This document shows positions 1 to 64,000 of a DNA stretch of 64,000 bases, in pieces; the stretch's first letter is position 1; each line of letters opens with the position of its first letter. The notes under the pieces are model-generated. The model had not been told where the DNA came from, did not search any database, and saw only the letters and a list, made by a program, of their open reading frames with translations. This DNA is from an uncultured Paracoccaceae bacterium (GTDB lineage Bacteria > Pseudomonadota > Alphaproteobacteria > Rhodobacterales > Rhodobacteraceae): NCBI GenBank assembly GCA_947487205.1, contig CANKVU010000024.1, positions 1 through 64,000 on the forward strand, in the 5' to 3' direction. The position numbers and the translations under genes were made by a program.

Positions 1-66
1 CCCTGCATCGAGGCCCCCGACCAGGTCGCCGACGCCATCAAGACCCTCCTCGCCCGCCTCCCATGA
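1..66 (+). CDS. 3' end of an unidentified gene
   Basis: The first 66 bases read in frame as the last 21 residues of a protein (ending KTLLARLP) followed by TGA. The short helical tail does not identify a family. A terminator-like hairpin lies about 70 bases downstream, which agrees with this being the end of a transcription unit. Confidence 0.5.
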   Translation, partial: PCIEAPDQVADAIKTLLARLP

Positions 67-134
67 TCTCTCCCTTCCACCACCCATGGCTCGCAGGCCT
101 CTTCGCCGACAACGCCGCGCCCGCAGACGCGCCC

Positions 135-154
135 CCGGCCCGCTTCCGGGCCGG
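135..154 (+). terminator. GC-rich hairpin after the partial gene
   Basis: An 8-bp perfect stem (CCGGCCCG / CGGGCCGG) encloses a CTTC tetraloop. The downstream tract is A-rich (CAGAAAA) rather than T-rich, so intrinsic termination on the plus strand is uncertain. It lies between the end of the partial gene and the convergent YihY-type gene and could serve either. Confidence 0.35.
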
Positions 155-277
155 CAGAAAAGTGGTCGCAGGGTTGCAGGACGCGGCGCCGCTTTCCTGA
201 CCCGTTCCCGCGGCGCGCCGGGGGGGCGCCCAAGGTCGAGGGCCCGTTCCAGCGACCGCGCGGGCCCGCGTGTCACG

Positions 278-1231
278 TCACGGCGAGCGGCCGACCTCGT
301 TCGCCTTCACGGCGCCGCGCTCGCCCCGGGGCAGGGTGCGCCCGGTCGTCGTGTCGCGCTCCGTCTGGTGCTCCATCTCGGAATTGATCTCGGCCCCGAG
401 CAGGACGATGAAGGCCGACAGCCACAGCCAGGTGAGGAGGATGATCACGCCGCCCAGGGCGCCGTAGGATTCGTTGTAGCTTCCGAAATTGCGGACATAG
501 ATCGAGAACCCGATCGACCCCGCGATCCACAGGATCGTCGCCGCCACGGAGCCCCAGCTGACCCAGCGCCATTCGGGATCCTCCCGCGAGGGCCCGTAGC
601 GGTAGAGGACCGCCAGCCCCAGCATCGTGAACGCGGCGAGCAGGGGCCAGCGGCCCCATTCGACGAGCGTCACGATCGTCTCCGGCAAGCCCAGGTTGCC
701 GAGAAGCGCCGGGACGACCACGGTGACGCCGAGGGCGACGAGCAGGCCCAGGATCAGGAGCAGCGTCAGCACGAAGGACACGGCGTATTCCTTGACGAAG
801 CCGCGCTCCTCCTCCTCGTCATAGGCGATGTTCATGCCCTCCATCAGCGTGCGCATGCCCTTCGAGGCGCCGTAGAGCGACAGGATCACCCCCGCGATCG
901 CCGCAAGGCCCAGTCCCGTTCCCGAATTCGAGGCGACGGCGCGCACCTGGTCCTGCAGGATGGAGGCGGCATTCTGGGGCAGCACCGAGGCGACGCTCTC
1001 CAGCTGCGCCTCGATCGCGGCCGGGTCCATGAAGAGGCCCGTGATGGAGACGATCGCCCCGATGGCGGGAAAGACGGCCAGAAGGCCGAAGAAGGCGACC
1101 CCCGCCGATACCACCGAGACGTGGTCGGCGGTCAGCTCCTCCCACACCCTGAAGGCAATGTCGCGCCACCCTTTCGTCGGGATTTCGCTCGGGGTTCGAG
1201 CGCGGCGGCCGCGGTCGGATCTGCTTACCAT
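278..1231 (-). CDS. YihY/virulence factor BrkB family membrane protein
   Basis: This 317-residue inner-membrane protein of the YihY/BrkB family (formerly called RNase BN) has no settled biochemical role. A short basic N-terminus leads into the family's characteristic opening (HVSVVSAGVAFFGLLAVFPA), followed by about six hydrophobic segments. The GASKGMRTLMEGMNIAYDE loop and the C-terminal GGVIILLTWLWLSAFIVLLG segment with the following GAEIN are typical. The C-terminal 35 residues are charged and cytoplasmic. It is a single gene, convergent with the partial gene upstream. About 260 bases with no recognisable gene separate its start from the end of the next minus-strand gene. Confidence 0.9.
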   Translation of the reverse strand: MVSRSDRGRRARTPSEIPTKGWRDIAFRVWEELTADHVSVVSAGVAFFGLLAVFPAIGAIVSITGLFMDPAAIEAQLESVASVLPQNAASILQDQVRAVASNSGTGLGLAAIAGVILSLYGASKGMRTLMEGMNIAYDEEEERGFVKEYAVSFVLTLLLILGLLVALGVTVVVPALLGNLGLPETIVTLVEWGRWPLLAAFTMLGLAVLYRYGPSREDPEWRWVSWGSVAATILWIAGSIGFSIYVRNFGSYNESYGALGGVIILLTWLWLSAFIVLLGAEINSEMEHQTERDTTTGRTLPRGERGAVKANEVGRSP

Positions 1232-1493
1232 CGGGAACTCGCATCGTTTACATTGTCGAAACGGTGAACCTCTCCTTCCCGTGACAGTTCCGGATTCGTT
1301 GAATTTCGGTGGCCGGTACGGGTCGGGGGACGGGCCGTCGCCGCGAGCGACACGCCCTTGCGCGCCGCGCCAGAATGGCCGGCGGCCCTCCGGGGGCGTC
1401 CATCGGATCTACCGCCCGGGCGACACGGGGGGCGCCCGGCCCGCTCCGGCGGCGGAGCCTCTGGAAACCGGGCGGGCTCTCCGGCCGGGACGC

Positions 1494-1811
1494 TCAAGGA
1501 TCCTTGCAGAACGTCTCGTGGAGCGCCGCCATCAATGTCTCCAGATCGGGGTCGCTGATCCGGTAGTAGATCGTCTGGCTTTCCCGCCGCGTGGCGAGCA
1601 TGCCCGCCGCGCGCAGCTTGGCGAGGTGCTGGCTCAGGGCGGATTGGCCCAGCCCCACGACCGCCTGCAGCGCGCCGACGGACCTTTCGCCCGTCGCCAG
1701 CTCGCACAGGATCAGCAGGCGCTTGGCATTGGCGACGAGTGCCAGCCGGCCGGCCACGTGCTCCGCCCGGTCCCGGAGGGCGGCGGCGGATGCCTCTGCG
1801 TCGATCCCCAT
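1494..1811 (-). CDS. sqrR: SqrR/BigR-type persulfide-sensing ArsR repressor
   Basis: This 105-residue winged-helix ArsR-family protein has its recognition-helix region at about 56-70 (QSALSQHLAKLRAAG). It has exactly two cysteines, Cys36 (RLLILCELATGE) and Cys102 (HETFCKDP). Their 66-residue spacing equals that of the two regulatory cysteines of Rhodobacter capsulatus SqrR (Cys41 and Cys107), which form a polysulfide bridge under sulfide stress. It is divergent from two YeeE-type genes and a persulfide dioxygenase-like gene, the usual BigR/SqrR targets. ATG at 1811 is chosen because the fold starts just after it; upstream frame is non-coding in character. It probably represses the divergent operon and itself until persulfides accumulate. 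Confidence 0.88.
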   Translation of the reverse strand: MGIDAEASAAALRDRAEHVAGRLALVANAKRLLILCELATGERSVGALQAVVGLGQSALSQHLAKLRAAGMLATRRESQTIYYRISDPDLETLMAALHETFCKDP

Positions 1812-1830
1812 TCCATCAGCCTTGACTGGT

Positions 1831-1844
1831 TTAGTTTGCGCTAA
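1831..1844. promoter_or_regulatory. candidate SqrR/BigR operator
   Basis: TTAG-N6-CTAA inverted repeat in an AT-richer stretch between the divergent sqrR-type gene (start 1811) and the YeeE operon (start about 1899). BigR-family operators are AT-rich palindromes in this position. Operator function is inferred from symmetry and place. Confidence 0.45.
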
Positions 1845-1898
1845 TACATAGCCGCCAGCCCGGGCGGAGGCAAGCGCGGGGCCGCAGACCGGAGAGGC

Positions 1899-2363
1899 AT
1901 GATGGAGATGGAGCTGCGAACCGGATTCACCCCGTGGGCCTCGCTCGGCGGCGGTGTCCTGATCGGCCTCGGCGTCACGATGGTGATGGCCCTGTTCGGC
2001 CGGATCGCGGGCATCTCGGGGATCACCAGGGGGGTCCTCGGCCTCGTCGTGCCGACCCCCGGCTCCCCCCGCGACAGGGATTGGCGGCTGGCCTTCCTGC
2101 TGGGCCTGATGGCGGCGCCGTCCGCGATCCTGCTGGCCGGGGGGACCGTCGCGCAGACCGTGCCGTCGAACCTCGCGGGCATGGCGGCGGCCGGCCTGCT
2201 CGTGGGCCTGGGCACCGCGCTCGGCTCGGGATGCACCTCCGGCCACGGCGTCTGCGGGCTGGCCCGCCTGTCGCGCCGGTCGCTGGCCGCCGTCGCCACG
2301 TTCATGGCCGCCGGTTTCGCCACCGTCTTCGTGCTGCGCCACCTTGCGGGCGGGGCGGGATGA
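1899..2363 (+). CDS. YeeE/YedE family sulfur transporter half (PmpA-like)
   Basis: This 154-residue integral membrane protein is the N-terminal half of a YeeE/YedE (TsuA-like) transporter, thought to move thiosulfate or other reduced sulfur species. The family's cysteine motif is present (GSGCTSGHGVCG, about residues 111-122) and is followed by LARLSRRS. It is the first gene of an operon that overlaps the second half by ATGATGA and is controlled by the divergent sqrR-type gene. Start choice is open: ATGs at 1899, 1902 and 1908 are in frame, and the GGAGAGG at 1891-1897 fits 1902 or 1908 better than 1899. Confidence 0.85.
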   Translation: MMEMELRTGFTPWASLGGGVLIGLGVTMVMALFGRIAGISGITRGVLGLVVPTPGSPRDRDWRLAFLLGLMAAPSAILLAGGTVAQTVPSNLAGMAAAGLLVGLGTALGSGCTSGHGVCGLARLSRRSLAAVATFMAAGFATVFVLRHLAGGAG

Positions 2364-2797
2364 TGCGCCTCGTCGCCGGGTTTCTCAGCGGTCTCGTCTT
2401 CGGCTTGGGCCTCGTCGTCTCGGGCATGTCCGATCCGGCGAAGGTGCTGAACTTCCTCGACCTCGCCGGCACCTGGGACCCGAGCCTCGCCTTTGTCATG
2501 GCCGGGGCGACGATCACGGCATTCGTCGGATACCGGGTCGTCTGGCGCCGTGCGGCCCCGGTCCTGGAGCCGGCCTTCGACCTGCCCGCGAATACCCGGA
2601 TCGACCGGAACCTGATCCTGGGCGCGGCGCTTTTCGGCACCGGGTGGGGGATCGGCGGCTTCTGCCCCGGGCCCGCCTGGACGGCGCTGCCCCTCCTCGC
2701 CCCCGGCACGCTGGTCTTCGTGCCCGCGATGCTCGCCGGGCTGTGGCTCGGCGCACGATCCCGCAACGCCTCCGCACCGACAGGAGCCACAGGATGA
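2360..2797 (+). CDS. YeeE/YedE family sulfur transporter half (PmpB-like)
   Basis: This 145-residue membrane protein is the second half of the split YeeE/YedE transporter. Its motifs are GLGLVVSGMSDPAKVLNFLD near the N-terminus and GWGIGGFCPGPAW (about residues 95-107) with the conserved cysteine. Its ATG overlaps the preceding stop, which implies translational coupling and a heteromeric product. The next gene starts within its stop codon. Together with the hydrolase and repressor it forms a compact sulfide/persulfide detoxification locus of the kind described for BigR in Xylella and Agrobacterium. Confidence 0.85.
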   Translation: MMRLVAGFLSGLVFGLGLVVSGMSDPAKVLNFLDLAGTWDPSLAFVMAGATITAFVGYRVVWRRAAPVLEPAFDLPANTRIDRNLILGAALFGTGWGIGGFCPGPAWTALPLLAPGTLVFVPAMLAGLWLGARSRNASAPTGATG

Positions 2798-3711
2798 GCA
2801 GGTCCAGTTTGCAGCAACGGGTCGTGCGCCACTCGCCCTCGCGCGGGGCGGGCAGCCCGGATGTCTGGGGCATCTACGAGCCCGATACCGGCTCGATCCA
2901 GTATGTCTGCGCCGACCCGGTGACGAGGAAGGCGGCGTTGATCGACATCGTCTGGAATTTCGACCCGCGGTCGTATCGCTTCTCGACCGGGAGCATGGAC
3001 CAGGTGCTGGACCTCGTGCGCGAGAACGGGCTCGAGGTGGAATGGGTGCTCGATACCCACCCGCATGCCGACCACGTCATGGCCTCGGCGCAGATCAAGG
3101 CGCGCACGGGGGCGCCCAACGCCATCGGCGCCAAGGTCCGCGACATCGCCGCCCTGTGGGCCGGGATCTACAACATGCCCGGCATCTTCGACCCGGAGCG
3201 GGATTTCGACCGCCTCCTCGCGGACGGCGAGACCCTCCGCATCGGCGAGCTGGAGGCGCAGGTAATGCTGTCGCCGGGCCACACGCTGGGATCGGTCACC
3301 TATGTCTGCGGGGACGCGGCCTTCACCCACGACACGCTGATGCAGCCCGATGTGGGAACCTCCCGCGCCGACTTCCCGGGGGGGAACACCGCGCAGCTCT
3401 GGGCATCGATCCAGAGGATCCTGGCCCTGCCGCCCGAAACCCGTCTGTTCGTCGGTCACGATTACGGGGCCGAGGGGCGCGACGAGCCGATGTGGGAGGC
3501 GACGGTGGCCGGGCACAGGGCCGGGAACCGCCACGTGAAGGACGGCACGCGCCGGGAGGAGTGGATCGCGCGACGCGACGCGCGCGACGCGACCCTGCCG
3601 CTGCCGGACCGCATCCTGGCCGCGCTCCAGGTCAACCTTCGCGGCGGCCGCCTGCCCCCGGCCGAGGCGGACGGCGGGGTCTATCTGAAACTGCCCGTCG
3701 ACCGGTTCTGA
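2794..3711 (+). CDS. blh: persulfide dioxygenase-like metallo-beta-lactamase protein (Blh type)
   Basis: This 305-residue metallo-beta-lactamase-fold enzyme is probably a glutathione-persulfide (sulfur) dioxygenase of the ETHE1/Blh type, oxidising persulfide sulfur to sulfite in the cytoplasm. Metal ligands are visible: the H-x-H-x-D-H motif at residues 89-94 (HPHADH), the His in SPGHTLGS, the Asp in HDTLM and the His in FVGHDYG. The ATGA overlap with the preceding transporter gene shows co-translation. The location beside a SqrR/BigR regulator supports the persulfide role over a generic hydrolase. The gene is followed by about 180 bases without a clear coding signal. Confidence 0.85.
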   Translation: MSRSSLQQRVVRHSPSRGAGSPDVWGIYEPDTGSIQYVCADPVTRKAALIDIVWNFDPRSYRFSTGSMDQVLDLVRENGLEVEWVLDTHPHADHVMASAQIKARTGAPNAIGAKVRDIAALWAGIYNMPGIFDPERDFDRLLADGETLRIGELEAQVMLSPGHTLGSVTYVCGDAAFTHDTLMQPDVGTSRADFPGGNTAQLWASIQRILALPPETRLFVGHDYGAEGRDEPMWEATVAGHRAGNRHVKDGTRREEWIARRDARDATLPLPDRILAALQVNLRGGRLPPAEADGGVYLKLPVDRF

Positions 3712-3895
3712 GGGCATCCCCATCGCCATGGCGGCGGGGGTCCGGGCAGGCGGGGACAGGCCCGGATCCGCCCCCCGCCCGGTCGATCCGAACGGCGGCG
3801 CCCGGCGGCGTCCCCCGGTGCCCTGCCACCGGGCGACGGCGCATCATCTGCGGTCGCGGCCCCAAGGGCGGGGTGGCGACCCGGACGGCACGGGA

Positions 3896-4141
3896 TCAGA
3901 GCGCGTGTGCCGTGCGGTCCATCCATTCGCGGTGACGCCTCCCGGCGGCGCGCGCCGTCTCGAAGAAGGCCTTCGCCGCCGCGCGCGCGGCGCCGTGATC
4001 GGCGGCTCGATCGTAGGCCTGCACGGTGTCGTCCCCGTCGGTCTCCATCGCCTTCGGGAACGATCCGTCGCCGCCGTGATCGGCGAGCGCGATCTTGCCC
4101 GTGGCGAGCATCTTCGTCACGTCGCCCTCTTGCGGCGCCAT
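3896..4141 (-). CDS. small hypothetical protein
   Basis: An 81-residue open frame starting MAPQEGDVTKML and ending REWMDRTAHAL. It is acidic in the middle (ETDGDDTVQAYDRA) and appears helical in its second half, with a strong preference for G or C at third codon positions, as in neighbouring real genes. I do not recognise a family. The frame stays open further upstream, but that part has a composition that looks like a shadow (arginine-rich). It is divergent from the symporter gene. It could be a chance frame in a GC-rich intergenic stretch. Confidence 0.3.
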   Translation of the reverse strand: MAPQEGDVTKMLATGKIALADHGGDGSFPKAMETDGDDTVQAYDRAADHGAARAAAKAFFETARAAGRRHREWMDRTAHAL

Positions 4142-4415
4142 CCCGATCCGGCCGGCGGCATCCCGCCGGGTGGCAACTCGACCCCCGGCCGGACCCTGTC
4201 CCGCGCCCGCGCTCACCCGCCTGATCTCGCGCCTGGACCGCCGCGCATGCCGCGATCGCATCCCCGCGCCCCGGATCAAGCGGTGGACCGACCTCTCCGC
4301 CGGGATGCCCCTCCGCCCGCCCCTGCGGCGACGGGAAACCTCATGGAACCCATTCACGGACCGGCCTGTTCCCCGTGCAGACACGTATTTGTGACAATTA
4401 TGGGTGTGGTGCGGC

Positions 4416-6023
4416 ATGAGCGATGCGAAATTCGAACTGGCGCTCATCGATTACGTCATTGTCGTCGTGTATTTCATCGGCATCCTCGCGCACGGTCTCT
4501 ACGTCTCGCGCAAGAACAAGGACAGCGGCTCCGAGGGCTATTTCCTGGCCGGGCGCTCGCTGCCCTGGTACCTGATCGGCTTCTCGCTCTTCGCCTCGAA
4601 CATGTCGGGGTCGAGCTTCGTGGGCTTGATGGGCGGCACCTATGCTAACGGCGTCGTCATCTTCAATTACGAATGGACGGCGGCCTTCGTCCTGATCCTG
4701 TTCGCGATCTTCATCCTGCCCTCCTACCTGCGGGCGCGGGTCTCGACCGTGCCGGAATTCCTGGAGCGGCGCTACGACGTGCGGTCGCGGCGCACCTTCT
4801 CCGCCTTCACGATCCTGGCGATCATGTTCATCGACACGGCCGGCGCGCTCTATGCCGGGGGATTGGTGATCGCCAACGTCACCGGCTACCTCAACCTCTG
4901 GACGGCGGTGGCCGTTCTCGCCCTCGTGGCGGGGATCTACACCATCATGGGGGGCCTGGCGGCGGTCGTCGTCACCGATACCGTCCAGGCGATCCTGCTG
5001 ATCTGCGGCGCCGCCATCCTGTTCTGGCTGGGCCTGAACGAGATCGGCGGCTGGGACCAGCTGTTCACCGGCATCCCCGAGGAGAAGCAGCACCTGATCC
5101 TGCCCGCCAACGACGATTTCCTGCCCTGGCCCGGGCTCTGGGGCGTGGTCCTGCTCGGCTTCTATTACTGGACGATCAACCAGTTCGTCGTCCAGCGGAC
5201 GCTCGGCGCGGGCTCGCTGAAGGAAGGCCAGGTCGGGGCGATCTTCGCGGGCTTCCTCAAGATCCCGAACATCTTCCTGATGATCCTGCCCGGCCTCATC
5301 GCGCTGAAACTGTATCCGCAACTCGAAACGCCGGACCTGGCATTCCCAACCCTGGCCTTCGACCTCATGCCGATCGGCGTCCGGGGGCTGATCATGGCGG
5401 CGCTGATCGCCGCGATCATGTCCTCGCTCGACTCGGCGCTGAACTCGGCCAGCACGCTCGTCACGCTGGATTTCGTCAAGCCGCTGAAACCCGACCTCTC
5501 CGAGGAGCGGCTGGTCGTCATCGGCCGCATCACCACCGGGATCTGCATGGTGATCGGGGCCATCTACGCCCCCTCGATCGCCGGATTCGAAAGCCTGTTC
5601 GGCTATTTCCAGTCCTCGCTCTCCTATGTCGTGCCGCCCATCGTGGTGGTCTACGTCCTGGGCCTCTTCATCCCCTGGCTTAACGGCAACGGCGCGTTCT
5701 GGACGATGATCGTCGGGCTCGCCGTCGGCGTGCCGCTCTTCATCTTCAAGGAGATCACCGGCACCTGGGAGGCGATCGGCTTGCCGGCGATCCACTACAC
5801 GATCATGTCCTCGATCATGATGCTCGCGGCCATCGCGATGCATCTCGCCATCAGCGCGTGGACCCGCCGACCGACCGACGAGGATATCGACACGCTCGTC
5901 TGGAGCAGCTCCGAGGCGCGAGAGATCTTCACCACGCTGGAGCGGCCCTTCTACGCCGACCGGACGCTGTGGTGCGGATTGCTGGTGCTCGGCATGACCG
6001 GAATGATCGTCTGGTTCTGGTAG
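4416..6023 (+). CDS. sodium:solute symporter (SSS family)
   Basis: This 535-residue secondary transporter of the SSS/SLC5 family has about 13-14 hydrophobic segments. Family features are the early GYFLAGRSLPWYLIG motif, SLFASNMSGSSFVGLMGGTY (first inverted-repeat helix) and the sodium-site helix near LIMAALIAAIMSSLDSALNS. The sequence resembles SglT-type sugar/inositol carriers, but the substrate cannot be fixed. It is the first gene of an apparent operon with MscS (7-base gap) and a short-chain dehydrogenase. Start: ATG 4416 is preferred; an in-frame GTG lies 12 bases upstream and neither has a strong Shine-Dalgarno. Confidence 0.88.
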   Translation: MSDAKFELALIDYVIVVVYFIGILAHGLYVSRKNKDSGSEGYFLAGRSLPWYLIGFSLFASNMSGSSFVGLMGGTYANGVVIFNYEWTAAFVLILFAIFILPSYLRARVSTVPEFLERRYDVRSRRTFSAFTILAIMFIDTAGALYAGGLVIANVTGYLNLWTAVAVLALVAGIYTIMGGLAAVVVTDTVQAILLICGAAILFWLGLNEIGGWDQLFTGIPEEKQHLILPANDDFLPWPGLWGVVLLGFYYWTINQFVVQRTLGAGSLKEGQVGAIFAGFLKIPNIFLMILPGLIALKLYPQLETPDLAFPTLAFDLMPIGVRGLIMAALIAAIMSSLDSALNSASTLVTLDFVKPLKPDLSEERLVVIGRITTGICMVIGAIYAPSIAGFESLFGYFQSSLSYVVPPIVVVYVLGLFIPWLNGNGAFWTMIVGLAVGVPLFIFKEITGTWEAIGLPAIHYTIMSSIMMLAAIAMHLAISAWTRRPTDEDIDTLVWSSSEAREIFTTLERPFYADRTLWCGLLVLGMTGMIVWFW

Positions 6024-6030
6024 GCCCGCC

Positions 6031-7131
6031 TTGATCGACAGCCTGCGCCAGATCATCGCGAACCTGCCCCAGGTCACCTTCCCCATCGTCGCGCTGGCCG
6101 CCGTGGCTGGATGCGCGATCCTCGTCCACGGCCTGCTCTTCCGCGCCCTGACGAAGGCGACCGAACGGCGCGTGGGCCTGGGCGTCGCGCTGATCCGCCA
6201 GGCGCGGCGGCCGCTGCGGCTGTCGCTCGTCCTCTTCGCGCTGATCCTGACGCTGCCCAACGTCTCGCTGCCCTACGGCGTCGAGAGCACGGTGCGCCAC
6301 GGGCTCCTCGTGATGCTCGTCGTGCTGGTGGGCTGGACCCTCATCGTGCTGCTGAACTACGGCTCCGAACGCGCCATGAGCCGCTACCGGATCGACACCG
6401 AGGACAACCTCCAGGCCCGCAAGAACGTGACGCAGGTGCGCGTGCTGCGCCGCGCCGCCAGCATCATCATCTTCATCGTCACCCTGGCCTCGGCCCTCAT
6501 GACCTTCGAGAGCGTTCAGGAATACGGCCTCAGCCTGTTCGCCTCCGCCGGGGCGGCGGGCCTGATCCTCGGCTTCGCGGCCCGGCCCGTGCTCGCCAAC
6601 CTGATCGCGGGGATCCAGATCGCCATCACCCAACCGATCCGGATCGAGGACGTGGTGATCGTCGAGGGCGAATGGGGCTGGATCGAGGAGATCTACGCCA
6701 CCTACGTCGTCGTGCGCGTCTGGGACTGGCGGCGCCTGGTCGTCCCGCTCAGCTACTTCATCGAAAAGCCGTTCCAGAACTGGACGCGCGAGGGATCGTC
6801 GGTGATCGGGACGGTCTACTGGTACATGGATTACACCGTTCCCATCGAGAAGGTGCGCGAGAAGCTCGGGGAGTTCCTCGAGACCTCGCCTTATTGGGAC
6901 GGCGAGGTCTCGAACCTCCAGGTGGTCGACACCGACAAGGACACGATCCACCTGCGCGGCCTGATGAGCGCCCGCACGGCACCGCAGGCCTGGGACCTGC
7001 GCTGCGAGATCCGCGAGCGCATCCTGGTCTGGCTGCAGGCGGAATATCCCCAGACCTTGCCGCGCCTGCGCGGCGAGCTGGACATGCGGCCCCCGGCGGC
7101 CGCCGGGCGAACAGAGCAAGGAGCGAAGTGA
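6031..7131 (+). CDS. MscS-family mechanosensitive channel
   Basis: This 366-residue small-conductance mechanosensitive channel protein has three to four N-terminal membrane helices. The pore-lining helix is at about residues 168-195 (GLSLFASAGAAGLILGFA). The MscS beta-domain (IRIEDVVIVEGEWGWIEEI) and C-terminal alpha/beta region follow. It begins with TTG at 6031, seven bases after the symporter stop, and its TGA shares a base with the ATG of the dehydrogenase, so the three genes look co-transcribed. A channel that releases solutes on hypo-osmotic shock next to a solute symporter suggests that the pair handles an osmotically relevant solute; this is inference. Confidence 0.88.
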   Translation: MIDSLRQIIANLPQVTFPIVALAAVAGCAILVHGLLFRALTKATERRVGLGVALIRQARRPLRLSLVLFALILTLPNVSLPYGVESTVRHGLLVMLVVLVGWTLIVLLNYGSERAMSRYRIDTEDNLQARKNVTQVRVLRRAASIIIFIVTLASALMTFESVQEYGLSLFASAGAAGLILGFAARPVLANLIAGIQIAITQPIRIEDVVIVEGEWGWIEEIYATYVVVRVWDWRRLVVPLSYFIEKPFQNWTREGSSVIGTVYWYMDYTVPIEKVREKLGEFLETSPYWDGEVSNLQVVDTDKDTIHLRGLMSARTAPQAWDLRCEIRERILVWLQAEYPQTLPRLRGELDMRPPAAAGRTEQGAK

Positions 7132-7928
7132 TGGATCTGGGACTGAACGGCAAGACGGCGCTCGTCACCGGCGGGGCGTCGGGGATCGGGCGGGCCACGG
7201 CGCGCATGCTGCTCGACGAAGGCGCCAGGGTCATCATCGTCGACGTACGGGGCGATGCCGTCGCGCGCGCCGCCGCCGAACTCGGCGATGGTTGCAAGGC
7301 GCTGCAGGCCGACCTGCGCGAGGCGCGCCAGGTCCAGGGATTGGCGCAATCGGTCGAGGAACGCTTCGACATGCCCGACATCGTCGTCTGCGCGGCCGGG
7401 GTGACGGGCGCCAAGGGGCATCCGCTGGAATTGTCCGACGCCGACTGGTCCGAGGCGTGGGAGACCGATTTCATGTCGGTCGTCCGCACCCTCCGTCAAT
7501 TCCTGCCCTCCATGGCGCAGCGCGGCTGGGGCCGCGCCGTGGTGATCTGTTCCGAGAACGCGATGCAGCCCTATGCCGACGAGGCTGTCTACAACGTCGC
7601 CAAGGCCGGCCTTCTGAACCTGTCGAAGGGGCTGAGCCGGATCTATGCGCCGCAGGGCGTGCTGGTGAACGCCGTCTCCCCCGCCTTCATCGAGACGCCG
7701 ATGACCGACGAGATGATGGACAAGCGCGCCGGCGCGCGCGGAACCTCCCGCGAGGAAGCGGTGCAAAGCTTCCTGGCCGAGGAGCGCCCCCATCTCGCGC
7801 TGAAGCGCCGCGGCCGCGCCGAGGAGGTCGCCTCCGCCATCGCCTATCTGTGCTCGGACGCCGCCAGCTTCGTCAACGGGGCGAACCTGCGCGTCGATGG
7901 CGGCTCGGTCGCGACGATCGCGGTGTGA
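7131..7928 (+). CDS. short-chain dehydrogenase/reductase
   Basis: A 265-residue classical SDR, NAD(P)-dependent oxidoreductase. The Rossmann glycine motif (TGGASGIG), NAG-equivalent (CAAGVTG), catalytic serine region (VVICSENAM), YxxxK (YNVAK) and PG-equivalent region (VSPAFIETPM) are in order. An acidic residue after the second beta-strand (IIVDVRGD) suggests preference for NAD(H). It ends with the usual FVNGANLRVDGGS. The stop of the MscS gene overlaps its ATG. The substrate is unknown; a sugar or polyol brought in by the symporter is plausible. Its 3' end overlaps the reading frame of a minus-strand kinase. Confidence 0.88.
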   Translation: MDLGLNGKTALVTGGASGIGRATARMLLDEGARVIIVDVRGDAVARAAAELGDGCKALQADLREARQVQGLAQSVEERFDMPDIVVCAAGVTGAKGHPLELSDADWSEAWETDFMSVVRTLRQFLPSMAQRGWGRAVVICSENAMQPYADEAVYNVAKAGLLNLSKGLSRIYAPQGVLVNAVSPAFIETPMTDEMMDKRAGARGTSREEAVQSFLAEERPHLALKRRGRAEEVASAIAYLCSDAASFVNGANLRVDGGSVATIAV

Positions 7929-8679
7929 GGGACCCCGGAGCGCGGCCCTTGCCGGTGCCGGACCCGTGCCCAGGTTCCTGGCGATCCGGGGGATGGGCCA
8001 CCGTCTCGGGGCGGGACGGGTCCGGTATCGCGATCTCCCAAGTCATGCCGGACGCACCCCGCGATCCCGTGACCTCCGCCTTCAGGGTATAGGCCAGGCA
8101 CTTGGTCGGGAACTGGGTCCCGAAGCCCGGCGGGCCTTCTGGCGCCGGGGGCATGGCCCCGGCCCAGCGGAACGACAGCCGCTCTCCCTCGGATCGATGC
8201 CCCCGGCGCCGGGACAGTTCCACCCGTCCGCCCGCGCCGCGCAGGGCCCCGTGCACCAGCGCATTCGTGGCCAATTCGTGAAACGCGATCGCAAGCTGCT
8301 CGGCCCCCCGTGGCCTGAGGCTGACCTTCGGCCCCTTGATCCGCGCCTGCCGGTCGGGACTCGCCGGCACCGTGAGCGCGTCGCGCCAGAGCAGTTCGAG
8401 GTCGAGCCCGGCCAGGGGCTCCCGGATCGCCGCCGACCGGACCCGCGCACAGGCGGGGATCCGGCCGTCGAGGTAATCGACGCATTCCTCCACGGCGCGC
8501 CCGCCGGTCACGCTGTGCCGCGCGATCGCGCGGGCGGTGGCCATGCTGTTGCGGACGCGGTGCTGCAATTCCTTCAGCGGCACCCGGCTGCGATCCTTGG
8601 CGATCCGGCGCGCTCCGTCTTCTTTCCCCGCCCCGTCACTCGCCGCCGCCGGGGTCACCTCCCGGAGCACCCCCGTCAT
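7873..8679 (-). CDS. HWE-family sensor histidine kinase, catalytic core only
   Basis: The 268-residue frame holds an HWE-type dimerisation and phosphoacceptor segment (LKELQHRVRNSMATARAIAR, His at about residue 40). The N-box follows (IAFHELATNALVHGAL), then a final GFGTQF...LAYTL...WEIAIPD segment typical of the family's C-terminus. There is no PAS, membrane or other sensor domain. The frame continues upstream of ATG 8679 without recognisable domain. The conserved part ends near 8020; the last ~50 residues are low-complexity and overlap the dehydrogenase gene by 56 bases, so the true stop may have shifted. It may be functional or a decaying copy. Confidence 0.55.
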   Translation of the reverse strand: MTGVLREVTPAAASDGAGKEDGARRIAKDRSRVPLKELQHRVRNSMATARAIARHSVTGGRAVEECVDYLDGRIPACARVRSAAIREPLAGLDLELLWRDALTVPASPDRQARIKGPKVSLRPRGAEQLAIAFHELATNALVHGALRGAGGRVELSRRRGHRSEGERLSFRWAGAMPPAPEGPPGFGTQFPTKCLAYTLKAEVTGSRGASGMTWEIAIPDPSRPETVAHPPDRQEPGHGSGTGKGRAPGSLTPRSSRPSRHRRAGSPR

Positions 8680-9181
8680 CCCGACCCTCGCGCCGCTCTC
8701 GTCAGGATGGGCCTGTCCGGCCGCCCGGCAGCGGGTGATGCCGATCCCTCCGGCGGTATGCGGTGGACGTGCCGCCACGCGCCCCCCTGGGCCGGGCCGC
8801 GGCCAGCGTCGCCTCGCCCTCCGCCCGGCGCCACCTGCGAGATGGACCACGTCATCGGCGCCCTGTCGGCCCGATCACCCGCGGCGATTTCGAGGCGGTG
8901 ACGCTCGGCTGATCGAGATCCGGCATCGCCGCCTGCATGTCTCCAATTCCGAGGCGCCGAGCGAGGTGGGGATGGCCGTCGTGCCCTGCCTCCGCCGCGC
9001 CCGGGACGCGCGCCGGATCGACAGGACCAAGCGCTGGGGCCCGGGACTCTCGCCGGGCACCGCCGGCCGCGCGCGGGCATGTGAATCTTCGGCCCCGGCG
9101 CCAGACAAGTTAACACAGGTTACGAAACGCTGTGACTTCGGATGCTAGGTAATCTCTGCCGAAGGTTGATCTGGACACGGG
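8680..9181. other. about 500 bases with no recognisable gene
   Basis: Open frames here on both strands are arginine/proline/alanine-rich without domain resemblance, the pattern of shadow frames in very GC-rich DNA. It holds the upstream region of the HWE kinase (minus) and of the receiver protein (plus). I see no convincing -35/-10 pair or repeat. Confidence 0.5.
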
Positions 9182-9640
9182 ATGACCATGCCGCACGAGC
9201 CTTCTTCGCACTTCCCCGCCCAGCACCGCACGAATGTCGCCGGCGCCCTCTCGGCGGCCCCTGCCTGGCGGGGGTTGCTGCCCGACCTCAAGGATCGCCG
9301 CATCCTCGTGGTGGAGGACGAATACATGCTGATGATGGACCTCGAAGAGGCCCTCCGCGCCGCCGGGGCCTCCGTCGCCGGTCCCGCCGCCTGCCTCTCG
9401 GATGCCTTCGACGTCGCGGGGCGGGGGCCGCTGGACGGCGCCATCCTGGACGTCCGGCTGGGCGAAGAGGACGTGTTTCCCCTCGCCGATCACCTGCGGG
9501 GCCGCGATGTCGCGTTCCTGCTCGTCACCGCCGTCGACCGGGGCGACCTGCCGCCGCGCTACGTCGACGCCCCGCGCTGCGCCAAGCCGGTCGACATGGA
9601 CACCGCCGTGGCCACCCTCGCCGCGCTGATCGCGACTTGA
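9182..9640 (+). CDS. stand-alone response regulator receiver protein
   Basis: This 152-residue protein is a single REC domain (about residues 38-150) with a 37-residue unstructured N-terminal extension. The acidic pair Glu45/Asp46 (VVEDEY), phosphoacceptor Asp90 (GAILDVRLG), Thr116 (LLVTA) and conserved Lys135 (CAKPVD) are present, so phosphorylation is expected. There is no output domain, so it probably acts as a phosphate relay or sink, or through protein binding. This is common for receivers paired with HWE/HisKA_2 kinases in alphaproteobacteria. It sits between two such kinase genes, 220 bases before the second. Confidence 0.85.
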   Translation: MTMPHEPSSHFPAQHRTNVAGALSAAPAWRGLLPDLKDRRILVVEDEYMLMMDLEEALRAAGASVAGPAACLSDAFDVAGRGPLDGAILDVRLGEEDVFPLADHLRGRDVAFLLVTAVDRGDLPPRYVDAPRCAKPVDMDTAVATLAALIAT

Positions 9641-9860
9641 GCCGCCGCCCCCGCCGCCAGCCCTTCGCCACCGCCGGCCCCGCGCAACGTCCGGGCGTCC
9701 GCACCGGGCAGCCCGCGGGGCGGCTTCGCCGCCCGGCCTCCTCCGCCGATTGATCGTCTGCGAGTTGCGAAAAATGTCGCGAGCCAGAACATAGGTTAAT
9801 GACGCCCCCCCGGATGGCCGCGACATTCGGTCTCAGTGTGGGTCAGGCGGTCGTGTCTTG

Positions 9861-10487
9861 ATGAGCGAGTTCGATGGTATTTCCCGGGAAGTCGCCGCGA
9901 TCCGGCATCGGGTGGCGGATTGCTTCCGGTCCCTGGCCGATCTGGCCCGCACATCGGCCGCCGACGGCGCCTGCGACCAGGCGCGATGGGCGCTCGACCG
10001 GGTCGACGAACAGGTCCGGTCCATTTCCCACGTGCAGGCCATGCTGGTCGGGGGCATGGCGCGGGGTCTGACCGACCATCTGCAATCGGTGGCGTCCCTC
10101 TGGTCCCGGATCGGGCGGGACCGGGGCGTCGAGGTGCTGGCTCAGATGGACCGCGTTCCGGCCAGCCCCGGCCACCTCGCCGCACCGTTCGCGATGATCG
10201 CGAACACCGCCCTGTCGAACTGCTTCGACCACGCCTTCCCCGAAGGGCGGACGGGGCTGGTGAAGATCGGCCTCGGCGGCACGGTCGCGGGCGGGCTCTG
10301 CCTCACCGTGATCGACGACGGCGTGGGCTGGGATCGGGACCCCGCCGCCGGGTCGGGCCGTGGATGCCGGCTGATCCGCGACCTCGCGGAGTCCATCGGC
10401 GGCCGCGCGGAATGGCGGCCCCACCCGCTGGGCGGCGGCATCGTGTCGGTCCTCGTGCTGCCGGTGCCGCAGACGCCACCGCCATAG
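9861..10487 (+). CDS. minimal HisKA_2-type histidine kinase
   Basis: This 208-residue cytoplasmic protein is only a kinase core. Its HisKA_2-like segment opens with REVAAIRHRVADC, His16 in the phosphoacceptor place, and the closing helix resembles the family (RVDEQVRSISHVQAML). The usual HRVKNN is changed to HRVADC. The ATPase part shows an N-box (TALSNCFDHAFPEG), where the usual Glu four residues before the Asn is Thr, then DDGVGW and a short GRGCRLIRDL. ATG 9861 is preferred over a TTG three bases upstream. The altered residues leave catalytic activity uncertain. It probably partners the receiver gene upstream. Confidence 0.72.
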   Translation: MSEFDGISREVAAIRHRVADCFRSLADLARTSAADGACDQARWALDRVDEQVRSISHVQAMLVGGMARGLTDHLQSVASLWSRIGRDRGVEVLAQMDRVPASPGHLAAPFAMIANTALSNCFDHAFPEGRTGLVKIGLGGTVAGGLCLTVIDDGVGWDRDPAAGSGRGCRLIRDLAESIGGRAEWRPHPLGGGIVSVLVLPVPQTPPP

Positions 10488-10538
10488 GGCGGCCATCCCC
10501 GACCCGGTGATTCATGCGCGAAGGAGGAAAGGTTGACG

Positions 10539-10778
10539 ATGCCGGTCTATTATTTCGACATCGAGGATGAACACGGCGCCTTCCAGCCCGACAGCGTCGG
10601 CCAGACCCTGGGCGACCGGAAGGCCGCGCGGCGCGAGGCGATCACCTCGCTCCTGCCGATGGCCGCGGACGCCCTGCCGAATGCCGAGGGCTACGCGATC
10701 AAGGTCACCGTGCGGGACGACAACCGGCGTGCGATCCTCTTCGCGACGCTCTGCCTCGACACCCGCTGGATCGCCTGA
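10539..10778 (+). CDS. DUF6894-like small protein
   Basis: This 79-residue protein has the layout of the DUF6894 family common in alphaproteobacteria. It opens MPVYYFDIEDEHGAFQPD, continues with an alanine/arginine-rich helix (LGDRKAARREAI), and ends with a beta-rich half (YAIKVTVRDDNRRAILFATL). No function is established for the family. A strong AAGGAGG lies at 10521-10527; it is well placed for ATG 10539 and close to a TTG at 10533. The family's usual MPxYYF start supports ATG 10539. It follows the HisKA_2 kinase by about 50 bases and may be co-transcribed. Confidence 0.7.
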   Translation: MPVYYFDIEDEHGAFQPDSVGQTLGDRKAARREAITSLLPMAADALPNAEGYAIKVTVRDDNRRAILFATLCLDTRWIA

Positions 10779-10862
10779 GCCGGCGCCGCCAGCGGGCGCA
10801 TGGCACCGGGCAGGCGCATGGTCTAGATCGGCGCGGAACGTGGGCCGCAGCGGATCAGGGCG

Positions 10863-12020
10863 ATGGACGACATGGGATTCCCCCGCCGCTTCCGGGGCGA
10901 CATACTGACGCCTTCGGCGCCGGGACTCGCCGCGCTGACGGCCGCCCTCCGGCAGGGCCGGCAGATCCGCACGCGGCAGGATCGCCAAATGCCGGTATCG
11001 GCGGGCGCCGGCCCCGCCCACCTTCTCGCCTGCGAAACGTCCGGCTCGACGGGGGCGCCCAAGACGATCCTGCGCCGGGCCGCGAGCTGGCGCTGCAGCT
11101 TCGCCGTCACGGCCCGCCATCACGCGATCGGACCCGGCGACCGCTACGCCGGGCTGGGCGCGCTCGGCCATTCGATCACGCTCTACGCGGCGCTCGAAGG
11201 TCTTTCGCTCGGGGCGGACCTCGCTTTGCTCGGCGGCCTGCCGGCCCGTCGCCAGGCGCGGGCGCTGCGCGATCTGGGGATCACCGTGCTCTATGCCACG
11301 CCCGCGCAATTGCGGCTCCTGTGCCTCGGCGCGCGGGCCGGGGGGGTCGCGGCCCTGCCCCGGCTGCGGCTGGTCCTCACGGGCGGCGGTCCCTGCCCGG
11401 CGCCGCTGCGGGCCGACCTCGCCCGGCTCTGCCCCGCCGCCGCGCTATGGCGCTTCTACGGCAGCGGCGAGACGAGCTTCGTGTCCTGGGCCGATCCCGA
11501 CGCGCCGCCGGACTCGGTCGGACGGCCCTATCCCGGGGTCGATCTGCGCCTTGATGCGCGCGGCGAGGTCCGGGTCCGCAGTCCCTATCTCTTCGAGGGG
11601 TACGAGGGCGCGCGGGCGCCGCGACCCCGCCTGCGCGACGGGTTCCTCGCCACCGGCGAGATCGGGGATCTCGACGCGGCCGGGTACCTGTTTCTCCGCG
11701 GGCGGGCCGACCGCATGGTCACCGTCGCGGATCGCAACGTCTTTCCCGAGCGGATCGAGGCCGTGATCGCGCGCGACCCGGCGGTCGCGCTCTGCGCGGT
11801 GATCGCACGGCCCGATGGGCGCCGGGGCCACAGGATCACCTGCGTCCTGCAGGGTCCCGAACGCGACGGGATCGTCGGCCGATTGCGCCGTCTGTGCCGC
11901 GCGGCGATCGGGCCCGAATCCGTGCCCCACGATTTCGTCTTCGTCGCGCGCCTGCCGCTCCTGCCGGCCGGCAAACCCGATCTCGCCGGGCTGGCGCGCC
12001 AGTTGGGCCCCGCCCGGTGA
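10863..12020 (+). CDS. short acyl-CoA synthetase-like (ANL superfamily) protein
   Basis: This 385-residue adenylate-forming enzyme probably activates a carboxylic acid to an acyl-CoA or acyl adenylate. Core motifs are TSGSTGAPK (residues 59-67), FYGSGETSFVSW (A5), FLATGEIGDLD (A7), GRADRMV (A8) and a C-terminal lysine in PAGKPDL (about Lys371). It is over 100 residues shorter than typical ligases because the region before the P-loop is reduced to 58 residues. Its stop overlaps the GTG of the thiolase-like gene, and both converge on bioMNY. The combination recalls Bacillus subtilis yhfT-yhfS beside the BioY-like yhfU, which belong to the biotin regulon. Substrate unknown. Confidence 0.8.
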   Translation: MDDMGFPRRFRGDILTPSAPGLAALTAALRQGRQIRTRQDRQMPVSAGAGPAHLLACETSGSTGAPKTILRRAASWRCSFAVTARHHAIGPGDRYAGLGALGHSITLYAALEGLSLGADLALLGGLPARRQARALRDLGITVLYATPAQLRLLCLGARAGGVAALPRLRLVLTGGGPCPAPLRADLARLCPAAALWRFYGSGETSFVSWADPDAPPDSVGRPYPGVDLRLDARGEVRVRSPYLFEGYEGARAPRPRLRDGFLATGEIGDLDAAGYLFLRGRADRMVTVADRNVFPERIEAVIARDPAVALCAVIARPDGRRGHRITCVLQGPERDGIVGRLRRLCRAAIGPESVPHDFVFVARLPLLPAGKPDLAGLARQLGPAR

Positions 12021-13102
12021 GCGTGATCCTCGCCGCCCGCCGCGCGCCGGTCGTGCCGATGAACGGCGCCCTGCGCGCGGTCCTGCCCCACGATCTGGTG
12101 GCGCCGGTCCTGCGCGCGGCGCTGGCCGATGCGGGTCTCGCGCCCGGCGACGTGGACGAGGTGATCCTGTCGAACGCGCTCGGGGCGGGCGGCAATCCGG
12201 CGCGCGTGGCGGCGCTCGCCGCGGGCCTTCCGGAGCGGGTCGCGGGCCTGACGATCGACCGGCAATGCGCGGGCGGGCTCGACGCCATCCTCCTGGCGGA
12301 TGCGCTGGTCAGCGCGGGCCGTCACGACGTGGTGGTGGCCGGCGGCGTCGAAAGCTATTCGCGGCGCCCCCTGCGCTACCACAGCCACGCCGACGGGCGC
12401 CCGCCCACCCGGTACGACCAGGCCCCCTTCACCCCGTGGCCCGACCGCGATCCCGACATGGCCGCCGCCGCGGACGGCCTGGCCGGGCAGCTGGGGATCG
12501 ACCGGGCCGCCCAGGACGCCTGGGCGATCCGCAGCCACCGGGACGCGCTGGCGGCCGGGCCGGACCCGCGGATCGTCGCGCTGGACGGCGTGACGGGCGA
12601 CCCCTTCACCCGGCGCCTGTCCCCGGCGCTGGCGGCGCGCGCGCCGGTGATCGCCGGCAGCGTGACGGCCGCGAACATGGCGGTCGCGGCGGACGGCGCC
12701 GCGATCGTGGTCGTGGTGTCGGACCGGATCGCGGGCCCGGGCGGGACGCGCATCGTCGCCGGGCGCACGCTCGGGGGCGATCCCGCGCGGCCGGGCCGGG
12801 CGCCGGTCCCGGCGATCCGGAACGTGCTGGACCGGGCGGGGATCGGGGCCGGGGACCTCACGGCCGCCGCGATCATGGAGGCCTTCGCCGTCCAGGCCAT
12901 CGCCTGCCAGAAGGGGGCCGGCCTGCCGCGCGGGATCGTCAATCCGCGGGGCGGCGCGCTGGCCCGCGGCCATCCGGTCGGCGCCTCGGGCGCGATCCTC
13001 GCCGTCGACCTGGTCGGCCTTCTGGACAGGCGGCCGGGGCCCGGGCTTGCCGCCATCGCCGGGGCGGGCGGCATCGGCACGGCATTGCTGCTCGAGCGCT
13101 GA
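12017..13102 (+). CDS. thiolase-like protein lacking the second catalytic Cys
   Basis: A 361-residue thiolase-fold protein. The nucleophilic cysteine is present (Cys84 in DRQCAGGLDA), as is the GHP histidine (His319 in ARGHPVGASGA). The usual NEAF is MEAF (287-290), and the C-terminal CxG motif reads IAGAGGIG with Ala in place of Cys. No cysteine occurs after residue 297. It therefore may not be a conventional acetyl-CoA acetyltransferase and might favour another Claisen or thioester step. GTG start at 12017 overlaps the ligase-like stop (GTGA), implying translational coupling. It is convergent with the biotin importer operon, like yhfS in the Bacillus biotin regulon. Confidence 0.8.
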   Translation: MSVILAARRAPVVPMNGALRAVLPHDLVAPVLRAALADAGLAPGDVDEVILSNALGAGGNPARVAALAAGLPERVAGLTIDRQCAGGLDAILLADALVSAGRHDVVVAGGVESYSRRPLRYHSHADGRPPTRYDQAPFTPWPDRDPDMAAAADGLAGQLGIDRAAQDAWAIRSHRDALAAGPDPRIVALDGVTGDPFTRRLSPALAARAPVIAGSVTAANMAVAADGAAIVVVVSDRIAGPGGTRIVAGRTLGGDPARPGRAPVPAIRNVLDRAGIGAGDLTAAAIMEAFAVQAIACQKGAGLPRGIVNPRGGALARGHPVGASGAILAVDLVGLLDRRPGPGLAAIAGAGGIGTALLLER

Positions 13103-13138
13103 GGCCCCGGCATCCCGTCGCCGGCCGGGCGGCGCGGG

Positions 13139-13158
13139 CCGGCGCCGAAGGGCGCCGG
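13139..13158. terminator. bidirectional terminator-like hairpin
   Basis: An 8-bp stem CCGGCGCC / GGCGCCGG with a GAAG loop, lying between the convergent thiolase-like gene and bioY. Its position between two converging transcription units supports a terminator role for both strands, though neither side has a long T-run. Confidence 0.55.
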
Positions 13159-13179
13159 TTCAGGACCGCCGCGACCGGG

Positions 13180-13731
13180 TCAGATATCGGCCCGGGACGG
13201 GACGCTCCCGGGTCGCGCGCGCGCGAGCGCGGCCGTGAGCATGCCCGCGATCGCCGCCTTCAGCAGATCGCCCGGAACGAAGGCCGCGGTCAAAAGCGCC
13301 GCCTCGGCCAGCGACCGGTCGAGCACCGCCGCCATCCCGACGATGCCGAATGCGTGGTCGACACCGATCCCCCCGACCGCGGCGGCGAAGCCCGCCACCA
13401 GCGCGAGGTTCGCGCCCCGCCAGCGCTCGACGATCCAGCCGGTGACGAAGGCCGCGACGGGGAAGCCCACCAGATAGCCCACCGTCGGCGAGACGAAGAC
13501 CCCGAGCCCGCCGCGCCCCCCGGCCAAGAGCGGCAATCCGAGCGCGACGAGGCCCACGAAGAGCAGCACCGCCAGCCCCCCGCGCCGCGCCCCGAGGACG
13601 GTTCCCGCCAGCATCACCCCCAGCGATTGCGCGGTGACGGGCACGCCGAAGGCCAGGGTGATCGGCGGGACCAGGCCCAGGGCCGCGATCAGGGCGGCAA
13701 AGAGCGCGATCATGGTGACGCTGCGTTCCAT
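13180..13731 (-). CDS. bioY: biotin transporter substrate-binding subunit BioY
   Basis: This 183-residue S-component of the biotin ECF importer has six membrane helices. BioY signatures are visible: PITLAFGVPVTAQSLGVMLAG near the N-terminus, GGLGVFVSPTVGYLVGFP in the middle, and FVPGDLLKAAIAG near the C-terminus. It is the third gene of bioM-bioN-bioY, with its ATG directly after the bioN stop. The full BioMNY complex gives high-affinity uptake. No biotin-synthesis gene is in the window, and I see no clear BioR-type site upstream of bioM. Confidence 0.92.
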   Translation of the reverse strand: MERSVTMIALFAALIAALGLVPPITLAFGVPVTAQSLGVMLAGTVLGARRGGLAVLLFVGLVALGLPLLAGGRGGLGVFVSPTVGYLVGFPVAAFVTGWIVERWRGANLALVAGFAAAVGGIGVDHAFGIVGMAAVLDRSLAEAALLTAAFVPGDLLKAAIAGMLTAALARARPGSVPSRADI

Positions 13732-14346
13732 TCAGGTTTCCTTCGTTGGCAGAAGTCCCCCCCGCGCCTTCAGGGCCTCCGACACCCGTTCGGCGTCGTC
13801 GAAGGCCAGGAGCGCGAAGGGCAGGATGATGCGCCACCCGGGCCGGCGGCGCGAGCGGGCCCGCCATGCCTGCCCCAGTTCCGCGCCCCGTTCCAGCAGG
13901 ACCGGCGTCATCCGGATCACGAGGGCGATCGCGATCTCCAGCGCCCGGGTCTGCAGGCCGATGCGGCGCAGCGGCCGGCAGAGCGTCGCGACCACGGCGA
14001 TCATGTCGCTCAGCCGCGTGGTCATGGTCACGAGGTTGGCCAGCGCCACGGCAGAGATCATCCGCAGCGCCACGCTCGCCCCCTCGGCGGGCCGCCCCTC
14101 GAGCGCCGCCCAGCCGATCACCACCAGCAGGAACGGCCAGAGCATCCGCAGGCGCCGCAGGCCGGCGGCCAGGAATACCCGTCCCGGCAGGGCATAGAGC
14201 GCCAGGACGAGGAGGGTGACCGCCGCCAGGATCGCCGGGCCGTCGACCAGGAACAGCGCCGGCGTGGCGAGGCAGAGGCCCGCGAGCTTCGCGCCGGCCG
14301 GCCAGCCATGCGCCCGTGTCTCAACCGGGGAGGTCAGCGAGATCAT
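13732..14346 (-). CDS. bioN: biotin ECF transporter transmembrane subunit BioN
   Basis: This 204-residue EcfT-type membrane subunit links BioY to the ATPase. It has about four or five hydrophobic segments and a cytoplasmic helix with the family's coupling region (MTTRLSDMIAVVATLCRPL), then a second Ala-Arg-Gly segment near the end (SEALKARGG). ATG 14346 (MISLTSP) is chosen over an upstream in-frame ATG at 14379 because the conserved part starts there; it overlaps the end of bioM by 26 bases. The stop is immediately followed by bioY. Confidence 0.88.
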   Translation of the reverse strand: MISLTSPVETRAHGWPAGAKLAGLCLATPALFLVDGPAILAAVTLLVLALYALPGRVFLAAGLRRLRMLWPFLLVVIGWAALEGRPAEGASVALRMISAVALANLVTMTTRLSDMIAVVATLCRPLRRIGLQTRALEIAIALVIRMTPVLLERGAELGQAWRARSRRRPGWRIILPFALLAFDDAERVSEALKARGGLLPTKET

Positions 14347-15109
14347 CGGTCTCTCCCAGCGCGCGCATCGCGGCGACATAGGCCGGCAGCACCTCGTCGG
14401 CCGGGCCCTCCGACCGGATGCGGCCCTCGTCCAGCCACAGGACCCGGTCGCACGCCTCCAGATCGGCGGGATCGTGGGAGACGTGGATCACGCTCCCCCC
14501 GAATTGCCGCAGATGCCGCGACAGCTGCATCCTCGTGGGGATGTCGAGCCCCGCGAACGGTTCGTCGAGGAGCAGCAGCGCGGGCGCCATCGCGGCGATC
14601 GAGATCAGGCACACCAGGTGTTTCTGCCCCTGCGACAGCGTCGCGACCGAGGTTTCGGCCCAGTGGGCGCGCCCGAACATTCCCAAGGCGCACCGCGCCT
14701 CCGCCTCCGCCGCCCCGCGCGGCCGCCCCTGCTGCGAGAGGCCGAAGGCGACCTCTTCGAGGACGGTGGGAAAGATCAGCTGATGGTCCGGGTTCTGGAA
14801 CAGGATGCCTACCGCCGCGAGGGCCGCGCGGCGGTCCCCGGCGGGGTCGATCCCGTCCAGGCGCACGCGGCCGGCGCTCGGGGCGGCCAACCCGGCCAGG
14901 ACCCGGGTGAGGGTGGACTTGCCCGACCCGTTGCGCCCCACCACGCCCAGCCGCCCGACGCGCAGGTCGAGGTCGAGCGGCCCGAGCACCCGGCGCCCCT
15001 CGCGGACCAGGGTCACGCCGGCGAGTTCGACGCGGCTGCGCCGGCCCGCGGGGCGCGCGGGCCGCCCGTCGGGCCGGCGCGGGTCCGGGGTCATCTTCGC
15101 AAGGGACAT
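14321..15109 (-). CDS. bioM: biotin ECF transporter ATPase BioM
   Basis: This 262-residue ABC ATPase of the ECF class has Walker A GRNGSGKST (about residues 58-66), a Q-loop (FQNPDHQL) with the ECF-type QNPDxQ motif, a signature LSQGQKH, Walker B LLLLDEPFAGLD and a switch His (HVSHDPADLE). The first ~25 residues are a basic, proline-rich extension of uncertain reality; an alternative ATG lies five codons in. It is the first gene of bioMNY. An amidohydrolase gene ends about 140 bases upstream on the same strand. Confidence 0.9.
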   Translation of the reverse strand: MSLAKMTPDPRRPDGRPARPAGRRSRVELAGVTLVREGRRVLGPLDLDLRVGRLGVVGRNGSGKSTLTRVLAGLAAPSAGRVRLDGIDPAGDRRAALAAVGILFQNPDHQLIFPTVLEEVAFGLSQQGRPRGAAEAEARCALGMFGRAHWAETSVATLSQGQKHLVCLISIAAMAPALLLLDEPFAGLDIPTRMQLSRHLRQFGGSVIHVSHDPADLEACDRVLWLDEGRIRSEGPADEVLPAYVAAMRALGETDDLADLPG

Positions 15110-15250
15110 CGCTCCGCCGTCGATGGATGCCGATCAGGCGCCGACCGATCGGCCGGCACTCCCCTGCCGGTACCGGGGCCGGCCCGGCCGTGCAAGGTCC
15201 CGCCGCCCCGCGCGGGGCCCCGGGCCCCGGCACCGCCCCTTCGGGGCGCC

Positions 15251-16792
15251 TCAGATCCGCGACGAGGGGGCGTAGAACGGGACCCGCGGCCCGGCCGCGT
15301 CGGCATACCCGTCGTAGAACGCCTCCACCTCGCCGAAGACGCGGCCGCGCAGGGATTGCCGCGCCCGTTCGGCCGCGCTGCGCGGGCGGCCGAGTTCATC
15401 GGCGATCCGGGCCAGCGCGTCCGAGCGGTCCACGTTGGTGAAGACCCCCTCGCGATAGACCACCTCGCCCTCGATCAGGACCGCGTGCACGTCGCGCGAC
15501 CGCGCGCGCTGGATCAGCACGTCGAGGAGCGGGATATCGGTGTCCTGATAGGGATAGGTCGCCGAGGCGTGGTCGATCAGCACCGCGTCCATGCGCCGTC
15601 CCACCTCCAGCCGCCCGATCTCGGCGCCGAACGCGGTGGTCATCGCGCCGTGCTCGCTGGCCATCCGCAGCACCTGCGCGGCGCGCGGCACGGCGTCGTG
15701 GTCCATCCCCGGAACCCGGTGGACCGTCAGCGCCATCCGCATCTCCTGGAGCATGTCGCGGTCCTCGTTGATCCCGGCCTCGTCGATGCCGAGGCCCACG
15801 CGCATGCCGCGCCGCACGAACTCCATCAGCGGCAGCACGCCCGACCGCAGGCGGAAGTTCGACGAGCAATTGTGGCACACGCAGGTCCCGGTATGGGCGG
15901 TGATCTCGATGTCCTCCTCGGTCATCCAGACGCCGTGGCCGAGCGTCATGCGCGGCCCCAGAAGACCCAGCTTCTCCAGGTGGCGGACGGCCGTCGTCCC
16001 GGTGCGGCGGCGCGCGTATTCCTTCTGGTACGGCGTCTCCAGAAGGTGCATGTGCATCGGCACCCCGGCCGCCTCGGCCTTCTCTCCGATCGCCAGCAGG
16101 CCGTCGTCGGTCATCCAGTGGAGGTTCGCCGGCGCCAGCTGGATACGGGCGCGAGGCGATTCGTCGGCGGCCCGCAGCGCGTCGAAGAGCGCCATGTAAT
16201 CCGCGAATTCGAGCGGCTGGGCGGCGAAATAGGCGCGCATGTCCTGCGCCAGGTCCGGCGCCAGGCGACGGCAGAACGCCTCGTCGTCCTCATAGACGAA
16301 CCGGTTCTGCTCCCGCACCGCATAGCAGTACGACACCCGCATCCCGATGTCGCGATAGGCCGCCAGCACCGACCGGGCCGAGGCATGGACCTGATCGTAA
16401 TTCCCCGTGGCCCAGCCCTGGATGTGCTGCACCGTCGTCACCCCGGAGGAGATCATCTCGAACGCCGAATAGAGCGTGTCGAGATAGGGATCGATGTCGC
16501 GCATCGACAGGCGCGCGGCGAACCACAATTCCAGCGCGTAATCCGGCGCCCCGTGCTGGAACGGCGTCACGCCCAGGTGATGGTGGCTGTTCACCAGCCC
16601 GGGGATCATCGCGTGATGGGGATGCCGGGCCTCGGGGGCGCCGGGATAGGCGCGCCTGAGATCCTCGGCCGGGCCCACCGCCACGATCCGCCCGTCCTCG
16701 TGCGCCACGCCGCCATCGGCGACGACATGCGGCTCGGACGCCGCGTCGACGCCGGTCACGACCCACGCGGCGGTCGTCAGGGATACGCTCAT
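15251..16792 (-). CDS. amidohydrolase (TRZ/ATZ/guanine deaminase-like)
   Basis: This 513-residue metal-dependent hydrolase of the amidohydrolase superfamily has the beta-barrel metal site HxH in VNSHHHLG. Further ligands are the histidines in MHMHLLE and GHGVWM and the aspartate in GLGIDEAGINED. The region CHNCSSNFRLRSGVLP matches chlorohydrolase/guanine-deaminase relatives, so deamination or dechlorination of an N-heterocycle is likely, but the substrate cannot be assigned. No signal peptide is seen, so it is cytoplasmic. The ATG overlaps the stop of the ABC ATPase gene, placing it last in an operon with a NitT/TauT-type importer that probably supplies its substrate. Confidence 0.85.
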   Translation of the reverse strand: MSVSLTTAAWVVTGVDAASEPHVVADGGVAHEDGRIVAVGPAEDLRRAYPGAPEARHPHHAMIPGLVNSHHHLGVTPFQHGAPDYALELWFAARLSMRDIDPYLDTLYSAFEMISSGVTTVQHIQGWATGNYDQVHASARSVLAAYRDIGMRVSYCYAVREQNRFVYEDDEAFCRRLAPDLAQDMRAYFAAQPLEFADYMALFDALRAADESPRARIQLAPANLHWMTDDGLLAIGEKAEAAGVPMHMHLLETPYQKEYARRRTGTTAVRHLEKLGLLGPRMTLGHGVWMTEEDIEITAHTGTCVCHNCSSNFRLRSGVLPLMEFVRRGMRVGLGIDEAGINEDRDMLQEMRMALTVHRVPGMDHDAVPRAAQVLRMASEHGAMTTAFGAEIGRLEVGRRMDAVLIDHASATYPYQDTDIPLLDVLIQRARSRDVHAVLIEGEVVYREGVFTNVDRSDALARIADELGRPRSAAERARQSLRGRVFGEVEAFYDGYADAAGPRVPFYAPSSRI

Positions 16793-17574
16793 AGAAGTTC
16801 CTGCTCCTTGAAGGATTTCTCGACCTCCTCGCGCAGCAGCATGCTGCAATGCTTGGCCAGTTCGACCATCTCGGGCGCATAGGGGTCGCGGGGGCGCGGC
16901 GCGGTGATCGGGATCTCCGCCTTGATGCGCCCGGGCCGGGCGGTGAACACGACGATCCGGTCGGCCAGGGCCAGAGCCTCCTCGACCGAATGGGTCACGA
17001 GCAGGACCGAGGCCCGGGTACTGCTCCACATCTCCAGCAGGTGGTCCTGCATCCGCGCGCGGGTCTGGATGTCCAGCGCCGCGAAGGGCTCGTCCATCAG
17101 CAGCACCTCGGGGTCCATGGCCAGCGCCCGCGCCAGGGCGGCCCGCTGCCGCATGCCCCCCGACAGCTCCGAGGGATGCCGGTCGCCCGCCCCGGCAAGC
17201 CCCACCCGGCGCAGCAGCTCGTCGACCCGCCTGGCCCGTTCGCCGGGCGGCACGCGCCGGATGCTCAGGCCGAAGCCCACGTTCTCGCGCACCGTCAGCC
17301 AGGGAAAGAGCGACGCCTCCTGAAAGATCAGGCTCCGCTCCGGTCCGGGGGCGCGCACCTCCAGCCCGTCGAAGGCGATCGCACCCCCGGTGGTCGATTC
17401 CAGCCCCGCCACCATGAACAGGAGCGTGCTCTTGCCGCAGCCCGACGGGCCCAGAAGCACCACGAATTCGCCGAGCGCCACCTCGATGGACACGTCGCGG
17501 AGCGCGTGGACGGGCTCCCGCCCGGCCGGCGAAAAGGTCTTGGACACGTTGGAGATCGAAAGGCCGAGCGTCAT
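16789..17574 (-). CDS. NitT/TauT-type ABC transporter ATPase
   Basis: This 261-residue ATP-binding protein of the nitrate/sulfonate/taurine class has Walker A GPSGCGKST (about residues 42-50), Q-loop FQEASLFPWLTV, signature LSGGMRQR, Walker B VLLMDEPFAALD and H-loop VTHSVEEA. It is the third gene of an operon of binding protein, permease, ATPase and amidohydrolase with TGATGA-type overlaps on both sides. Its substrate follows from the partners and is probably an amidohydrolase substrate such as a nitrogen heterocycle (inference). Confidence 0.9.
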   Translation of the reverse strand: MTLGLSISNVSKTFSPAGREPVHALRDVSIEVALGEFVVLLGPSGCGKSTLLFMVAGLESTTGGAIAFDGLEVRAPGPERSLIFQEASLFPWLTVRENVGFGLSIRRVPPGERARRVDELLRRVGLAGAGDRHPSELSGGMRQRAALARALAMDPEVLLMDEPFAALDIQTRARMQDHLLEMWSSTRASVLLVTHSVEEALALADRIVVFTARPGRIKAEIPITAPRPRDPYAPEMVELAKHCSMLLREEVEKSFKEQELL

Positions 17575-18488
17575 CAGAGCCCTCCCACATTGCTGGGCCC
17601 GACCCACCACAGCACCTTGCGCTGGATGAGGCCGAAGGCCTTGTCGAACAGGAATCCGGTCAGCCCGATCAGCGTCATGGTGAAGAAGACGAGGCTGGCG
17701 TTGAACGTGTTGCGCGCCATCATCGTCACCTGCCCGAGGCCCGAGCCCACGCCGACCGCCTCGGCGATCAGCACCACCATCCAGGCGGCAAACAGGTTCA
17801 TCCGCAGCGTCACGAACAGGCCCGGCAGGATCGCGGGCAGGATCACGTGGCGATAGATCTGCCGCTTGCTGGCCCCCACCGTGCGGGCGAGCTGGATATA
17901 TTCCTTCGGCACCTGGTCGATCTGGGTCAGCGTCGAGAGCGTCATCACGAAGAAGATCGCCACGAACACCAGGAAGATCGCCGGCGCGTTGCCGATCCCG
18001 AAGAGGAACACCGCGACCGGGATCCACGCGACCGGCGAGATCGGCGCAAGGATCGTCACCAGCGGCAGCGTCAGCTTGCCCACCACGTCGAAATAGCGGA
18101 TCGCCACGCCCACGAAGAGCGACAGGACGAATCCCAGCACCAGCCCGACCGTGACCCGCATCGTCGTCCACCCGACCACGCCCAGGACCGACCAGACGCT
18201 GCCGCCCTCGCCCATCGCGCCGGCGCGGCCGCCCGTCGGGTCGAAATAGCGGAACTGGTCGGTCAGGTCGGCCAGGAAGATATGCGGCGGCGGCAGCAGG
18301 ATGGGATTGGCCCATCCCACCGCCCAGGCCAGTTCCCAGAACCCGACGAGCAGGCCCAGCGAGGCGCACCACCACCCCGCCGAGATCGCGGCCCGTCCCG
18401 TGGCGCGCCCCGCCTCCGGCCATCCGCCGAACGGGATGCGGGGGGCCGCCCGCCGCATCCGGCGGGACCCCGTGTCCGAAATTGCCAT
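17574..18488 (-). CDS. NitT/TauT-type ABC transporter permease
   Basis: This 304-residue inner-membrane permease has the BPD_transp_1 fold. A 35-residue cytoplasmic N-terminus is followed by about six helices, and the coupling motif (EYIQLARTVGASKRQIYRHV) contacts the ATPase. The FxxAWMVVLIAEAVGVGSGLG segment is typical of SsuC/TauC relatives. Its ATG is 12 bases after the binding-protein stop and its TGA overlaps the ATPase ATG. Confidence 0.9.
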   Translation of the reverse strand: MAISDTGSRRMRRAAPRIPFGGWPEAGRATGRAAISAGWWCASLGLLVGFWELAWAVGWANPILLPPPHIFLADLTDQFRYFDPTGGRAGAMGEGGSVWSVLGVVGWTTMRVTVGLVLGFVLSLFVGVAIRYFDVVGKLTLPLVTILAPISPVAWIPVAVFLFGIGNAPAIFLVFVAIFFVMTLSTLTQIDQVPKEYIQLARTVGASKRQIYRHVILPAILPGLFVTLRMNLFAAWMVVLIAEAVGVGSGLGQVTMMARNTFNASLVFFTMTLIGLTGFLFDKAFGLIQRKVLWWVGPSNVGGL

Positions 18489-18499
18489 CCCGCGCCTCC

Positions 18500-19555
18500 T
18501 CAAGACGACGTGAGGCGCAACGCGTCGTACAGCGCCTCGTTCTCGGCGATCACCTCCTCGAGGAGCGTCCAGTCGATGGCGTCGCCCGGCAGCGGCGCAT
18601 CGATGTAGCCCATCCGCAACAGCGTCTCGGCGCGATCGGCGAAGAAGCCCTCGTTCTGGCGCTGGTCGATCATCACCGGCTGCGAGGATTGCGCCAGCCG
18701 CAGCGCCTCGAGGGAGGTCTTGTAATAGGTGCCGACCGTGTCCTGCAGCGCCGAGGCGACATCCTCCTCGGTTTGCTTCTGCGCGGTCATCATCGCCTTG
18801 ATGATGGCCTTCACCGCCTGCGGGTTCTCCTCCAGCAGCGGGCGTCGCGCGGCCAGCACGCAATCGGAATAGCGCGGCCCGTAGAGGTCGATGCCGTCGG
18901 TCAGCGCCCGGGACCCGGCGCGCTCCTCGATGCATTGCGTGGCATAGGGCTCGATATGGCAGACGGCGTCGATCGCGCCGTTGACGAAGGCCGCCGCCAT
19001 TTCCGGCGAGGTGTTGAAATACGCCATGTTCACGTCGCTGAGCGCCATGCCCGACCGGCTGAGGTAATCGTAGGTCAGCACTTCGAGCGTATCGGCCTGG
19101 AAGGTGCCGATCGTCTTGCCGCGCAGGTCCTCCGCCGCCTCGATCCCCTCCGAGCCGACCAGGATGCAGCCCTCGACGCCGGCGCCGGCGACCATCTGCA
19201 CCGGCGCCCCCTTGTCCACCAGGGTGATGAAGTTCGAGTAGGGGATCACCGAGACATCGACCATTCCGGCGCCGAACAGCGTGACCACGTCCATGGTCGT
19301 CGGCGTCACCACGAAGTCGAGTTCGACGCCGTCCTCGGCGGCCAGGTCGCGCTCCTTGGCCAGGAAGATCCCCAGGTTGCACAGGCCCGCGCCATGGGTG
19401 GCCTTGATCTTGGTGCTGCCCTGGGCCCACGCGGCCGACCCGGCAAGGCCCGCCGGCAGGGCCAGCGCCGCGCCCGCCGCCAGGCCGCCCTTGAGGAAGC
19501 CCCTGCGGGAGGCCTCCGTGATCGCGTGATAGCTGTTTCCGCATCGTTCACACAT
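18500..19555 (-). CDS. Tat-exported NitT/TauT-type substrate-binding protein
   Basis: A 351-residue periplasmic binding protein. The twin-arginine signal (SRRGFLKGGLAAGAALALPA) ends near AWAQ at about residue 45. It is unusual in being preceded by a 26-residue leader that starts MCERCG, a CxxC pair. The mature part has the NMT1/SsuA-like layout (THGAGLCNLGIFLAKERDL, then TIGTFQADTLEVL). ATG 19555 is chosen because GAGGGCGAGAC lies just upstream and the longer frame is arginine-rich. First gene of the importer-amidohydrolase operon. Roughly 295 bases separate it from the previous minus-strand gene, presumably holding its promoter; I could not mark one. Confidence 0.85.
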   Translation of the reverse strand: MCERCGNSYHAITEASRRGFLKGGLAAGAALALPAGLAGSAAWAQGSTKIKATHGAGLCNLGIFLAKERDLAAEDGVELDFVVTPTTMDVVTLFGAGMVDVSVIPYSNFITLVDKGAPVQMVAGAGVEGCILVGSEGIEAAEDLRGKTIGTFQADTLEVLTYDYLSRSGMALSDVNMAYFNTSPEMAAAFVNGAIDAVCHIEPYATQCIEERAGSRALTDGIDLYGPRYSDCVLAARRPLLEENPQAVKAIIKAMMTAQKQTEEDVASALQDTVGTYYKTSLEALRLAQSSQPVMIDQRQNEGFFADRAETLLRMGYIDAPLPGDAIDWTLLEEVIAENEALYDALRLTSS

Positions 19556-19850
19556 GTCTCGCCCTCTTCGGAGAGGCCGCAGACGGCGAAAGCATGAGAC
19601 CATTCGGCTTCGAACCCTCGACGTCCGCGACGAGTATGTTCGGCACGCCAACCGGTGTGAGGAACCGATCGCGGTTCCTCCTGCGCTCAGGCCAGTTCAG
19701 GGGGTCGCGCGCCGCCGGGCAATCGCAATCGCCCCTTCGCCCAGCCGGATTCCGCGAACGCCGCCAATTTCTCCGCCCCCGGCTCGCCGCTGCACCGATC
19801 CTGTGCACCCCAGGACGCCGCCCGCCGTGATCGGCCCCCTCCGCACCGGC

Positions 19851-20885
19851 TCAGGCATCCAGCACCGCGCCGGCGATGGCGGCCGTGTCCGACCAATCGG
19901 CAAGGCTCGCGCCGTGCCGCCGCGCGGCGGCGCTGCGGGCGGCATGCGCGTCCCCGTCCGTCAGCAGCGTCGCGAGCGCTTCCGCCATCGCGCGCGGATC
20001 ATCGGGCGGGACGAGCGATCCCGCATCCGCGGGCACGGTGTCGGGGACGGCGCCGGTGCGGCAGCTGACGATCGGCAGCCCCGCCGCGAGCGCCTCGTCG
20101 AAGACGATCCCGTAGCCCTCGTACCGCGTCGCCAGCGCGAAGAGATGCGCCGCGCGATAGAGCCGGTGCAGCTCCACCGTTCCGACCCGCCCCGCCAGCG
20201 TCACCCGCCGGCCAAGGTCCAGCCGCTCCACCCGGCGGCGCAGGGAGGCGGCATGGGCGGCATCCCACGGCGCCCCCACGATCACCGCCTGCCAGTCGAG
20301 CGCCCGGATCCGGGCGAGCGCCGAGACGAGCACGTCGTGCCCCTTGCGGGGGTGCAGGATGCCGACCGACAGGAGCAGCGGCGGGTCGGCCGGCGCCGGC
20401 CGGCCCGCCGGGCGATCGACCCCCGGCCGGGCCACCGTGATCCGTGCGGCGGGAACGCCATAGCGCTCGACGAGGATCGACCGGGTATGCGGGCTGGGGA
20501 CGAGCACATGCGCCATGCGGGCAAGGTTCGCCCGCTCCGTCCGGTACAGATGCGCCGCCCGGGCCGGGGACAGCCCCTCTTCCAGCGCCAGCGGGTGATG
20601 CACGATCGCGACCATGGGCGCGCGCACCTGCGCCAGCCCCGCCGGGTCCAGCGCGCCCGGGATGAATCCGTCGAGGATCACGGGCCGGTCCTGCGGCAGG
20701 TCGCGCAGGATGGCGACCGTCCGCGCCACGTCCGCGGGAAGCGGGTCGGGAAAGCTGCCGGGCAGGACCACGTGGCGCACCGCGCGTCCCTGCGCGCGCA
20801 GCGCCAGCAGCAACCGCTTCTCGTAGAGGAAGCCGCCGGTCGGGGTGTCGATATCCCCCGGGATCGCGAAGGACGCCGCCCTCAT
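19851..20885 (-). CDS. glycosyltransferase family 4 protein
   Basis: This 344-residue GT-B-fold glycosyltransferase has an N-terminal acceptor domain (residues about 1-165), the interdomain segment LLSVGILHPRKGHDVLVSAL, and a C-terminal nucleotide-sugar domain with the EX7E motif (EGYGIVFDEALAAGLPIV, about residues 272-289). It is expected to transfer a sugar from an activated donor retaining the anomeric configuration; the acceptor is unknown. It is the last gene of a four-gene operon and overlaps the fused permease by four bases. A glycosyltransferase inside an ABC importer operon is unusual. Confidence 0.85.
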   Translation of the reverse strand: MRAASFAIPGDIDTPTGGFLYEKRLLLALRAQGRAVRHVVLPGSFPDPLPADVARTVAILRDLPQDRPVILDGFIPGALDPAGLAQVRAPMVAIVHHPLALEEGLSPARAAHLYRTERANLARMAHVLVPSPHTRSILVERYGVPAARITVARPGVDRPAGRPAPADPPLLLSVGILHPRKGHDVLVSALARIRALDWQAVIVGAPWDAAHAASLRRRVERLDLGRRVTLAGRVGTVELHRLYRAAHLFALATRYEGYGIVFDEALAAGLPIVSCRTGAVPDTVPADAGSLVPPDDPRAMAEALATLLTDGDAHAARSAAARRHGASLADWSDTAAIAGAVLDA

Positions 20886-22450
20886 CCCGCCACCTGCTCG
20901 GCGGCATAGACCGCCAGGACGCGCCGCTCGACCGCGCCCACCGCCACATAGCCCGCCCCCGACAGGAGTGCGACGGCCACGACCGATCCCCAGAGCATGT
21001 CGTAATCCGACAGCGAGGCCGAAAGCGCCATCAGGCTGCCCACCCCCTGCCCCGTCGCGAGCCATTCCACCACCGTCACGGCCAGCACCGAGGCGGGAAC
21101 GGCCATCCGCGCGGCGGCGAAGAAGGCGGGCCACATCGCCGGCACCTGGACATGGACGAGCCGCGCCACCCGCCCCGCCGCATAGCTGTCGAAGACGTCC
21201 AGGACCTGGCCCGGCGCCTGCCGCAACCCGTGCAGGCAGGCGACGAAGCTTGGGAAAAAGACCATGATCGCCACGAGCGTGACGGTCCCGACCGCCCCGC
21301 GCCCCAGCGCCAGCACCAGCAGCGGCGCCGATGTCACGATCGGCACCGAGCGCAGCGCCACCGCAAGCGGCAGGGCCACGGCCGCGGCCGCCGGCACCAG
21401 CAGTATCGCGATCGCCAGCCCGGCCCCGAGGAGGAGCCCCGCCAGATAGCCCGGCAGCACGTAGATCGCCGTCTCGGCCAGCGCGCCCAGCAGGGTCGCC
21501 CGGGCCGCGGCCGCGTCCGGGGCGGTGACGAACGCGGCCCAGAAATCGTCGGGACGCTTGGCGAAGAAGGTCGGCAGGCCCGCCGCCTCCAGCACGATCC
21601 ACCACGCCGCGACCGCGAGCGCCAGGACCAGGGCGCCGCGCGCCGGGCCCGCCCCCCGTCCGGCCGCGCCGGGCGGCGACAGGATCACCGGCGGCCGCTC
21701 CCGCAGGACCATTTCGGCCAGCGCCCCGATCCCCGCATAGGCCAGGATCGAGACCAGCGCGGCGACGCTCGCCAACGCCCAGGTCGCTTCCACGTCGAGC
21801 GCCCGCATCGCCCGGACGGTCAGTACGCCCATGCCGCGCTCGGCGCCGGTGAACTCGCCGACCATCGCCCCGAGGAACGCCGCCGGTGCCGCGATCTGCA
21901 GCCCGGCGAAGAGATAGGGCAGCGCCGCCCGGGCGCGGACCCGGCGCAGCTCGGTCACCGGCCCCCGGCCGTAGGAGCGGACCAGGTCGAACCAGCTCGC
22001 CGGTGCCGCCCGCAGCCCGACGAGGAGCGGCACGAACGTCGTGTAATAGACCGCCAGCGCGGCCAGCACGATCTGCGGGCCGGGGCCGGGCCCCAGAAGG
22101 ACGCGCAGGATCGGCCCCGTCGCGACCAGCGGCAGGCAGAAGACCAGCAGCGCCAGCCCCGCGATCGCCGCGCGGCCCCGGGGCCAGAGCTGCGCCGCCG
22201 CGGCCAGCAGGATCGCGGCACAATTGCCCGCCACGAATCCCAGCGCCGCGTTGCCCAGCGTCTCGGACAGGGCGCGGGCCATGAGCGCGCCGTTTCCGGA
22301 CAGGTAGGCCAGGACATCGACCGGCCCGGCGATCAGGTACGTGCCCGCGAAGGCCCGCGCCGCCGCCTCCCAGCCCAGGACGAGGAGGGCCGCGCCCGCA
22401 AGGCCGTTCGGGGCGGGCCGGAACGCGGCGGCGGCCGCCCGCGCGCTCAC
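20882..22450 (-). CDS. double-domain ABC permease (two fused NitT/TauT-type domains)
   Basis: This 522-residue membrane protein carries two tandem BPD_transp_1 permease domains, about residues 1-265 and 280-520. Each has its own set of about six helices and its own coupling region (SWFDLVRSYGRGPVTELRRV in the first; VLDVFDSYAAGRVARLVHVQ in the second). A proline/glycine-rich linker (SPPGAAGRGAGPARG) joins them. NitT/TauT importers normally use a ~250-residue permease as a homodimer; here one chain may supply both halves. Starts with GTG at 22450, overlapping the ATPase stop by four bases. Confidence 0.85.
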   Translation of the reverse strand: MSARAAAAAFRPAPNGLAGAALLVLGWEAAARAFAGTYLIAGPVDVLAYLSGNGALMARALSETLGNAALGFVAGNCAAILLAAAAQLWPRGRAAIAGLALLVFCLPLVATGPILRVLLGPGPGPQIVLAALAVYYTTFVPLLVGLRAAPASWFDLVRSYGRGPVTELRRVRARAALPYLFAGLQIAAPAAFLGAMVGEFTGAERGMGVLTVRAMRALDVEATWALASVAALVSILAYAGIGALAEMVLRERPPVILSPPGAAGRGAGPARGALVLALAVAAWWIVLEAAGLPTFFAKRPDDFWAAFVTAPDAAAARATLLGALAETAIYVLPGYLAGLLLGAGLAIAILLVPAAAAVALPLAVALRSVPIVTSAPLLVLALGRGAVGTVTLVAIMVFFPSFVACLHGLRQAPGQVLDVFDSYAAGRVARLVHVQVPAMWPAFFAAARMAVPASVLAVTVVEWLATGQGVGSLMALSASLSDYDMLWGSVVAVALLSGAGYVAVGAVERRVLAVYAAEQVAG

Positions 22451-23241
22451 TGCGCCGCCAGCCCGTCGGCGCGATCGCCCATGCCCTTCGCCAGCGCCGC
22501 CGAGACCCGGTCCGAAAGCGCTAGGAAGTGCGGATCGGCGGTCGTCCCGGCGGGCCGCGGCCGGGGCAGGTCGATCCGCACATCCGCGACGATCCGGGCG
22601 GGACGGGACGAGAACACCACGACCCGGTCGGACAGCATCACCGCCTCGTGGATCGAATGGGTGACGAGGATCGCCGTCGTTTCCCGCGCCTCCCACAGCC
22701 GCGGCAGGTCCTGGGCCAGCTGCCGCCGGGTCAGCTCGTCCACGGCGCCGAACGGCTCGTCGAGCAGCAGCAGCCCGGGTTCGGTCACCATCGCGCGGGC
22801 GATCGCCGCGCGTTGCCGCATTCCCCCCGACAGCGCGGCGGGACGCGCGTCCCCGAACCCCGACAGCCCCACCAGCGCGATCAGGTCCTCCACCGCGCGC
22901 GGCCGCGGCCGCCGCCGCGCCAGCTTCAGGGCCAGCTCCACGTTGCCGCGCACCGTCCGCCACGGCAGCAGCGAGGGGTCCTGGAAGGCGACGGCGAGGC
23001 CGGCCCGCCGCAGCGTCTCCGCCGGGGGGCGGCCGCCGATCTCGACCGCACCGGAACTGGGCCGCTCCAGCCCCGCGATCAGCCGCAGAAGCGTCGACTT
23101 GCCGCATCCCGACGGTCCGACGAACGCCGTCGTCCGTCCCGCCTCGATCCGCAGGTCGATTTCACGCAGAACCTCCACACCGCCGTCAAACCCCTTGGAA
23201 AGTCGCGTACATTCCACCTCGGGCGGAGCCCCGGGGCTCAT
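22447..23241 (-). CDS. NitT/TauT-type ABC transporter ATPase
   Basis: A 264-residue ATPase with Walker A GPSGCGKST (about 43-51), Q-loop FQDPSLLPWRTV, signature LSGGMRQR, Walker B LLLLDEPFGAVDE and H-loop VTHSIHEA. Its ATG overlaps the stop of the binding-protein gene and its stop overlaps the GTG of the fused permease. It powers the second importer of this type in the region and is clearly distinct from the one at 16.8-17.6 kb. Confidence 0.9.
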   Translation of the reverse strand: MSPGAPPEVECTRLSKGFDGGVEVLREIDLRIEAGRTTAFVGPSGCGKSTLLRLIAGLERPSSGAVEIGGRPPAETLRRAGLAVAFQDPSLLPWRTVRGNVELALKLARRRPRPRAVEDLIALVGLSGFGDARPAALSGGMRQRAAIARAMVTEPGLLLLDEPFGAVDELTRRQLAQDLPRLWEARETTAILVTHSIHEAVMLSDRVVVFSSRPARIVADVRIDLPRPRPAGTTADPHFLALSDRVSAALAKGMGDRADGLAAQ

Positions 23242-24236
23242 GCACCGTGCACTTCTTCCAGGATCGACCGGTCCCACAGATCCGCCGTCACGTCCCGCCC
23301 CAGAAGCGCCAGCGTCTCGATATTCGCCGCGACCGCCTCCTCGGTCCACCAGCCGAAGCCGCGCGCCTCCGTCAGGTCCGAGAACATCAGCGGCACCTGC
23401 CGGTCCGCCTGCAGCCGCTGCGTGGCGAGGTCGAGCCCGGCATCGGGGAACCGCGCGACCGTCAGCCGCGCCGCCGCCACCGGGTCCTCGCGGTAGGCCT
23501 CCCAGCCCCGCACCTCGCCGGACAGAAGCGCGACCAGCTCGGCGCGCCGTTCGGCCAGGCTCTCCTCGGTCGCGATATAGGTCTGGGAATGGACCGAATA
23601 GCCGTGATCGGCCAGCAGCATGGTGACGCTCTCCACCCCCTGCACCGCCATGGCGACGGGCAGATCCGTCTCCCAGCAAAGCAGGCAGTCCACCTCCCCG
23701 TTCAGAAGCGGCGCGGCGGAATACTGCGTCGGCACCACCGTGACCGCGCTCGCATCGACATCGTTCAGCCTGCAGAGCGCCTCCAGGACGGGGGTGTTCG
23801 CCAGCGCCATGCCGATGCGCTTGCCGGGCAGGTCGCCGGGCGCCGCGACCGGGTTGCCCGGCAGCGAGGCGACGACGAAGGGGTTCTTCTGCATCGCGAC
23901 CGCCAGGATCTTGAACGGCGCCCCCTGCGCCACCGCCGCGGCGGTGTAATCGGCCGCCGAGATGCCGACGAGGGCGGTGCCCGACACCACCGGCGGCTCG
24001 ACCGGGGCGTTCGGCCCGCCCTGCAACAGCGTCACGTCCAGCCCCGCCTCCCGCCACCAGCCGCGGTCCTGGGCGATGTAGCTGCCCGCGAACTGCACCG
24101 AATGGAGCCAGGACAGCTGCATCCCGATCGCCGCCTGCGCGTGTGCCGGGCGCCCCCGCCCCAGAAGCGGCAGCCCCAGCGCCGCGCCGCCCGCCGCCAG
24201 GACGGCCCGCCGCCCGATGATCCCCCGTCCCGCCAT
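23238..24236 (-). CDS. NMT1/THI5-like ABC substrate-binding protein
   Basis: This 332-residue exported binding protein has a twin-arginine-like signal (IIGRRAVLAAGGAALGLPLL, processed near AHAQ at about residue 34). The mature protein shows the NMT1/THI5 layout (MQLSWLHSVQFAGSYIAQDR, GGPNAPVEPPVVSG), known for thiamine-pyrimidine, riboflavin and related ligands. The ligand is not identifiable here, and I see no TPP or FMN riboswitch upstream. First gene of the binding protein-ATPase-permease-glycosyltransferase operon and divergent from the RND adaptor gene, about 208 bases away. Confidence 0.85.
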   Translation of the reverse strand: MAGRGIIGRRAVLAAGGAALGLPLLGRGRPAHAQAAIGMQLSWLHSVQFAGSYIAQDRGWWREAGLDVTLLQGGPNAPVEPPVVSGTALVGISAADYTAAAVAQGAPFKILAVAMQKNPFVVASLPGNPVAAPGDLPGKRIGMALANTPVLEALCRLNDVDASAVTVVPTQYSAAPLLNGEVDCLLCWETDLPVAMAVQGVESVTMLLADHGYSVHSQTYIATEESLAERRAELVALLSGEVRGWEAYREDPVAAARLTVARFPDAGLDLATQRLQADRQVPLMFSDLTEARGFGWWTEEAVAANIETLALLGRDVTADLWDRSILEEVHGA

Positions 24237-24444
24237 GTTCGGCCCTCCCGATATCCATGTGCCCGCGGCCGCCATGCGGGGCCCCGCGTCCAACCGCGCG
24301 CCCCGCCCCCGGACCCGGCCGGGACGCCGCCCGTCCATGGCATGACGGGGCTCCCGCCGCGATAACTTCACCGCGAGGCGCCCAATTCGGCAAGCGGCTT
24401 TCGCATCTTGCGCTATAACGGGGCCAGTCCGGAAAAGGCGATCC

Positions 24445-25608
24445 ATGCTGCGCCAGGTCTTCATATGCTGTCTCCTCGCCGCCGCGACGCTGGCGGGATG
24501 GGTCGTGTTCGTGCCCTCGGCCGCGACGATTCTGGCGCGCACCGGGCTTCCCGACCTCATTGGCGTCGAGATCGACCAGGCGCGGGACGAGGGGGCCGGC
24601 GGCCCCGGACGCGGGCCCGCCGCGCCCGCCCGCGTCGTCACCGCCGAGGTCGCCCGCGACACAATGAACGACCGCATCGCGACGATCGGCGACGGGCGGG
24701 CCGTCCGCTCCGTCGAGGTCCGGGCCCGCGCCGCCGGCCGCGTGACCGAGGTCGTGCGCGCCCCCGGCGCCCGCGTCGCCCGGGACAGCGTCATCGCCCG
24801 GCTCGACGACCGGGCCGAGCGGATCGCGCTGGAGCGGGCGGAAATCGCGCTCGCCGATGCCCGCGACGAACTGGACCGGATCGAGCGCCTGCAATCGAGC
24901 GGCATCGCCACCGCCGTCAGCGCCCGCGCCGCCGAGCTGGCCCTGCGCTCGGCCGAGCTCGACCTCAAGGAGGCGCGGATCGACCTCGACGAACGCGAGA
25001 TCCGGGCGCCGATCGCGGGCTGGCTCGGGTTGAGCGAACTCGACATCGGCGACCGGATCTCCGAGCAGGACGTGCTGGCCACCATCACCGACCGCTCCGA
25101 GGTGGTGGTCGAATTCCGCGTGCCCGAACGCGTGATCGGCCAGGTCGCGGTGGGCATGCCGTTCGAGGCGACCCCCCTCGCCCTTCCCGACCTGACCCTG
25201 GCGGGCGAGATCAGCGCGATCGATTCCACCGTCGACCGGGCCAGCCGCACGCTCCTGGTCCAGGGCCGTCTCGGCAACGCGGCGGACCGGCTGCGCGCCG
25301 GCATGGCCTTCTCGATCGTCCTCGGCCTGCGCGGGGACCCCTATCCCGCGATCGACCCGCTGGCGCTCCAATGGTCGAGCGAGGGCGCCTATGTCTGGGC
25401 GGTCGAGGAGGGCCGCGCCGTGCAGGTGCCGGTCGCGATCCGCCAGCGCAACGCCGATGCGATCCTGGTCGACGGGCCGCTGGCCGTCGGCGGCGTCGTG
25501 GTGACGGAGGGCGTGCAGGCGCTCCGCGAGGGCGACGCGGTCGAGCTTGCGGGCCCGGCCCCCGCCGCCGCCGGGCCGGACGCGCTGCGCGCCGACGGGG
25601 ATACCTGA
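24445..25608 (+). CDS. RND efflux periplasmic adaptor
   Basis: This 387-residue membrane-fusion protein (HlyD/AcrA type) starts with a hydrophobic anchor (VFICCLLAAATLAGWVVFVP). The lipoyl half-motifs are at about residues 85-130 (VRARAAGRVTEVVRAPGARV and IRAPIAGWLG), separated by an alpha-hairpin (ERAEIALADARDELDRIERL). Beta-barrel and membrane-proximal domains follow. A TATAAC that could be a -10 element lies at 24414-24419. It is followed four bases later by the RND pump gene. Confidence 0.88.
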   Translation: MLRQVFICCLLAAATLAGWVVFVPSAATILARTGLPDLIGVEIDQARDEGAGGPGRGPAAPARVVTAEVARDTMNDRIATIGDGRAVRSVEVRARAAGRVTEVVRAPGARVARDSVIARLDDRAERIALERAEIALADARDELDRIERLQSSGIATAVSARAAELALRSAELDLKEARIDLDEREIRAPIAGWLGLSELDIGDRISEQDVLATITDRSEVVVEFRVPERVIGQVAVGMPFEATPLALPDLTLAGEISAIDSTVDRASRTLLVQGRLGNAADRLRAGMAFSIVLGLRGDPYPAIDPLALQWSSEGAYVWAVEEGRAVQVPVAIRQRNADAILVDGPLAVGGVVVTEGVQALREGDAVELAGPAPAAAGPDALRADGDT

Positions 25609-25612
25609 GCGG

Positions 25613-28600
25613 GTGGCGGCGGCGGACGGCTCCGCGGCCTCGGGCACGGCGCTCTTCGTGCGCCGCCCGATCCTCGCCTTCGTGCTGAACGCGCTCATCG
25701 TGATCGCCGGCATCGCCGGCGCCTTCGGGATCGAGGTGCGCGAATTGCCCAATGTCGACCGCCCGGTGATCAGCGTGACGACGGATTTCGACGGCGCCTC
25801 CCCCGAGACCGTCGACCAGGAGATCACCGGCCAGATCGAGGGGGCGGCGGGGCGCGTCGCCGGGGTGCGCGCGATCTCGTCCAATTCCCGCTTCGGGCGC
25901 AGCCGCGTCACCCTCGAATTCGAGGAGACCGTGGATATCGACGTGGCCGCGACCGACGTGCGCGACGCCGTCGCCCGGCTGGCCAATTCCCTGCCCGACG
26001 AGGCCGACGATCCGCGCGTGGTCAAGGCCGATGCCGATGCCCAGCCGATCATCCGCGTCGCCGTGACCTCCCCCGCCCGGTCGCCGCAGGACCTCACCCG
26101 GATCGTCGAGGAGCGGGTCGAGGACCGGCTCGTCTCCATCCCCGGCGTCGCCGACCTGCAGATCTACGGCGACCGCCAGCCGATCTTCCGGGTCGATATC
26201 GACCAGAAGGACCTGGCCAGCCGCGGTCTCACCCTGGCCGACCTGCGCGAGGCCCTGTCGGACGCCTCCTACAACGCCCCGGCCGGCGAGCTGAGCGGCC
26301 TCCGCCAGAGCCTCAACGTCCGCGCCACCGCGACCGTCGCCACGCCGGCGGCGTTCGAGGCGCTCAACATCACCCGCGAGGTGACGGTGGGCGACGTGGC
26401 CACCGTGACGCTGGGCCCGGCGCCGGACGAATCGATCCTGCGCGCCAACGGCGAGACCGGCCTGGGCCTCGGCGTTGTGCGGCAGGCGACCAGCAACACG
26501 CTGGAGATCTCGGCCGCCGTGCGCGCGCTCGTCGACGAGCTGCAGCGGACGCTGCCCGCTGACGTGAACATCTTCGTCACCTCGGACGACGCCGTGTTCA
26601 TCAACGGGTCGATCGCGGAGGTGCTCAAGACGCTGGGCCTCGCGATCGTCATCGTCGTCGCGGTGATCTACGTCTTTCTGCGCGACGCGCGGGCGACGAT
26701 GATCCCGGCCCTGACCATGCCGGTCGCGCTTGTGGGCACCGTTGCCACGCTCTACCTCGTCGGCTTCTCCATCAACATCCTGACGCTCCTGGCGATCGTC
26801 CTTGCCACCGGCATGGTCGTCGACGACGCGATCGTGGTGCTCGAGAACATCGTGCGCCGCCGGTCCGAGGGGCTGGGGCCGCGCGCCGCCGCCGTCCTCG
26901 GCACGCAGGAGGTCTTCTTCGCCGTCGTCACCACCACCGCCACGCTCGCCGCCGTCTTCGTGCCGCTGTCCTTCCTGCCCGGTCAGGCCGGCGGCCTCTT
27001 CCGCGAATTCGGCTTCACCCTGGCGATGGCGGTGCTGCTGTCCTCGGTGGTCGCGCTGACGCTGTGCCCGATGCTGGCGAGCCGCCTCCTGTCGGACCGG
27101 TCCGCCGCGCCCGCGGCGGGGCCGGTCGCCCGGCTCGGCGACGGGCTCGCCCGCCTCTACGCCCGGAGCCTGCGGGGCGCGCTCGCGATGCCCCTCGTGA
27201 TCGTCTTCGCCGCCCTCCTCTTCGCGGCGACGGCCTATCTCGCCGCGGGCTCCATCCGCCAGGAACTGGTCCCGCCCGAGGACCGGGCGGTGGCGCTCCT
27301 CTCGGTGACGACGCCGCAGGGGGTGTCGCTCGACTACACGCTGTCCAAGATGCGCGAGATCGAGGCCGTGATCGAGCCGATGCGCCGCTCCGGAGAGGTC
27401 ACCAACGTGTTCTCCATCGCCGGGCGCGGCGCCGACAATCGCGGCTTCATGGTGATGTCGCTGTCCGACTGGGCCGGGCGCGCGCGCTCCCAGCAGGACA
27501 TCGTGGACGAGGTCAATGCCGGCCTGTCGCGGATCGTGGGCGTGCGCGCCTACGCGATCCAGCCCAATTCGCTCGGCATCCGCGGCGCCGGACGGGGCCT
27601 GACCTTCGCGCTGACCGGCGACAGCTACGCCCAGCTTTCCCAGGCCGCCGAACGGCTGGTCGCCCGGATGGAGGAGATCCCCGCCTTCGGGCAGGTGCGC
27701 CTCGAATACGAGACCACGCAGCCGCAGCTCTTCGTGGAGATCGACCGCGCCCGCGCCTCGGATCTGGGCATCGACATCGCCGGGCTGGGCGAGGCGCTCC
27801 TGGCGGTGCTCGACGGACGCACCATTGGCTCGGTCTTCGTCGGCGACGAAAGCTACGACATCCAGATGCTTTCCACCGCGGACCCGGTGAACGATCCCGG
27901 CGACCTCGAGAACGTGTTCGTCCAGGCCGGCGACGGCACCATGGTCCCGATGTCGAGCTTCGTGACGCTCGAGGAGCGCGCCGTCGCCCCCGAGCTCGAC
28001 CGCGAGGGCCAGCAGCGCTCGGTCGAAATCTCGGCCGGCCTGACGCCGGAGCTGTCGCTGGGGGCCGCGCTCGACCGGGTCGAAGCCTTGTCGCGGGATA
28101 TCCTGTCCGAAGAGAACCGCATCGTCCCCCTGGCCGAGGCCGCGAGCCTCGAACAGACCGCCTCCGGCCTGCTGCTCACCTTCGGTTTCGCGATCCTCGT
28201 CGTGCTCCTAGTGCTGGCGGCCCAGTTCGAAAGCTTCGTCTCGGCGGTGATCGTGATGGCGACGGTACCGCTGGGGCTGGCCTGCGCCGTCTTCGCGCTC
28301 CTCCTGACCGGGCTCAGCCTGAACGTCTACAGCCAGATCGGGCTGGTGATGCTGATCGGGATCATGGCCAAGAACGGCATCCTGATCGTCGAATTCGCCA
28401 ACCAGCTGCGCGACCGGGGCGCGGACGTGCGGGACGCCATCCTCGACGCCTGCCGCATCCGCCTGCGCCCGGTGATGATGACGATGATCTCGACGGTGCT
28501 GGGGGGCGTGCCGCTCATCCTGTCGTCGGGCGCCGGCGCCGAGGCGCGCGAGGCGCTCGGCTGGGTGATCGTGGGCGGGCTGGGGCTCGCCACGCTCTCC

Positions 28601-28708
28601 ACCCTCTACCTGACGCCGGTGGCCTATCTCCTGCTCGCGCGCTTCACCCAGCCCCGCGCGGCCGAGGAGCAGCGGCTGCGCGCCGAACTGGCCGCCGGAC
28701 CCTCCTGA
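25613..28708 (+). CDS. RND-family multidrug efflux pump
   Basis: This 1031-residue inner-membrane proton-driven exporter of the HAE1/AcrB-like class has two repeats, each with one N-terminal helix, a large periplasmic porter domain and six helices. The proton-relay acidic pair is visible in GMVVDDAIVVLENIVRR, with the matching GIMAKNGILIVEFANQLR in the second half. The start is GTG 25613, four bases after the adaptor stop; the longer frame upstream is a proline/arginine-rich shadow of the adaptor. No outer-membrane factor gene is adjacent, so it probably uses a TolC-type channel encoded elsewhere. Confidence 0.9.
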   Translation: MAAADGSAASGTALFVRRPILAFVLNALIVIAGIAGAFGIEVRELPNVDRPVISVTTDFDGASPETVDQEITGQIEGAAGRVAGVRAISSNSRFGRSRVTLEFEETVDIDVAATDVRDAVARLANSLPDEADDPRVVKADADAQPIIRVAVTSPARSPQDLTRIVEERVEDRLVSIPGVADLQIYGDRQPIFRVDIDQKDLASRGLTLADLREALSDASYNAPAGELSGLRQSLNVRATATVATPAAFEALNITREVTVGDVATVTLGPAPDESILRANGETGLGLGVVRQATSNTLEISAAVRALVDELQRTLPADVNIFVTSDDAVFINGSIAEVLKTLGLAIVIVVAVIYVFLRDARATMIPALTMPVALVGTVATLYLVGFSINILTLLAIVLATGMVVDDAIVVLENIVRRRSEGLGPRAAAVLGTQEVFFAVVTTTATLAAVFVPLSFLPGQAGGLFREFGFTLAMAVLLSSVVALTLCPMLASRLLSDRSAAPAAGPVARLGDGLARLYARSLRGALAMPLVIVFAALLFAATAYLAAGSIRQELVPPEDRAVALLSVTTPQGVSLDYTLSKMREIEAVIEPMRRSGEVTNVFSIAGRGADNRGFMVMSLSDWAGRARSQQDIVDEVNAGLSRIVGVRAYAIQPNSLGIRGAGRGLTFALTGDSYAQLSQAAERLVARMEEIPAFGQVRLEYETTQPQLFVEIDRARASDLGIDIAGLGEALLAVLDGRTIGSVFVGDESYDIQMLSTADPVNDPGDLENVFVQAGDGTMVPMSSFVTLEERAVAPELDREGQQRSVEISAGLTPELSLGAALDRVEALSRDILSEENRIVPLAEAASLEQTASGLLLTFGFAILVVLLVLAAQFESFVSAVIVMATVPLGLACAVFALLLTGLSLNVYSQIGLVMLIGIMAKNGILIVEFANQLRDRGADVRDAILDACRIRLRPVMMTMISTVLGGVPLILSSGAGAEAREALGWVIVGGLGLATLSTLYLTPVAYLLLARFTQPRAAEEQRLRAELAAGPS

Positions 28709-28927
28709 GCGGCCCCTCCCGCCCGTCGACGCAAGCCGCGCAGGCTTGGCCCCGTCGAGCGACCGCGCGCGGCGGAGGGCCGGCCCGAATCCCGGGCCGA
28801 GGCCGATACCGGCCGCGGAGCGGTGGCGATCGCGGCGGGCCGCTTCCCGCGACGAGACGCGGCGCGCCGCGCGCCGCGCGCCCCCGCAACCGTGCCGCCG
28901 CGCTCCCGACGCGGCGGCGCGGCAAGC

Positions 28928-29677
28928 TCACTGGGCCGCGGCGCCCAGGATCTCCTCGACCTGCGCCGCCACGGCCTCGCCCAGCGTCGCGTTGGCCTCG
29001 GCGGTGAAGTGGATGCCGTCGATGCCGTCGGTCTCGATCACCGTGCCGGCGTCGAAGAAATGCTCGCCGGCGAGCTCGGCGATCTGGGCATAGGCATCGG
29101 CCAGCTGCCCGCTCTTCTCCTGGCTCGCCGCGTCGAAGGCGTCCCGTGCCTCGGCTCCGATCTCGTCGCCCAGCGGCGGCGGGCTGATCAGCAGGACCTG
29201 GGGCGCGTCGTACTCGGTGAAGCTCCACGGCATCTCGTGCACCATGTTGATCAGCTCCCCCGCCCCCAGCGCGATCTCGAGCGGGGTGCGCTCCAGGTAC
29301 GTCTTGGTGTCGTTGGTGCCCAGCATGATGATCACCAGGTCCAGCGGGTCGTGGCTGACCAGCGCCGAGGGAAGGTAATCGGCCCCGTTCAGCCGCGGAT
29401 CGGTCGGGTCGTCGATATTGGTGGTGCGCCCGCTCAGCCCCTCGACGACGACGGAATATCCCGCCCCCAGCGCCTCCGCCATCGCGGTGGTCCAGCGATC
29501 CTCCACCGGATGGCGCGTCGTGGGCGTCACCGGATCGCTCGGCGTCCAGCCCCAGGTCAGGCTGTCCCCGAAGACGAGGATGCTCTGCGGCCGCTCCCCG
29601 CCCGCCTCTCCGTCCTGGGCCCAAGCCGGGGCGCCGAGCGCGACCCCCAGCGCCACGATGGCTGCGACATGCTTCAT
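28928..29677 (-). CDS. secreted SGNH/GDSL-type hydrolase
   Basis: This 249-residue exported esterase/lipase-like enzyme has a Sec signal (MKHVAAIVALGVALGAPAWA) cleaved near Ala20. The SGNH blocks are GDSLTWG (catalytic Ser), GLSGRTT (Gly), GTNDTK (Asn) and DGIHF (Asp and His). The fold matches arylesterase-like GDSL proteins; the natural ester is unknown. A GGGAGGGAG ribosome site precedes the ATG. It is monocistronic and convergent with the RND pump. The ~220 bases between them are GC-rich with CGCG palindromes and no gene. Confidence 0.88.
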   Translation of the reverse strand: MKHVAAIVALGVALGAPAWAQDGEAGGERPQSILVFGDSLTWGWTPSDPVTPTTRHPVEDRWTTAMAEALGAGYSVVVEGLSGRTTNIDDPTDPRLNGADYLPSALVSHDPLDLVIIMLGTNDTKTYLERTPLEIALGAGELINMVHEMPWSFTEYDAPQVLLISPPPLGDEIGAEARDAFDAASQEKSGQLADAYAQIAELAGEHFFDAGTVIETDGIDGIHFTAEANATLGEAVAAQVEEILGAAAQ

Positions 29678-29777
29678 CGAGATCCCTCCCTCCCGGCGCC
29701 GGCGCGATGCTGCGCGGCCTCCCTCCGGATGCCCACCCTGCCACAGCCGCGGCGCGCGGCAAGCCTCCGCCGCCCGC

Positions 29778-30338
29778 TCAGAACGACGGCGGCGTGCAGG
29801 CGCTCACCACCTCGCAGACCGTCGACCCGACATTGCGAAAGCGGTGCGGCACGCTGCTGTTGAAGTAATACGCGTCCCCCCGCTCCAGCACGAAGACCTC
29901 GTCGCCCACCGTCACCTCCAGCCGGCCGGCGATCACCACCGCGCATTCCTCGCCCTCGTGGCTCAGCCAGCGCCGCCCCGAATCCCGGCCCGGCTCGTAG
30001 AATTCGTGCAGCATCTGCAGCATCCGCCCCGGCCGCCGCGCCGCGACCAGGCGGTACGCCACGCCCGGCGCCCCGATATCGAGCAGGTCGTCCCGGCGGA
30101 AGACCGGCGAGCGGTCGTCCGGCAGCTCGAACCCGAAGAAGGTCGCCAGGTCCATCGGGACGCCGTCCAGGATCCGCTTCAGCACCGACACCGAGGGCTG
30201 CATCGCCATCGCCTCGATCTGGCTGATCGTGCCCGATCCCACCCCCGTCCGGCGGGCCAGCTCGCGCTGGGACAGGCCGTGGGCGCGGCGCACCGCCCGC
30301 AGCCGCCGGGCCACCATCGCGTCATGGGCATCGGTCAT
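29778..30338 (-). CDS. XRE-cupin transcriptional regulator
   Basis: This 186-residue regulator has an N-terminal Cro/CI-type HTH (residues about 9-63, LSQRELARRTGVGSGTISQI) and a C-terminal cupin sensor (about 110-180, EGEECAVVIAGRLEVTVGDE, then FNSSVPHRFRN). This is the architecture of PuuR-like regulators of amine and amino-acid breakdown. It is divergent from a class III transaminase gene, 151 bases away, which it most likely controls. The bound effector is unknown. Confidence 0.88.
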   Translation of the reverse strand: MTDAHDAMVARRLRAVRRAHGLSQRELARRTGVGSGTISQIEAMAMQPSVSVLKRILDGVPMDLATFFGFELPDDRSPVFRRDDLLDIGAPGVAYRLVAARRPGRMLQMLHEFYEPGRDSGRRWLSHEGEECAVVIAGRLEVTVGDEVFVLERGDAYYFNSSVPHRFRNVGSTVCEVVSACTPPSF

Positions 30339-30388
30339 GGCGGCCCCGCTCTCGCGCTTCGGATCAAAAGCGCAGGATGCCCAAGCCC

Positions 30389-30402
30389 TTGATCGCGTTC
30401 AA
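30389..30402. promoter_or_regulatory. candidate operator of the XRE-cupin regulator
   Basis: TTGA-N6-TCAA inverted repeat in the divergent region between the regulator (start 30338) and the transaminase (start 30490). Its symmetry and location fit an autoregulatory operator. No experimental motif is known to me for this protein. Confidence 0.35.
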
Positions 30403-30489
30403 TCCCCCGCGCGTGCGCGAAGCGGGATGGTGCCCGGCGCCGCGCCCTGCCAGACTCGGGGCCACGGCACCGACGCACAGGAGGCCCGC

Positions 30490-31809
30490 ATGACCCGGCA
30501 CAAGGCCAACGATTTCTCCAGCTTCTGGATGCCCTTCACGCCCAATCGCGACTTCGCCGCCGATCCGCGCCTGATCGTCGCCGCAGATGGCATGTATTAC
30601 ACCAGCCATGACGGGCGGAAGATCATGGACGCCACCGCCGGGCTCTGGTGCGTCAATGCCGGCCACAACGCCCCGCGCGTGACCGAGGCGGTCAAGCGGC
30701 AGGTCGAGACGCTCGACTTCGCGCCGCATTTCAACTTCGGCACCCCCCAGGCCTTCGACCTCGCGACCCGGCTGGCGGGCCTGTTCCCCGCCGGGCTCGA
30801 CCATGTCTTCTTCACCAATTCCGGCTCGGAATCGGTCGACACGGCGCTCAAGATCGCGCTCCATTACCACCGGATGCGCGGCGACGCGTCCCGCACCCGG
30901 CTGATCGGGCGCGAACGCGGCTACCACGGCACCGGCTTCGGCGGCATCTCGGTCGGCGGGATCGTCAACAACCGCAAGCATTTCGGCGGCATGCTGACCG
31001 GCGTCGACCACCTGCGCCACACCCACGATCCCGAGCGCAACGCCTTCACCCGGGGTTGCCCCGAACACGGCGCCGACCGCGCCGAGGATCTCGAACGGCT
31101 CTGCGCGCTCCACGATCCCTCCACCATTGCCGCGGTGATCGTCGAGCCGATGGCCGGCTCGACCGGGGTGCTGCTGCCGCCCCGGGGCTACCTCGAGCGC
31201 CTGCGCGAGATCTGCGACCGGCACGGCATCCTGCTGATCTTCGACGAGGTCATCACCGCCTTCGGACGGCTCGGCCACGCCTCCGCCGCCGAGCATTTCG
31301 GCGTCACGCCGGACATCATCACCACCGCCAAGGGGCTGACGAACGGGGTCGTGCCGATGGGCGCGGTGATCGTCGACGAGCGGATCTACGCCTCGGCGAT
31401 GGAGCGGGCCGACACGCCGATCGAACTTTTCCACGGCTACACCTATTCGGCCCATCCGCTCGCCGTCGCCGCCGCCACCGCCGCGCTCGACACCTATGCG
31501 AGCGACGACCTCTTCGCGCGCGCCCGCTCCCTCGCCCCGACATGGGAGGCGGCCGTCCATTCGCTGCGCGGCCTGCCCCACGTGATCGACCTGCGCAATC
31601 TGGGCCTCGTCGGCGCGATCGAGCTCGCCCCGCGTCCCGGCGCCCCGGGCAAGCGCGCCTGGGAGGCGATGACCCGCGCCTGGGAGGCCGGCCTCATGCT
31701 GCGCGTGACCGGCGACATCATCGCCCTGTCGCCGCCCTTCATCATCTCCGAGGCGGAGATCGAGACGCTGTTCTCCCGCCTCGCCGACATCCTGCGCACC
31801 ATCGACTGA
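30490..31809 (+). CDS. class III omega-amino acid:pyruvate-type aminotransferase
   Basis: This 439-residue PLP enzyme probably moves an omega-amino group (for example from beta-alanine, a diamine product or taurine-like amine) to pyruvate. Family features are SSFWMPFTPNRDF at the N-terminus, the cofactor-binding NSGSESVDTALK, the RERGYHGTGFGG loop, LLIFDEVITAFGRLG (Asp to the pyridine nitrogen) and the Schiff-base lysine in TTAKGLTNG. ATG 30490 follows a GAGG-containing leader. The divergent XRE-cupin gene suggests induction by an amine or its breakdown product. Confidence 0.88.
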   Translation: MTRHKANDFSSFWMPFTPNRDFAADPRLIVAADGMYYTSHDGRKIMDATAGLWCVNAGHNAPRVTEAVKRQVETLDFAPHFNFGTPQAFDLATRLAGLFPAGLDHVFFTNSGSESVDTALKIALHYHRMRGDASRTRLIGRERGYHGTGFGGISVGGIVNNRKHFGGMLTGVDHLRHTHDPERNAFTRGCPEHGADRAEDLERLCALHDPSTIAAVIVEPMAGSTGVLLPPRGYLERLREICDRHGILLIFDEVITAFGRLGHASAAEHFGVTPDIITTAKGLTNGVVPMGAVIVDERIYASAMERADTPIELFHGYTYSAHPLAVAAATAALDTYASDDLFARARSLAPTWEAAVHSLRGLPHVIDLRNLGLVGAIELAPRPGAPGKRAWEAMTRAWEAGLMLRVTGDIIALSPPFIISEAEIETLFSRLADILRTID

Positions 31810-31821
31810 GGCCCGCCGCGC

Positions 31822-32814
31822 TCAGGCCCGATCCCCGGCCGCGGGCGGGGGCGCGGCCCCGTCCCGCCGGCACTCGGCCGCGACCAGCCCGTAGAGCCGC
31901 AGGGCCGCCGGCGTCAGGTCCAGCGGCGCGCGCGTGATCAGGCCGTAATCGGGAACCTGCATGTCGGTGGCGACCGGCAGCCGCGCCAGCCGGCTGCCGA
32001 GCCCGCCCCGCGCGATGAAGAAATCGGCCACCGCCCTGGCCAGCGGCGCGATCGCGTTCGAATCCTGCACCAAGGCCAGCGTGAAGAGCTGCGAGGTCGT
32101 GCCCACCACCCGGTCCGGCAGGCGGTGGCCATGGGCCAGCAGGTACGTCTCCGCCGTGCGCCGCAGCAGGCCGCCCGCAGGCTGCATGACCCAGATATGG
32201 GACAGGCACTGATCCAGGTCCAGCGGATCGACCCCCACCAGCGGATGATCCTCGCGCACGATCAGCGCCACCGGTTCCGGGCCGATCTCGCGCAGCGCAT
32301 AGGGACGGGCATCCGCGCCCTCGGGGATCCGCCCGATATAGAAGTCGATCTCCTCGGCGCGCAGCAATTCGCCCAGCTTGTCGGAGGTGTCGATCGTCAC
32401 GGACGGGTCGATCTCGGGCAGGATGTCGCGCGCCGCGCGGATCGCCGGCAGCAGGATCTCCAATGCGGGGCCGGTCACCGAGCCCACGCGGACATGCCCC
32501 CGCACGCCCGACACCACCTGCCCGATCCGCTGCCCGGCCAAGTCGAACCCCCGCAGCGCCGCGCAGGCCTCGTCGGCCAGGATGCGTCCCGCCTCGGTCA
32601 GGGTCACGCCGCGGGCATGGCGCTCGTAGAGCGGCGCGCCCACCAGCCCGTCGAGCTGCGCCAGCAGCCGCGAGGCGGCGGGCTGCGTGATCCCCGCCTG
32701 CTGCGCGGCGGCCCCGATCCGGCCATGCTCGCGCAGCGCCGCGAGCAGCCGCAATTGCGAGAATTTCAATCCCCGCCGCACCAGGTCCTGACCGGCGATC
32801 GTATCCCGCGTCAT
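31822..32814 (-). CDS. gbpR: LysR-family regulator, GbpR-like
   Basis: This 330-residue LysR protein has an N-terminal winged HTH (about residues 18-77, ITQPAASRLLAQLDGLVGAP) and a C-terminal effector domain from about 100. Its place, divergent from chvE-gguA-gguB, is that of Agrobacterium GbpR, which controls sugar-responsive chvE expression. ATG 32814 is preferred over a GTG at 32835. A perfect palindrome sits in the promoter between the two genes. It ends 12 bases from the transaminase stop, convergently. Confidence 0.8.
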   Translation of the reverse strand: MTRDTIAGQDLVRRGLKFSQLRLLAALREHGRIGAAAQQAGITQPAASRLLAQLDGLVGAPLYERHARGVTLTEAGRILADEACAALRGFDLAGQRIGQVVSGVRGHVRVGSVTGPALEILLPAIRAARDILPEIDPSVTIDTSDKLGELLRAEEIDFYIGRIPEGADARPYALREIGPEPVALIVREDHPLVGVDPLDLDQCLSHIWVMQPAGGLLRRTAETYLLAHGHRLPDRVVGTTSQLFTLALVQDSNAIAPLARAVADFFIARGGLGSRLARLPVATDMQVPDYGLITRAPLDLTPAALRLYGLVAAECRRDGAAPPPAAGDRA

Positions 32815-32841
32815 AGCGATCCAGACATATTGCACGTCGAA

Positions 32842-32858
32842 AACCGTATTTGACGGTT
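32842..32858. promoter_or_regulatory. candidate GbpR operator in the gbpR-chvE intergenic region
   Basis: Perfect inverted repeat AACCGT-N5-ACGGTT in an AT-richer patch, 28 bases before the LysR gene and about 100 before chvE. LysR regulators bind such imperfect or perfect dyads upstream of their divergent target. Function inferred. Confidence 0.55.
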
Positions 32859-32955
32859 ACGTCGCGATCGCGCAAGGCTTGCGGCGTCATCGCGGCGCCT
32901 CATTGCCGCCGTGACGGACCGGCGGACGCAAGATCCGCCAGAGAGGGAGGAGAGA

Positions 32956-34026
32956 ATGAGGTTCACCAGACGCGCCCTCGGCGCGACCGCTTTCGCTGCG
33001 ACGATGCTGGCCGCTCCGGCCTTCGCCCAGCAAAGCGGCACCGTGGGCATCGCCATGCCGACGAAATCCTCGGCCCGCTGGATCGCCGACGGCGAGAACA
33101 TGGTCACCCGGTTCCAGGAGGCGGGCTACGCCACCGACCTGCAATACGCCGAGGACGACATCCCCAACCAGCTCGCGCAGATCGAGAACATGATCACCAA
33201 GGGCGTCGACGCACTGGTGATCGCGGCCATCGACGGCACCACGCTGACCAACGCGCTGGCGAATGCCGCGGCGCTCGACATCCCCGTCGTCGCCTACGAC
33301 CGCCTGATCCGCGACAGCGGCGACGTGGATTACTACGCCACGTTCGACAATTTCCAGGTCGGCGTGCAGCAGGCCAACACGCTCGTCCAGGGGCTCGAGG
33401 AGCGCTTCCCCGACGCCGACACCTGGAACGTGGAGCTGTTCGGCGGCTCGCCCGACGACAACAACGCCTATTTCTTCTACGACGGCGCGATGTCGGTGCT
33501 CCAGCCCCTGATCGACGAGGGGCGGATCACCATCCCCTCGGGGCAGACCGGCATGGACACGGTCGGCACGCTGCGATGGGACGGCTCGGTCGCGCAGGCG
33601 CGGATGGACAACCTCCTGTCGGCCAATTACACCGGCGACCGCACGATCCACGGCGTCCTGTCGCCCTATGACGGGCTCTCCATCGGCATCATCTCGTCGC
33701 TCAAGGGCCTGGGATACGGCACGGGCGACACCGCGATGCCGATCGTCACCGGCCAGGACGCCGAGATCCCCTCGGTCAAGGCGATCCTGCGGGGCGACCA
33801 GTATTCCACGATCTTCAAGGACACCCGCCAGCTGGCCGAGGTGACGGTGGGCATGGTCGATGCCCTCCTCCAGGGCGGCGAGCCCGAGATCAACGATACC
33901 GAGACCTACGACAACGGGGTGAAGGTCGTCCCCGCCTACCTGCTCGAGCCACAGCCGGTGACGCAGGAGAACTGGGAGGAGGTCCTCGTCGGGTCCGGCT
34001 ATTACAGCAAGGACCAGGTCGAGTGA
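32956..34026 (+). CDS. chvE: multiple monosaccharide ABC transporter binding protein ChvE
   Basis: This 356-residue periplasmic sugar-binding protein has a signal sequence ([20 protein letters not shown]) cleaved near AFAQ at about residue 24. The mature protein has the type I sugar-binding fold ([19 protein letters not shown], then [12 protein letters not shown]). ChvE proteins bind arabinose, galactose, glucose and xylose. GGGAGGAGAGA lies just upstream of ATG 32956. First gene of chvE-gguA-gguB and an L-arabonate dehydratase gene, which points to L-arabinose as a main ligand. Confidence 0.88.
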
Positions 34027-34114
34027 CCGTCGGGCGGCGTGCGGGCCCGGCCCCGCGCGCCGCCTGATCCCCGGCCGCGCGCGCGCGATCCCGATCCCCC
34101 TGGGGAGGAGAGAC

Positions 34115-35646
<1,532 letters not shown>

Positions 35647-35650
<4 letters not shown>

Positions 35651-36855
35651 GCGACATCATCGACGACACCGCCAGGGCCCCGGCCGGCGAGCAGGCCCGC
35701 GCCGGGTGGCGCTTCCTCAAGACGCACCTGCGCGAATACGGCATCCTCTTCGCGCTCATCGCGATCATGGCCTTCTTCCAGATCGCCACCGGCGGCATCC
35801 TGCTGCGGCCGGTCAACATCACCAACCTCGTTCTGCAGAACAGCTACATCGTGATCATGGCGATCGGCATGCTGCTGGTGATCGTCTCGGGGCATATCGA
35901 CCTTTCCGTCGGGTCGGTGCTGGGCTTCATCGGCGCGCTCGCCGCGGTCATGATCGTCCACTGGAACATCCCCTACCCGATCGCGGGCGTGCTCTGCCTC
36001 GCCGCCGGCGCCCTCATCGGGATGGCGCAGGGCTTCTGGGTCGCGTATTTCCGCATCCCCTCCTTCATCGTGACGCTGGCGGGCATGCTGGTCTTCAAGG
36101 GGCTGACGCTGTGGCTCCTCGCCGGGCAATCCGTGGGCCCCTTCCCGCCGCAATTCCAGCTCATCTCCTCGGGCTTCCTGCCCGACATCTTCGCGGTCGA
36201 GGGCATGAACCTGCTGTCGTTCCTGATCGGACTGGCGGTGGCCCTGGGCCTCGTGGCCCTCGCGATCCGCACCCGCCAGTCGCAGGCCCGCGTCGGCCGG
36301 CCCGAGGAGCCCTTCGCCTTCTTCGCCGCCAAGACCGCGATCGTCTTCTTCGGCATCGTCTGGATGAGCTGGCTCATGGCCGATTTCCGCGGCCTGCCCA
36401 ACGTCTTCATCGTCATGGCGCTGCTGATCGCGATCTACGCCTTCGTCACCGGCCGCACCACCGTGGGCCGCCGCATCTACGCCATCGGCGGCAACGAGAA
36501 GGCGGCCGCGCTCTCGGGCATCAATTCGCGGCGGCTCGTGTTCCTGACCTTCGCCAACATGGGGATGCTGGCCGCGCTCGCGGGCCTCGTCTTCGCCGCG
36601 CGGCTCAACACCGCGACGCCCAAGGCCGGCGCGACGTTCGAGCTGGACGTGATCGCGGCGGTCTTCATCGGCGGCGCCTCGATGGCAGGCGGCGTCGGCA
36701 CCGTGGTGGGCGCGGTCGTGGGCGCCTTCATCATGGGGGTGATGAACAACGGCATGTCGATCCTCGGCATCGGCATCGACTACCAGCAGGTGATCAAGGG
36801 GCTCGTCCTGCTCGCCGCCGTGATCTTCGATGTCGTGAACAAGAAGAAGGGCTGA
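35647..36855 (+). CDS. gguB: multiple monosaccharide ABC transporter permease GguB
   Basis: This 402-residue BPD_transp_2-type permease has about ten membrane segments and is larger than RbsC-type permeases (~320), as is typical for GguB/XylH. Motifs are [17 protein letters not shown] and the late [19 protein letters not shown]. Completes the ChvE importer. Its ATG lies inside the gguA stop. The arabonate dehydratase gene starts 46 bases after it. Confidence 0.92.
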
Positions 36856-36901
36856 GCATGATCCCCGCCGCAACCCCTTCCCGCATCCCGGGGCCGGTGC
36901 T

Positions 36902-38650
36902 GTGAGCGCGGGCTTCGCCCCCGCGCCCTGGCCGCGCCGGCTGCGCAGCCAGGACTGGTACGGCGGCACCTCGCGCGACGCGATCTACCACCGCGGCTGG
37001 CTCAAGAACCAGGGCCATCCCCACGACCTCTTCGACGGGCGGCCGGTGATCGGCATCCTGAACACCTGGTCCGATCTCAGCCCCTGCAACGGCCACCTGC
37101 GCGAGCTGGCCGAGAAGGTGAAGGCGGGCATATGGGAGGCCGGCGGCGTGCCGCTGGAGGTGCCGGTCTTCTCCGCTTCCGAGAACACGTTCCGCCCCAC
37201 GGCGATGATGTACCGCAACCTCGCCGCCATGGCGGTGGAGGAGACGATGCGCGCCCAGCCGATCGACGGCGCGGTGCTGCTCGTGGGCTGCGACAAGACC
37301 ACGCCGTCGCTGATGATGGGTGCCGCCTCCACCGACATCCCCTCCATCGTGGTCACCGGCGGGCCGATGCTGAACGGCTGGTTCCGCGGCGAGCGGGTGG
37401 GCTCCGGCACCCATCTGTGGCGCTTCTCCGAGGCGGTGAACGCCGGCGGCATGTCGCAGGCGGATTTCCTCGAGGCCGAACAGGCGATGTCGCGCTCCTC
37501 GGGCAGCTGCAACACGATGGGCACCGCCTCCACCATGGCCTCCATGGCCGAGGCGCTGGGAATGGCGCTGTCGGGCAATGCCGCGATCCCGGCGGTCGAC
37601 GCGCGGCGGCGGGTGATGGCGCAGCTCTCGGGCCGGCGCATCGTGCAGATGGTCAAGGACGACCTCGCCCCCTCCCACATCCTGACCCGCGCCGCGTTCG
37701 AGAACGCGATCCGCGTCAACGGCGCCATCGGCGGCTCCACCAACGCGGTGATGCACCTGCTGGCCCTGGCCGGCCGGGTCGGCGTCGATCTGACGCTCGC
37801 CGACTGGGACCGGCTGGGCCGCGACGTGCCCACGCTCGTGAACCTCATGCCCTCGGGGGAATACCTGATGGAGGAGTTCTTCTATGCCGGCGGCCTGCCG
37901 GTGGTGCTGCGGCGGCTGGGCGAGGCCGGGATGCTCCATCGCGACGCGCTCACCGTCTCGGGCGGCCCCCTCTGGGCCGAGGTGAAGGACGCCGCCTGCT
38001 GGAACGACGACGTGATCCGCCCCCCCGACCGGGCGCTGACCGCCTCGGGCGGGATCGCGGTCCTGACCGGCAACCTCGCGCCCCGCGGCGCGGTGGTGAA
38101 GCCCTCGGCCGCCTCGGCGCACCTGATGCGCCATCGCGGCCGCGCCGTGGTGTTCGAGGACATCGACGATTACAAGGCGCGCATCGCCGACGAGGATCTC
38201 GACATCGACGAAACCTGCGTGATGGTGCTGAAGAATTGCGGCCCCCGCGGCTATCCCGGCATGTCCGAGGTCGGCAATATGGGCCTGCCGCCCAAGCTCC
38301 TGCGCCGCGGCGTCACCGACATGATCCGCATCTCGGACGCGCGCATGTCGGGCACCGCCTACGGCACGGTCGTCCTCCATGCCGCCCCCGAGGCGGCGGC
38401 GGGCGGGCCGATCGCGGTGGTCCGCGACGGCGACGCGATCGAGCTCGACGTGGATGCCCGGCGCCTGCATCTCGACATTTCAGAGGCCGAGCTGGCGGAG
38501 CGCCTCGCCCGGTGGCGCCCCCCGGCCGCGGCCCCGGCCAGCGGCTATGCGCGGCTCTTCCACGACCATGTCGAGGGGGCCGAGACCGGCGCCGATTTCG
38601 ATTTCCTCAAGGGCTGCCGCGGCCGGGAGGTGCCCCGTGACAGCCATTGA
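36902..38650 (+). CDS. L-arabonate dehydratase (IlvD/Edd family)
   Basis: This 582-residue iron-sulfur dehydratase converts L-arabonate to 2-keto-3-deoxy-L-arabonate in the oxidative L-arabinose route. Candidate [2Fe-2S] cysteines are Cys62 (LSPCNGHL), Cys130 (VGCDKTTPS) and Cys203 (SGSCNTMG). Their 68- and 73-residue spacing matches what I recall for the Rhizobium L-arabinonate dehydratase. Lys132 in CDKTTP is the metal-ligand lysine. GTG start at 36902 follows gguB closely, so it is probably in the chvE operon. No arabinose dehydrogenase or later oxidative-route gene is in the window. A related sugar-acid dehydratase (xylonate, gluconate) is possible. Confidence 0.82.
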   Translation: MSAGFAPAPWPRRLRSQDWYGGTSRDAIYHRGWLKNQGHPHDLFDGRPVIGILNTWSDLSPCNGHLRELAEKVKAGIWEAGGVPLEVPVFSASENTFRPTAMMYRNLAAMAVEETMRAQPIDGAVLLVGCDKTTPSLMMGAASTDIPSIVVTGGPMLNGWFRGERVGSGTHLWRFSEAVNAGGMSQADFLEAEQAMSRSSGSCNTMGTASTMASMAEALGMALSGNAAIPAVDARRRVMAQLSGRRIVQMVKDDLAPSHILTRAAFENAIRVNGAIGGSTNAVMHLLALAGRVGVDLTLADWDRLGRDVPTLVNLMPSGEYLMEEFFYAGGLPVVLRRLGEAGMLHRDALTVSGGPLWAEVKDAACWNDDVIRPPDRALTASGGIAVLTGNLAPRGAVVKPSAASAHLMRHRGRAVVFEDIDDYKARIADEDLDIDETCVMVLKNCGPRGYPGMSEVGNMGLPPKLLRRGVTDMIRISDARMSGTAYGTVVLHAAPEAAAGGPIAVVRDGDAIELDVDARRLHLDISEAELAERLARWRPPAAAPASGYARLFHDHVEGAETGADFDFLKGCRGREVPRDSH

Positions 38651-38827
38651 GGGCGCGCCCGGTATCGCGCCCCATCCCGCGGCCCCGCGCCGCGCGACCG
38701 CCTCGAAGACCCCCAGGGAGGACCTGACGCGCTTTCGGGGACACGACGACCGGGCCGGCCCCGGCCGAACCCGGGCTCCGCCGCGGAACGCCACCGCCGG
38801 ACCCTATTTCAGGAAGGAGATCTAGAC

Positions 38828-39775
38828 ATGAAGAGATTGCTGTTGACGAGCGCCGCCCTCCTCGCGGCGAGCACCACCCTCGCCGCCGCCCAGACGGTCG
38901 GCTTTTCCCAGATCGGCTCCGAATCCGGCTGGCGGGCGGCGGAAACGACGCTGACCCGGCAGCAGGCCGAGGAGCGCGGCATCGACCTGCGCTTCTCCGA
39001 CGCCCAGCAGCGCCAGGAGAACCAGATCGCCGCGATCCGCTCCTTCGTCGCCCAGGGCGTCGACGCGATCCTGCTCGCCCCCGTGGTCGCCACCGGCTGG
39101 GACGGCGTGCTGCAGGAGGCGCAGGAGGCCGAGATCCCCGTCGTCCTGCTCGACCGCCAGGTCGACGCGCCCGAGGACATGTACCGCACCGCCGTGGGCT
39201 CCGACCTCGTCCACGAGGGCGAGGTCGCCGGCCAGTGGCTGGTGGACGAGGTGGGCGACGCGGAATGCCGCATCGTGGAGCTTCAGGGCACCACCGGGTC
39301 GTCCCCGGCGATCGACCGGGCGCAGGGCTTCCGCAACGCCATCGAGGGCCACGACAACATGGAAATCGTGCGCTCCCAGACGGGCGACTTCACCCGCACC
39401 GGCGGCAAGGAGGTGATGGAGAGCTTCCTCCAGGCCGAATCGGGCAACGAGATCTGCGCGCTCTACGCCCATAACGACGACATGGCGCTCGGCGCGATCC
39501 AGGCGATCCGCGAGGCCGGGATGGATCCGGGCGACGACATCCTCATCGTCTCCATCGACGCCGTCCCCGACATCTTCCGCGCCATGGCCGACGGCGACGC
39601 CAACGCCACCGTCGAGCTGACGCCCAACATGGCCGGCCCCGCCTTCGACGCGCTCGAGGCGTACTGGAACGACGGCACCACGCCGCCGAAGTTCATCCAG
39701 ACGGAATCGACCCTCTACACCCCCGAGGACGATCCGCAGGCCGAATACGAGGCGCGCAAGGATCTCGGATACTGA
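38828..39775 (+). CDS. YtfQ/AraU-type sugar ABC binding protein
   Basis: This 315-residue periplasmic binding protein has a cleavable signal (MKRLLLTSAALLAASTTLAA). The mature fold begins TVGFSQIGSESGWRAAETTL, the YtfQ family opening for galactofuranose/arabinose binders. The AGGAAGGAG ribosome site is strong. First gene of a second sugar importer that leads into araBAD, so arabinose (as in Shewanella AraUVWZ) is the likely ligand. About 177 bases separate it from the dehydratase gene; I see no gene there. Confidence 0.88.
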   Translation: MKRLLLTSAALLAASTTLAAAQTVGFSQIGSESGWRAAETTLTRQQAEERGIDLRFSDAQQRQENQIAAIRSFVAQGVDAILLAPVVATGWDGVLQEAQEAEIPVVLLDRQVDAPEDMYRTAVGSDLVHEGEVAGQWLVDEVGDAECRIVELQGTTGSSPAIDRAQGFRNAIEGHDNMEIVRSQTGDFTRTGGKEVMESFLQAESGNEICALYAHNDDMALGAIQAIREAGMDPGDDILIVSIDAVPDIFRAMADGDANATVELTPNMAGPAFDALEAYWNDGTTPPKFIQTESTLYTPEDDPQAEYEARKDLGY

Positions 39776-39834
39776 CACCCCCGCACCGGGGCGGCGCCGC
39801 CGCCCCGGCCCGTTCGCTGAAGGTAGGCCCGCCC

Positions 39835-41354
39835 ATGCTCCTGTCGGTTCGATCCCTGTCGAAATCCTTCCCCGGCACGAAGGCGCTCGACGATGTCGAT
39901 TTCACCCTGCGCGCGGGCGAGGTGCACGCGCTCTTGGGCGAGAACGGCGCGGGCAAGTCGACGCTCATCAAGTGCCTGACCGGCGCCTACCGGCGCGACG
40001 CGGGCGAGATCGTGCTCGACGGCGCGCCGATCTCGCCCGCCTCCACCTCCGAGGCGCAGGCGCTGGGGATCGGCACCGTCTACCAGGAGGTGAACCTGCT
40101 GCCGAACCTCACGGTCGCGCAGAACCTGACCTTCGGGCGCGAGCCGCGGCGCTTCGGCCTCGTCGACGGGCGCGCGCAGCGCCGCATGGCCCAGGAGATG
40201 CTGTCGGGCTACGGCCTCGACATCGACGTGGGCCGCGATCTCGGCACCTGCTCGGTGGCCGTGCGCCAGATCGTCGCCATCGCCCGGGCCGTCGCGCTGT
40301 CGGGCAAGGTGCTGATCCTCGACGAGCCGACGGCGAGCCTCGACGCGGCCGAGGTGCGGCTGCTCTTCGACGTGGTGCGGGACCTGCGCGCGAAGGGGCT
40401 CGGGATCGTGTTCGTGTCGCATTTCCTCGACCAGGTCTTCGACCTGACCGACCGCGTCACCGTTCTCCGGAACGGCCGCCGCGTGGCGACCGAGGTCACG
40501 GCCGATCTCGACCGGCTGCGGCTGATCGAGCACATGCTGGGCCACGAGCTTGACGCGGGCAAGTCCGACGCGCCGCGCGACCCCGCCGGCGCGGACGCCG
40601 ATACCCGGACCGAGCTGCTGCGCTTCCGCGAGCTCGGCCGCCGGGGCGTCGTCGAGCCCTTCGACCTCACCGTCCACCGGGGCGAGGTGATCGGCCTGGC
40701 CGGCCTTCTGGGCGCCGGCCGCACCGAGAGCGCCGAGCTGATGTTCGGCGTCCGCACCCCCCAGACCGGGCGGACCACCGATGCCCACGGCCCCGTCTCC
40801 CACGCCACCCCGCGCGAGGCGATCGCCGCCGGCTTCGGCTTCGCCCCCGAGGACCGCAAGACCGACGGCATCGTCGCCGACCTCTCGGTGCGCGAGAACA
40901 TCGTCCTCGCTTTGCAGGCCCGGCGCGGCTGGACCCGGCCGATCCCCCGCGCCGAGCAGGAGCGCCTGGCCGCCGACTACATCCGCCGGCTCGACATCCG
41001 CACCTCGGACGCCGAGAAGGCGGTGGGCGACCTCTCGGGCGGCAACCAGCAGAAGGTCGTCCTGGCCCGCTGGCTGGCATGAACCCCCGCTTCCTGATCC
41101 TCGACGAGCCGACCCGCGGCATCGACGTGGGCGCCCATGCCGAGATCCTGAAGCTGATCGCGGAGCTGACCGACGGCGGCATGGCGGTGCTCGTCATCTC
41201 CTCCGAGCTCGACGAGCTGGTGGCCGTCTCCGACCGGATCGTCGTGGTCCGCGACCGCCGCCACGTCGCCGAGCTGACTGGGCAGGCGCTCGCCCCCGAC
41301 GCCGTGGTCCGCGCCATCGCCGCGCCCGACCGCGACGGGACGGAGGCCGCGTGA
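39835..41354 (+). pseudogene. YtfR/AraV-type sugar ABC ATPase split by a frameshift
   Basis: The ATPase of the second sugar importer is in two overlapping frames. The first (39835-41082, 415 residues) holds domain 1 (Walker [22 protein letters not shown]) and most of domain 2, ending [14 protein letters not shown]. The second (41079-41354, 91 residues) starts [18 protein letters not shown] and completes domain 2. Together they give about 506 residues, normal for YtfR, and a single-base insertion near 41079 would restore one frame. The break falls between the second signature motif and second Walker B. It could be a sequencing error, a real mutation, or two polypeptides made by ATGA-coupled translation. 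Confidence 0.75.
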
Positions 41355-42382
41355 TGGCCCGGACCCTGCGCCGCATCGCCCCGCAGATCGCCACGCTGGC
41401 CGCGCTGGTCCTGCTCGTGACGCTGGTCTTCCCGCAATTCCTGCACGTCGATTACAGCGGCGGCCGCCTGTCGGGGCCGGTGATCGACGTGCTGAAGCGC
41501 GGCGCGCCGGTGGCGCTGCTGGCCGTGGGCATGACGCTGGTGATCGCCACCCGCGGCATCGACCTCAGCGTGGGAACCGTCATGGCGATCACCGGCGCCG
41601 CCGCCGCCTGGACGCTCGCCGCCGGCTGGGGATGGGGGGCCGCGATCCTGATGGCGCTCGGGGCGGGGCTGCTCTGCGGGGCCTGGAACGGCTGCCTGGT
41701 GGCCGTCATCGGCATCCAGCCCATCGTCGCCACGCTGATCCTGATGACCTCGGGGCGCGGCATCGCCCAGCTCATCACCGAGGGGCGCATCCTGACCTTC
41801 CGCGATCCGACCTTCGCCTATCTCGGCACCGGCACGGTCCTGGGCCTGCCGGTGCCGATCCTGATCTGGCTCGCCACCGCGATCGGGGTCGCGGTGCTGA
41901 TGCGGCGCACGGCGCTGGGGCTGCTGGTCGAATCGATCGGCATCAAACGGCCGGCCTCGGCCCTGGCCGGCGTCAACGCCCGGGTGCTGCTGATCGCGGT
42001 CTACATGGCCTCGGGTCTCTGCGCGGCGCTCGCGGGCATCATCGCCACCGCCGACATCCGCGGCGCGGACGCCAACAATGCCGGCCTGTGGCTGGAGCTC
42101 GACGCGATCCTCGCGGTGGTCATCGGCGGCAATTCCCTCCTCGGGGGGCGCTTCTCGGTCGCCGCCTCGGTGATCGGCGCGCTGATCATCCACACCATCG
42201 ATACCGGCATCCTGCTCGCCGGCTTCCCCTCCGAATACAACCTCGTCATCAAGGCGGGCCTTGTGCTGCTGATCCTCGTGGTCCAGTCGCCCAACCTCGC
42301 CGCGCATTGGAGCCTCGTGCGCGCCGGAATCCGCGCCCGGCGCGAGCCGCGTCCTGCCGCCAGCCCGGGACCGCGGCCATGA
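41354..42382 (+). CDS. YtfT/AraW-type sugar ABC permease
   Basis: This 342-residue BPD_transp_2 permease has about nine or ten membrane helices. The motif VIATRGIDLSVGTVMAITGA and the late AVVIGGNSLLGGRFSVAASV are typical of YtfT. Its ATG shares a base with the stop of the second ATPase fragment (GTGATGG), so translation is coupled to that fragment. That the fragment frame is preserved up to here is of interest for the frameshift question. Confidence 0.9.
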   Translation: MARTLRRIAPQIATLAALVLLVTLVFPQFLHVDYSGGRLSGPVIDVLKRGAPVALLAVGMTLVIATRGIDLSVGTVMAITGAAAAWTLAAGWGWGAAILMALGAGLLCGAWNGCLVAVIGIQPIVATLILMTSGRGIAQLITEGRILTFRDPTFAYLGTGTVLGLPVPILIWLATAIGVAVLMRRTALGLLVESIGIKRPASALAGVNARVLLIAVYMASGLCAALAGIIATADIRGADANNAGLWLELDAILAVVIGGNSLLGGRFSVAASVIGALIIHTIDTGILLAGFPSEYNLVIKAGLVLLILVVQSPNLAAHWSLVRAGIRARREPRPAASPGPRP

Positions 42383-43344
42383 GCGTCAATCCCCGCCTCT
42401 ACCCGCTCCTCGCGACGATCGGCATCTTCTGCGTCGCCTACGCGATCTGCTGGATGCAGTTCCCCGCCATGCTGTCGACGCGGGTGGTGGGCAACCTCCT
42501 GACCGACAACGCCTATCTGGGCATCGTCGCGGTCGGCATGACGATCGTCATCCTGTCGGGGGGGATCGATCTGTCGGTGGGATCGGTGATCGCCTTCTCC
42601 GGCGTCTTCATCGCCGTCCTGCTGCGCGACACCGCGCTGCATCCGCTGGTCGTGTTCGCGCTCCTGCTGGGCGTGACCACCGCCTTCGGCGCGGCGATGG
42701 GCTGGATCATCCACGCCTTCGGGGTGCCGGCCTTCATCGTCACGCTGGCGGGCATGTTCCTGGCCCGCGGCGCCGCCTACATGCTGACGATCGATTCGGT
42801 GCCGATCGCGCATCCCTTCTTCGAGGCGCTGCAATCGGCCTATTGGCTGATGCCCGGCAAGGGCCGGCTGACGCTCATCGCGGTGGTGATGCTGCTGGCG
42901 GTCGCCGCCGGCGCCGTCCTGGCCCACCGCACCCGGTTCGGGGCCGGGGTCTTCGCGCTCGGCGGCGGCGTGCAGACCGCGCGGCTGATGGGCGTGCGCG
43001 TCGGCGCGACCACGGTCGGCATCTACGCCGTCTCGGGCTTCACGGCCGGGCTCTCCGGCATCGTCTTCTCGATCTATACCGGCTCGGGCTACCCGCTCGC
43101 CACCGTGGGCACCGAGCTGACGGCCATCGCCGCGGTGGTGATCGGCGGCACGATCCTGACCGGGGGCGCGGGCTATGTCGCGGGCACCCTCTTCGGGGTG
43201 CTGATCATGGGCCTGATCCAGACCTACATCGTCTTCGACGGCAGCCTGTCGAGCTGGTGGACCAAGATCGTCATCGGCCTGCTGCTGCTCCTCTTCATCC
43301 TCCTGCAGAAGGGCCTCCTGCGCCTGACCGCCGCGCGGGCCTGA
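42379..43344 (+). CDS. YjfF/AraZ-type sugar ABC permease
   Basis: This 321-residue second permease of the importer has about nine helices, with [20 protein letters not shown] and VVIGGTILTGGAGYVAGTLF as the usual signatures. A heterodimer of the YtfT- and YjfF-type permeases is expected. It overlaps the previous gene by four bases and precedes araB by 43 bases. Confidence 0.9.
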   Translation: MSVNPRLYPLLATIGIFCVAYAICWMQFPAMLSTRVVGNLLTDNAYLGIVAVGMTIVILSGGIDLSVGSVIAFSGVFIAVLLRDTALHPLVVFALLLGVTTAFGAAMGWIIHAFGVPAFIVTLAGMFLARGAAYMLTIDSVPIAHPFFEALQSAYWLMPGKGRLTLIAVVMLLAVAAGAVLAHRTRFGAGVFALGGGVQTARLMGVRVGATTVGIYAVSGFTAGLSGIVFSIYTGSGYPLATVGTELTAIAAVVIGGTILTGGAGYVAGTLFGVLIMGLIQTYIVFDGSLSSWWTKIVIGLLLLLFILLQKGLLRLTAARA

Positions 43345-43387
43345 CCGGCCCCGCGCGCCCCACCCCAACCGAAGGCACACCAGAGCC

Positions 43388-45073
43388 ATGCCAGACAGCT
43401 ACACGATCGGTCTCGATTACGGGACCAACTCGGTCCGGGCGCTCGTCGTGCGCGTCTCGGACGGCGCCGCGATGGGCACCGGGATCGCGGACTACCCCTC
43501 CGGCGACCAGGGCATCCTGCTCGACGCGACCGACCACAACCTCGCGCGGCAGAACCCGGCCGATTACCTCGACGGGCTCGAGGCGGCCGTCGCCGCGGCC
43601 CTGGCCGAGGCCGCCGGCGATCCCGGCTTCGCGGCGTCGCGCTTGGTCGGCATCGGCGTCGATTCCACCGGCTCCTGCCCGATCCCGGTCGATGCGGGCA
43701 ACGTGCCGCTGGCCTTCGACGCGCGCTTCTCGGACGATCTCGCGGCGCAATGCTGGCTCTGGAAGGACCATACCAGCATCGCCGAGGCCGAGGAGATCAC
43801 CCGCACCGCGCGGCGGATGCGTCCCGATTACCTGGGCATCTGCGGCGGCACCTATTCCTCGGAATGGTTCTGGGCCAAGATCTGGCATTGCCTCAAGGTC
43901 GCGCCGGACGTGTTCGACGCCGCCGCCTCGTGGGTGGAGCTGGCCGATTGGGTGCCCTCGGTCCTGGCCGGCGCCGACACGCCCGCGCGCGTCGTGCGCG
44001 GCGTCTGCGCCGCCGGGCACAAGGCGCTCTACAACCCGGCCTGGGGCGGCTTGCCGGATGCCGAATTCCTCGCCGCCCTCGATCCCGCGCTGGCCGACCT
44101 GCGCGGCCGGCTCTACGACACCGCCCACGATCTCGACACGCCGGCGGGGGCGCTCTGCACCGAGTGGGCCGAACGGCTCGGCCTGCCGGAGGGGATCGCC
44201 ATCGCCATCGGCGCCTTCGACAACCATTACGGCTCCATCGGCTGCGGCATCGAGGAGGGCGTGCTGGTCAAGGTCATCGGCACCTCCACCTGCGATTGCG
44301 CGGTGGTCGCCCCGGCCAACAATCCCGGCACGATCCCGGGCGTGTGCGGCATCGTCGAGGGCTCGATCCTGCCGGGCTTCTACGGGATCGAGGCCGGTCA
44401 ATCGGCGGTCGGCGACATCTTCCGCTGGTGGGCCGAGGGCATCTGCGAGGGCGACGCCGACCTCCATGCCCGGCTGACGGAGGAAGCCGCCGCGCTCGCC
44501 CCCGGGCAATCCGGCCTCCTGGCGCTCGACTGGAACAACGGCAACCGCACGATCCTGGTCGACCAGCGCCTGACCGGCCTGCTCGTCGGCCAGACCCTGC
44601 ACACCACCCGGGCCGAGATCTACCGCGCCCTGGTGGAGGCGACCGCCTTCGGGGCCCGCGCGATCCTGGAGCGCCTGCGCGAGAACGGCACCCGCATCGA
44701 CGCCATCATCTGCGCCGGCGGCATCGCCGAGAAGAACCCGATGCTGATGGAGATCTATGCCGACGTGCTGCAGACGCCGCTCCTCGTCTCGACCTCGAAA
44801 CAGGCCTGCGCCCAGGGGGCCGCGATCGGCGCGGCCCATGCCGCCGGCGCGCATCCCGACCTCGATTCCGCCATCGCGGCGATGACGGGCCTGCGCGACA
44901 TCCGCTACGAGGCCGATCCCGCCCGCGCGGCGGTCTACGACGACCTCTACGCCCTCTACCGGCAGCTTCACGACGCCTTCGGCGGGCTCGAGGCCTCCGC
45001 CGACCTCACGGGGGTGATGAAGCGCCTGCTCGACCTCAAGACAGACACACGCGCCAAGGAGATCCAGGCATGA
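43388..45073 (+). CDS. araB: ribulokinase AraB
   Basis: This 561-residue FGGY-family kinase phosphorylates L-ribulose to L-ribulose-5-phosphate. It opens with the FGGY nucleotide-binding motif ([16 protein letters not shown]). The middle has [12 protein letters not shown], and the second domain has [18 protein letters not shown]. Length equals that of known bacterial ribulokinases. The stop overlaps araA by four bases, and the upstream genes are the sugar importer, so the whole set probably forms one arabinose operon. Confidence 0.92.
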
Positions 45074-46575
45074 TCGGACTGAAACCCATGAAGGTCTGGC
45101 TGGTGGTGGGCACCCAGCCGCTCTACGGACCCGAGATCTTCGCCGAGGTGCAGTCCCATTCGGACGAGATCGCGGCCACCCTCACCGCAGCCGGCCTCGC
45201 GGCCGAGGTGGTGTCGCGCCCGATCTGCACCTCGGCCGAGGACGCCGCGGCGACCTGCGCCGCGGCCGACGCCGACCCCGAATGCGGCGGCGTGATCCTG
45301 TGGATGCACACCTTCTCGCCCTCGAAGATGTGGATCCGCGGCCTGTCGCGCCTGCGGACGCCGATGCTGCACCTGCACACGCAATTCCATCGCGCCCTGC
45401 CCTGGGACGCGATCGACATGGATTACATGAACCTCCACCAATCCGCCCATGGCGACCGGGAGGCGGGGTTCCTCCACACCCGTCTCCGGATGGGCCGCAA
45501 GGTGGTGTCCGGCCACTGGTCCGACGCGGGCGTGCAGGCGCGCATCGACGCCTGGATGCGCGCCGCGCGCGCCTGGCACGACTGGCAGGGGGGCGTCGTC
45601 GTCCGCTTCGGCGACAACATGCGCCAGGTGGGCGTGACCGACGGCGACCGCGTCGGCGCCGAGATCGCCTTCGGCTTCACGATCGACACCTACGGCGTGG
45701 GCGATCTCGCCGCGCGGATGGCCGAGGTGCCCGATCGGGACGTGGACGCGCTCGCCGAGGCCTATTCCGAAAGCTACGACCTCGCCCCCGCCCTGCGCCC
45801 CGGCGGCGACCGGCGCGACGCCCTCCTGGACGCCGCGCGGCAAGAGCTCGGCATGTCCGCCTTCCTGCGCGACCGGGGCGCCATGGCGCTGTCGCACACC
45901 TTCGAGGACCTGCACGGGCTGAACCAGCTGCCCGGCCTCGCCCCCCAGCGGCTGATGGCCGAGGGCTACGGATTCGCCGGCGAGGGCGACTGGCGCACCG
46001 CGGCGCTGGTGCGCGCGCTCAAGGTCATGGGCCATGGCCTGACCGGCGCCACCTCCTTCATGGAGGATTACACCTACGACCTGACCGAGGGCCAGGAGGC
46101 GGTGCTCGGCGCCCACATGCTGGAGGTCTGCCCCTCCATCGCCCGCGACCGCCCGCGGATGGAGGTCCACCCGCTCGGCATCGGCGGCAAGTCCGACCCC
46201 GTGCGGCTGGTCTTCGACGCGCGGCGGGGGGCGGCGCTCAACGCCTCGCTGGTCGATCTCGGCGGCCGCTTCCGGCTCGTCGTCAACGAGGTGGAGGCGA
46301 TCGACCATCCCGACCTGCCGAACCTGCCGGTGGCGCGCACGGTCTGGCGCTGCGCGCCCGACTTCGCCACCGCCACCGCCGCCTGGATCCATGCCGGCGG
46401 CGCGCACCACACCGCCTTCAGCCACGACGTGACCACGGAGATGCTGGACGATTTCGCCACCATCGCCGGGATCGAGATGTGCCGGATCGGCGCGGGCACC
46501 GAGCTCGACCGCTTCCGCCAGGATCTCCGCGTCAACGAGGTCTACTGGCACATCGCGAAGGGATACGCGTCGTGA
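45070..46575 (+). CDS. araA: L-arabinose isomerase AraA
   Basis: This 501-residue cytoplasmic Mn2+-dependent enzyme interconverts L-arabinose and L-ribulose. Length matches Escherichia coli AraA (500). Active-site regions are [18 protein letters not shown] and SFMEDYTYD with their glutamates, the histidine in [11 protein letters not shown], and a late histidine-rich [11 protein letters not shown]. The ATGA overlap with araB and GTGA overlap with araD show tight coupling. Confidence 0.94.
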
Positions 46576-47267
46576 AGCTGGACGAATTGCGGCGCCAGGC
46601 CTTCGAGGCCAACCTCGCCCTGCCCGCCGCCGGGCTCATCAACCTGACCTTCGGCAACGCCTCGGCGATCGACCGGGACGCCGGGGTTTTCGCGATCAAG
46701 CCCTCGGGCGTGGCCTACGACGCGATGCGGCCCGACGACATGGTGGTGGTCGACCTGGACGGAAAGATCGTGGCGGGGGATCTGCGCCCCTCCTCCGACA
46801 CGCCGACCCATCGCCGGCTGTTCCTCGCCTTCGAGGCGATCGGCGGCGTCGTCCACACCCATTCCACGGCCGCGACCGCCTTCGCGCAGGCCGGCCGGCC
46901 GATCCCGATCCTCGGCACCACCCATGCCGATTACTTCGACGGCGACGTGCCCGTCACGCGCAAGATGACGCCCGGGGAGATCGCCGGGCAGTACGAATGG
47001 GACACCGGCAGCGTCATCGTCGAGCGGCTGTCGGGGCACGATCCGCTGCACATGCCCGGCATCCTCGTCAACCGCCACGCCCCCTTCACCTGGAGCGAGA
47101 GCGCCGCCCGGGCCGTGGACACCGCCGTGGCGCTCGAATGCGTGGCCGAGATGGCGCTGCGCTCCCTCGCCCTCGCCCCCGACCTGGCCCCGATCGAGCC
47201 CGAGCTCCTGGACCGGCACTTCACGCGCAAGCACGGCGCCGGGGCCTATTACGGCCAGCCGGGCTGA
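46572..47267 (+). CDS. araD: L-ribulose-5-phosphate 4-epimerase AraD
   Basis: This 231-residue class II aldolase-fold epimerase, exactly the length of Escherichia coli AraD, converts L-ribulose-5-phosphate to D-xylulose-5-phosphate. Motifs are [21 protein letters not shown], the zinc histidines in [12 protein letters not shown] and a third in [12 protein letters not shown] start within the araA stop. Its presence means that the phosphorylative route is complete in this operon. Confidence 0.93.
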
Positions 47268-47346
47268 GCGCCGGCCCGCATCCCGCATGGACAAGCGCAG
47301 CCGTTCGGCGAATGCTTCCCCCGACCATCCCCCGGAGGCTGCGCCC

Positions 47347-48894
47347 ATGATCACCGCTCGACCCGTCCGCCGATCCCGCCTCGCCCTGCCGATCCTCGCC
47401 GCCGGCCTCTGGGCCGCCGCCCCGGCGGCCGAGGCGAGCTACGCCTATTACGTCGGCCGCGACCTCACCGAGGACGGCAGCGTCCTTCTGGGCGGAACCG
47501 GCGAGGAGGTATCCAGCCACTGGCTCGAGATCGTGCCCGCCGCCGACCACCCCGAGGGGACCACGATCAGCGTCGGCGTCACCGCCGACGCCTCGATCCC
47601 CGGCGAGCTGATCGAGATCCCGCAGGTCCCGCACACCTTCCGCTACATGCAGATGGCCTATTCCGACTACGAGGGCTTCCCCGCGCCGCTCACGAATGGC
47701 GGCGTCAACGAACACCAGGTCGCGGTCCGCGACGTCTGGGCGCCGTCCCGCGACGAGCTGGTCGAGATGACGCCCGAACCCCAGCGCGGCCTGCAATATT
47801 CCGACCTCGCCCGCCTGGTGATGGAGCGCGCCACCACCGCCCGAGAGGGGGTGGAGCTCATCGGCGAGCTGATCGCCCGGCACGGCTACGCGACCTATGG
47901 CGGCAACACCCACCTCATCGCCGACCCGCAGGAGGGATGGGTGGTCTGGGAATTCGCCGGCGGCCAGGGCCTCTGGGTGGCCGAGCGCCTGGGCCCGGAC
48001 GACGTGCGCGTCCTCTACCCGGGCGGCATCGGCGAGGTGCCGACGGATATCGAGGGGAGCGAGGACTTCCTCGCCTCCGACAATTTCTTCTCCTTCGCCG
48101 AGGAGCAGGGCTGGTACGATCCCGATGCCGGCGCGCCCTTCGACGCCCACGCGGTCTATGGCCGCCAGAGCGTCGACGATTTCCGCGATCCCGGCATCAA
48201 GCTGATGTCGCCCGCCGCGATGGAGGAGGCGACCCGCGCCATGGCCCCGGTGAGCGAGGCCGACCTGATGGAGCGGGTCCGCGACCCGCGCGTGGTCGAC
48301 GACGACGCGGGCTACGGCCAGGTGGTCGGCCTCCACGCCGATCTCGCCGACCCGGACCTGATCCGCATGTGGAACGCCCCCACCGGATCGGTCGCGGCGC
48401 CCTTCAACGTCTGGTGGCTGGGCGTGACCGAGGTGCCGATGGAATACGGCCAGCACCGCTACCTGACCAAGGACGCCGCCGCGACGTTCCTGCATCCCGA
48501 CTTCCAGGGCCAGGAGGCGACGGAGTTCGCCGGCCGCGTCTTCAAGCGGGTGATGTATTACGCCTGCTCGGCCCCCGACACCCTGCTTCCGCCCGTCACC
48601 CGCCTTCTGACCGGGTTCGAGGCGGAGACCCGCGCCGACCTGGACTGGGTCGAGCCGACCGCGCAGGCGATGATCGCGGCGCAGGATCGGCAGGCGGCCC
48701 GCGACCTTCTCACCTATTACGCCACCAGCCGGGCGATGGACGCGCTCGACCTCGGCGGCGCCATGGTCGAGGGGCTCGACGCCTATACCCGCCTCGTCAC
48801 CGGGCAGGCCCGCCCCGAGGGGGACGCGATCAACGCCACCGGCCCCACGGTCAACTGCCTCGCCGACGGCGATCCCGACATGCCCGCCGAATAG
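47347..48894 (+). CDS. family C69 (PepD-like) peptidase homologue with Ser at the mature N-terminus
   Basis: This 515-residue exported protein has the Ntn-hydrolase dipeptidase fold of family C69. The signal peptide spans residues 1-30 (ending AAPAAEA). In C69 enzymes the catalytic nucleophile is a cysteine exposed by processing; here the matching first mature residues read SYAYYVGRDLTEDG, so Ser31 takes that place. The GGNTHLIAD and GWVVWEFAGG motifs follow. ATG 47347 is chosen because GGAGG lies eight bases upstream, over an ATG at 47287 without a ribosome site. Substrate unknown. It stands between araD and a TRAP transporter and seems unrelated to arabinose. Confidence 0.82.
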   Translation: MITARPVRRSRLALPILAAGLWAAAPAAEASYAYYVGRDLTEDGSVLLGGTGEEVSSHWLEIVPAADHPEGTTISVGVTADASIPGELIEIPQVPHTFRYMQMAYSDYEGFPAPLTNGGVNEHQVAVRDVWAPSRDELVEMTPEPQRGLQYSDLARLVMERATTAREGVELIGELIARHGYATYGGNTHLIADPQEGWVVWEFAGGQGLWVAERLGPDDVRVLYPGGIGEVPTDIEGSEDFLASDNFFSFAEEQGWYDPDAGAPFDAHAVYGRQSVDDFRDPGIKLMSPAAMEEATRAMAPVSEADLMERVRDPRVVDDDAGYGQVVGLHADLADPDLIRMWNAPTGSVAAPFNVWWLGVTEVPMEYGQHRYLTKDAAATFLHPDFQGQEATEFAGRVFKRVMYYACSAPDTLLPPVTRLLTGFEAETRADLDWVEPTAQAMIAAQDRQAARDLLTYYATSRAMDALDLGGAMVEGLDAYTRLVTGQARPEGDAINATGPTVNCLADGDPDMPAE

Positions 48895-48982
48895 ATCGGC
48901 GCGCGAGGTTGCCGAAAGCCGGTTTGACCTTCGCCGGACCCTCGATCAAAGTCCGCGCGATCTCGACCGGGAGGAGGATGTG

Positions 48983-49981
48983 ATGTTCCGACGCGACCTG
49001 ATGGGCGGCCTCGCCGCCCTCACCCTGACAGCCGCCGCCGCCCAGGCGGCGCCCGAGGATTTCGCCGACATGGACCCGGTATCCCTGCGGCTCGCCCATG
49101 TCGTGAACGAGGAGGACGGCTTCCACCTCGCCGCCGAGCGCTTCCGCGACCTGGTGGACGAGCGCACCGGCGGCAAGATCTCGGTCGAGATCGTGCCGAA
49201 TGCCCAGCTCGGCGACGAGCGGACCCTGCTCGAGGGGATGCAGATCGGCTCCATCGACATGGGCGTGATCACCAACGGGCCGGTGTCGAACTTCCTCGAG
49301 GACATCGCGGTGTTCGAGCTGCCGTTCCTCTTCCCCTCGCGCGAGGCCGCCTACGAGGTCCTCGACGGCGAGGTCGGCCAGGAGCTGCTCGACCGGCTGG
49401 AGGAGGTCAACCTCAAGGGCCTCGCCTATGCCGAGCGGGGCTTCCGCAACCTCACCAACAGCCAGACGCCGGTCGCCACCCCCGCCGACATGGAGGGGCT
49501 GCGGATCCGGGTGATGGAGAACCCGGTCTACATCGACACGTTCCGCGCGCTCGGGGCCAACGCCGTGCCCATGGCCTGGACCGAGGCGCTGACCGCCATG
49601 CAGCAGGACACGATCGACGGGCAGGAGAACCCCGTGAACGTGGTCCATTCCTTCGGCCTCGACGAGACGCAGGATTACATGACCATGACCCGGCACACCT
49701 ACGCGCCGGCGCTCTTCGTCATGGGGATGCCGGCCTGGAACAAGGTGCCCGAGGAAGCCCACGAGGTGCTGGTGCAATCGGCCCGCGACGCCGCCGCCTT
49801 CGAGCGCGAGGAGAACGCCCGCATGGAGGCCGAGCAGCTGGCCGAGCTGGAAGAGCGCGGCATGGAGATCGACACCGATCCCGACCTCGCCGCCTTCCGC
49901 GAGCAGGTGGCGCCCGTCTACGAGGAATACGGCGAGCGCTTCGGCGATTACCTGGACCGCATCCGCGCCCAGATCGACTGA
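48983..49981 (+). CDS. TRAP transporter substrate-binding protein (DctP family)
   Basis: This 332-residue periplasmic binding protein has a signal sequence (MFRRDLMGGLAALTLTAAAA) cleaved near AQAA. DctP hallmarks are LRLAHVVNEEDGFHLAAERF, the specificity region GLRIRVMENPVYID with the carboxylate-binding arginine, and QDTIDGQENPVNVV. The ligand is thus probably an organic acid. GAGGAGG at 48971-48977 fits ATG 48983 better than the GTG three bases before. First of a P-Q-M operon. Confidence 0.9.
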   Translation: MFRRDLMGGLAALTLTAAAAQAAPEDFADMDPVSLRLAHVVNEEDGFHLAAERFRDLVDERTGGKISVEIVPNAQLGDERTLLEGMQIGSIDMGVITNGPVSNFLEDIAVFELPFLFPSREAAYEVLDGEVGQELLDRLEEVNLKGLAYAERGFRNLTNSQTPVATPADMEGLRIRVMENPVYIDTFRALGANAVPMAWTEALTAMQQDTIDGQENPVNVVHSFGLDETQDYMTMTRHTYAPALFVMGMPAWNKVPEEAHEVLVQSARDAAAFEREENARMEAEQLAELEERGMEIDTDPDLAAFREQVAPVYEEYGERFGDYLDRIRAQID

Positions 49982-49982
49982 C

Positions 49983-50453
49983 ATGGGCCGCCTCGCCACG
50001 GCCCTCGACGCCGCGATCCGGGCGGTCCTGCGCCCGGTCGTCTTCGCCGCGATGGCCGCGCTCGTCGCGGTCATCACGTTGCAGATCGTGACGCGCGTCT
50101 TCTTCACCGCCACTGGCTGGACCGAGGAGGTGGCGCGCTTCCTGCTGGTCTGGCTCACCTTCCTCGGCGCCACCCTGGCGCTGGCCGAGGGGCGCCACAT
50201 CGCCGTCACTGTCCTGGTGGACCGCCTGCCCGCCCCGCCCCGCCGCGCGCTCGTCGTCGCCGGCCACCTGGCCGCGGCCGCGTTCCTGGCCGCGCTGGCC
50301 TGGATCGCCTGGCGCTACACGAGCATGCAGGGCACGCAGGTCTCGGCCGCCCTGCGGGTGCCGATGATCTGGGTCTATGCCGTCATCCCCGCGACCTGCG
50401 CCCTCATGGCGGTGTCGAGCCTGTTGTCCGCGCTCGCGCCGGGATCGCGATGA
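49983..50453 (+). CDS. TRAP transporter small membrane subunit (DctQ family)
   Basis: This 156-residue protein has four membrane helices and the DctQ signature TEEVARFLLVWLTFLGATLALAEG around residues 42-62 (here split by no gap). It starts one base after the binding-protein stop, and its stop overlaps the large subunit ATG (ATGA). Confidence 0.9.
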   Translation: MGRLATALDAAIRAVLRPVVFAAMAALVAVITLQIVTRVFFTATGWTEEVARFLLVWLTFLGATLALAEGRHIAVTVLVDRLPAPPRRALVVAGHLAAAAFLAALAWIAWRYTSMQGTQVSAALRVPMIWVYAVIPATCALMAVSSLLSALAPGSR

Positions 50454-51724
50454 CCCTCGTCCTCTTCGGCATCTTCGGGATCCTGCTCGCGATCGGCGTG
50501 CCCGTCGCCATCGCCATCGGTGCGGGCACCCTCGTCGCGATCTGGACCGGCGGCACCCCCCTTCTGGTGGTGCCCCAGCAGATGTTCGCCGGCATCGACA
50601 GCTTCGCGCTCGTCGCCGTGCCGATGTTCATCCTGGCCGGCGACATCATGGCCGCGGGACGGATCAGCGAACGTCTCGTGGCGCTGGCCGACACGCTGGT
50701 GGGCGCGCTCCGGGGCGGCCTGTCGGTGGTCTCGATCCTGGCGGCGATGTTCTTCGCGGCGATCTCGGGCTCGGGGGCGGCCACCACCGCCGCGGTCAGC
50801 GCCAGCCTCGTGCCGCAGCTCCGCGCCAAGGGCTACGCGCCCGCCTCCGCGGCGAGCCTCATCGCCGCCGGCGGCACGATCGGCGTCGTCATCCCGCCCT
50901 CGGTGCCGATGATCCTCTATGCCGTCATCGCGCGCGAATCGGTGTCGGAGCTGTTCCTCGCCGGCATCCTGCCCGGCCTCGCCATGGGCGGCGGCCTGAT
51001 CGCGGTGGCGCTCTGGCAGGGTTACGCGCGCGCCTATCCCCGCGGCGAGCCGTTCTCGCCCCGCACCGTCGCGCGAAGCTTCGTCTCGGCCTTCTGGGGG
51101 CTGATGACGCCGGTCATCATCCTCGGCGGCATCTTCTCGGGCATCTTCACCCCGAGCGAGGCCGCGGTGGTCGCCGTCGACTACGCCATCCTCGTCTCGC
51201 TCTTCGTCCACCGCGACCTGACCCTGCGCGACATCTACCGGCTGACGATCCGCGCCGGCGTCACGACCGCCGTCGTCATGTTCGTCATCGCCACCTCCGC
51301 GGCGCTGTCCTGGGCCCTCTCGAACGCCCAGGTGCCCCGCGCCATCGCCGAGGGCGTGCTGTCGCTGTCGCAGGACCCGGTCGTCGTCATGGCCCTGATC
51401 CTGCTGGTCATCCTGGCCACCGGCATCGTGATCGAGACCGCCTCGGCGCTCATCATCCTGACCCCGATCCTCTTGCCCCTGGCACTGCAGATCGGGATCG
51501 ACCCGGTCCATTTCGGCATCGTCCTCGTGGTGGGGCTCGCCATCGGCATGGTCACCCCGCCGGTGGCGATCAACCTCTATGTCGCGGCCTCGGTGACCGG
51601 CATCGGGCTGGAGCGGATCGCCCGTGCCGTGGTGCCCTACCTGATCACCCTCGTCGCGGTGCTGCTCGCCATCGCCTACGCACCGCTCCTCGCCGGCGCA
51701 GGGGCGCCCTCAACACTTCCTTAG
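50450..51724 (+). CDS. TRAP transporter large membrane subunit (DctM family)
   Basis: This 424-residue ion-coupled transport subunit has about 12 helices. Family motifs are VAVPMFILAGDIMAAGRIS, FFAAISGSGAATTAAVSA, GGTIGVVIPPSVPMILYAV and a C-terminal GIVLVVGLAIGMVTPPVAIN. Completes the TRAP system. The PilZ gene begins 22 bases later and may be read through. Confidence 0.92.
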   Translation: MTLVLFGIFGILLAIGVPVAIAIGAGTLVAIWTGGTPLLVVPQQMFAGIDSFALVAVPMFILAGDIMAAGRISERLVALADTLVGALRGGLSVVSILAAMFFAAISGSGAATTAAVSASLVPQLRAKGYAPASAASLIAAGGTIGVVIPPSVPMILYAVIARESVSELFLAGILPGLAMGGGLIAVALWQGYARAYPRGEPFSPRTVARSFVSAFWGLMTPVIILGGIFSGIFTPSEAAVVAVDYAILVSLFVHRDLTLRDIYRLTIRAGVTTAVVMFVIATSAALSWALSNAQVPRAIAEGVLSLSQDPVVVMALILLVILATGIVIETASALIILTPILLPLALQIGIDPVHFGIVLVVGLAIGMVTPPVAINLYVAASVTGIGLERIARAVVPYLITLVAVLLAIAYAPLLAGAGAPSTLP

Positions 51725-51746
51725 AGAAGCCCGGCGATGCTGCCCC

Positions 51747-52829
51747 ATGGCAGTTTCAATCCGGGCGACAACCGTGCATCATGCGAGGGCCGGCAAGAAC
51801 GAAACGAGTTTTGCGCGCGGGCGGATCGCGCCGCGCGGCCCTGCCGCCGCCGCCATCCTGCTCGCCCTCGCGCTCTGGACGGCCGCCGCCGCCGCCGAGC
51901 CGGGGCGGTGCCAGGTCCTCGACGACCTCACCCGGACGGCCGGCTCCGTCGCCGACGCGGTCCAGACGCCCTCCGCCGCCACCGACTGGAAGACCGTGAC
52001 GCGCGCCGCGGACGAGCTCGACCGCCTCGGGGCCGAGGCCACGCGCCTCTTCGGCGAAGGCTCGCCCGTGACCCGCGCGCTCCGCAAGATCCGCGCGCAG
52101 ACCCGCGCCGCGCTGCTCCTCACCTCGGCGGGTGCGCTCGACCAGGCCCGCGCCATCCTCGATTCCCCCCAATACGGCGAGATGGTGCGCTATCTCGGCG
52201 GCATCGACGCGTCGCGCAGCTGTGCGGGCGAGGGCGCCGGCGGCGCGCCCGAGCCCGCCCCCCCGCTCACCGACGGCGACCGCACCGGCGACCGCTTCGC
52301 CGAGGCCCCCGGCACCAGGGCCGCGGGCCTGCCCCGCCAGGTCGACGGCGCCGGTACGGACGATACCTCCCGCCCCCTCATCCTCCTCCAGGGGCTCGCC
52401 GTCGCGGCGCTGGGGCTGCTCGGCCTCTATGCCGTGACCGCCCGCTGCCGCGCCGCCGAGCCCGAGGACGGCTCGGACTTCGCCAGCCTGCGCGCCTTCG
52501 AGCGGTTCGACATCGACCTGCCCTGCTTCGTCGATTTCGGCGAGGGCGAGCTTCTGGGGACGCGCTGCCGCGATGTCAGTCAGTCCGGGCTGGCCATCGT
52601 CTCGTCGCAGCGCTACCGCCACGGCCGGGCGGCCATCCTCCACGTGGCGAGCGTCGCGATCCCCTGCTCCGTTGCCTGGAGCGGCCGGCGGACCACCGGC
52701 TTCAAATTCGACGAGACGCTCGAGGAACGGGCCCTGGCCCGGATCCTGAAGGAGAACGAGAGCGCCGAGCCCGTCCGTCCCGCCGCCGAATTGCCGGGCG
52801 ATCCCGACCGGGCCGGCCAGCCCGCCTGA
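51747..52829 (+). CDS. membrane-anchored PilZ-domain protein with periplasmic helical region
   Basis: This 360-residue protein has an apparent N-terminal signal or anchor (about residues 31-50), a helical region (51-160), and a proline-rich linker. A membrane helix lies at 210-231, followed by a C-terminal PilZ domain (about 248-335). Both c-di-GMP motifs are present: RxxxR at Arg249-Arg253 and DxSxxG at Asp276-Gly281 (DVSQSG). The layout suggests that cytoplasmic c-di-GMP is coupled to a periplasmic helical module; the output is unknown. It follows the TRAP operon closely but is probably unrelated to it in function. There is no strong ribosome site, so the start could lie further in. Confidence 0.72.
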   Translation: MAVSIRATTVHHARAGKNETSFARGRIAPRGPAAAAILLALALWTAAAAAEPGRCQVLDDLTRTAGSVADAVQTPSAATDWKTVTRAADELDRLGAEATRLFGEGSPVTRALRKIRAQTRAALLLTSAGALDQARAILDSPQYGEMVRYLGGIDASRSCAGEGAGGAPEPAPPLTDGDRTGDRFAEAPGTRAAGLPRQVDGAGTDDTSRPLILLQGLAVAALGLLGLYAVTARCRAAEPEDGSDFASLRAFERFDIDLPCFVDFGEGELLGTRCRDVSQSGLAIVSSQRYRHGRAAILHVASVAIPCSVAWSGRRTTGFKFDETLEERALARILKENESAEPVRPAAELPGDPDRAGQPA

Positions 52830-53069
52830 CCCGGCCCCCCGATTCGCCCGGGACCGGATTCGCCTGCACCCGCAGGGCGTCATGCGTCCAGAAAATTCGC
52901 GCGGCTCCTCGCCGTCTTTCGGCCGGAAATTGCTGCTCCGCGGCGTGCTGACGTTGCGTCCCGGGCAGCCCCGCACCGTGCAACCGGCCCGCGACCTCCC
53001 TGCAACCCGTTGTTCTCGCCGAGAAGTCCGGAATGCGGCGCGGTTCCTCACCAAAGGTTAAAAATTCCC

Positions 53070-53097
53070 TTTGATTTGACCGTCCATAGGCTAAATA
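53070..53097 (+). promoter_or_regulatory. candidate promoter
   Basis: TTTGAT (53070-53075) and TAAATA (53092-53097) with a 16-base spacer form a plausible -35/-10 pair in an AT-rich patch about 105 bases before the ATG at 53203. A TTGACC at 53076 is closer to consensus but too near the -10. Confidence 0.3.
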
Positions 53098-53136
53098 CTC
53101 GGAGTGTCACGGCACGGTGTCTTTCCGACGTGCACA

Positions 53137-53163
53137 ATCGTGCTTGTGCTCCGGATCGTGCTT
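53137..53163 (+). repeat. 9-base direct repeat in the 5' leader
   Basis: ATCGTGCTT occurs at 53137-53145 and again at 53155-53163, 18 bases apart start to start. This direct repeat, nearly two helical turns apart, could bind a tandem regulator or act in the mRNA leader. Confidence 0.4.
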
Positions 53164-53202
53164 ACGGCTCGAGTACAAGTAACTCTGTTTTGAGGGGATA
53201 AA

Positions 53203-53961
53203 ATGTATACCAAGCTCTTGGGTTCGGCGGCCGCTGCGAGCGTGACCCTGTTCGCGCTGCCCGCTCTCGCCCTGACCACCCTGACCATCGACAATTTCGA
53301 CGGCAACCAGCGTGTGACGGATGTTCCGGGTACCGGGAACGTCAACATGAGCCAGGCGGCCGATGACGGCATCATCGGCGGCTTCCGTGACCTCAGCGTC
53401 ATGAACACCGTCTCCGGCGGCGACTCGACCGACGCGACCGAACTGCGCGTCACCCCGATCGCCGGCGAAGGCGCTCTGACCTTCTCCAACATCCGTGGCG
53501 CTCGCGGCGAAGGCACCATCACCTATGATGGCAACGACGACCCGACCACGCTCGACACGGCGGGCCTCGGCGGCATCAACTTCCTGATCGGCGACAACCC
53601 GCGCTTCTTCTTCGACGTGCCGCCGAACGGGTTCGACAACGACGCCAACGCGTTCTTCTCGGCCGATGTCTACGACACGAGCGGTAACCGGGTCTCGTAC
53701 CGCGAGAACCTGTCGGCCGGGTTCAGCCCCTTCCTGGCGTTCGACCAGCTGACGGGCGATGCCGGGTTCGACTTCGGTAGCGTTGGTGCGCTGCGATTCA
53801 TGATCAGCACCACCGACACCGAGGACAACATCGACGGTCAGATCAACGGCATCGAGATCCAGGCCGACGACGTGGCCCCGATCCCGCTTCCGGCCTCGGG
53901 CGTGCTGCTGCTCGCCGGCCTCGGCGGCTTCGGCGCCCTGCGTCGCTTCCGCAAGGCCTGA
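53203..53961 (+). CDS. exported protein with IPLPA-type PEP-CTERM-like sorting signal
   Basis: This 252-residue protein has a Sec signal (YTKLLGSAAAASVTLFALPA) and a beta-rich, Asp/Asn/Gly-rich middle. A C-terminal sorting tripartite follows: IPLPASG, a hydrophobic helix (VLLLAGLGGFGALRR) and a basic end (RRFRKA). This is the VPLPA variant of PEP-CTERM common in Rhodobacterales, which implies processing by an exosortase encoded elsewhere and surface or matrix location. Codon choice uses more GGT, CGT and GCT than neighbours, which suggests high expression or a different origin. It is monocistronic with its own promoter region and strong terminator. Confidence 0.85.
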   Translation: MYTKLLGSAAAASVTLFALPALALTTLTIDNFDGNQRVTDVPGTGNVNMSQAADDGIIGGFRDLSVMNTVSGGDSTDATELRVTPIAGEGALTFSNIRGARGEGTITYDGNDDPTTLDTAGLGGINFLIGDNPRFFFDVPPNGFDNDANAFFSADVYDTSGNRVSYRENLSAGFSPFLAFDQLTGDAGFDFGSVGALRFMISTTDTEDNIDGQINGIEIQADDVAPIPLPASGVLLLAGLGGFGALRRFRKA

Positions 53962-53970
53962 TCGCCTTCG

Positions 53971-53995
53971 GATCGGCCGGTTTCTCCGGCCGATC
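53971..53995 (+). terminator. first hairpin after the sorting-signal gene
   Basis: 10-bp perfect stem GATCGGCCGG / CCGGCCGATC with a TTTCT loop, eight bases after the stop codon. It has no T-tail and may protect the mRNA 3' end or work with the next hairpin. Confidence 0.5.
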
Positions 53996-54007
53996 CCCGG
54001 ATACGAG

Positions 54008-54041
54008 AAGGGGCCGCGAGCATCCGCTCGCGGCCCCTTTT
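54008..54041. terminator. strong rho-independent terminator
   Basis: 14-bp perfect stem AAGGGGCCGCGAGC / GCTCGCGGCCCCTT with an ATCC loop, followed by TT. The opposite strand also reads into an A/T end, so it can stop both the sorting-signal gene and the convergent aminotransferase fusion gene. Confidence 0.85.
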
Positions 54042-54077
54042 CACGTCTGTTCCGGACGGGCCCGGTGGGCGGGGGGC

Positions 54078-56741
54078 TCAGGCGCCCTCCCGCAGCACAC
54101 CCTTCTCGCCTGCGCGCAGCACCGAGCGATCCCGCGCGACGTGGTCCGCGAATTCCGCGATCTCCGCGTCCGTGATGTCGCGGCCGTACCATTGCGGCGC
54201 CGCCGGATCGAACCCGTGCTCGTCGGCCAGCTTCGAGATATGGTCCGCGTCCTCGACCGGTAGCCGCGATCCGATGCTGAAATCGCGCTCCTCCCGCGCC
54301 AGCGCCAGCAGCATCGTCTCGCCCAGGCATCCCCAGCACAGGTCGGTCGGCAGCGTCTGGAACGCCCCCAGATCGACGCCGAACGGCGGCGCCACCAGCC
54401 CGCCGTCGAAGACGAGCGCCCGGTTCGACGGGATCTCCGCCCGCGCGACGTTCGGCGGCCGCGCGATGTCGCAGACCAGCGTGCCGGGCCGGAGCGCCAG
54501 CGGGTCGATCACCGCCGTCTCCGAGCTCGTGGCGACGAACACGATGTCGGCCTGGGCCAGCGCCGCGTCGATCGGGGTCTTCCAGTTGACCGGCGCCGGG
54601 GACCCGGCGGCCTGCGCCGCGGCGGTGAAGCGCTGCGCCAGGCCCTTCAGCTCGCGGTTCGCGCCGACGCCGACGCGCCGCTTCATCCGCTCCACGGCGG
54701 CGCCCAGTTCGCCTTGCTCCGCGATCGTGTCCGCCGACCGCGACAGCAGCGTGTCATAGACCTCGTCGGCCACCCGCGACAGCAGGCTGGGGCTGAACGG
54801 GTTGGCGGCGTTGCCCACCAGGTTCAGCCGACCCACCCGGCGCCCGAGCATCAGCGCGGCGAGCCGCCCGATCGCGCCAGAGGCGCCGATCACGGCCACG
54901 TTCGCCGTCTCCAGCGGGCGATCGACGCGCGCCGCCATCTGCTCCACCGCCTTGACCGCGGAGACCGTGGTCAGCGTGTTGCCGCTGGTGATCGGCACGC
55001 CGCGCCCGGTGGCCGAATCGCCGCCGCGGGTCACGATCGAGGTGAAGGCGCCCAGCCCCACGCGGGACGCGTCGTTGCGCCCCGCCAGGTCGACGGCATC
55101 CTGGATCATCCCGACGGCGGCGCCGCGCCCGCCGCCCCGCATGTCGCCGGGCAGCATGGGCACCGACATGATCCAGCCCTCGGCATCGGCGCCGGATTTC
55201 GACGTGACCTTCGGCATGCGATGGGCAAAGCCCGGGCCGAACCGCTTGATCCATTCGCGCAGGTTGGCGAATTCCGCGTCGGTGAACTGCCTAAACGACG
55301 GGTCGGAGCGATAGATGTCCTCTTCCTCGGTATAGTGGATGAGGAAGCCGAACCGCCCCGGCTCGGCCGCGACGGGGGCCGGCGCGGCCGCCTCGGGGGC
55401 CGGGCGCAGGTCGTCCTCGTCCTCGGGGAGCGGCTTGGCGACCAGGTGGCGCACCATCGCGTAATAGTCGCGCCGGTCGATGATGTCGCAGACCGCGTCG
55501 AGCGCCGCCAGCGCCCGGTCGATCTCCTCCCGCCCGGCGATCAGGGTCGGCTGCAGGCGCAGCACGTGCGTCTCGTTGAAGAGCGGCGCGGTCAGGACGC
55601 CCTGCACGTTCATCAGGTAGGAGCTGACGAGCGGCGTCACGCCGCCGTTCAGGCTCGAAAAGGCCATGACGGCCGAATCGCGCCGCCCGTCGAAGGGCAG
55701 GAATTCCAGCCCCACCATGTAGCCGCGGCCGCGCACCTCGCGGATCACCTCGGGATAGCGCTGCCGCAGTGCCTCCAGCCCGGCCATCAGGTAGGCGCCG
55801 TTCTCGGCCACCTGGCGCACCAGCGCCTGGTCGTCGTCGAGCAGCATGTCGAGCGTCGCCAGCGCCACCCGGCAGGCCAGGTTGTTGTTCGCGAAGGTGG
55901 AGGAATGCAGCCGGCCGAACCGGTCGTCCCAGGCCGAGGGGCGCGCGATGCAGGCCCCGATCGGCACCATCCCGCCGCCGAGCGCCTTCGACAGCAGCAG
56001 CATGTCGGGCACCTCGGCCCCGTCGGAACAGGCGAACAGCTTGCCGGTCCGGCCCAGCCCGGTCTGGATCTCGTCGAGGATCGTCAACACGCCGTGCTCG
56101 CGGCACAGCGCGATCACCGCGTCGATATAGCCTTCGGGCGGTGTCACGACGCCGCCCTCGCCCTGGATCGGCTCGACGATGAACGCCGCGATGCGGCCGG
56201 TATCGGCCTCCAGCCGGTCGCGCAGCGCCTCCAGGTCGCCGTAGGGCACGTGGTCGAAGCCGGGCGCGGGCGCGGCGAAGCCTTCCTGGTAAAGCGGCTT
56301 GCCCGTCGCCGACAGGGCGCCCAGCGTCTTGCCGTGGAACCCGTTCCGGGTCGCCAGGATACCGCTCCGGCCGGTGCGCATGCGCGCCAGCTTGATCGCC
56401 GCCTCGACCGTCTCGGCGCCGCTATTGGCGAAGGTGGTGATCCCCAGATCGCCGGGCGTGACCTCCGCCAGCCGCGCGGCCAGGCGTTCGGCCTCGACTG
56501 GGCGCAGCGGCTGCACGAGCGAGGGCAGCTGCTCGGCCTGAGCCGCATTCAGCGCCGCCCAGATCTGCGGCGGATTGTGCCCGAAGGGCAGCGCGCCGTA
56601 CTGGGCGAGGAAATCGAGATATTCGCGTCCCTCCTCGTCGAAGAGACGGAACCCGGAGGCGCGAACCATCTTCGCCTCGAGCGCGAAGGTCCGCAACAGA
56701 TCTGCACGAGCTGGATTTAGAGCCGCCATGATATGTCCCAT
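54078..56741 (-). CDS. class III aminotransferase fused to an acyl-ACP-reductase-like (AAR) domain
   Basis: An 887-residue two-domain protein. Residues about 1-430 are a PLP class III aminotransferase: ANSGAETVEAAIKLAR, the Asp in ILDEIQTGLGRTG (223) and Schiff-base Lys252 (LLLSKALGGG). After an acidic Ala/Pro linker (438-462), residues 463-860 resemble cyanobacterial long-chain acyl-ACP reductase. The start is FGFLIHYTEEED, then LGAFTSIV, SGNTLTT, a Rossmann motif VIGASGAIG (617-625), FDGGLVAPPFGVDL, and Cys805 in GCLGETML. The last aligns with the cyanobacterial catalytic Cys in ACFAEAML. A thioester-to-aldehyde reduction followed by amination is the natural inference. ATG 56741 or 56729 could be the start; neither has a strong ribosome site. 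Monocistronic. Confidence 0.82.
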   Translation of the reverse strand: MGHIMAALNPARADLLRTFALEAKMVRASGFRLFDEEGREYLDFLAQYGALPFGHNPPQIWAALNAAQAEQLPSLVQPLRPVEAERLAARLAEVTPGDLGITTFANSGAETVEAAIKLARMRTGRSGILATRNGFHGKTLGALSATGKPLYQEGFAAPAPGFDHVPYGDLEALRDRLEADTGRIAAFIVEPIQGEGGVVTPPEGYIDAVIALCREHGVLTILDEIQTGLGRTGKLFACSDGAEVPDMLLLSKALGGGMVPIGACIARPSAWDDRFGRLHSSTFANNNLACRVALATLDMLLDDDQALVRQVAENGAYLMAGLEALRQRYPEVIREVRGRGYMVGLEFLPFDGRRDSAVMAFSSLNGGVTPLVSSYLMNVQGVLTAPLFNETHVLRLQPTLIAGREEIDRALAALDAVCDIIDRRDYYAMVRHLVAKPLPEDEDDLRPAPEAAAPAPVAAEPGRFGFLIHYTEEEDIYRSDPSFRQFTDAEFANLREWIKRFGPGFAHRMPKVTSKSGADAEGWIMSVPMLPGDMRGGGRGAAVGMIQDAVDLAGRNDASRVGLGAFTSIVTRGGDSATGRGVPITSGNTLTTVSAVKAVEQMAARVDRPLETANVAVIGASGAIGRLAALMLGRRVGRLNLVGNAANPFSPSLLSRVADEVYDTLLSRSADTIAEQGELGAAVERMKRRVGVGANRELKGLAQRFTAAAQAAGSPAPVNWKTPIDAALAQADIVFVATSSETAVIDPLALRPGTLVCDIARPPNVARAEIPSNRALVFDGGLVAPPFGVDLGAFQTLPTDLCWGCLGETMLLALAREERDFSIGSRLPVEDADHISKLADEHGFDPAAPQWYGRDITDAEIAEFADHVARDRSVLRAGEKGVLREGA

Positions 56742-57342
56742 GATGCGAGGAAAGTCCCTGCTTTCGGATGGTCGAGACCGGTGTTTCCCCGAGGTAAGCG
56801 GCTTTTATTAAAATTTTCTTCGCGCGCTTGCCCAGGATTCGACACCGACGATCCCGCTACCCCCGCCCGCGCGGGAACTGCTCTCCCGCGCCTGACGTTA
56901 TCGCCTGGACCGCTCGGGACTGTCTGTCCCCCAGCGCGCGATGGCGCAACGACCGGGCGCGATTTGCCCCGATCTCGGCGAAGCTTCGCGTGGTGACACC
57001 GGGTTGCAGCAAGAATCTGCCGGAACGTCAGCTTCGCTGCTGCGACTTTTGACCCCCCGGCGCCAATGTGCTGGCGAGTGTCGCCCCCGACCTGCGCGCA
57101 TGAGGCGAGGGTCGCGCGCCCGCGCCGACTCGGCCCGGACCAGGGGCGTCGTGATCCATCAGCGCCCGCGCCCTCTTGGCGGGGATGCGCGCCCACCGCC
57201 ACCGATTCGTCCGGCGGCGGGGTTCGCGGCGCCGCGGCACCACCCCGATGCCACCCCGATCTTGACAACATCGTCCCGGCCCGCTCCAGACGGGGGGCGG
57301 TCTCCGCGATCCACGCCAGCCCAGACGGATTTTTTTACCCGC
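56742..57342. other. 600-base divergent intergenic region
   Basis: No gene recognised. It separates the minus-strand fusion gene from the plus-strand antiporter. An AT-rich run at 56803-56823 (AAGCGGCTTTTATTAAAATT) is a likely promoter core for the fusion gene, and a run of seven T lies at 57330-57336 just before the antiporter start. The long plus-strand frame through here is arginine/proline-rich and non-coding in character. Confidence 0.5.
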
Positions 57343-59844
57343 GTGAGCATCGTCTTCATCACCACCGTCGTCGCGGCGCTGTTTCTCGCCATCGGCGTGG
57401 CCGAGCCGGCGGCGGCACGCCTGCGCCTGCCCTACAGCGTGATGCTGGCGCTCCTGGGCACGCTGATCGGCATCGGCGCCGGCTTCTTTCTCGCCACCGA
57501 ACTGACCGACGCGCTCAACCCGGTGGCCGAGGCGATCCTGGGCCTGCCGATCCGGTCCAACGTCTTCCTCTACGTGTTCCTGCCGACGCTCCTGTTCCAG
57601 GCGGCGCTGGGGGTGAACATCCGGCGGATGCTCGACGATTGGGTGCCGATCCTGGTCCTGGCGGTGATCGCGGTCCTGTTCTCGACCTTCGCCGTGGGCG
57701 CGGCGCTCGAATGGGCGAGCGGCCTGCCGCTCGCCGCCTGCCTGCTGGTGGGGGCCATCGTCTCCACCACCGACCCCTCCGCCGTGGTCGGGATCTTCCG
57801 GTCGATCTCGGCGCCGCGCCGGCTGGTCCGGATCATCGAGGGCGAGAGCCTGCTGAACGACGCCGCCGCCATCGCCCTCTTCGGCCTCTTCATCGGCTTC
57901 GTCAGCCGGGGCGTGCCCGACCCGGGGCTCGGCGACGCGATCGGCCGCTTCCCGGTCCTGGTCGCGGGCGGGATTCTCACCGGCTGGATCTCGGGCCGTG
58001 TCGCGGTCGGGCTGATGATGGTCAGCCGCCGGTTCGAACTGGCGACGATCACCATCTCGGTGTCGCTGCCCTACCTCGCCTATATCGGCGCCGAACAGAT
58101 CGTCGGCGCCTCGGGCGTCATCGCCGTCGTGGCGGCGGGGGTGACGCTGAACCTCGCCGGGCCGGGGCGGCTGACGCCGTCGGTCTGGAACAACCTGCGC
58201 GATGTCTGGACGCTCCTGGCGCATTGGGCGGGGGCGCTCCTGTTCATCATCGCCGCGCTGCTCATCCCCCGCCTCCTGCAGGAGCTTCGCCTGACCGACC
58301 TCGCCCTGATCGGCGTCGTCACCACCGCCGCGCTGGCGGCGCGCGCGGTGATCCTCTACGGCCTGCTGCCGCTCCTGGCCCGCGCGCGGCTCTCGCCGGT
58401 GGTCGAACGGCCCTACCGCACCGCCATCCTCTGGGGCGGGCTGCGCGGCGCGGTGACGCTCGCCCTGGCGCTCGCGGTGACCGAAAGCCGCCTCGTCCCG
58501 ATGGAGGTCAAGCGCCTCGTCGGCATCCTGGCCACCGGCTTCACCCTCTTCACGCTGATCGTCCAGGGCACGACGCTGCGCTGGGTGATCGAGCGGCTCG
58601 GCCTGGCCGAGCTCTCGCCGCTCGACGCCGCGCTCTCCAAGCAGGTCATCGCGATCTCGCTCCAGACCGTCCGCGAGGAGGTGGCCGAGGCGACCGAAAC
58701 CTACGATCTCGGCCACGAGGTCGTCCGCTCCGAGGCCAAGCAGTTCGGCGAACGGCTGGAATCGGCGGTGAAGGCGGCCGAGGATGCCTCCGAGATCCTG
58801 GAGCGCGACCGCGTGACGCTCGGCCTCCTGGCGCTCGCGGGGGCCGAGCGCGAGCTGATCCTGGAGCGCATCCGCGACCGCCTGATCTCGTCGCGCCGCT
58901 CCGAGCAGGCGCTGGCCGACGCCGACCGCATGATCGAGGCGACGCGCACGCATGGGCGGCACGGCTATCGCCGCGCGGCGCGCGCCAGCACCGCCTATTC
59001 CCGCGGCTTCTTCGCCGCGGTCTTTCTGCACCGGCGGCTGCGGATCTCGTCCCCGCTCGCCCACCGCACCGCCAACCGGTTCGAGCGGCTGCTGCTGCAG
59101 CGGCTGATCCTGCAGGACCTCGAAGGGTTCACCGGCAGCCGCATCCGCCGCATCCACGGACGCCGCGTGGCCGAGATCCTGACCGAACTGCTCGAACGCC
59201 GCAAGGAGGCGGTCGATTCGGCCATGGAGGGGCTGCGCCTGCAATATCCGGGCTATGCCGAGAAGCTCGAGCGACGCTTCATCCGCCGCACCGCGCTGCG
59301 CCTCGAGGAGCGCGAATACGAGGCCATGCGCGAGGACGGGCTGATCGGCGCCGAACTGCACCAGTCGCTCCTGCGCGACCTCGCCCGCCGCCGCGCCGAG
59401 GCCGAGAAGCGCCCGCCCCTCGACATGGCCGTCCAGCGCTCCGAGGTCGTGCGGCAATTCCCCCTTTTCAAGGACATGGACCCGAAGGCGCTGCGGCGCC
59501 TCGAACGCGCGCTCGTCACCCGCTACGCCAATGCCGGCGAGGTCATCGTGCCGCGCGACGGGCGAACGGGCGGCGTCTACTTCATCGCCTCCGGCGCGGT
59601 GGAGCTGCGGGCCGCCGGCCAGACCTGGCGCCTCGGCCGGGGCGAGATGTTCGGCCACCTGGCGCTGCTCCTGCGGACCGCGCGGCGCACCGAGGTGACC
59701 GCCATCGCCCCCTCGACCTTCCTGCTTCTCGACGAGCGGGTCTATCTGCGCCTGGTGGCCGAGCATCCCTCGATCCAGAACGCGGCGCGCGACAGCGCGC
59801 TCCGGCGCGGCATCGCCCCCGAACGGCTCGACCTGAAGGCCTGA
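57343..59844 (+). CDS. CPA1-type Na+/H+ antiporter with cyclic-nucleotide-binding domain
   Basis: This 833-residue protein has an N-terminal NhaP/CPA1 antiporter (about 1-415, 12-13 helices) with STTDPSAVVG and GESLLNDAAAIALFG. The middle is a long charged helical cytoplasmic region (420-700), and a C-terminal cNMP-binding domain follows (about 710-815, FPLFKDMDPKALRRLERAL, then GVYFIASGAVELR). The architecture recalls SOS1-like sodium exporters. Whether it binds cyclic nucleotide is unknown; the classic phosphate-cassette arginine is not obvious (RGEMFGHLALLL). GTG 57343 is chosen because the first membrane helix starts immediately; no ribosome site is seen, so the start is tentative. Confidence 0.85.
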   Translation: MSIVFITTVVAALFLAIGVAEPAAARLRLPYSVMLALLGTLIGIGAGFFLATELTDALNPVAEAILGLPIRSNVFLYVFLPTLLFQAALGVNIRRMLDDWVPILVLAVIAVLFSTFAVGAALEWASGLPLAACLLVGAIVSTTDPSAVVGIFRSISAPRRLVRIIEGESLLNDAAAIALFGLFIGFVSRGVPDPGLGDAIGRFPVLVAGGILTGWISGRVAVGLMMVSRRFELATITISVSLPYLAYIGAEQIVGASGVIAVVAAGVTLNLAGPGRLTPSVWNNLRDVWTLLAHWAGALLFIIAALLIPRLLQELRLTDLALIGVVTTAALAARAVILYGLLPLLARARLSPVVERPYRTAILWGGLRGAVTLALALAVTESRLVPMEVKRLVGILATGFTLFTLIVQGTTLRWVIERLGLAELSPLDAALSKQVIAISLQTVREEVAEATETYDLGHEVVRSEAKQFGERLESAVKAAEDASEILERDRVTLGLLALAGAERELILERIRDRLISSRRSEQALADADRMIEATRTHGRHGYRRAARASTAYSRGFFAAVFLHRRLRISSPLAHRTANRFERLLLQRLILQDLEGFTGSRIRRIHGRRVAEILTELLERRKEAVDSAMEGLRLQYPGYAEKLERRFIRRTALRLEEREYEAMREDGLIGAELHQSLLRDLARRRAEAEKRPPLDMAVQRSEVVRQFPLFKDMDPKALRRLERALVTRYANAGEVIVPRDGRTGGVYFIASGAVELRAAGQTWRLGRGEMFGHLALLLRTARRTEVTAIAPSTFLLLDERVYLRLVAEHPSIQNAARDSALRRGIAPERLDLKA

Positions 59845-59930
59845 ACGGCCGCTCTCCACACGCGATGCGCGCAGAAGGGTTGCATTTCGCGTGCCGCTCC
59901 GCATCCTCGGGCGGGGGACAGGATCAAGCG

Positions 59931-60842
59931 ATGACACGCGACAAGCTCGGCATGGCGCTGGAGGCAATTCGCAGCGCGGCACTCGATCCACGCGCCTGGC
60001 CGCGCGTGCAATCCACTACCGAAGTGCTGTTCGACGCGACCGGTTCCCAGCTCGCCGTCGTGGACCACGAGGACGGCAACCGCTTCACCAGCCGCACCTC
60101 GGTCATTCCCGAGATCGACCGGGACATGGCCAGGATGGCTCCCACCTCGGAACCGGTCCAATGGTCGGCCGAGCGTCCGCATTGGCGCCGCTTCGTGGAT
60201 TACGACTATATCGACGAGGCCGGCATGCGCAGAAGCGCGTTCTACGCCAACAATGCCCGCTACGACGTGACCTACCGAATGGGCCTGCGCCTGATCGACC
60301 AGCCGCGCAAGTCCACCGCCATCGTGTGGTTCTGGCCGCGCAGCGCCGGCCATGTCCAGGCGCTCCAGATCCGCCTGCTGGAGGCGATCCGCCAGCCGCT
60401 CATGGTCGCCGCGGGCATCGCCGAGATGGCCGCCAGCGACGTCTCCCGCCACGGCGACATACTCGAGGGTCTCTCCGCGCCCGCCCTGCTGGCGCTGCCG
60501 GACGGAACCTTCCTCGCCGCCAACGGCCCGGGAAACGCCGCGCTCGTGGCGCGCGACGGGATCGAGCTGGAGGATGGCCGCGTGGTGGCCTGCTGGCGGC
60601 GGGGGCGTGCGGCCCTCGCGCGGATCCTGGCCGATGCGCCGCGGGACCCCGATCCGAGCCAGCCGCGGCCCGCCCATGCGATCCTGCCCCGTCCCGGCAT
60701 GCACAGGCCGGCCGTCTTCGCCGCGATGCCGCTCGCCCGGCGGCACCATTTCGTGCACGGCACCGACACGATCGTTCTCCTGGTGATGACGAACGCCGCG
60801 ACCACGGCGCAAGCGCTGCCCGTGGGCGTGCAGATCCCCTGA
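59931..60842 (+). CDS. LuxR-type regulator sensor region without HTH
   Basis: A 303-residue cytoplasmic protein. The N-terminal half (RDKLGMALEAIRSAALDPRA, then QLAVVDHEDG, RRSAFYANNARYDVTYRMGL) resembles sensor regions of Rhodobacterales LuxR-family regulators. The second half has a PAS-like segment (LLALPDGTFLAANGPGNAAL). In those relatives a LuxR HTH follows; here the frame stops at VGVQIP and only 27 bases remain before the convergent gene, so no HTH is encoded. It may be a truncated regulator or a partner protein that modulates a full-length one. I could not find the HTH in another frame nearby. Confidence 0.6.
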   Translation: MTRDKLGMALEAIRSAALDPRAWPRVQSTTEVLFDATGSQLAVVDHEDGNRFTSRTSVIPEIDRDMARMAPTSEPVQWSAERPHWRRFVDYDYIDEAGMRRSAFYANNARYDVTYRMGLRLIDQPRKSTAIVWFWPRSAGHVQALQIRLLEAIRQPLMVAAGIAEMAASDVSRHGDILEGLSAPALLALPDGTFLAANGPGNAALVARDGIELEDGRVVACWRRGRAALARILADAPRDPDPSQPRPAHAILPRPGMHRPAVFAAMPLARRHHFVHGTDTIVLLVMTNAATTAQALPVGVQIP

Positions 60843-60853
60843 GCCGAACGCCA

Positions 60854-60867
60854 GGCCCGGTCGGGCC
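60854..60867. terminator. short hairpin between convergent genes
   Basis: GGCCCG / CGGGCC with a two-base loop in the 27-base gap between the convergent regulator-like gene and the periplasmic protein gene. No T-run. It could be a bidirectional terminator or chance in GC-rich DNA. Confidence 0.3.
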
Positions 60868-60869
60868 GG

Positions 60870-61310
60870 TCAGCGGACCGAGATCTCGACGCGCTGGCTC
60901 TCGCCCTCGGACCCGGGAATGCGGAGGAAATACTGTCCCGGCTTGATGGCGATGAACTCGATCTCCATCGTGCCGGCCTGGTCGAACTCAACCGATTCGA
61001 GGCCGAAGGGACGCACTTCCAGCCCGTTGATGACGACCTCGTTCACCCAGATGTTGCGAAAGAACCCCGACCCTTCCAGCGCCAGCTCGGCCGATCCGTC
61101 GGCCTCGATCTCCAGCTCGTAGAGCTTGCCGGATTCGAGCTCGATCGCCCCCTCCGCGACGGGCTGCCCCGAGGCGAGCGTCAGCGTCGGCAGCTCCTCG
61201 CCCTGGTTCTCGTTCGACAGGATCCCGGCGAAGCCGAAATCGTGGGCCTGCGCGGCGGGCGCGGCGGCCAGGGCCGCCAGCGCGGCGAGCGTGCCGAAAA
61301 CATGTCTCAC
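60870..61310 (-). CDS. small periplasmic beta-rich protein (cupredoxin-like fold, no copper ligands)
   Basis: This 146-residue exported protein has a signal peptide (RHVFGTLAALAALAAAPAAQ) cleaved near AQA at about residue 22. The mature part is beta-rich, with YELEIEADGSAELAL, FFRNIWVNEVVING, IKPGQYFLRIPGSEG and a basic end. The order of strands recalls cupredoxin-like domains, but there is no cysteine, and the only histidine after the signal is at its edge, so copper binding of the usual kind is unlikely. It starts with GTG 61310; AAGGGA is eight bases upstream. Function unknown. Confidence 0.7.
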   Translation of the reverse strand: MRHVFGTLAALAALAAAPAAQAHDFGFAGILSNENQGEELPTLTLASGQPVAEGAIELESGKLYELEIEADGSAELALEGSGFFRNIWVNEVVINGLEVRPFGLESVEFDQAGTMEIEFIAIKPGQYFLRIPGSEGESQRVEISVR

Positions 61311-61860
61311 GGGGATCGTCCCTTTCGTCTTGCCGTCCTGTAACGCGCCGCCCCGGCCCCTTGCGACGGGGGGCGCGCCGCGCGCATCGCCTCTGGTGGC
61401 GATCAGGTTAGCGCGCGGTCGGGGCGAAGGCCAGTTGCCAACTCCGCCCCGGCCATGCCCCGATCCCGGCACGGCGCCCCCCCGACTTTCAACCTTTTCT
61501 TGAAACAGCCTCGCGACCGGGCCCGTTTCCTCCGGGCGCCGTTTCCGCTCCTGTGGTCCCGGCACGTCCCGACCGGCCAGGAGGGCCGCATGACAGACCG
61601 CTTCGCCGTCCCGCCCCCCGCACCGCCCGGACACGGGCTGCCCGTCCGCGCGGCAGGTCGCGGCGCGATGCCCAACGGATCGGCAGCCGGCCCCCGCCTC
61701 CCGGCGCCCCGGCGCGGTCCCGCCGGGACACGGGCCCGCATCCGCGTCCATGCTGGCCGCCGATGCCAGCCGAACCGCGAGGGCGCCGGGATGACACGAT
61801 CTCCTTGCCGGATGGGGGCTCCCTGCCGGATGGGGGCGCGGCGCCGCGCGGGGCCGGGCC
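61311..61860. other. 550-base intergenic region
   Basis: Upstream region of the divergent periplasmic protein gene and of xdhC. No gene recognised; open frames are arginine/proline-rich. Just before xdhC a 14-base sequence, TGCCGGATGGGGGC, is repeated at 61806-61819 and 61824-61837 (period 18). Confidence 0.5.
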
Positions 61861-62682
61861 GTGGCTGACCCCCTCGCCGCCTTCCTCGACCGCCACGGCG
61901 CGGTCGTGCGGGTCCGGATCCTGCGGGTGCGCGGCTCCTCCCCCCGCGCGGCGGGGACCGAGATGGCCGTGGCGCGGGACGCGGTCCACGGCACGATCGG
62001 CGGCGGGCAGTTCGAATACATGGCGATCGACGCGGCCCGGGCGCTGATCGCCTCGGGCGGCGTCTCGCGGCTTCTCGACATCCCCCTCGGCCCCGAGATC
62101 GGGCAATGCTGCGGCGGACGGGTGGAGGTCGCGCTCGACCTCATGGACCGCGCGCACCGCGCCGCGGCGCTCGACCGCGCCGCCGCCGAGCGGATGGCCC
62201 GGCCCGCGATCGTGGTCCTCGGCGCCGGCCATGTGGGCCGCGCGCTGGCCGGCTGCCTCGCGCTCCTGCCGGTCCGGACGCGGCTCGTCGACCAGCGCGC
62301 GGGCGAACTCGCCCGGGCGACGCCCGCCGTCTCGCGGTGCCACACCCCCCTGCCCGAGGCCGAGATCCGCGCCGCGCCGCCCGGCGCGGCCTTCATCGTG
62401 CTGACGCATGACCACGCGCTCGACTTCCTGCTGGCGGCCGAGGCCCTGTCGCGCCCCGACGCCGCCTATGTCGGGCTCATCGGCTCGGCCACGAAGCGCG
62501 CCCGCTTCCGTGCCTGGGCGGCGCGCGCCCATCCCGGCCTCGACACCGCCCGGCTGACCTGCCCGATCGGCGCGGCGGGGGGCGCGGACAAGCGCCCCGA
62601 GGTCATCGCCGCCTTCGCCGCGGCCGAGATCATGGCCGCCCTCGCCCCCGCGCCCGCCCCGGCGGCGGCTCCCCGCATCTGA
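61861..62682 (+). CDS. xdhC: xanthine dehydrogenase accessory protein XdhC
   Basis: This 273-residue maturation factor inserts the sulfurated molybdenum cofactor into xanthine dehydrogenase. An N-terminal XdhC/CoxI domain (VRGSSPRAAGTEMAV, then GTIGGGQFEYMAI and GQCCGGRVEVAL) is followed by a Rossmann domain (VVLGAGHVGRALAG, then FIVLTHDHALDF and YVGLIGSATKRARF). GTG start at 61861. The enzyme genes xdhA and xdhB, which usually come directly before it, are not in the 550 bases upstream. The downstream permease-like gene suggests a purine-use context. Confidence 0.9.
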   Translation: MADPLAAFLDRHGAVVRVRILRVRGSSPRAAGTEMAVARDAVHGTIGGGQFEYMAIDAARALIASGGVSRLLDIPLGPEIGQCCGGRVEVALDLMDRAHRAAALDRAAAERMARPAIVVLGAGHVGRALAGCLALLPVRTRLVDQRAGELARATPAVSRCHTPLPEAEIRAAPPGAAFIVLTHDHALDFLLAAEALSRPDAAYVGLIGSATKRARFRAWAARAHPGLDTARLTCPIGAAGGADKRPEVIAAFAAAEIMAALAPAPAPAAAPRI

Positions 62683-62689
62683 GGTCCGG

Positions 62690-62705
62690 GCCCCCGCGCG
62701 GGGGC
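62690..62705 (+). terminator. hairpin between xdhC and the permease
   Basis: GCCCCC / GGGGGC with a GCGC loop eight bases after the xdhC stop. No T-tail. It could limit read-through into the downstream permease, or be chance in GC-rich DNA. Confidence 0.25.
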
Positions 62706-62740
62706 GGCCCGGCCGCACGGACATCGGAGGTTTCGCGGAC

Positions 62741-64000
62741 ATGTCACCGACCGCCTACAGCTACCGCCCCGTCTCCCGGGGCGATTACAGCGCCTTCTGG
62801 GCGCTCTTCACGGACAACCTCGTCAACCTGATGGTGCTCTCGGGCATCTGCCAGTTCGTGTTCCAGATGCCGCCGGACATCGTCTACGGCCGCATCGTGC
62901 CGGGTGCGGCCGTCGCGATCCTGGCCGGGATCGCGGTCTATGCGTGGCTCGCGCGGCGCACCGCCCGCCGGCGCGGTCAGGACATGACCGCGCTGCCCTA
63001 CGGCATCTCCACCCCGGTGATGTTCGTCTATCTCTTCGGCGTGATCGGGCCGATCTACTGGGCGACCGAGGACGCGCTGCTGGCCTGGCAGGTGGGCATC
63101 GCCGCGGGCTTCGTCGGCGGCATCGTCGCCGCCCTCGGGGCCCTCATCGGCCCGGTCCTCAAGCGGGTGACGCCCCGGGCGGGAATGCTGGGCACGCTTT
63201 GCGGCATCGCGCTGGTCTTCATCGGCGCCGTCCCCCTGGCCGAAGTGTTCGAGAACCCGGTGATCGGCTTCTCGGCCATGGTCATCATCCTGTGGGGGCT
63301 GGTCGGGCGGTTCCGCCTGCCGCTGAACGTGCCCGCGGGCCTGCTGGCGATCGGGGTCGGCACCGTCGCCGCGATCCTGGCGGGCCAGTCGAGCTTCGAT
63401 GCGACGGGCACGGGGCTCTACCTCCCCGTGCCCTATCTCGGCGACATGGCCGCGGGGCTGTCCTACCTCGCGGCCAACCCGGACCTGCTCCTGGTCCTGG
63501 TGCCGGTGCAGATCTACAACTTCATCGAGACGATGAACAACGTCGAGAGCGCCGAGGCCGCGGGCGACCCCTATCCGGTGGGCCTGTGCCAGCTGACCGA
63601 CGGGGCCGGCACGATGATCGGCGCCGTCTTCGGCTCGCCCTTTCCCACCACCGTCTATATCGGCCATCCCGCCTACAAGCAGATGGGCGCGCGGTCGGGC
63701 TACATCCTGGGCGTGGGCGCGGTGGTGGCGGTCTCGGCGCTCTTCGGGCTGCTGGCGCTCTTCAACAACCTCATTCCCATCGCCGCGGCCGCGCCGATCC
63801 TCGTCTTCGTCGCGATCAGCCTGATCGCCAACACCGCCCGCAGCGTCCGCCCCGAGCACATGGCGGCGGTGGCCATCGCCATCCTGCCGCATGTCTCCGC
63901 GTTCCTTGTGACGAAATGGGGCTCGCTCCTCAACGCCCTGCGCGAGACGGGCGCGCGGGACCTTCCCGAACTGGGCGATCCCGCCCTGACCGCCGCCCTC
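62741..64000 (+). CDS. xanthine/uracil permease-family transporter (3' end outside window)
   Basis: The frame is open from ATG 62741 to the window end (420 codons). It begins MSPTAYSYRPVSRGDYSAFW and has at least ten hydrophobic segments. TALPYGISTPVMFVYLFG, IYNFIETMNNVESAEAAGD and GSPFPTTVYIGHPAYKQMGA resemble nucleobase permeases of the NCS2/AzgA-like group. The conserved acidic residue in the NNVESAEAAGD stretch is the usual substrate-site region. GGAGG at 62726-62730 gives a good ribosome site. Directly after xdhC, so a purine such as xanthine or guanine is the probable substrate. Confidence 0.82.
   Translation, partial: MSPTAYSYRPVSRGDYSAFWALFTDNLVNLMVLSGICQFVFQMPPDIVYGRIVPGAAVAILAGIAVYAWLARRTARRRGQDMTALPYGISTPVMFVYLFGVIGPIYWATEDALLAWQVGIAAGFVGGIVAALGALIGPVLKRVTPRAGMLGTLCGIALVFIGAVPLAEVFENPVIGFSAMVIILWGLVGRFRLPLNVPAGLLAIGVGTVAAILAGQSSFDATGTGLYLPVPYLGDMAAGLSYLAANPDLLLVLVPVQIYNFIETMNNVESAEAAGDPYPVGLCQLTDGAGTMIGAVFGSPFPTTVYIGHPAYKQMGARSGYILGVGAVVAVSALFGLLALFNNLIPIAAAAPILVFVAISLIANTARSVRPEHMAAVAIAILPHVSAFLVTKWGSLLNALRETGARDLPELGDPALTAAL

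Follow-up and report, generated by a model that had tools for sequence, protein, structure and literature searches.

The formation of a long-chain amine from a carrier-bound fatty acid by a single two-domain enzyme is known from bacterial pigment pathways. For example, PtTamH of the tambjamine YP1 pathway in Pseudoalteromonas tunicata has an aminotransferase (AT) domain followed by a thioester reductase (TR) domain, and with the ligase-ACP protein PtTamA, NADH, and L-Glu, it converts a C12 acid to the C12 amine. The aldehyde was detected when L-Glu was left out, and the amine was not formed when C12-CoA was supplied (PMC9594044). PigE, which belongs to the prodigiosin pathway, has its domains in the reverse order, and its authors offer evidence of thioester reduction (PMC8341465).

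The locus considered here lies in a window of 64,000 nucleotides, the whole stretch of DNA that was analysed, from an uncultured Paracoccaceae bacterium. An open reading frame on the reverse strand (54078..56741) is intact, has no internal stop, and codes for a protein of 887 amino acids followed by a stop codon; its extent was set from the reading frame and from 26 aligned relatives. The protein, called AT-TR below, begins with a class III AT domain (residues 24-416; 55494..56672, reverse strand) that matches Pfam PF00202 (Aminotran_3) with 299 bits. An Ala/Pro-rich linker joins this domain to an acyl-ACP-reductase-like TR domain (about residues 460-860; 54162..55364, reverse strand), which was recognised by NCBIfam and by profile searches of solved structures. 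The relatives begin with MxxLNPxR, which makes Met5 (56729), rather than Met1, a possible true start.

Both domains keep the residues expected of them across the 26 aligned relatives, three of which (L015, L021, and L030) are shortened by contig ends. In the AT domain, Asp223 and Lys252 (codon 55986..55988, reverse strand) are conserved in 90% or more of the rows; Lys252 is the expected PLP lysine of the family. In the TR domain, Cys805 (codon 54327..54329, reverse strand) is invariant, as are Gly619, Gly622, and Gly625 of the GxxGxxG nucleotide-binding motif (GASGAIG, residues 619-625; 54867..54887, reverse strand). Cys805, the residue expected to carry the acyl group, falls on the cysteine of the cyanobacterial acyl-ACP reductase (AAR) in the printed alignments, with GCLGETM over ACFAEAM. 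When a TR profile built from the 26 relatives was compared with solved structures, PigE was the top match (160.8 bits) and cyanobacterial AAR the second (99.7-105.2 bits), followed by an NRPS-type "amino acid adenylation domain protein" at about 36 bits and GluTR at 28 bits. Searched alone against NCBIfam, the TR domain gave 172.2 bits to PigE, 69.8 to AAR (TIGR04058), and 21.6 to GluTR, all under the equivalog cut-offs of the respective families.

These results bear on a preliminary description of the same DNA, which had proposed an intact single-chain fusion of an aminotransferase with an acyl-ACP-reductase-like enzyme and had singled out Lys252, Asp223, and Cys805, the last as the equivalent of the AAR cysteine. 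The reading frame, Pfam, the profile searches, and the alignments bear out each of these points. The comparison of the TR domain with AAR and GluTR places the acyl reductases first and GluTR lower, a non-reductase family is not favoured, and a loss of Cys805 or of the nucleotide motif was looked for among the 26 relatives, all of which keep both. The same description had suggested a conversion of acyl thioester to aldehyde to amine, a prediction that is well supported by homology to PtTamH, for which coupled enzymes demonstrated it, and to PigE. It had also held that this job has no described precedent in bacteria, and this has to be withdrawn since those two enzymes carry out such chemistry (PMC9594044; PMC8341465).

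AT-TR is TamH-like, as judged by its architecture and its predicted reaction, and it likely turns a carrier-bound fatty acyl group into a long-chain amine, with a Cys thioester and an aldehyde as intermediates. By analogy with the homologues for which assays have been published, the TR domain would transfer the acyl group of a carrier-bound thioester, probably acyl-ACP, to Cys805 and would reduce it with NAD(P)H to the aldehyde. The AT domain would then convert the aldehyde to a primary amine, with glutamate as the probable donor. A relative of 955 amino acids from Paraburkholderia phymatum (L054) has a phosphopantetheine-binding domain in front of the AT and TR domains and is encoded next to an AMP-binding ligase, both of which fit an acyl-ACP substrate. 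Neither a ligase gene nor an ACP gene was recognised next to AT-TR at the Rhodobacteraceae loci that were read, and the acyl groups there would presumably be drawn from the general acyl-ACP pool of fatty acid synthesis.

One could consider AT-TR to be an ortholog of PigE or TamH that serves prodiginine or tambjamine synthesis from within a pigment cluster. PigE (NF053554) is in fact the best NCBIfam match of the whole protein, with 555.7 bits, but this is under the cut-off of 850, and the AT residues match positions 386-728 of the profile while the TR residues match positions 216-361, so the domain order is reversed relative to PigE. In a TR tree with long branches that took in no TamH sequence, the 26 Rhodobacteraceae rows cluster together (98/97, stem 3.07), separate from L050, L054, and L070 and from three rows of the PigE type. 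Neither pigment genes nor a pigment cluster with a ligase-ACP partner were recognised in the Rhodobacteraceae neighbourhoods read. A role in pigment synthesis was rejected as highly improbable, given the score under the PigE cut-off, the separate TR clade, and the lack of recognisable pigment genes next to AT-TR. The AT tree is poorly resolved, has long branches, and is the basis for no claim here.

The gene on the other side of the AT-TR stop codon is convergent with it (53203..53961, forward strand) and codes for an exported VPLPA-CTERM protein of 252 amino acids, referred to as the partner. Its sorting tail (53881..53955, forward strand) matches TIGR03370, which scores 39.4 bits against a cut-off of 25.35. 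The mature part of the partner has no match in Pfam, and none with a useful E-value among solved structures. Gene calls in this and the other neighbourhoods were made within the analysis, except in annotated records. The preliminary description mentions neither this neighbour nor the tie to the exosortase XrtD set out below.

The 116 bases that separate the two genes contain a strong hairpin between the two stop codons (54010..54037, strand not assigned), which is probably a terminator; it was read by eye, and an automatic scan listed none there. AT-TR had been credited with a terminator of its own, and the hairpin agrees with this in part, but the run of T that was seen by eye at 54038-54041 is on the partner's side and favours the convergent gene. 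The upstream region, earlier put at 600 bases, comes to about 590 bases if the true start of the divergent antiporter gene is the one taken from its reading frame. No Rfam family was found in 50000-60000. A search for sigma-54-type sites gave nothing firm upstream of AT-TR (mean 5.57 vs 4.96 in shuffles, sd 0.44) or upstream of the partner (mean 6.37 vs 4.96 in shuffles, sd 0.61).

The pairing of the two genes is not peculiar to the window. Among 26 loci (the window, L009-L030, L048, L049, and L053), 20 have a VPLPA-tailed reading frame within about 1.3 kb of AT-TR; in L009, L015, L019, L024, L029, and L030, none lies that close in the stretch examined. Nineteen of these 20 proteins were aligned, L018 being cut short and left out, and they form one family with 36-76% identity to the window protein. 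VPLPA-CTERM is matched 27 times in the window genome at E <=0.1, with 19 of these above the cut-off, so with about 4,000 genes assumed, the chance that one would adjoin AT-TR is estimated at about one in a hundred. No VPLPA tail was found in the stretch scanned near other related fusions, namely the PigE-type L051, L052, and L055, the Leisingera protein L050, and the P. phymatum protein L054, a scan that left out L070 and L071.

Some of the loci in which the two genes lie apart deserve a comment. The separations in L009, L015, and L019 are possibly contig breaks, and in L030 the partner and the start of AT-TR sit together at a contig end. In the genome of Shimia aestuarii (L024), the two genes are clearly unlinked, on different large contigs, where the partner has a rhomboid gene as its neighbour and AT-TR has XrtD.

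The association was also surveyed across genomes, most of them drafts. An order draw covered 292 Rhodobacterales genomes with a completeness of 90% or more. The TR domain was found in seven of them (E <=1e-10), of which four (G000, G137, G195, and G196) belong to the AT-TR subfamily with at least 54% identity and three are distant (29-31% identity). The mature domain of the partner was found in five of the 292 (E <=1e-8), these being the same four AT-TR genomes and G207, and thus in one of the 288 sampled genomes without AT-TR. Fisher's test gives p 1.7e-8, or 9.8e-7 without the window genome, with kinship ignored. A family draw of 394 genomes has subfamily AT-TR in four, with one further distant match, and the partner (E <=1e-3) in eight, including all four with AT-TR. 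The two draws overlap, with G000 and G195 among the genomes they share, and are therefore not independent. It counts against a strict pairing that the partner occurs without AT-TR in G207, G319, G340, and G362. The single-protein searches scored only the best few candidates per genome, so a weak TR could be missed. All 22 genomes of the relatives L009-L030 have the partner, with E values no worse than 4.2e-12, and 14 of them had contributed no row to the profile. The genomes G137, G196, and G437 are those of L030, L024, and L029, as equal coordinates show.

Homologues of the partner were also seen at loci without AT-TR. Those in L057 and L065 have an acyl-ligase-like gene on one side and ABC-transporter-like genes on the other, as read by eye from translations, and in L066 and L067, the surroundings have no pattern.

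In a phylum draw of 279 genomes, the TR profile (E <=1e-12) matched only four besides the window genome, each weakly, with at most about 100 bits. Plasmids gave 16 records that match TR (E <=1e-5), and each of these matches over the AT domain as well. Cultured strains with AT-TR include Loktanella atrilutea DSM 29326 and Shimia aestuarii DSM 15283.

Genes that move together can co-occur without sharing a job, and this counts against the reading of the pair as a functional module. AT-TR and the partner could simply travel together in surface or exopolysaccharide islands, with the amine going into another lipid or a polysaccharide and having no direct tie to the partner. Several of the loci do lie within exopolysaccharide or exosortase clusters, and the frequent changes on the XrtD tree described below would suit such travel. 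This explanation is nevertheless judged unlikely, for every AT-TR genome in both draws has the partner, and L024, the only clear unlinked case, is not explained by co-transfer of neighbours.

The sorting tail of the partner brings in the exosortase XrtD. The window genome carries an XrtD (694 bits), whose locus also contains TPR, export-like, and rhomboid genes. Scores above the XrtD cut-off were obtained in 82 of the 292 genomes of the order draw and in 20 of the 22 genomes of AT-TR relatives (p 5.4e-9, with at least two genomes in both sets and kinship ignored). The two AT-TR genomes with no XrtD match, both drafts, gave no EpsH-type exosortase either. Each of the four AT-TR genomes in the order draw also carries XrtD (p 0.006). 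Of the 82 XrtD genomes there, 78 are without AT-TR, so XrtD can generally do without it. The idea that AT-TR is a core part of every XrtD system was rejected, as only 4 of the 82 XrtD genomes have it. Genera can be mixed in this respect: in g1, the window genome has AT-TR and XrtD and two other genomes have neither; in g2, G196 has both and G001 neither; and in g3, G137 has both, G116 only XrtD, and G002 neither.

The history of XrtD can be followed in a quick tree, with SH-aLRT support only, of 81 sequences. It holds 22 from AT-TR genomes and 59 from as many of the 78 XrtD genomes without AT-TR, leaving out the other 19, an additional G130 copy, and the G303 sequence, which is split in two. 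The presence of AT-TR changes 11 times on this tree, at least 8 of them on well-supported branches, vs a mean of 19.4 in shuffles, and such repeated changes indicate that the module was gained or lost repeatedly on XrtD backgrounds. One clade of eight sequences (SH-aLRT 100) comes wholly from AT-TR genomes. At 8 of the 26 loci (L019, L022, L023, L024, L025, L027, L029, and L049), the distance between XrtD and AT-TR is no more than about 13 kb. A divergent rhomboid gene adjoins the partner in L020, L022, L023, L025, L027, L059, and L062; the one in L022 matches Pfam Rhomboid and scores 33.3 bits to rhombosortase, under the cut-off of 84.

A direct use of the amine in sorting can be imagined from these ties. 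The amine that AT-TR would make from acyl-ACP could be the nucleophile that resolves the acyl-enzyme of XrtD, so that the partner would end in a fatty amide as its lipid anchor; XrtD, or else the adjoining rhomboid protease, would do the coupling at the partner's C terminus. The VPLPA tail, XrtD in the window genome and in 20 of the 22 relatives' genomes, the clade of eight, and the short distances in eight loci speak for such a mechanism. There are parallels as well: an amine lipid has been proposed as the archaeosortase acceptor, in what is there called a speculative model (PMC7157517), and an ethanolamine-containing moiety was found on a rhombosortase substrate (PMC6219818). Against it stand the 78 XrtD genomes that do without AT-TR, because of which an amine anchor could at most be special to one protein, and the fact that a single family is tied to AT-TR despite the many VPLPA-CTERM matches in the window genome. 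Whether XrtD or the rhomboid protease is given the task, the proposal is rather improbable.

That one VPLPA-CTERM family, not all of them, goes with AT-TR is accounted for if the amine or its product leaves the cell and is bound, carried, or displayed at the surface by the partner, with XrtD doing no more than sorting the partner. No exporter was recognised in the neighbourhoods, and with a mature partner that resembles no Pfam family or useful structure, binding is a guess; this reading is held to be rather unlikely.

The best reading of the evidence is a mobile accessory module in which a long-chain amine derived from acyl-ACP serves the partner at the cell surface. AT-TR and its dedicated family of exported VPLPA-CTERM proteins would make up the module, mostly in cells with XrtD, and the amine, or a lipid made from it, would most likely be used with or on the partner; the association of the genes is the one thing that points to this destination. 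What the computations establish is the fused gene with its domains and conserved residues, its co-occurrence with a dedicated partner family, and the statistical tie to XrtD. On balance, we hold it to be more probable than not that a TamH-like AT-TR forms part of such a module and that its amine is used at the surface with the partner.

The pair is of interest for the exosortases at large. To our knowledge, the group that Gram-negative exosortases add to their substrates has yet to be established. One paper mentions only "some new moiety" (PMC11980579), and AT-TR with its partner offers a concrete candidate molecule. If a fatty amide is indeed formed, it would be a new bacterial lipid anchor and would identify the acceptor for a Gram-negative exosortase. 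More broadly, the pairing suggests that the way in which some bacteria coat their surface may include a lipid step that had not been suspected.

How does this locus compare with the known systems? It shares with the XrtD/VPLPA-CTERM system (TIGR04152, TIGR03370) the tail of the partner and the XrtD found in the window genome and in the great majority of its relatives. Among the matches listed in open-licence PubMed Central, with subscription papers mostly outside, none has an amine-forming enzyme as part of this system; the coverage is partial, so this is weak evidence of absence for a link between such an enzyme and an exosortase. A 2011 article by Craig in the Journal of Bacteriology, going by its title, reportedly links an exosortase system with a type of enzyme concerned with acyl chains and amines. 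That enzyme is of another family, and its product, again by the title, is the amide of an amino acid and not an amine.

As for the enzyme, the TR domain aligns with AAR (TIGR04058; 6jzq) across both halves, with its Cys at the equivalent place, but its AAR score lies far below the cut-off of 449.7 and it is fused to a transaminase. Both domains are homologous to those of PigE (4ppm), from which AT-TR differs in domain order, in its score under the family cut-off, and in having no recognised prodigiosin genes alongside. PtTamH has the same N-terminal class III transaminase and C-terminal AAR-like TR domain with GxxGxxG and a catalytic Cys (PMC9594044), and the expected conversion of acyl-ACP to aldehyde to amine is the same, a likeness of architecture rather than of directly compared sequences. 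However, TamH sits in a pigment cluster with TamA, while AT-TR sits beside a VPLPA-CTERM gene with no ligase-ACP gene recognised. What is new is the gene setting, whereas the chemistry expected of the enzyme was already described in the pigment pathways of PtTamH and PigE; AT-TR takes this type of enzyme beyond those pathways and, if the favoured reading is right, into the cell envelope.

A rhomboid protease is a possible second processing enzyme of the clusters built around XrtD, the exosortase of the VPLPA-CTERM system. In the window genome, a rhomboid protease gene follows XrtD (L058:12616-13338), and at other loci such a gene is divergent from the gene for the exported VPLPA-CTERM partner (L022:4860-6301, L059:8182-9928, and L062:10138-11759), an arrangement also found in L020, L023, L025, and L027. 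In L062, the gene for the fused class III aminotransferase (AT) and thioester reductase (TR) is divided between both ends of its contig (C13 of genome G137; 92,933 bases), so this contig may be a circular plasmid bearing XrtD, rhomboid, partner, and AT-TR. The AT-TR of L020, a record labelled as a Verrucomicrobia MAG, clusters with Rhodobacteraceae in the TR tree with at least 90% support, which points to either misbinning of the contig or recent transfer.

In the window, an open reading frame of 360 amino acids, PilZ-domain-like as judged by eye, lies two genes away from AT-TR (51747-52829, + strand), and it is not conserved as a neighbor across the AT-TR neighborhoods compared. A second class III aminotransferase gene of the window (30547-31641, + strand) has 36% identity to the AT domain, a match without the TR domain. 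A TR-like domain (31% identity) occurs in G290 (C54:108842-109447) within an open frame of 3,237 amino acids, which may encode a multidomain synthase whose release domain is AAR-like. Partner homologues also occur without AT-TR, within L057:5486-9313 and L065:5649-9532, both with an AMP-ligase-like gene on one side and ABC-transporter-like genes on the other.

The extended fusions on Leisingera plasmids (L050:9959-14146 and L071:5986-10173) carry about 540 extra residues joined to AT-TR; their surroundings, with pabB, an outer-membrane lipoprotein-sorting protein, an MMPL transporter, and an adenylating enzyme, are a further context type. On a Paraburkholderia phymatum plasmid (L054:9722-14397), a relative of 955 amino acids has a phosphopantetheine domain N-terminal to AT-TR in the same polypeptide. 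Beside its gene lie two others, one of the AMP-binding (fatty-acyl ligase-like) kind and one P450-like. This group looks like a self-contained cluster for converting a fatty acid to an amine.
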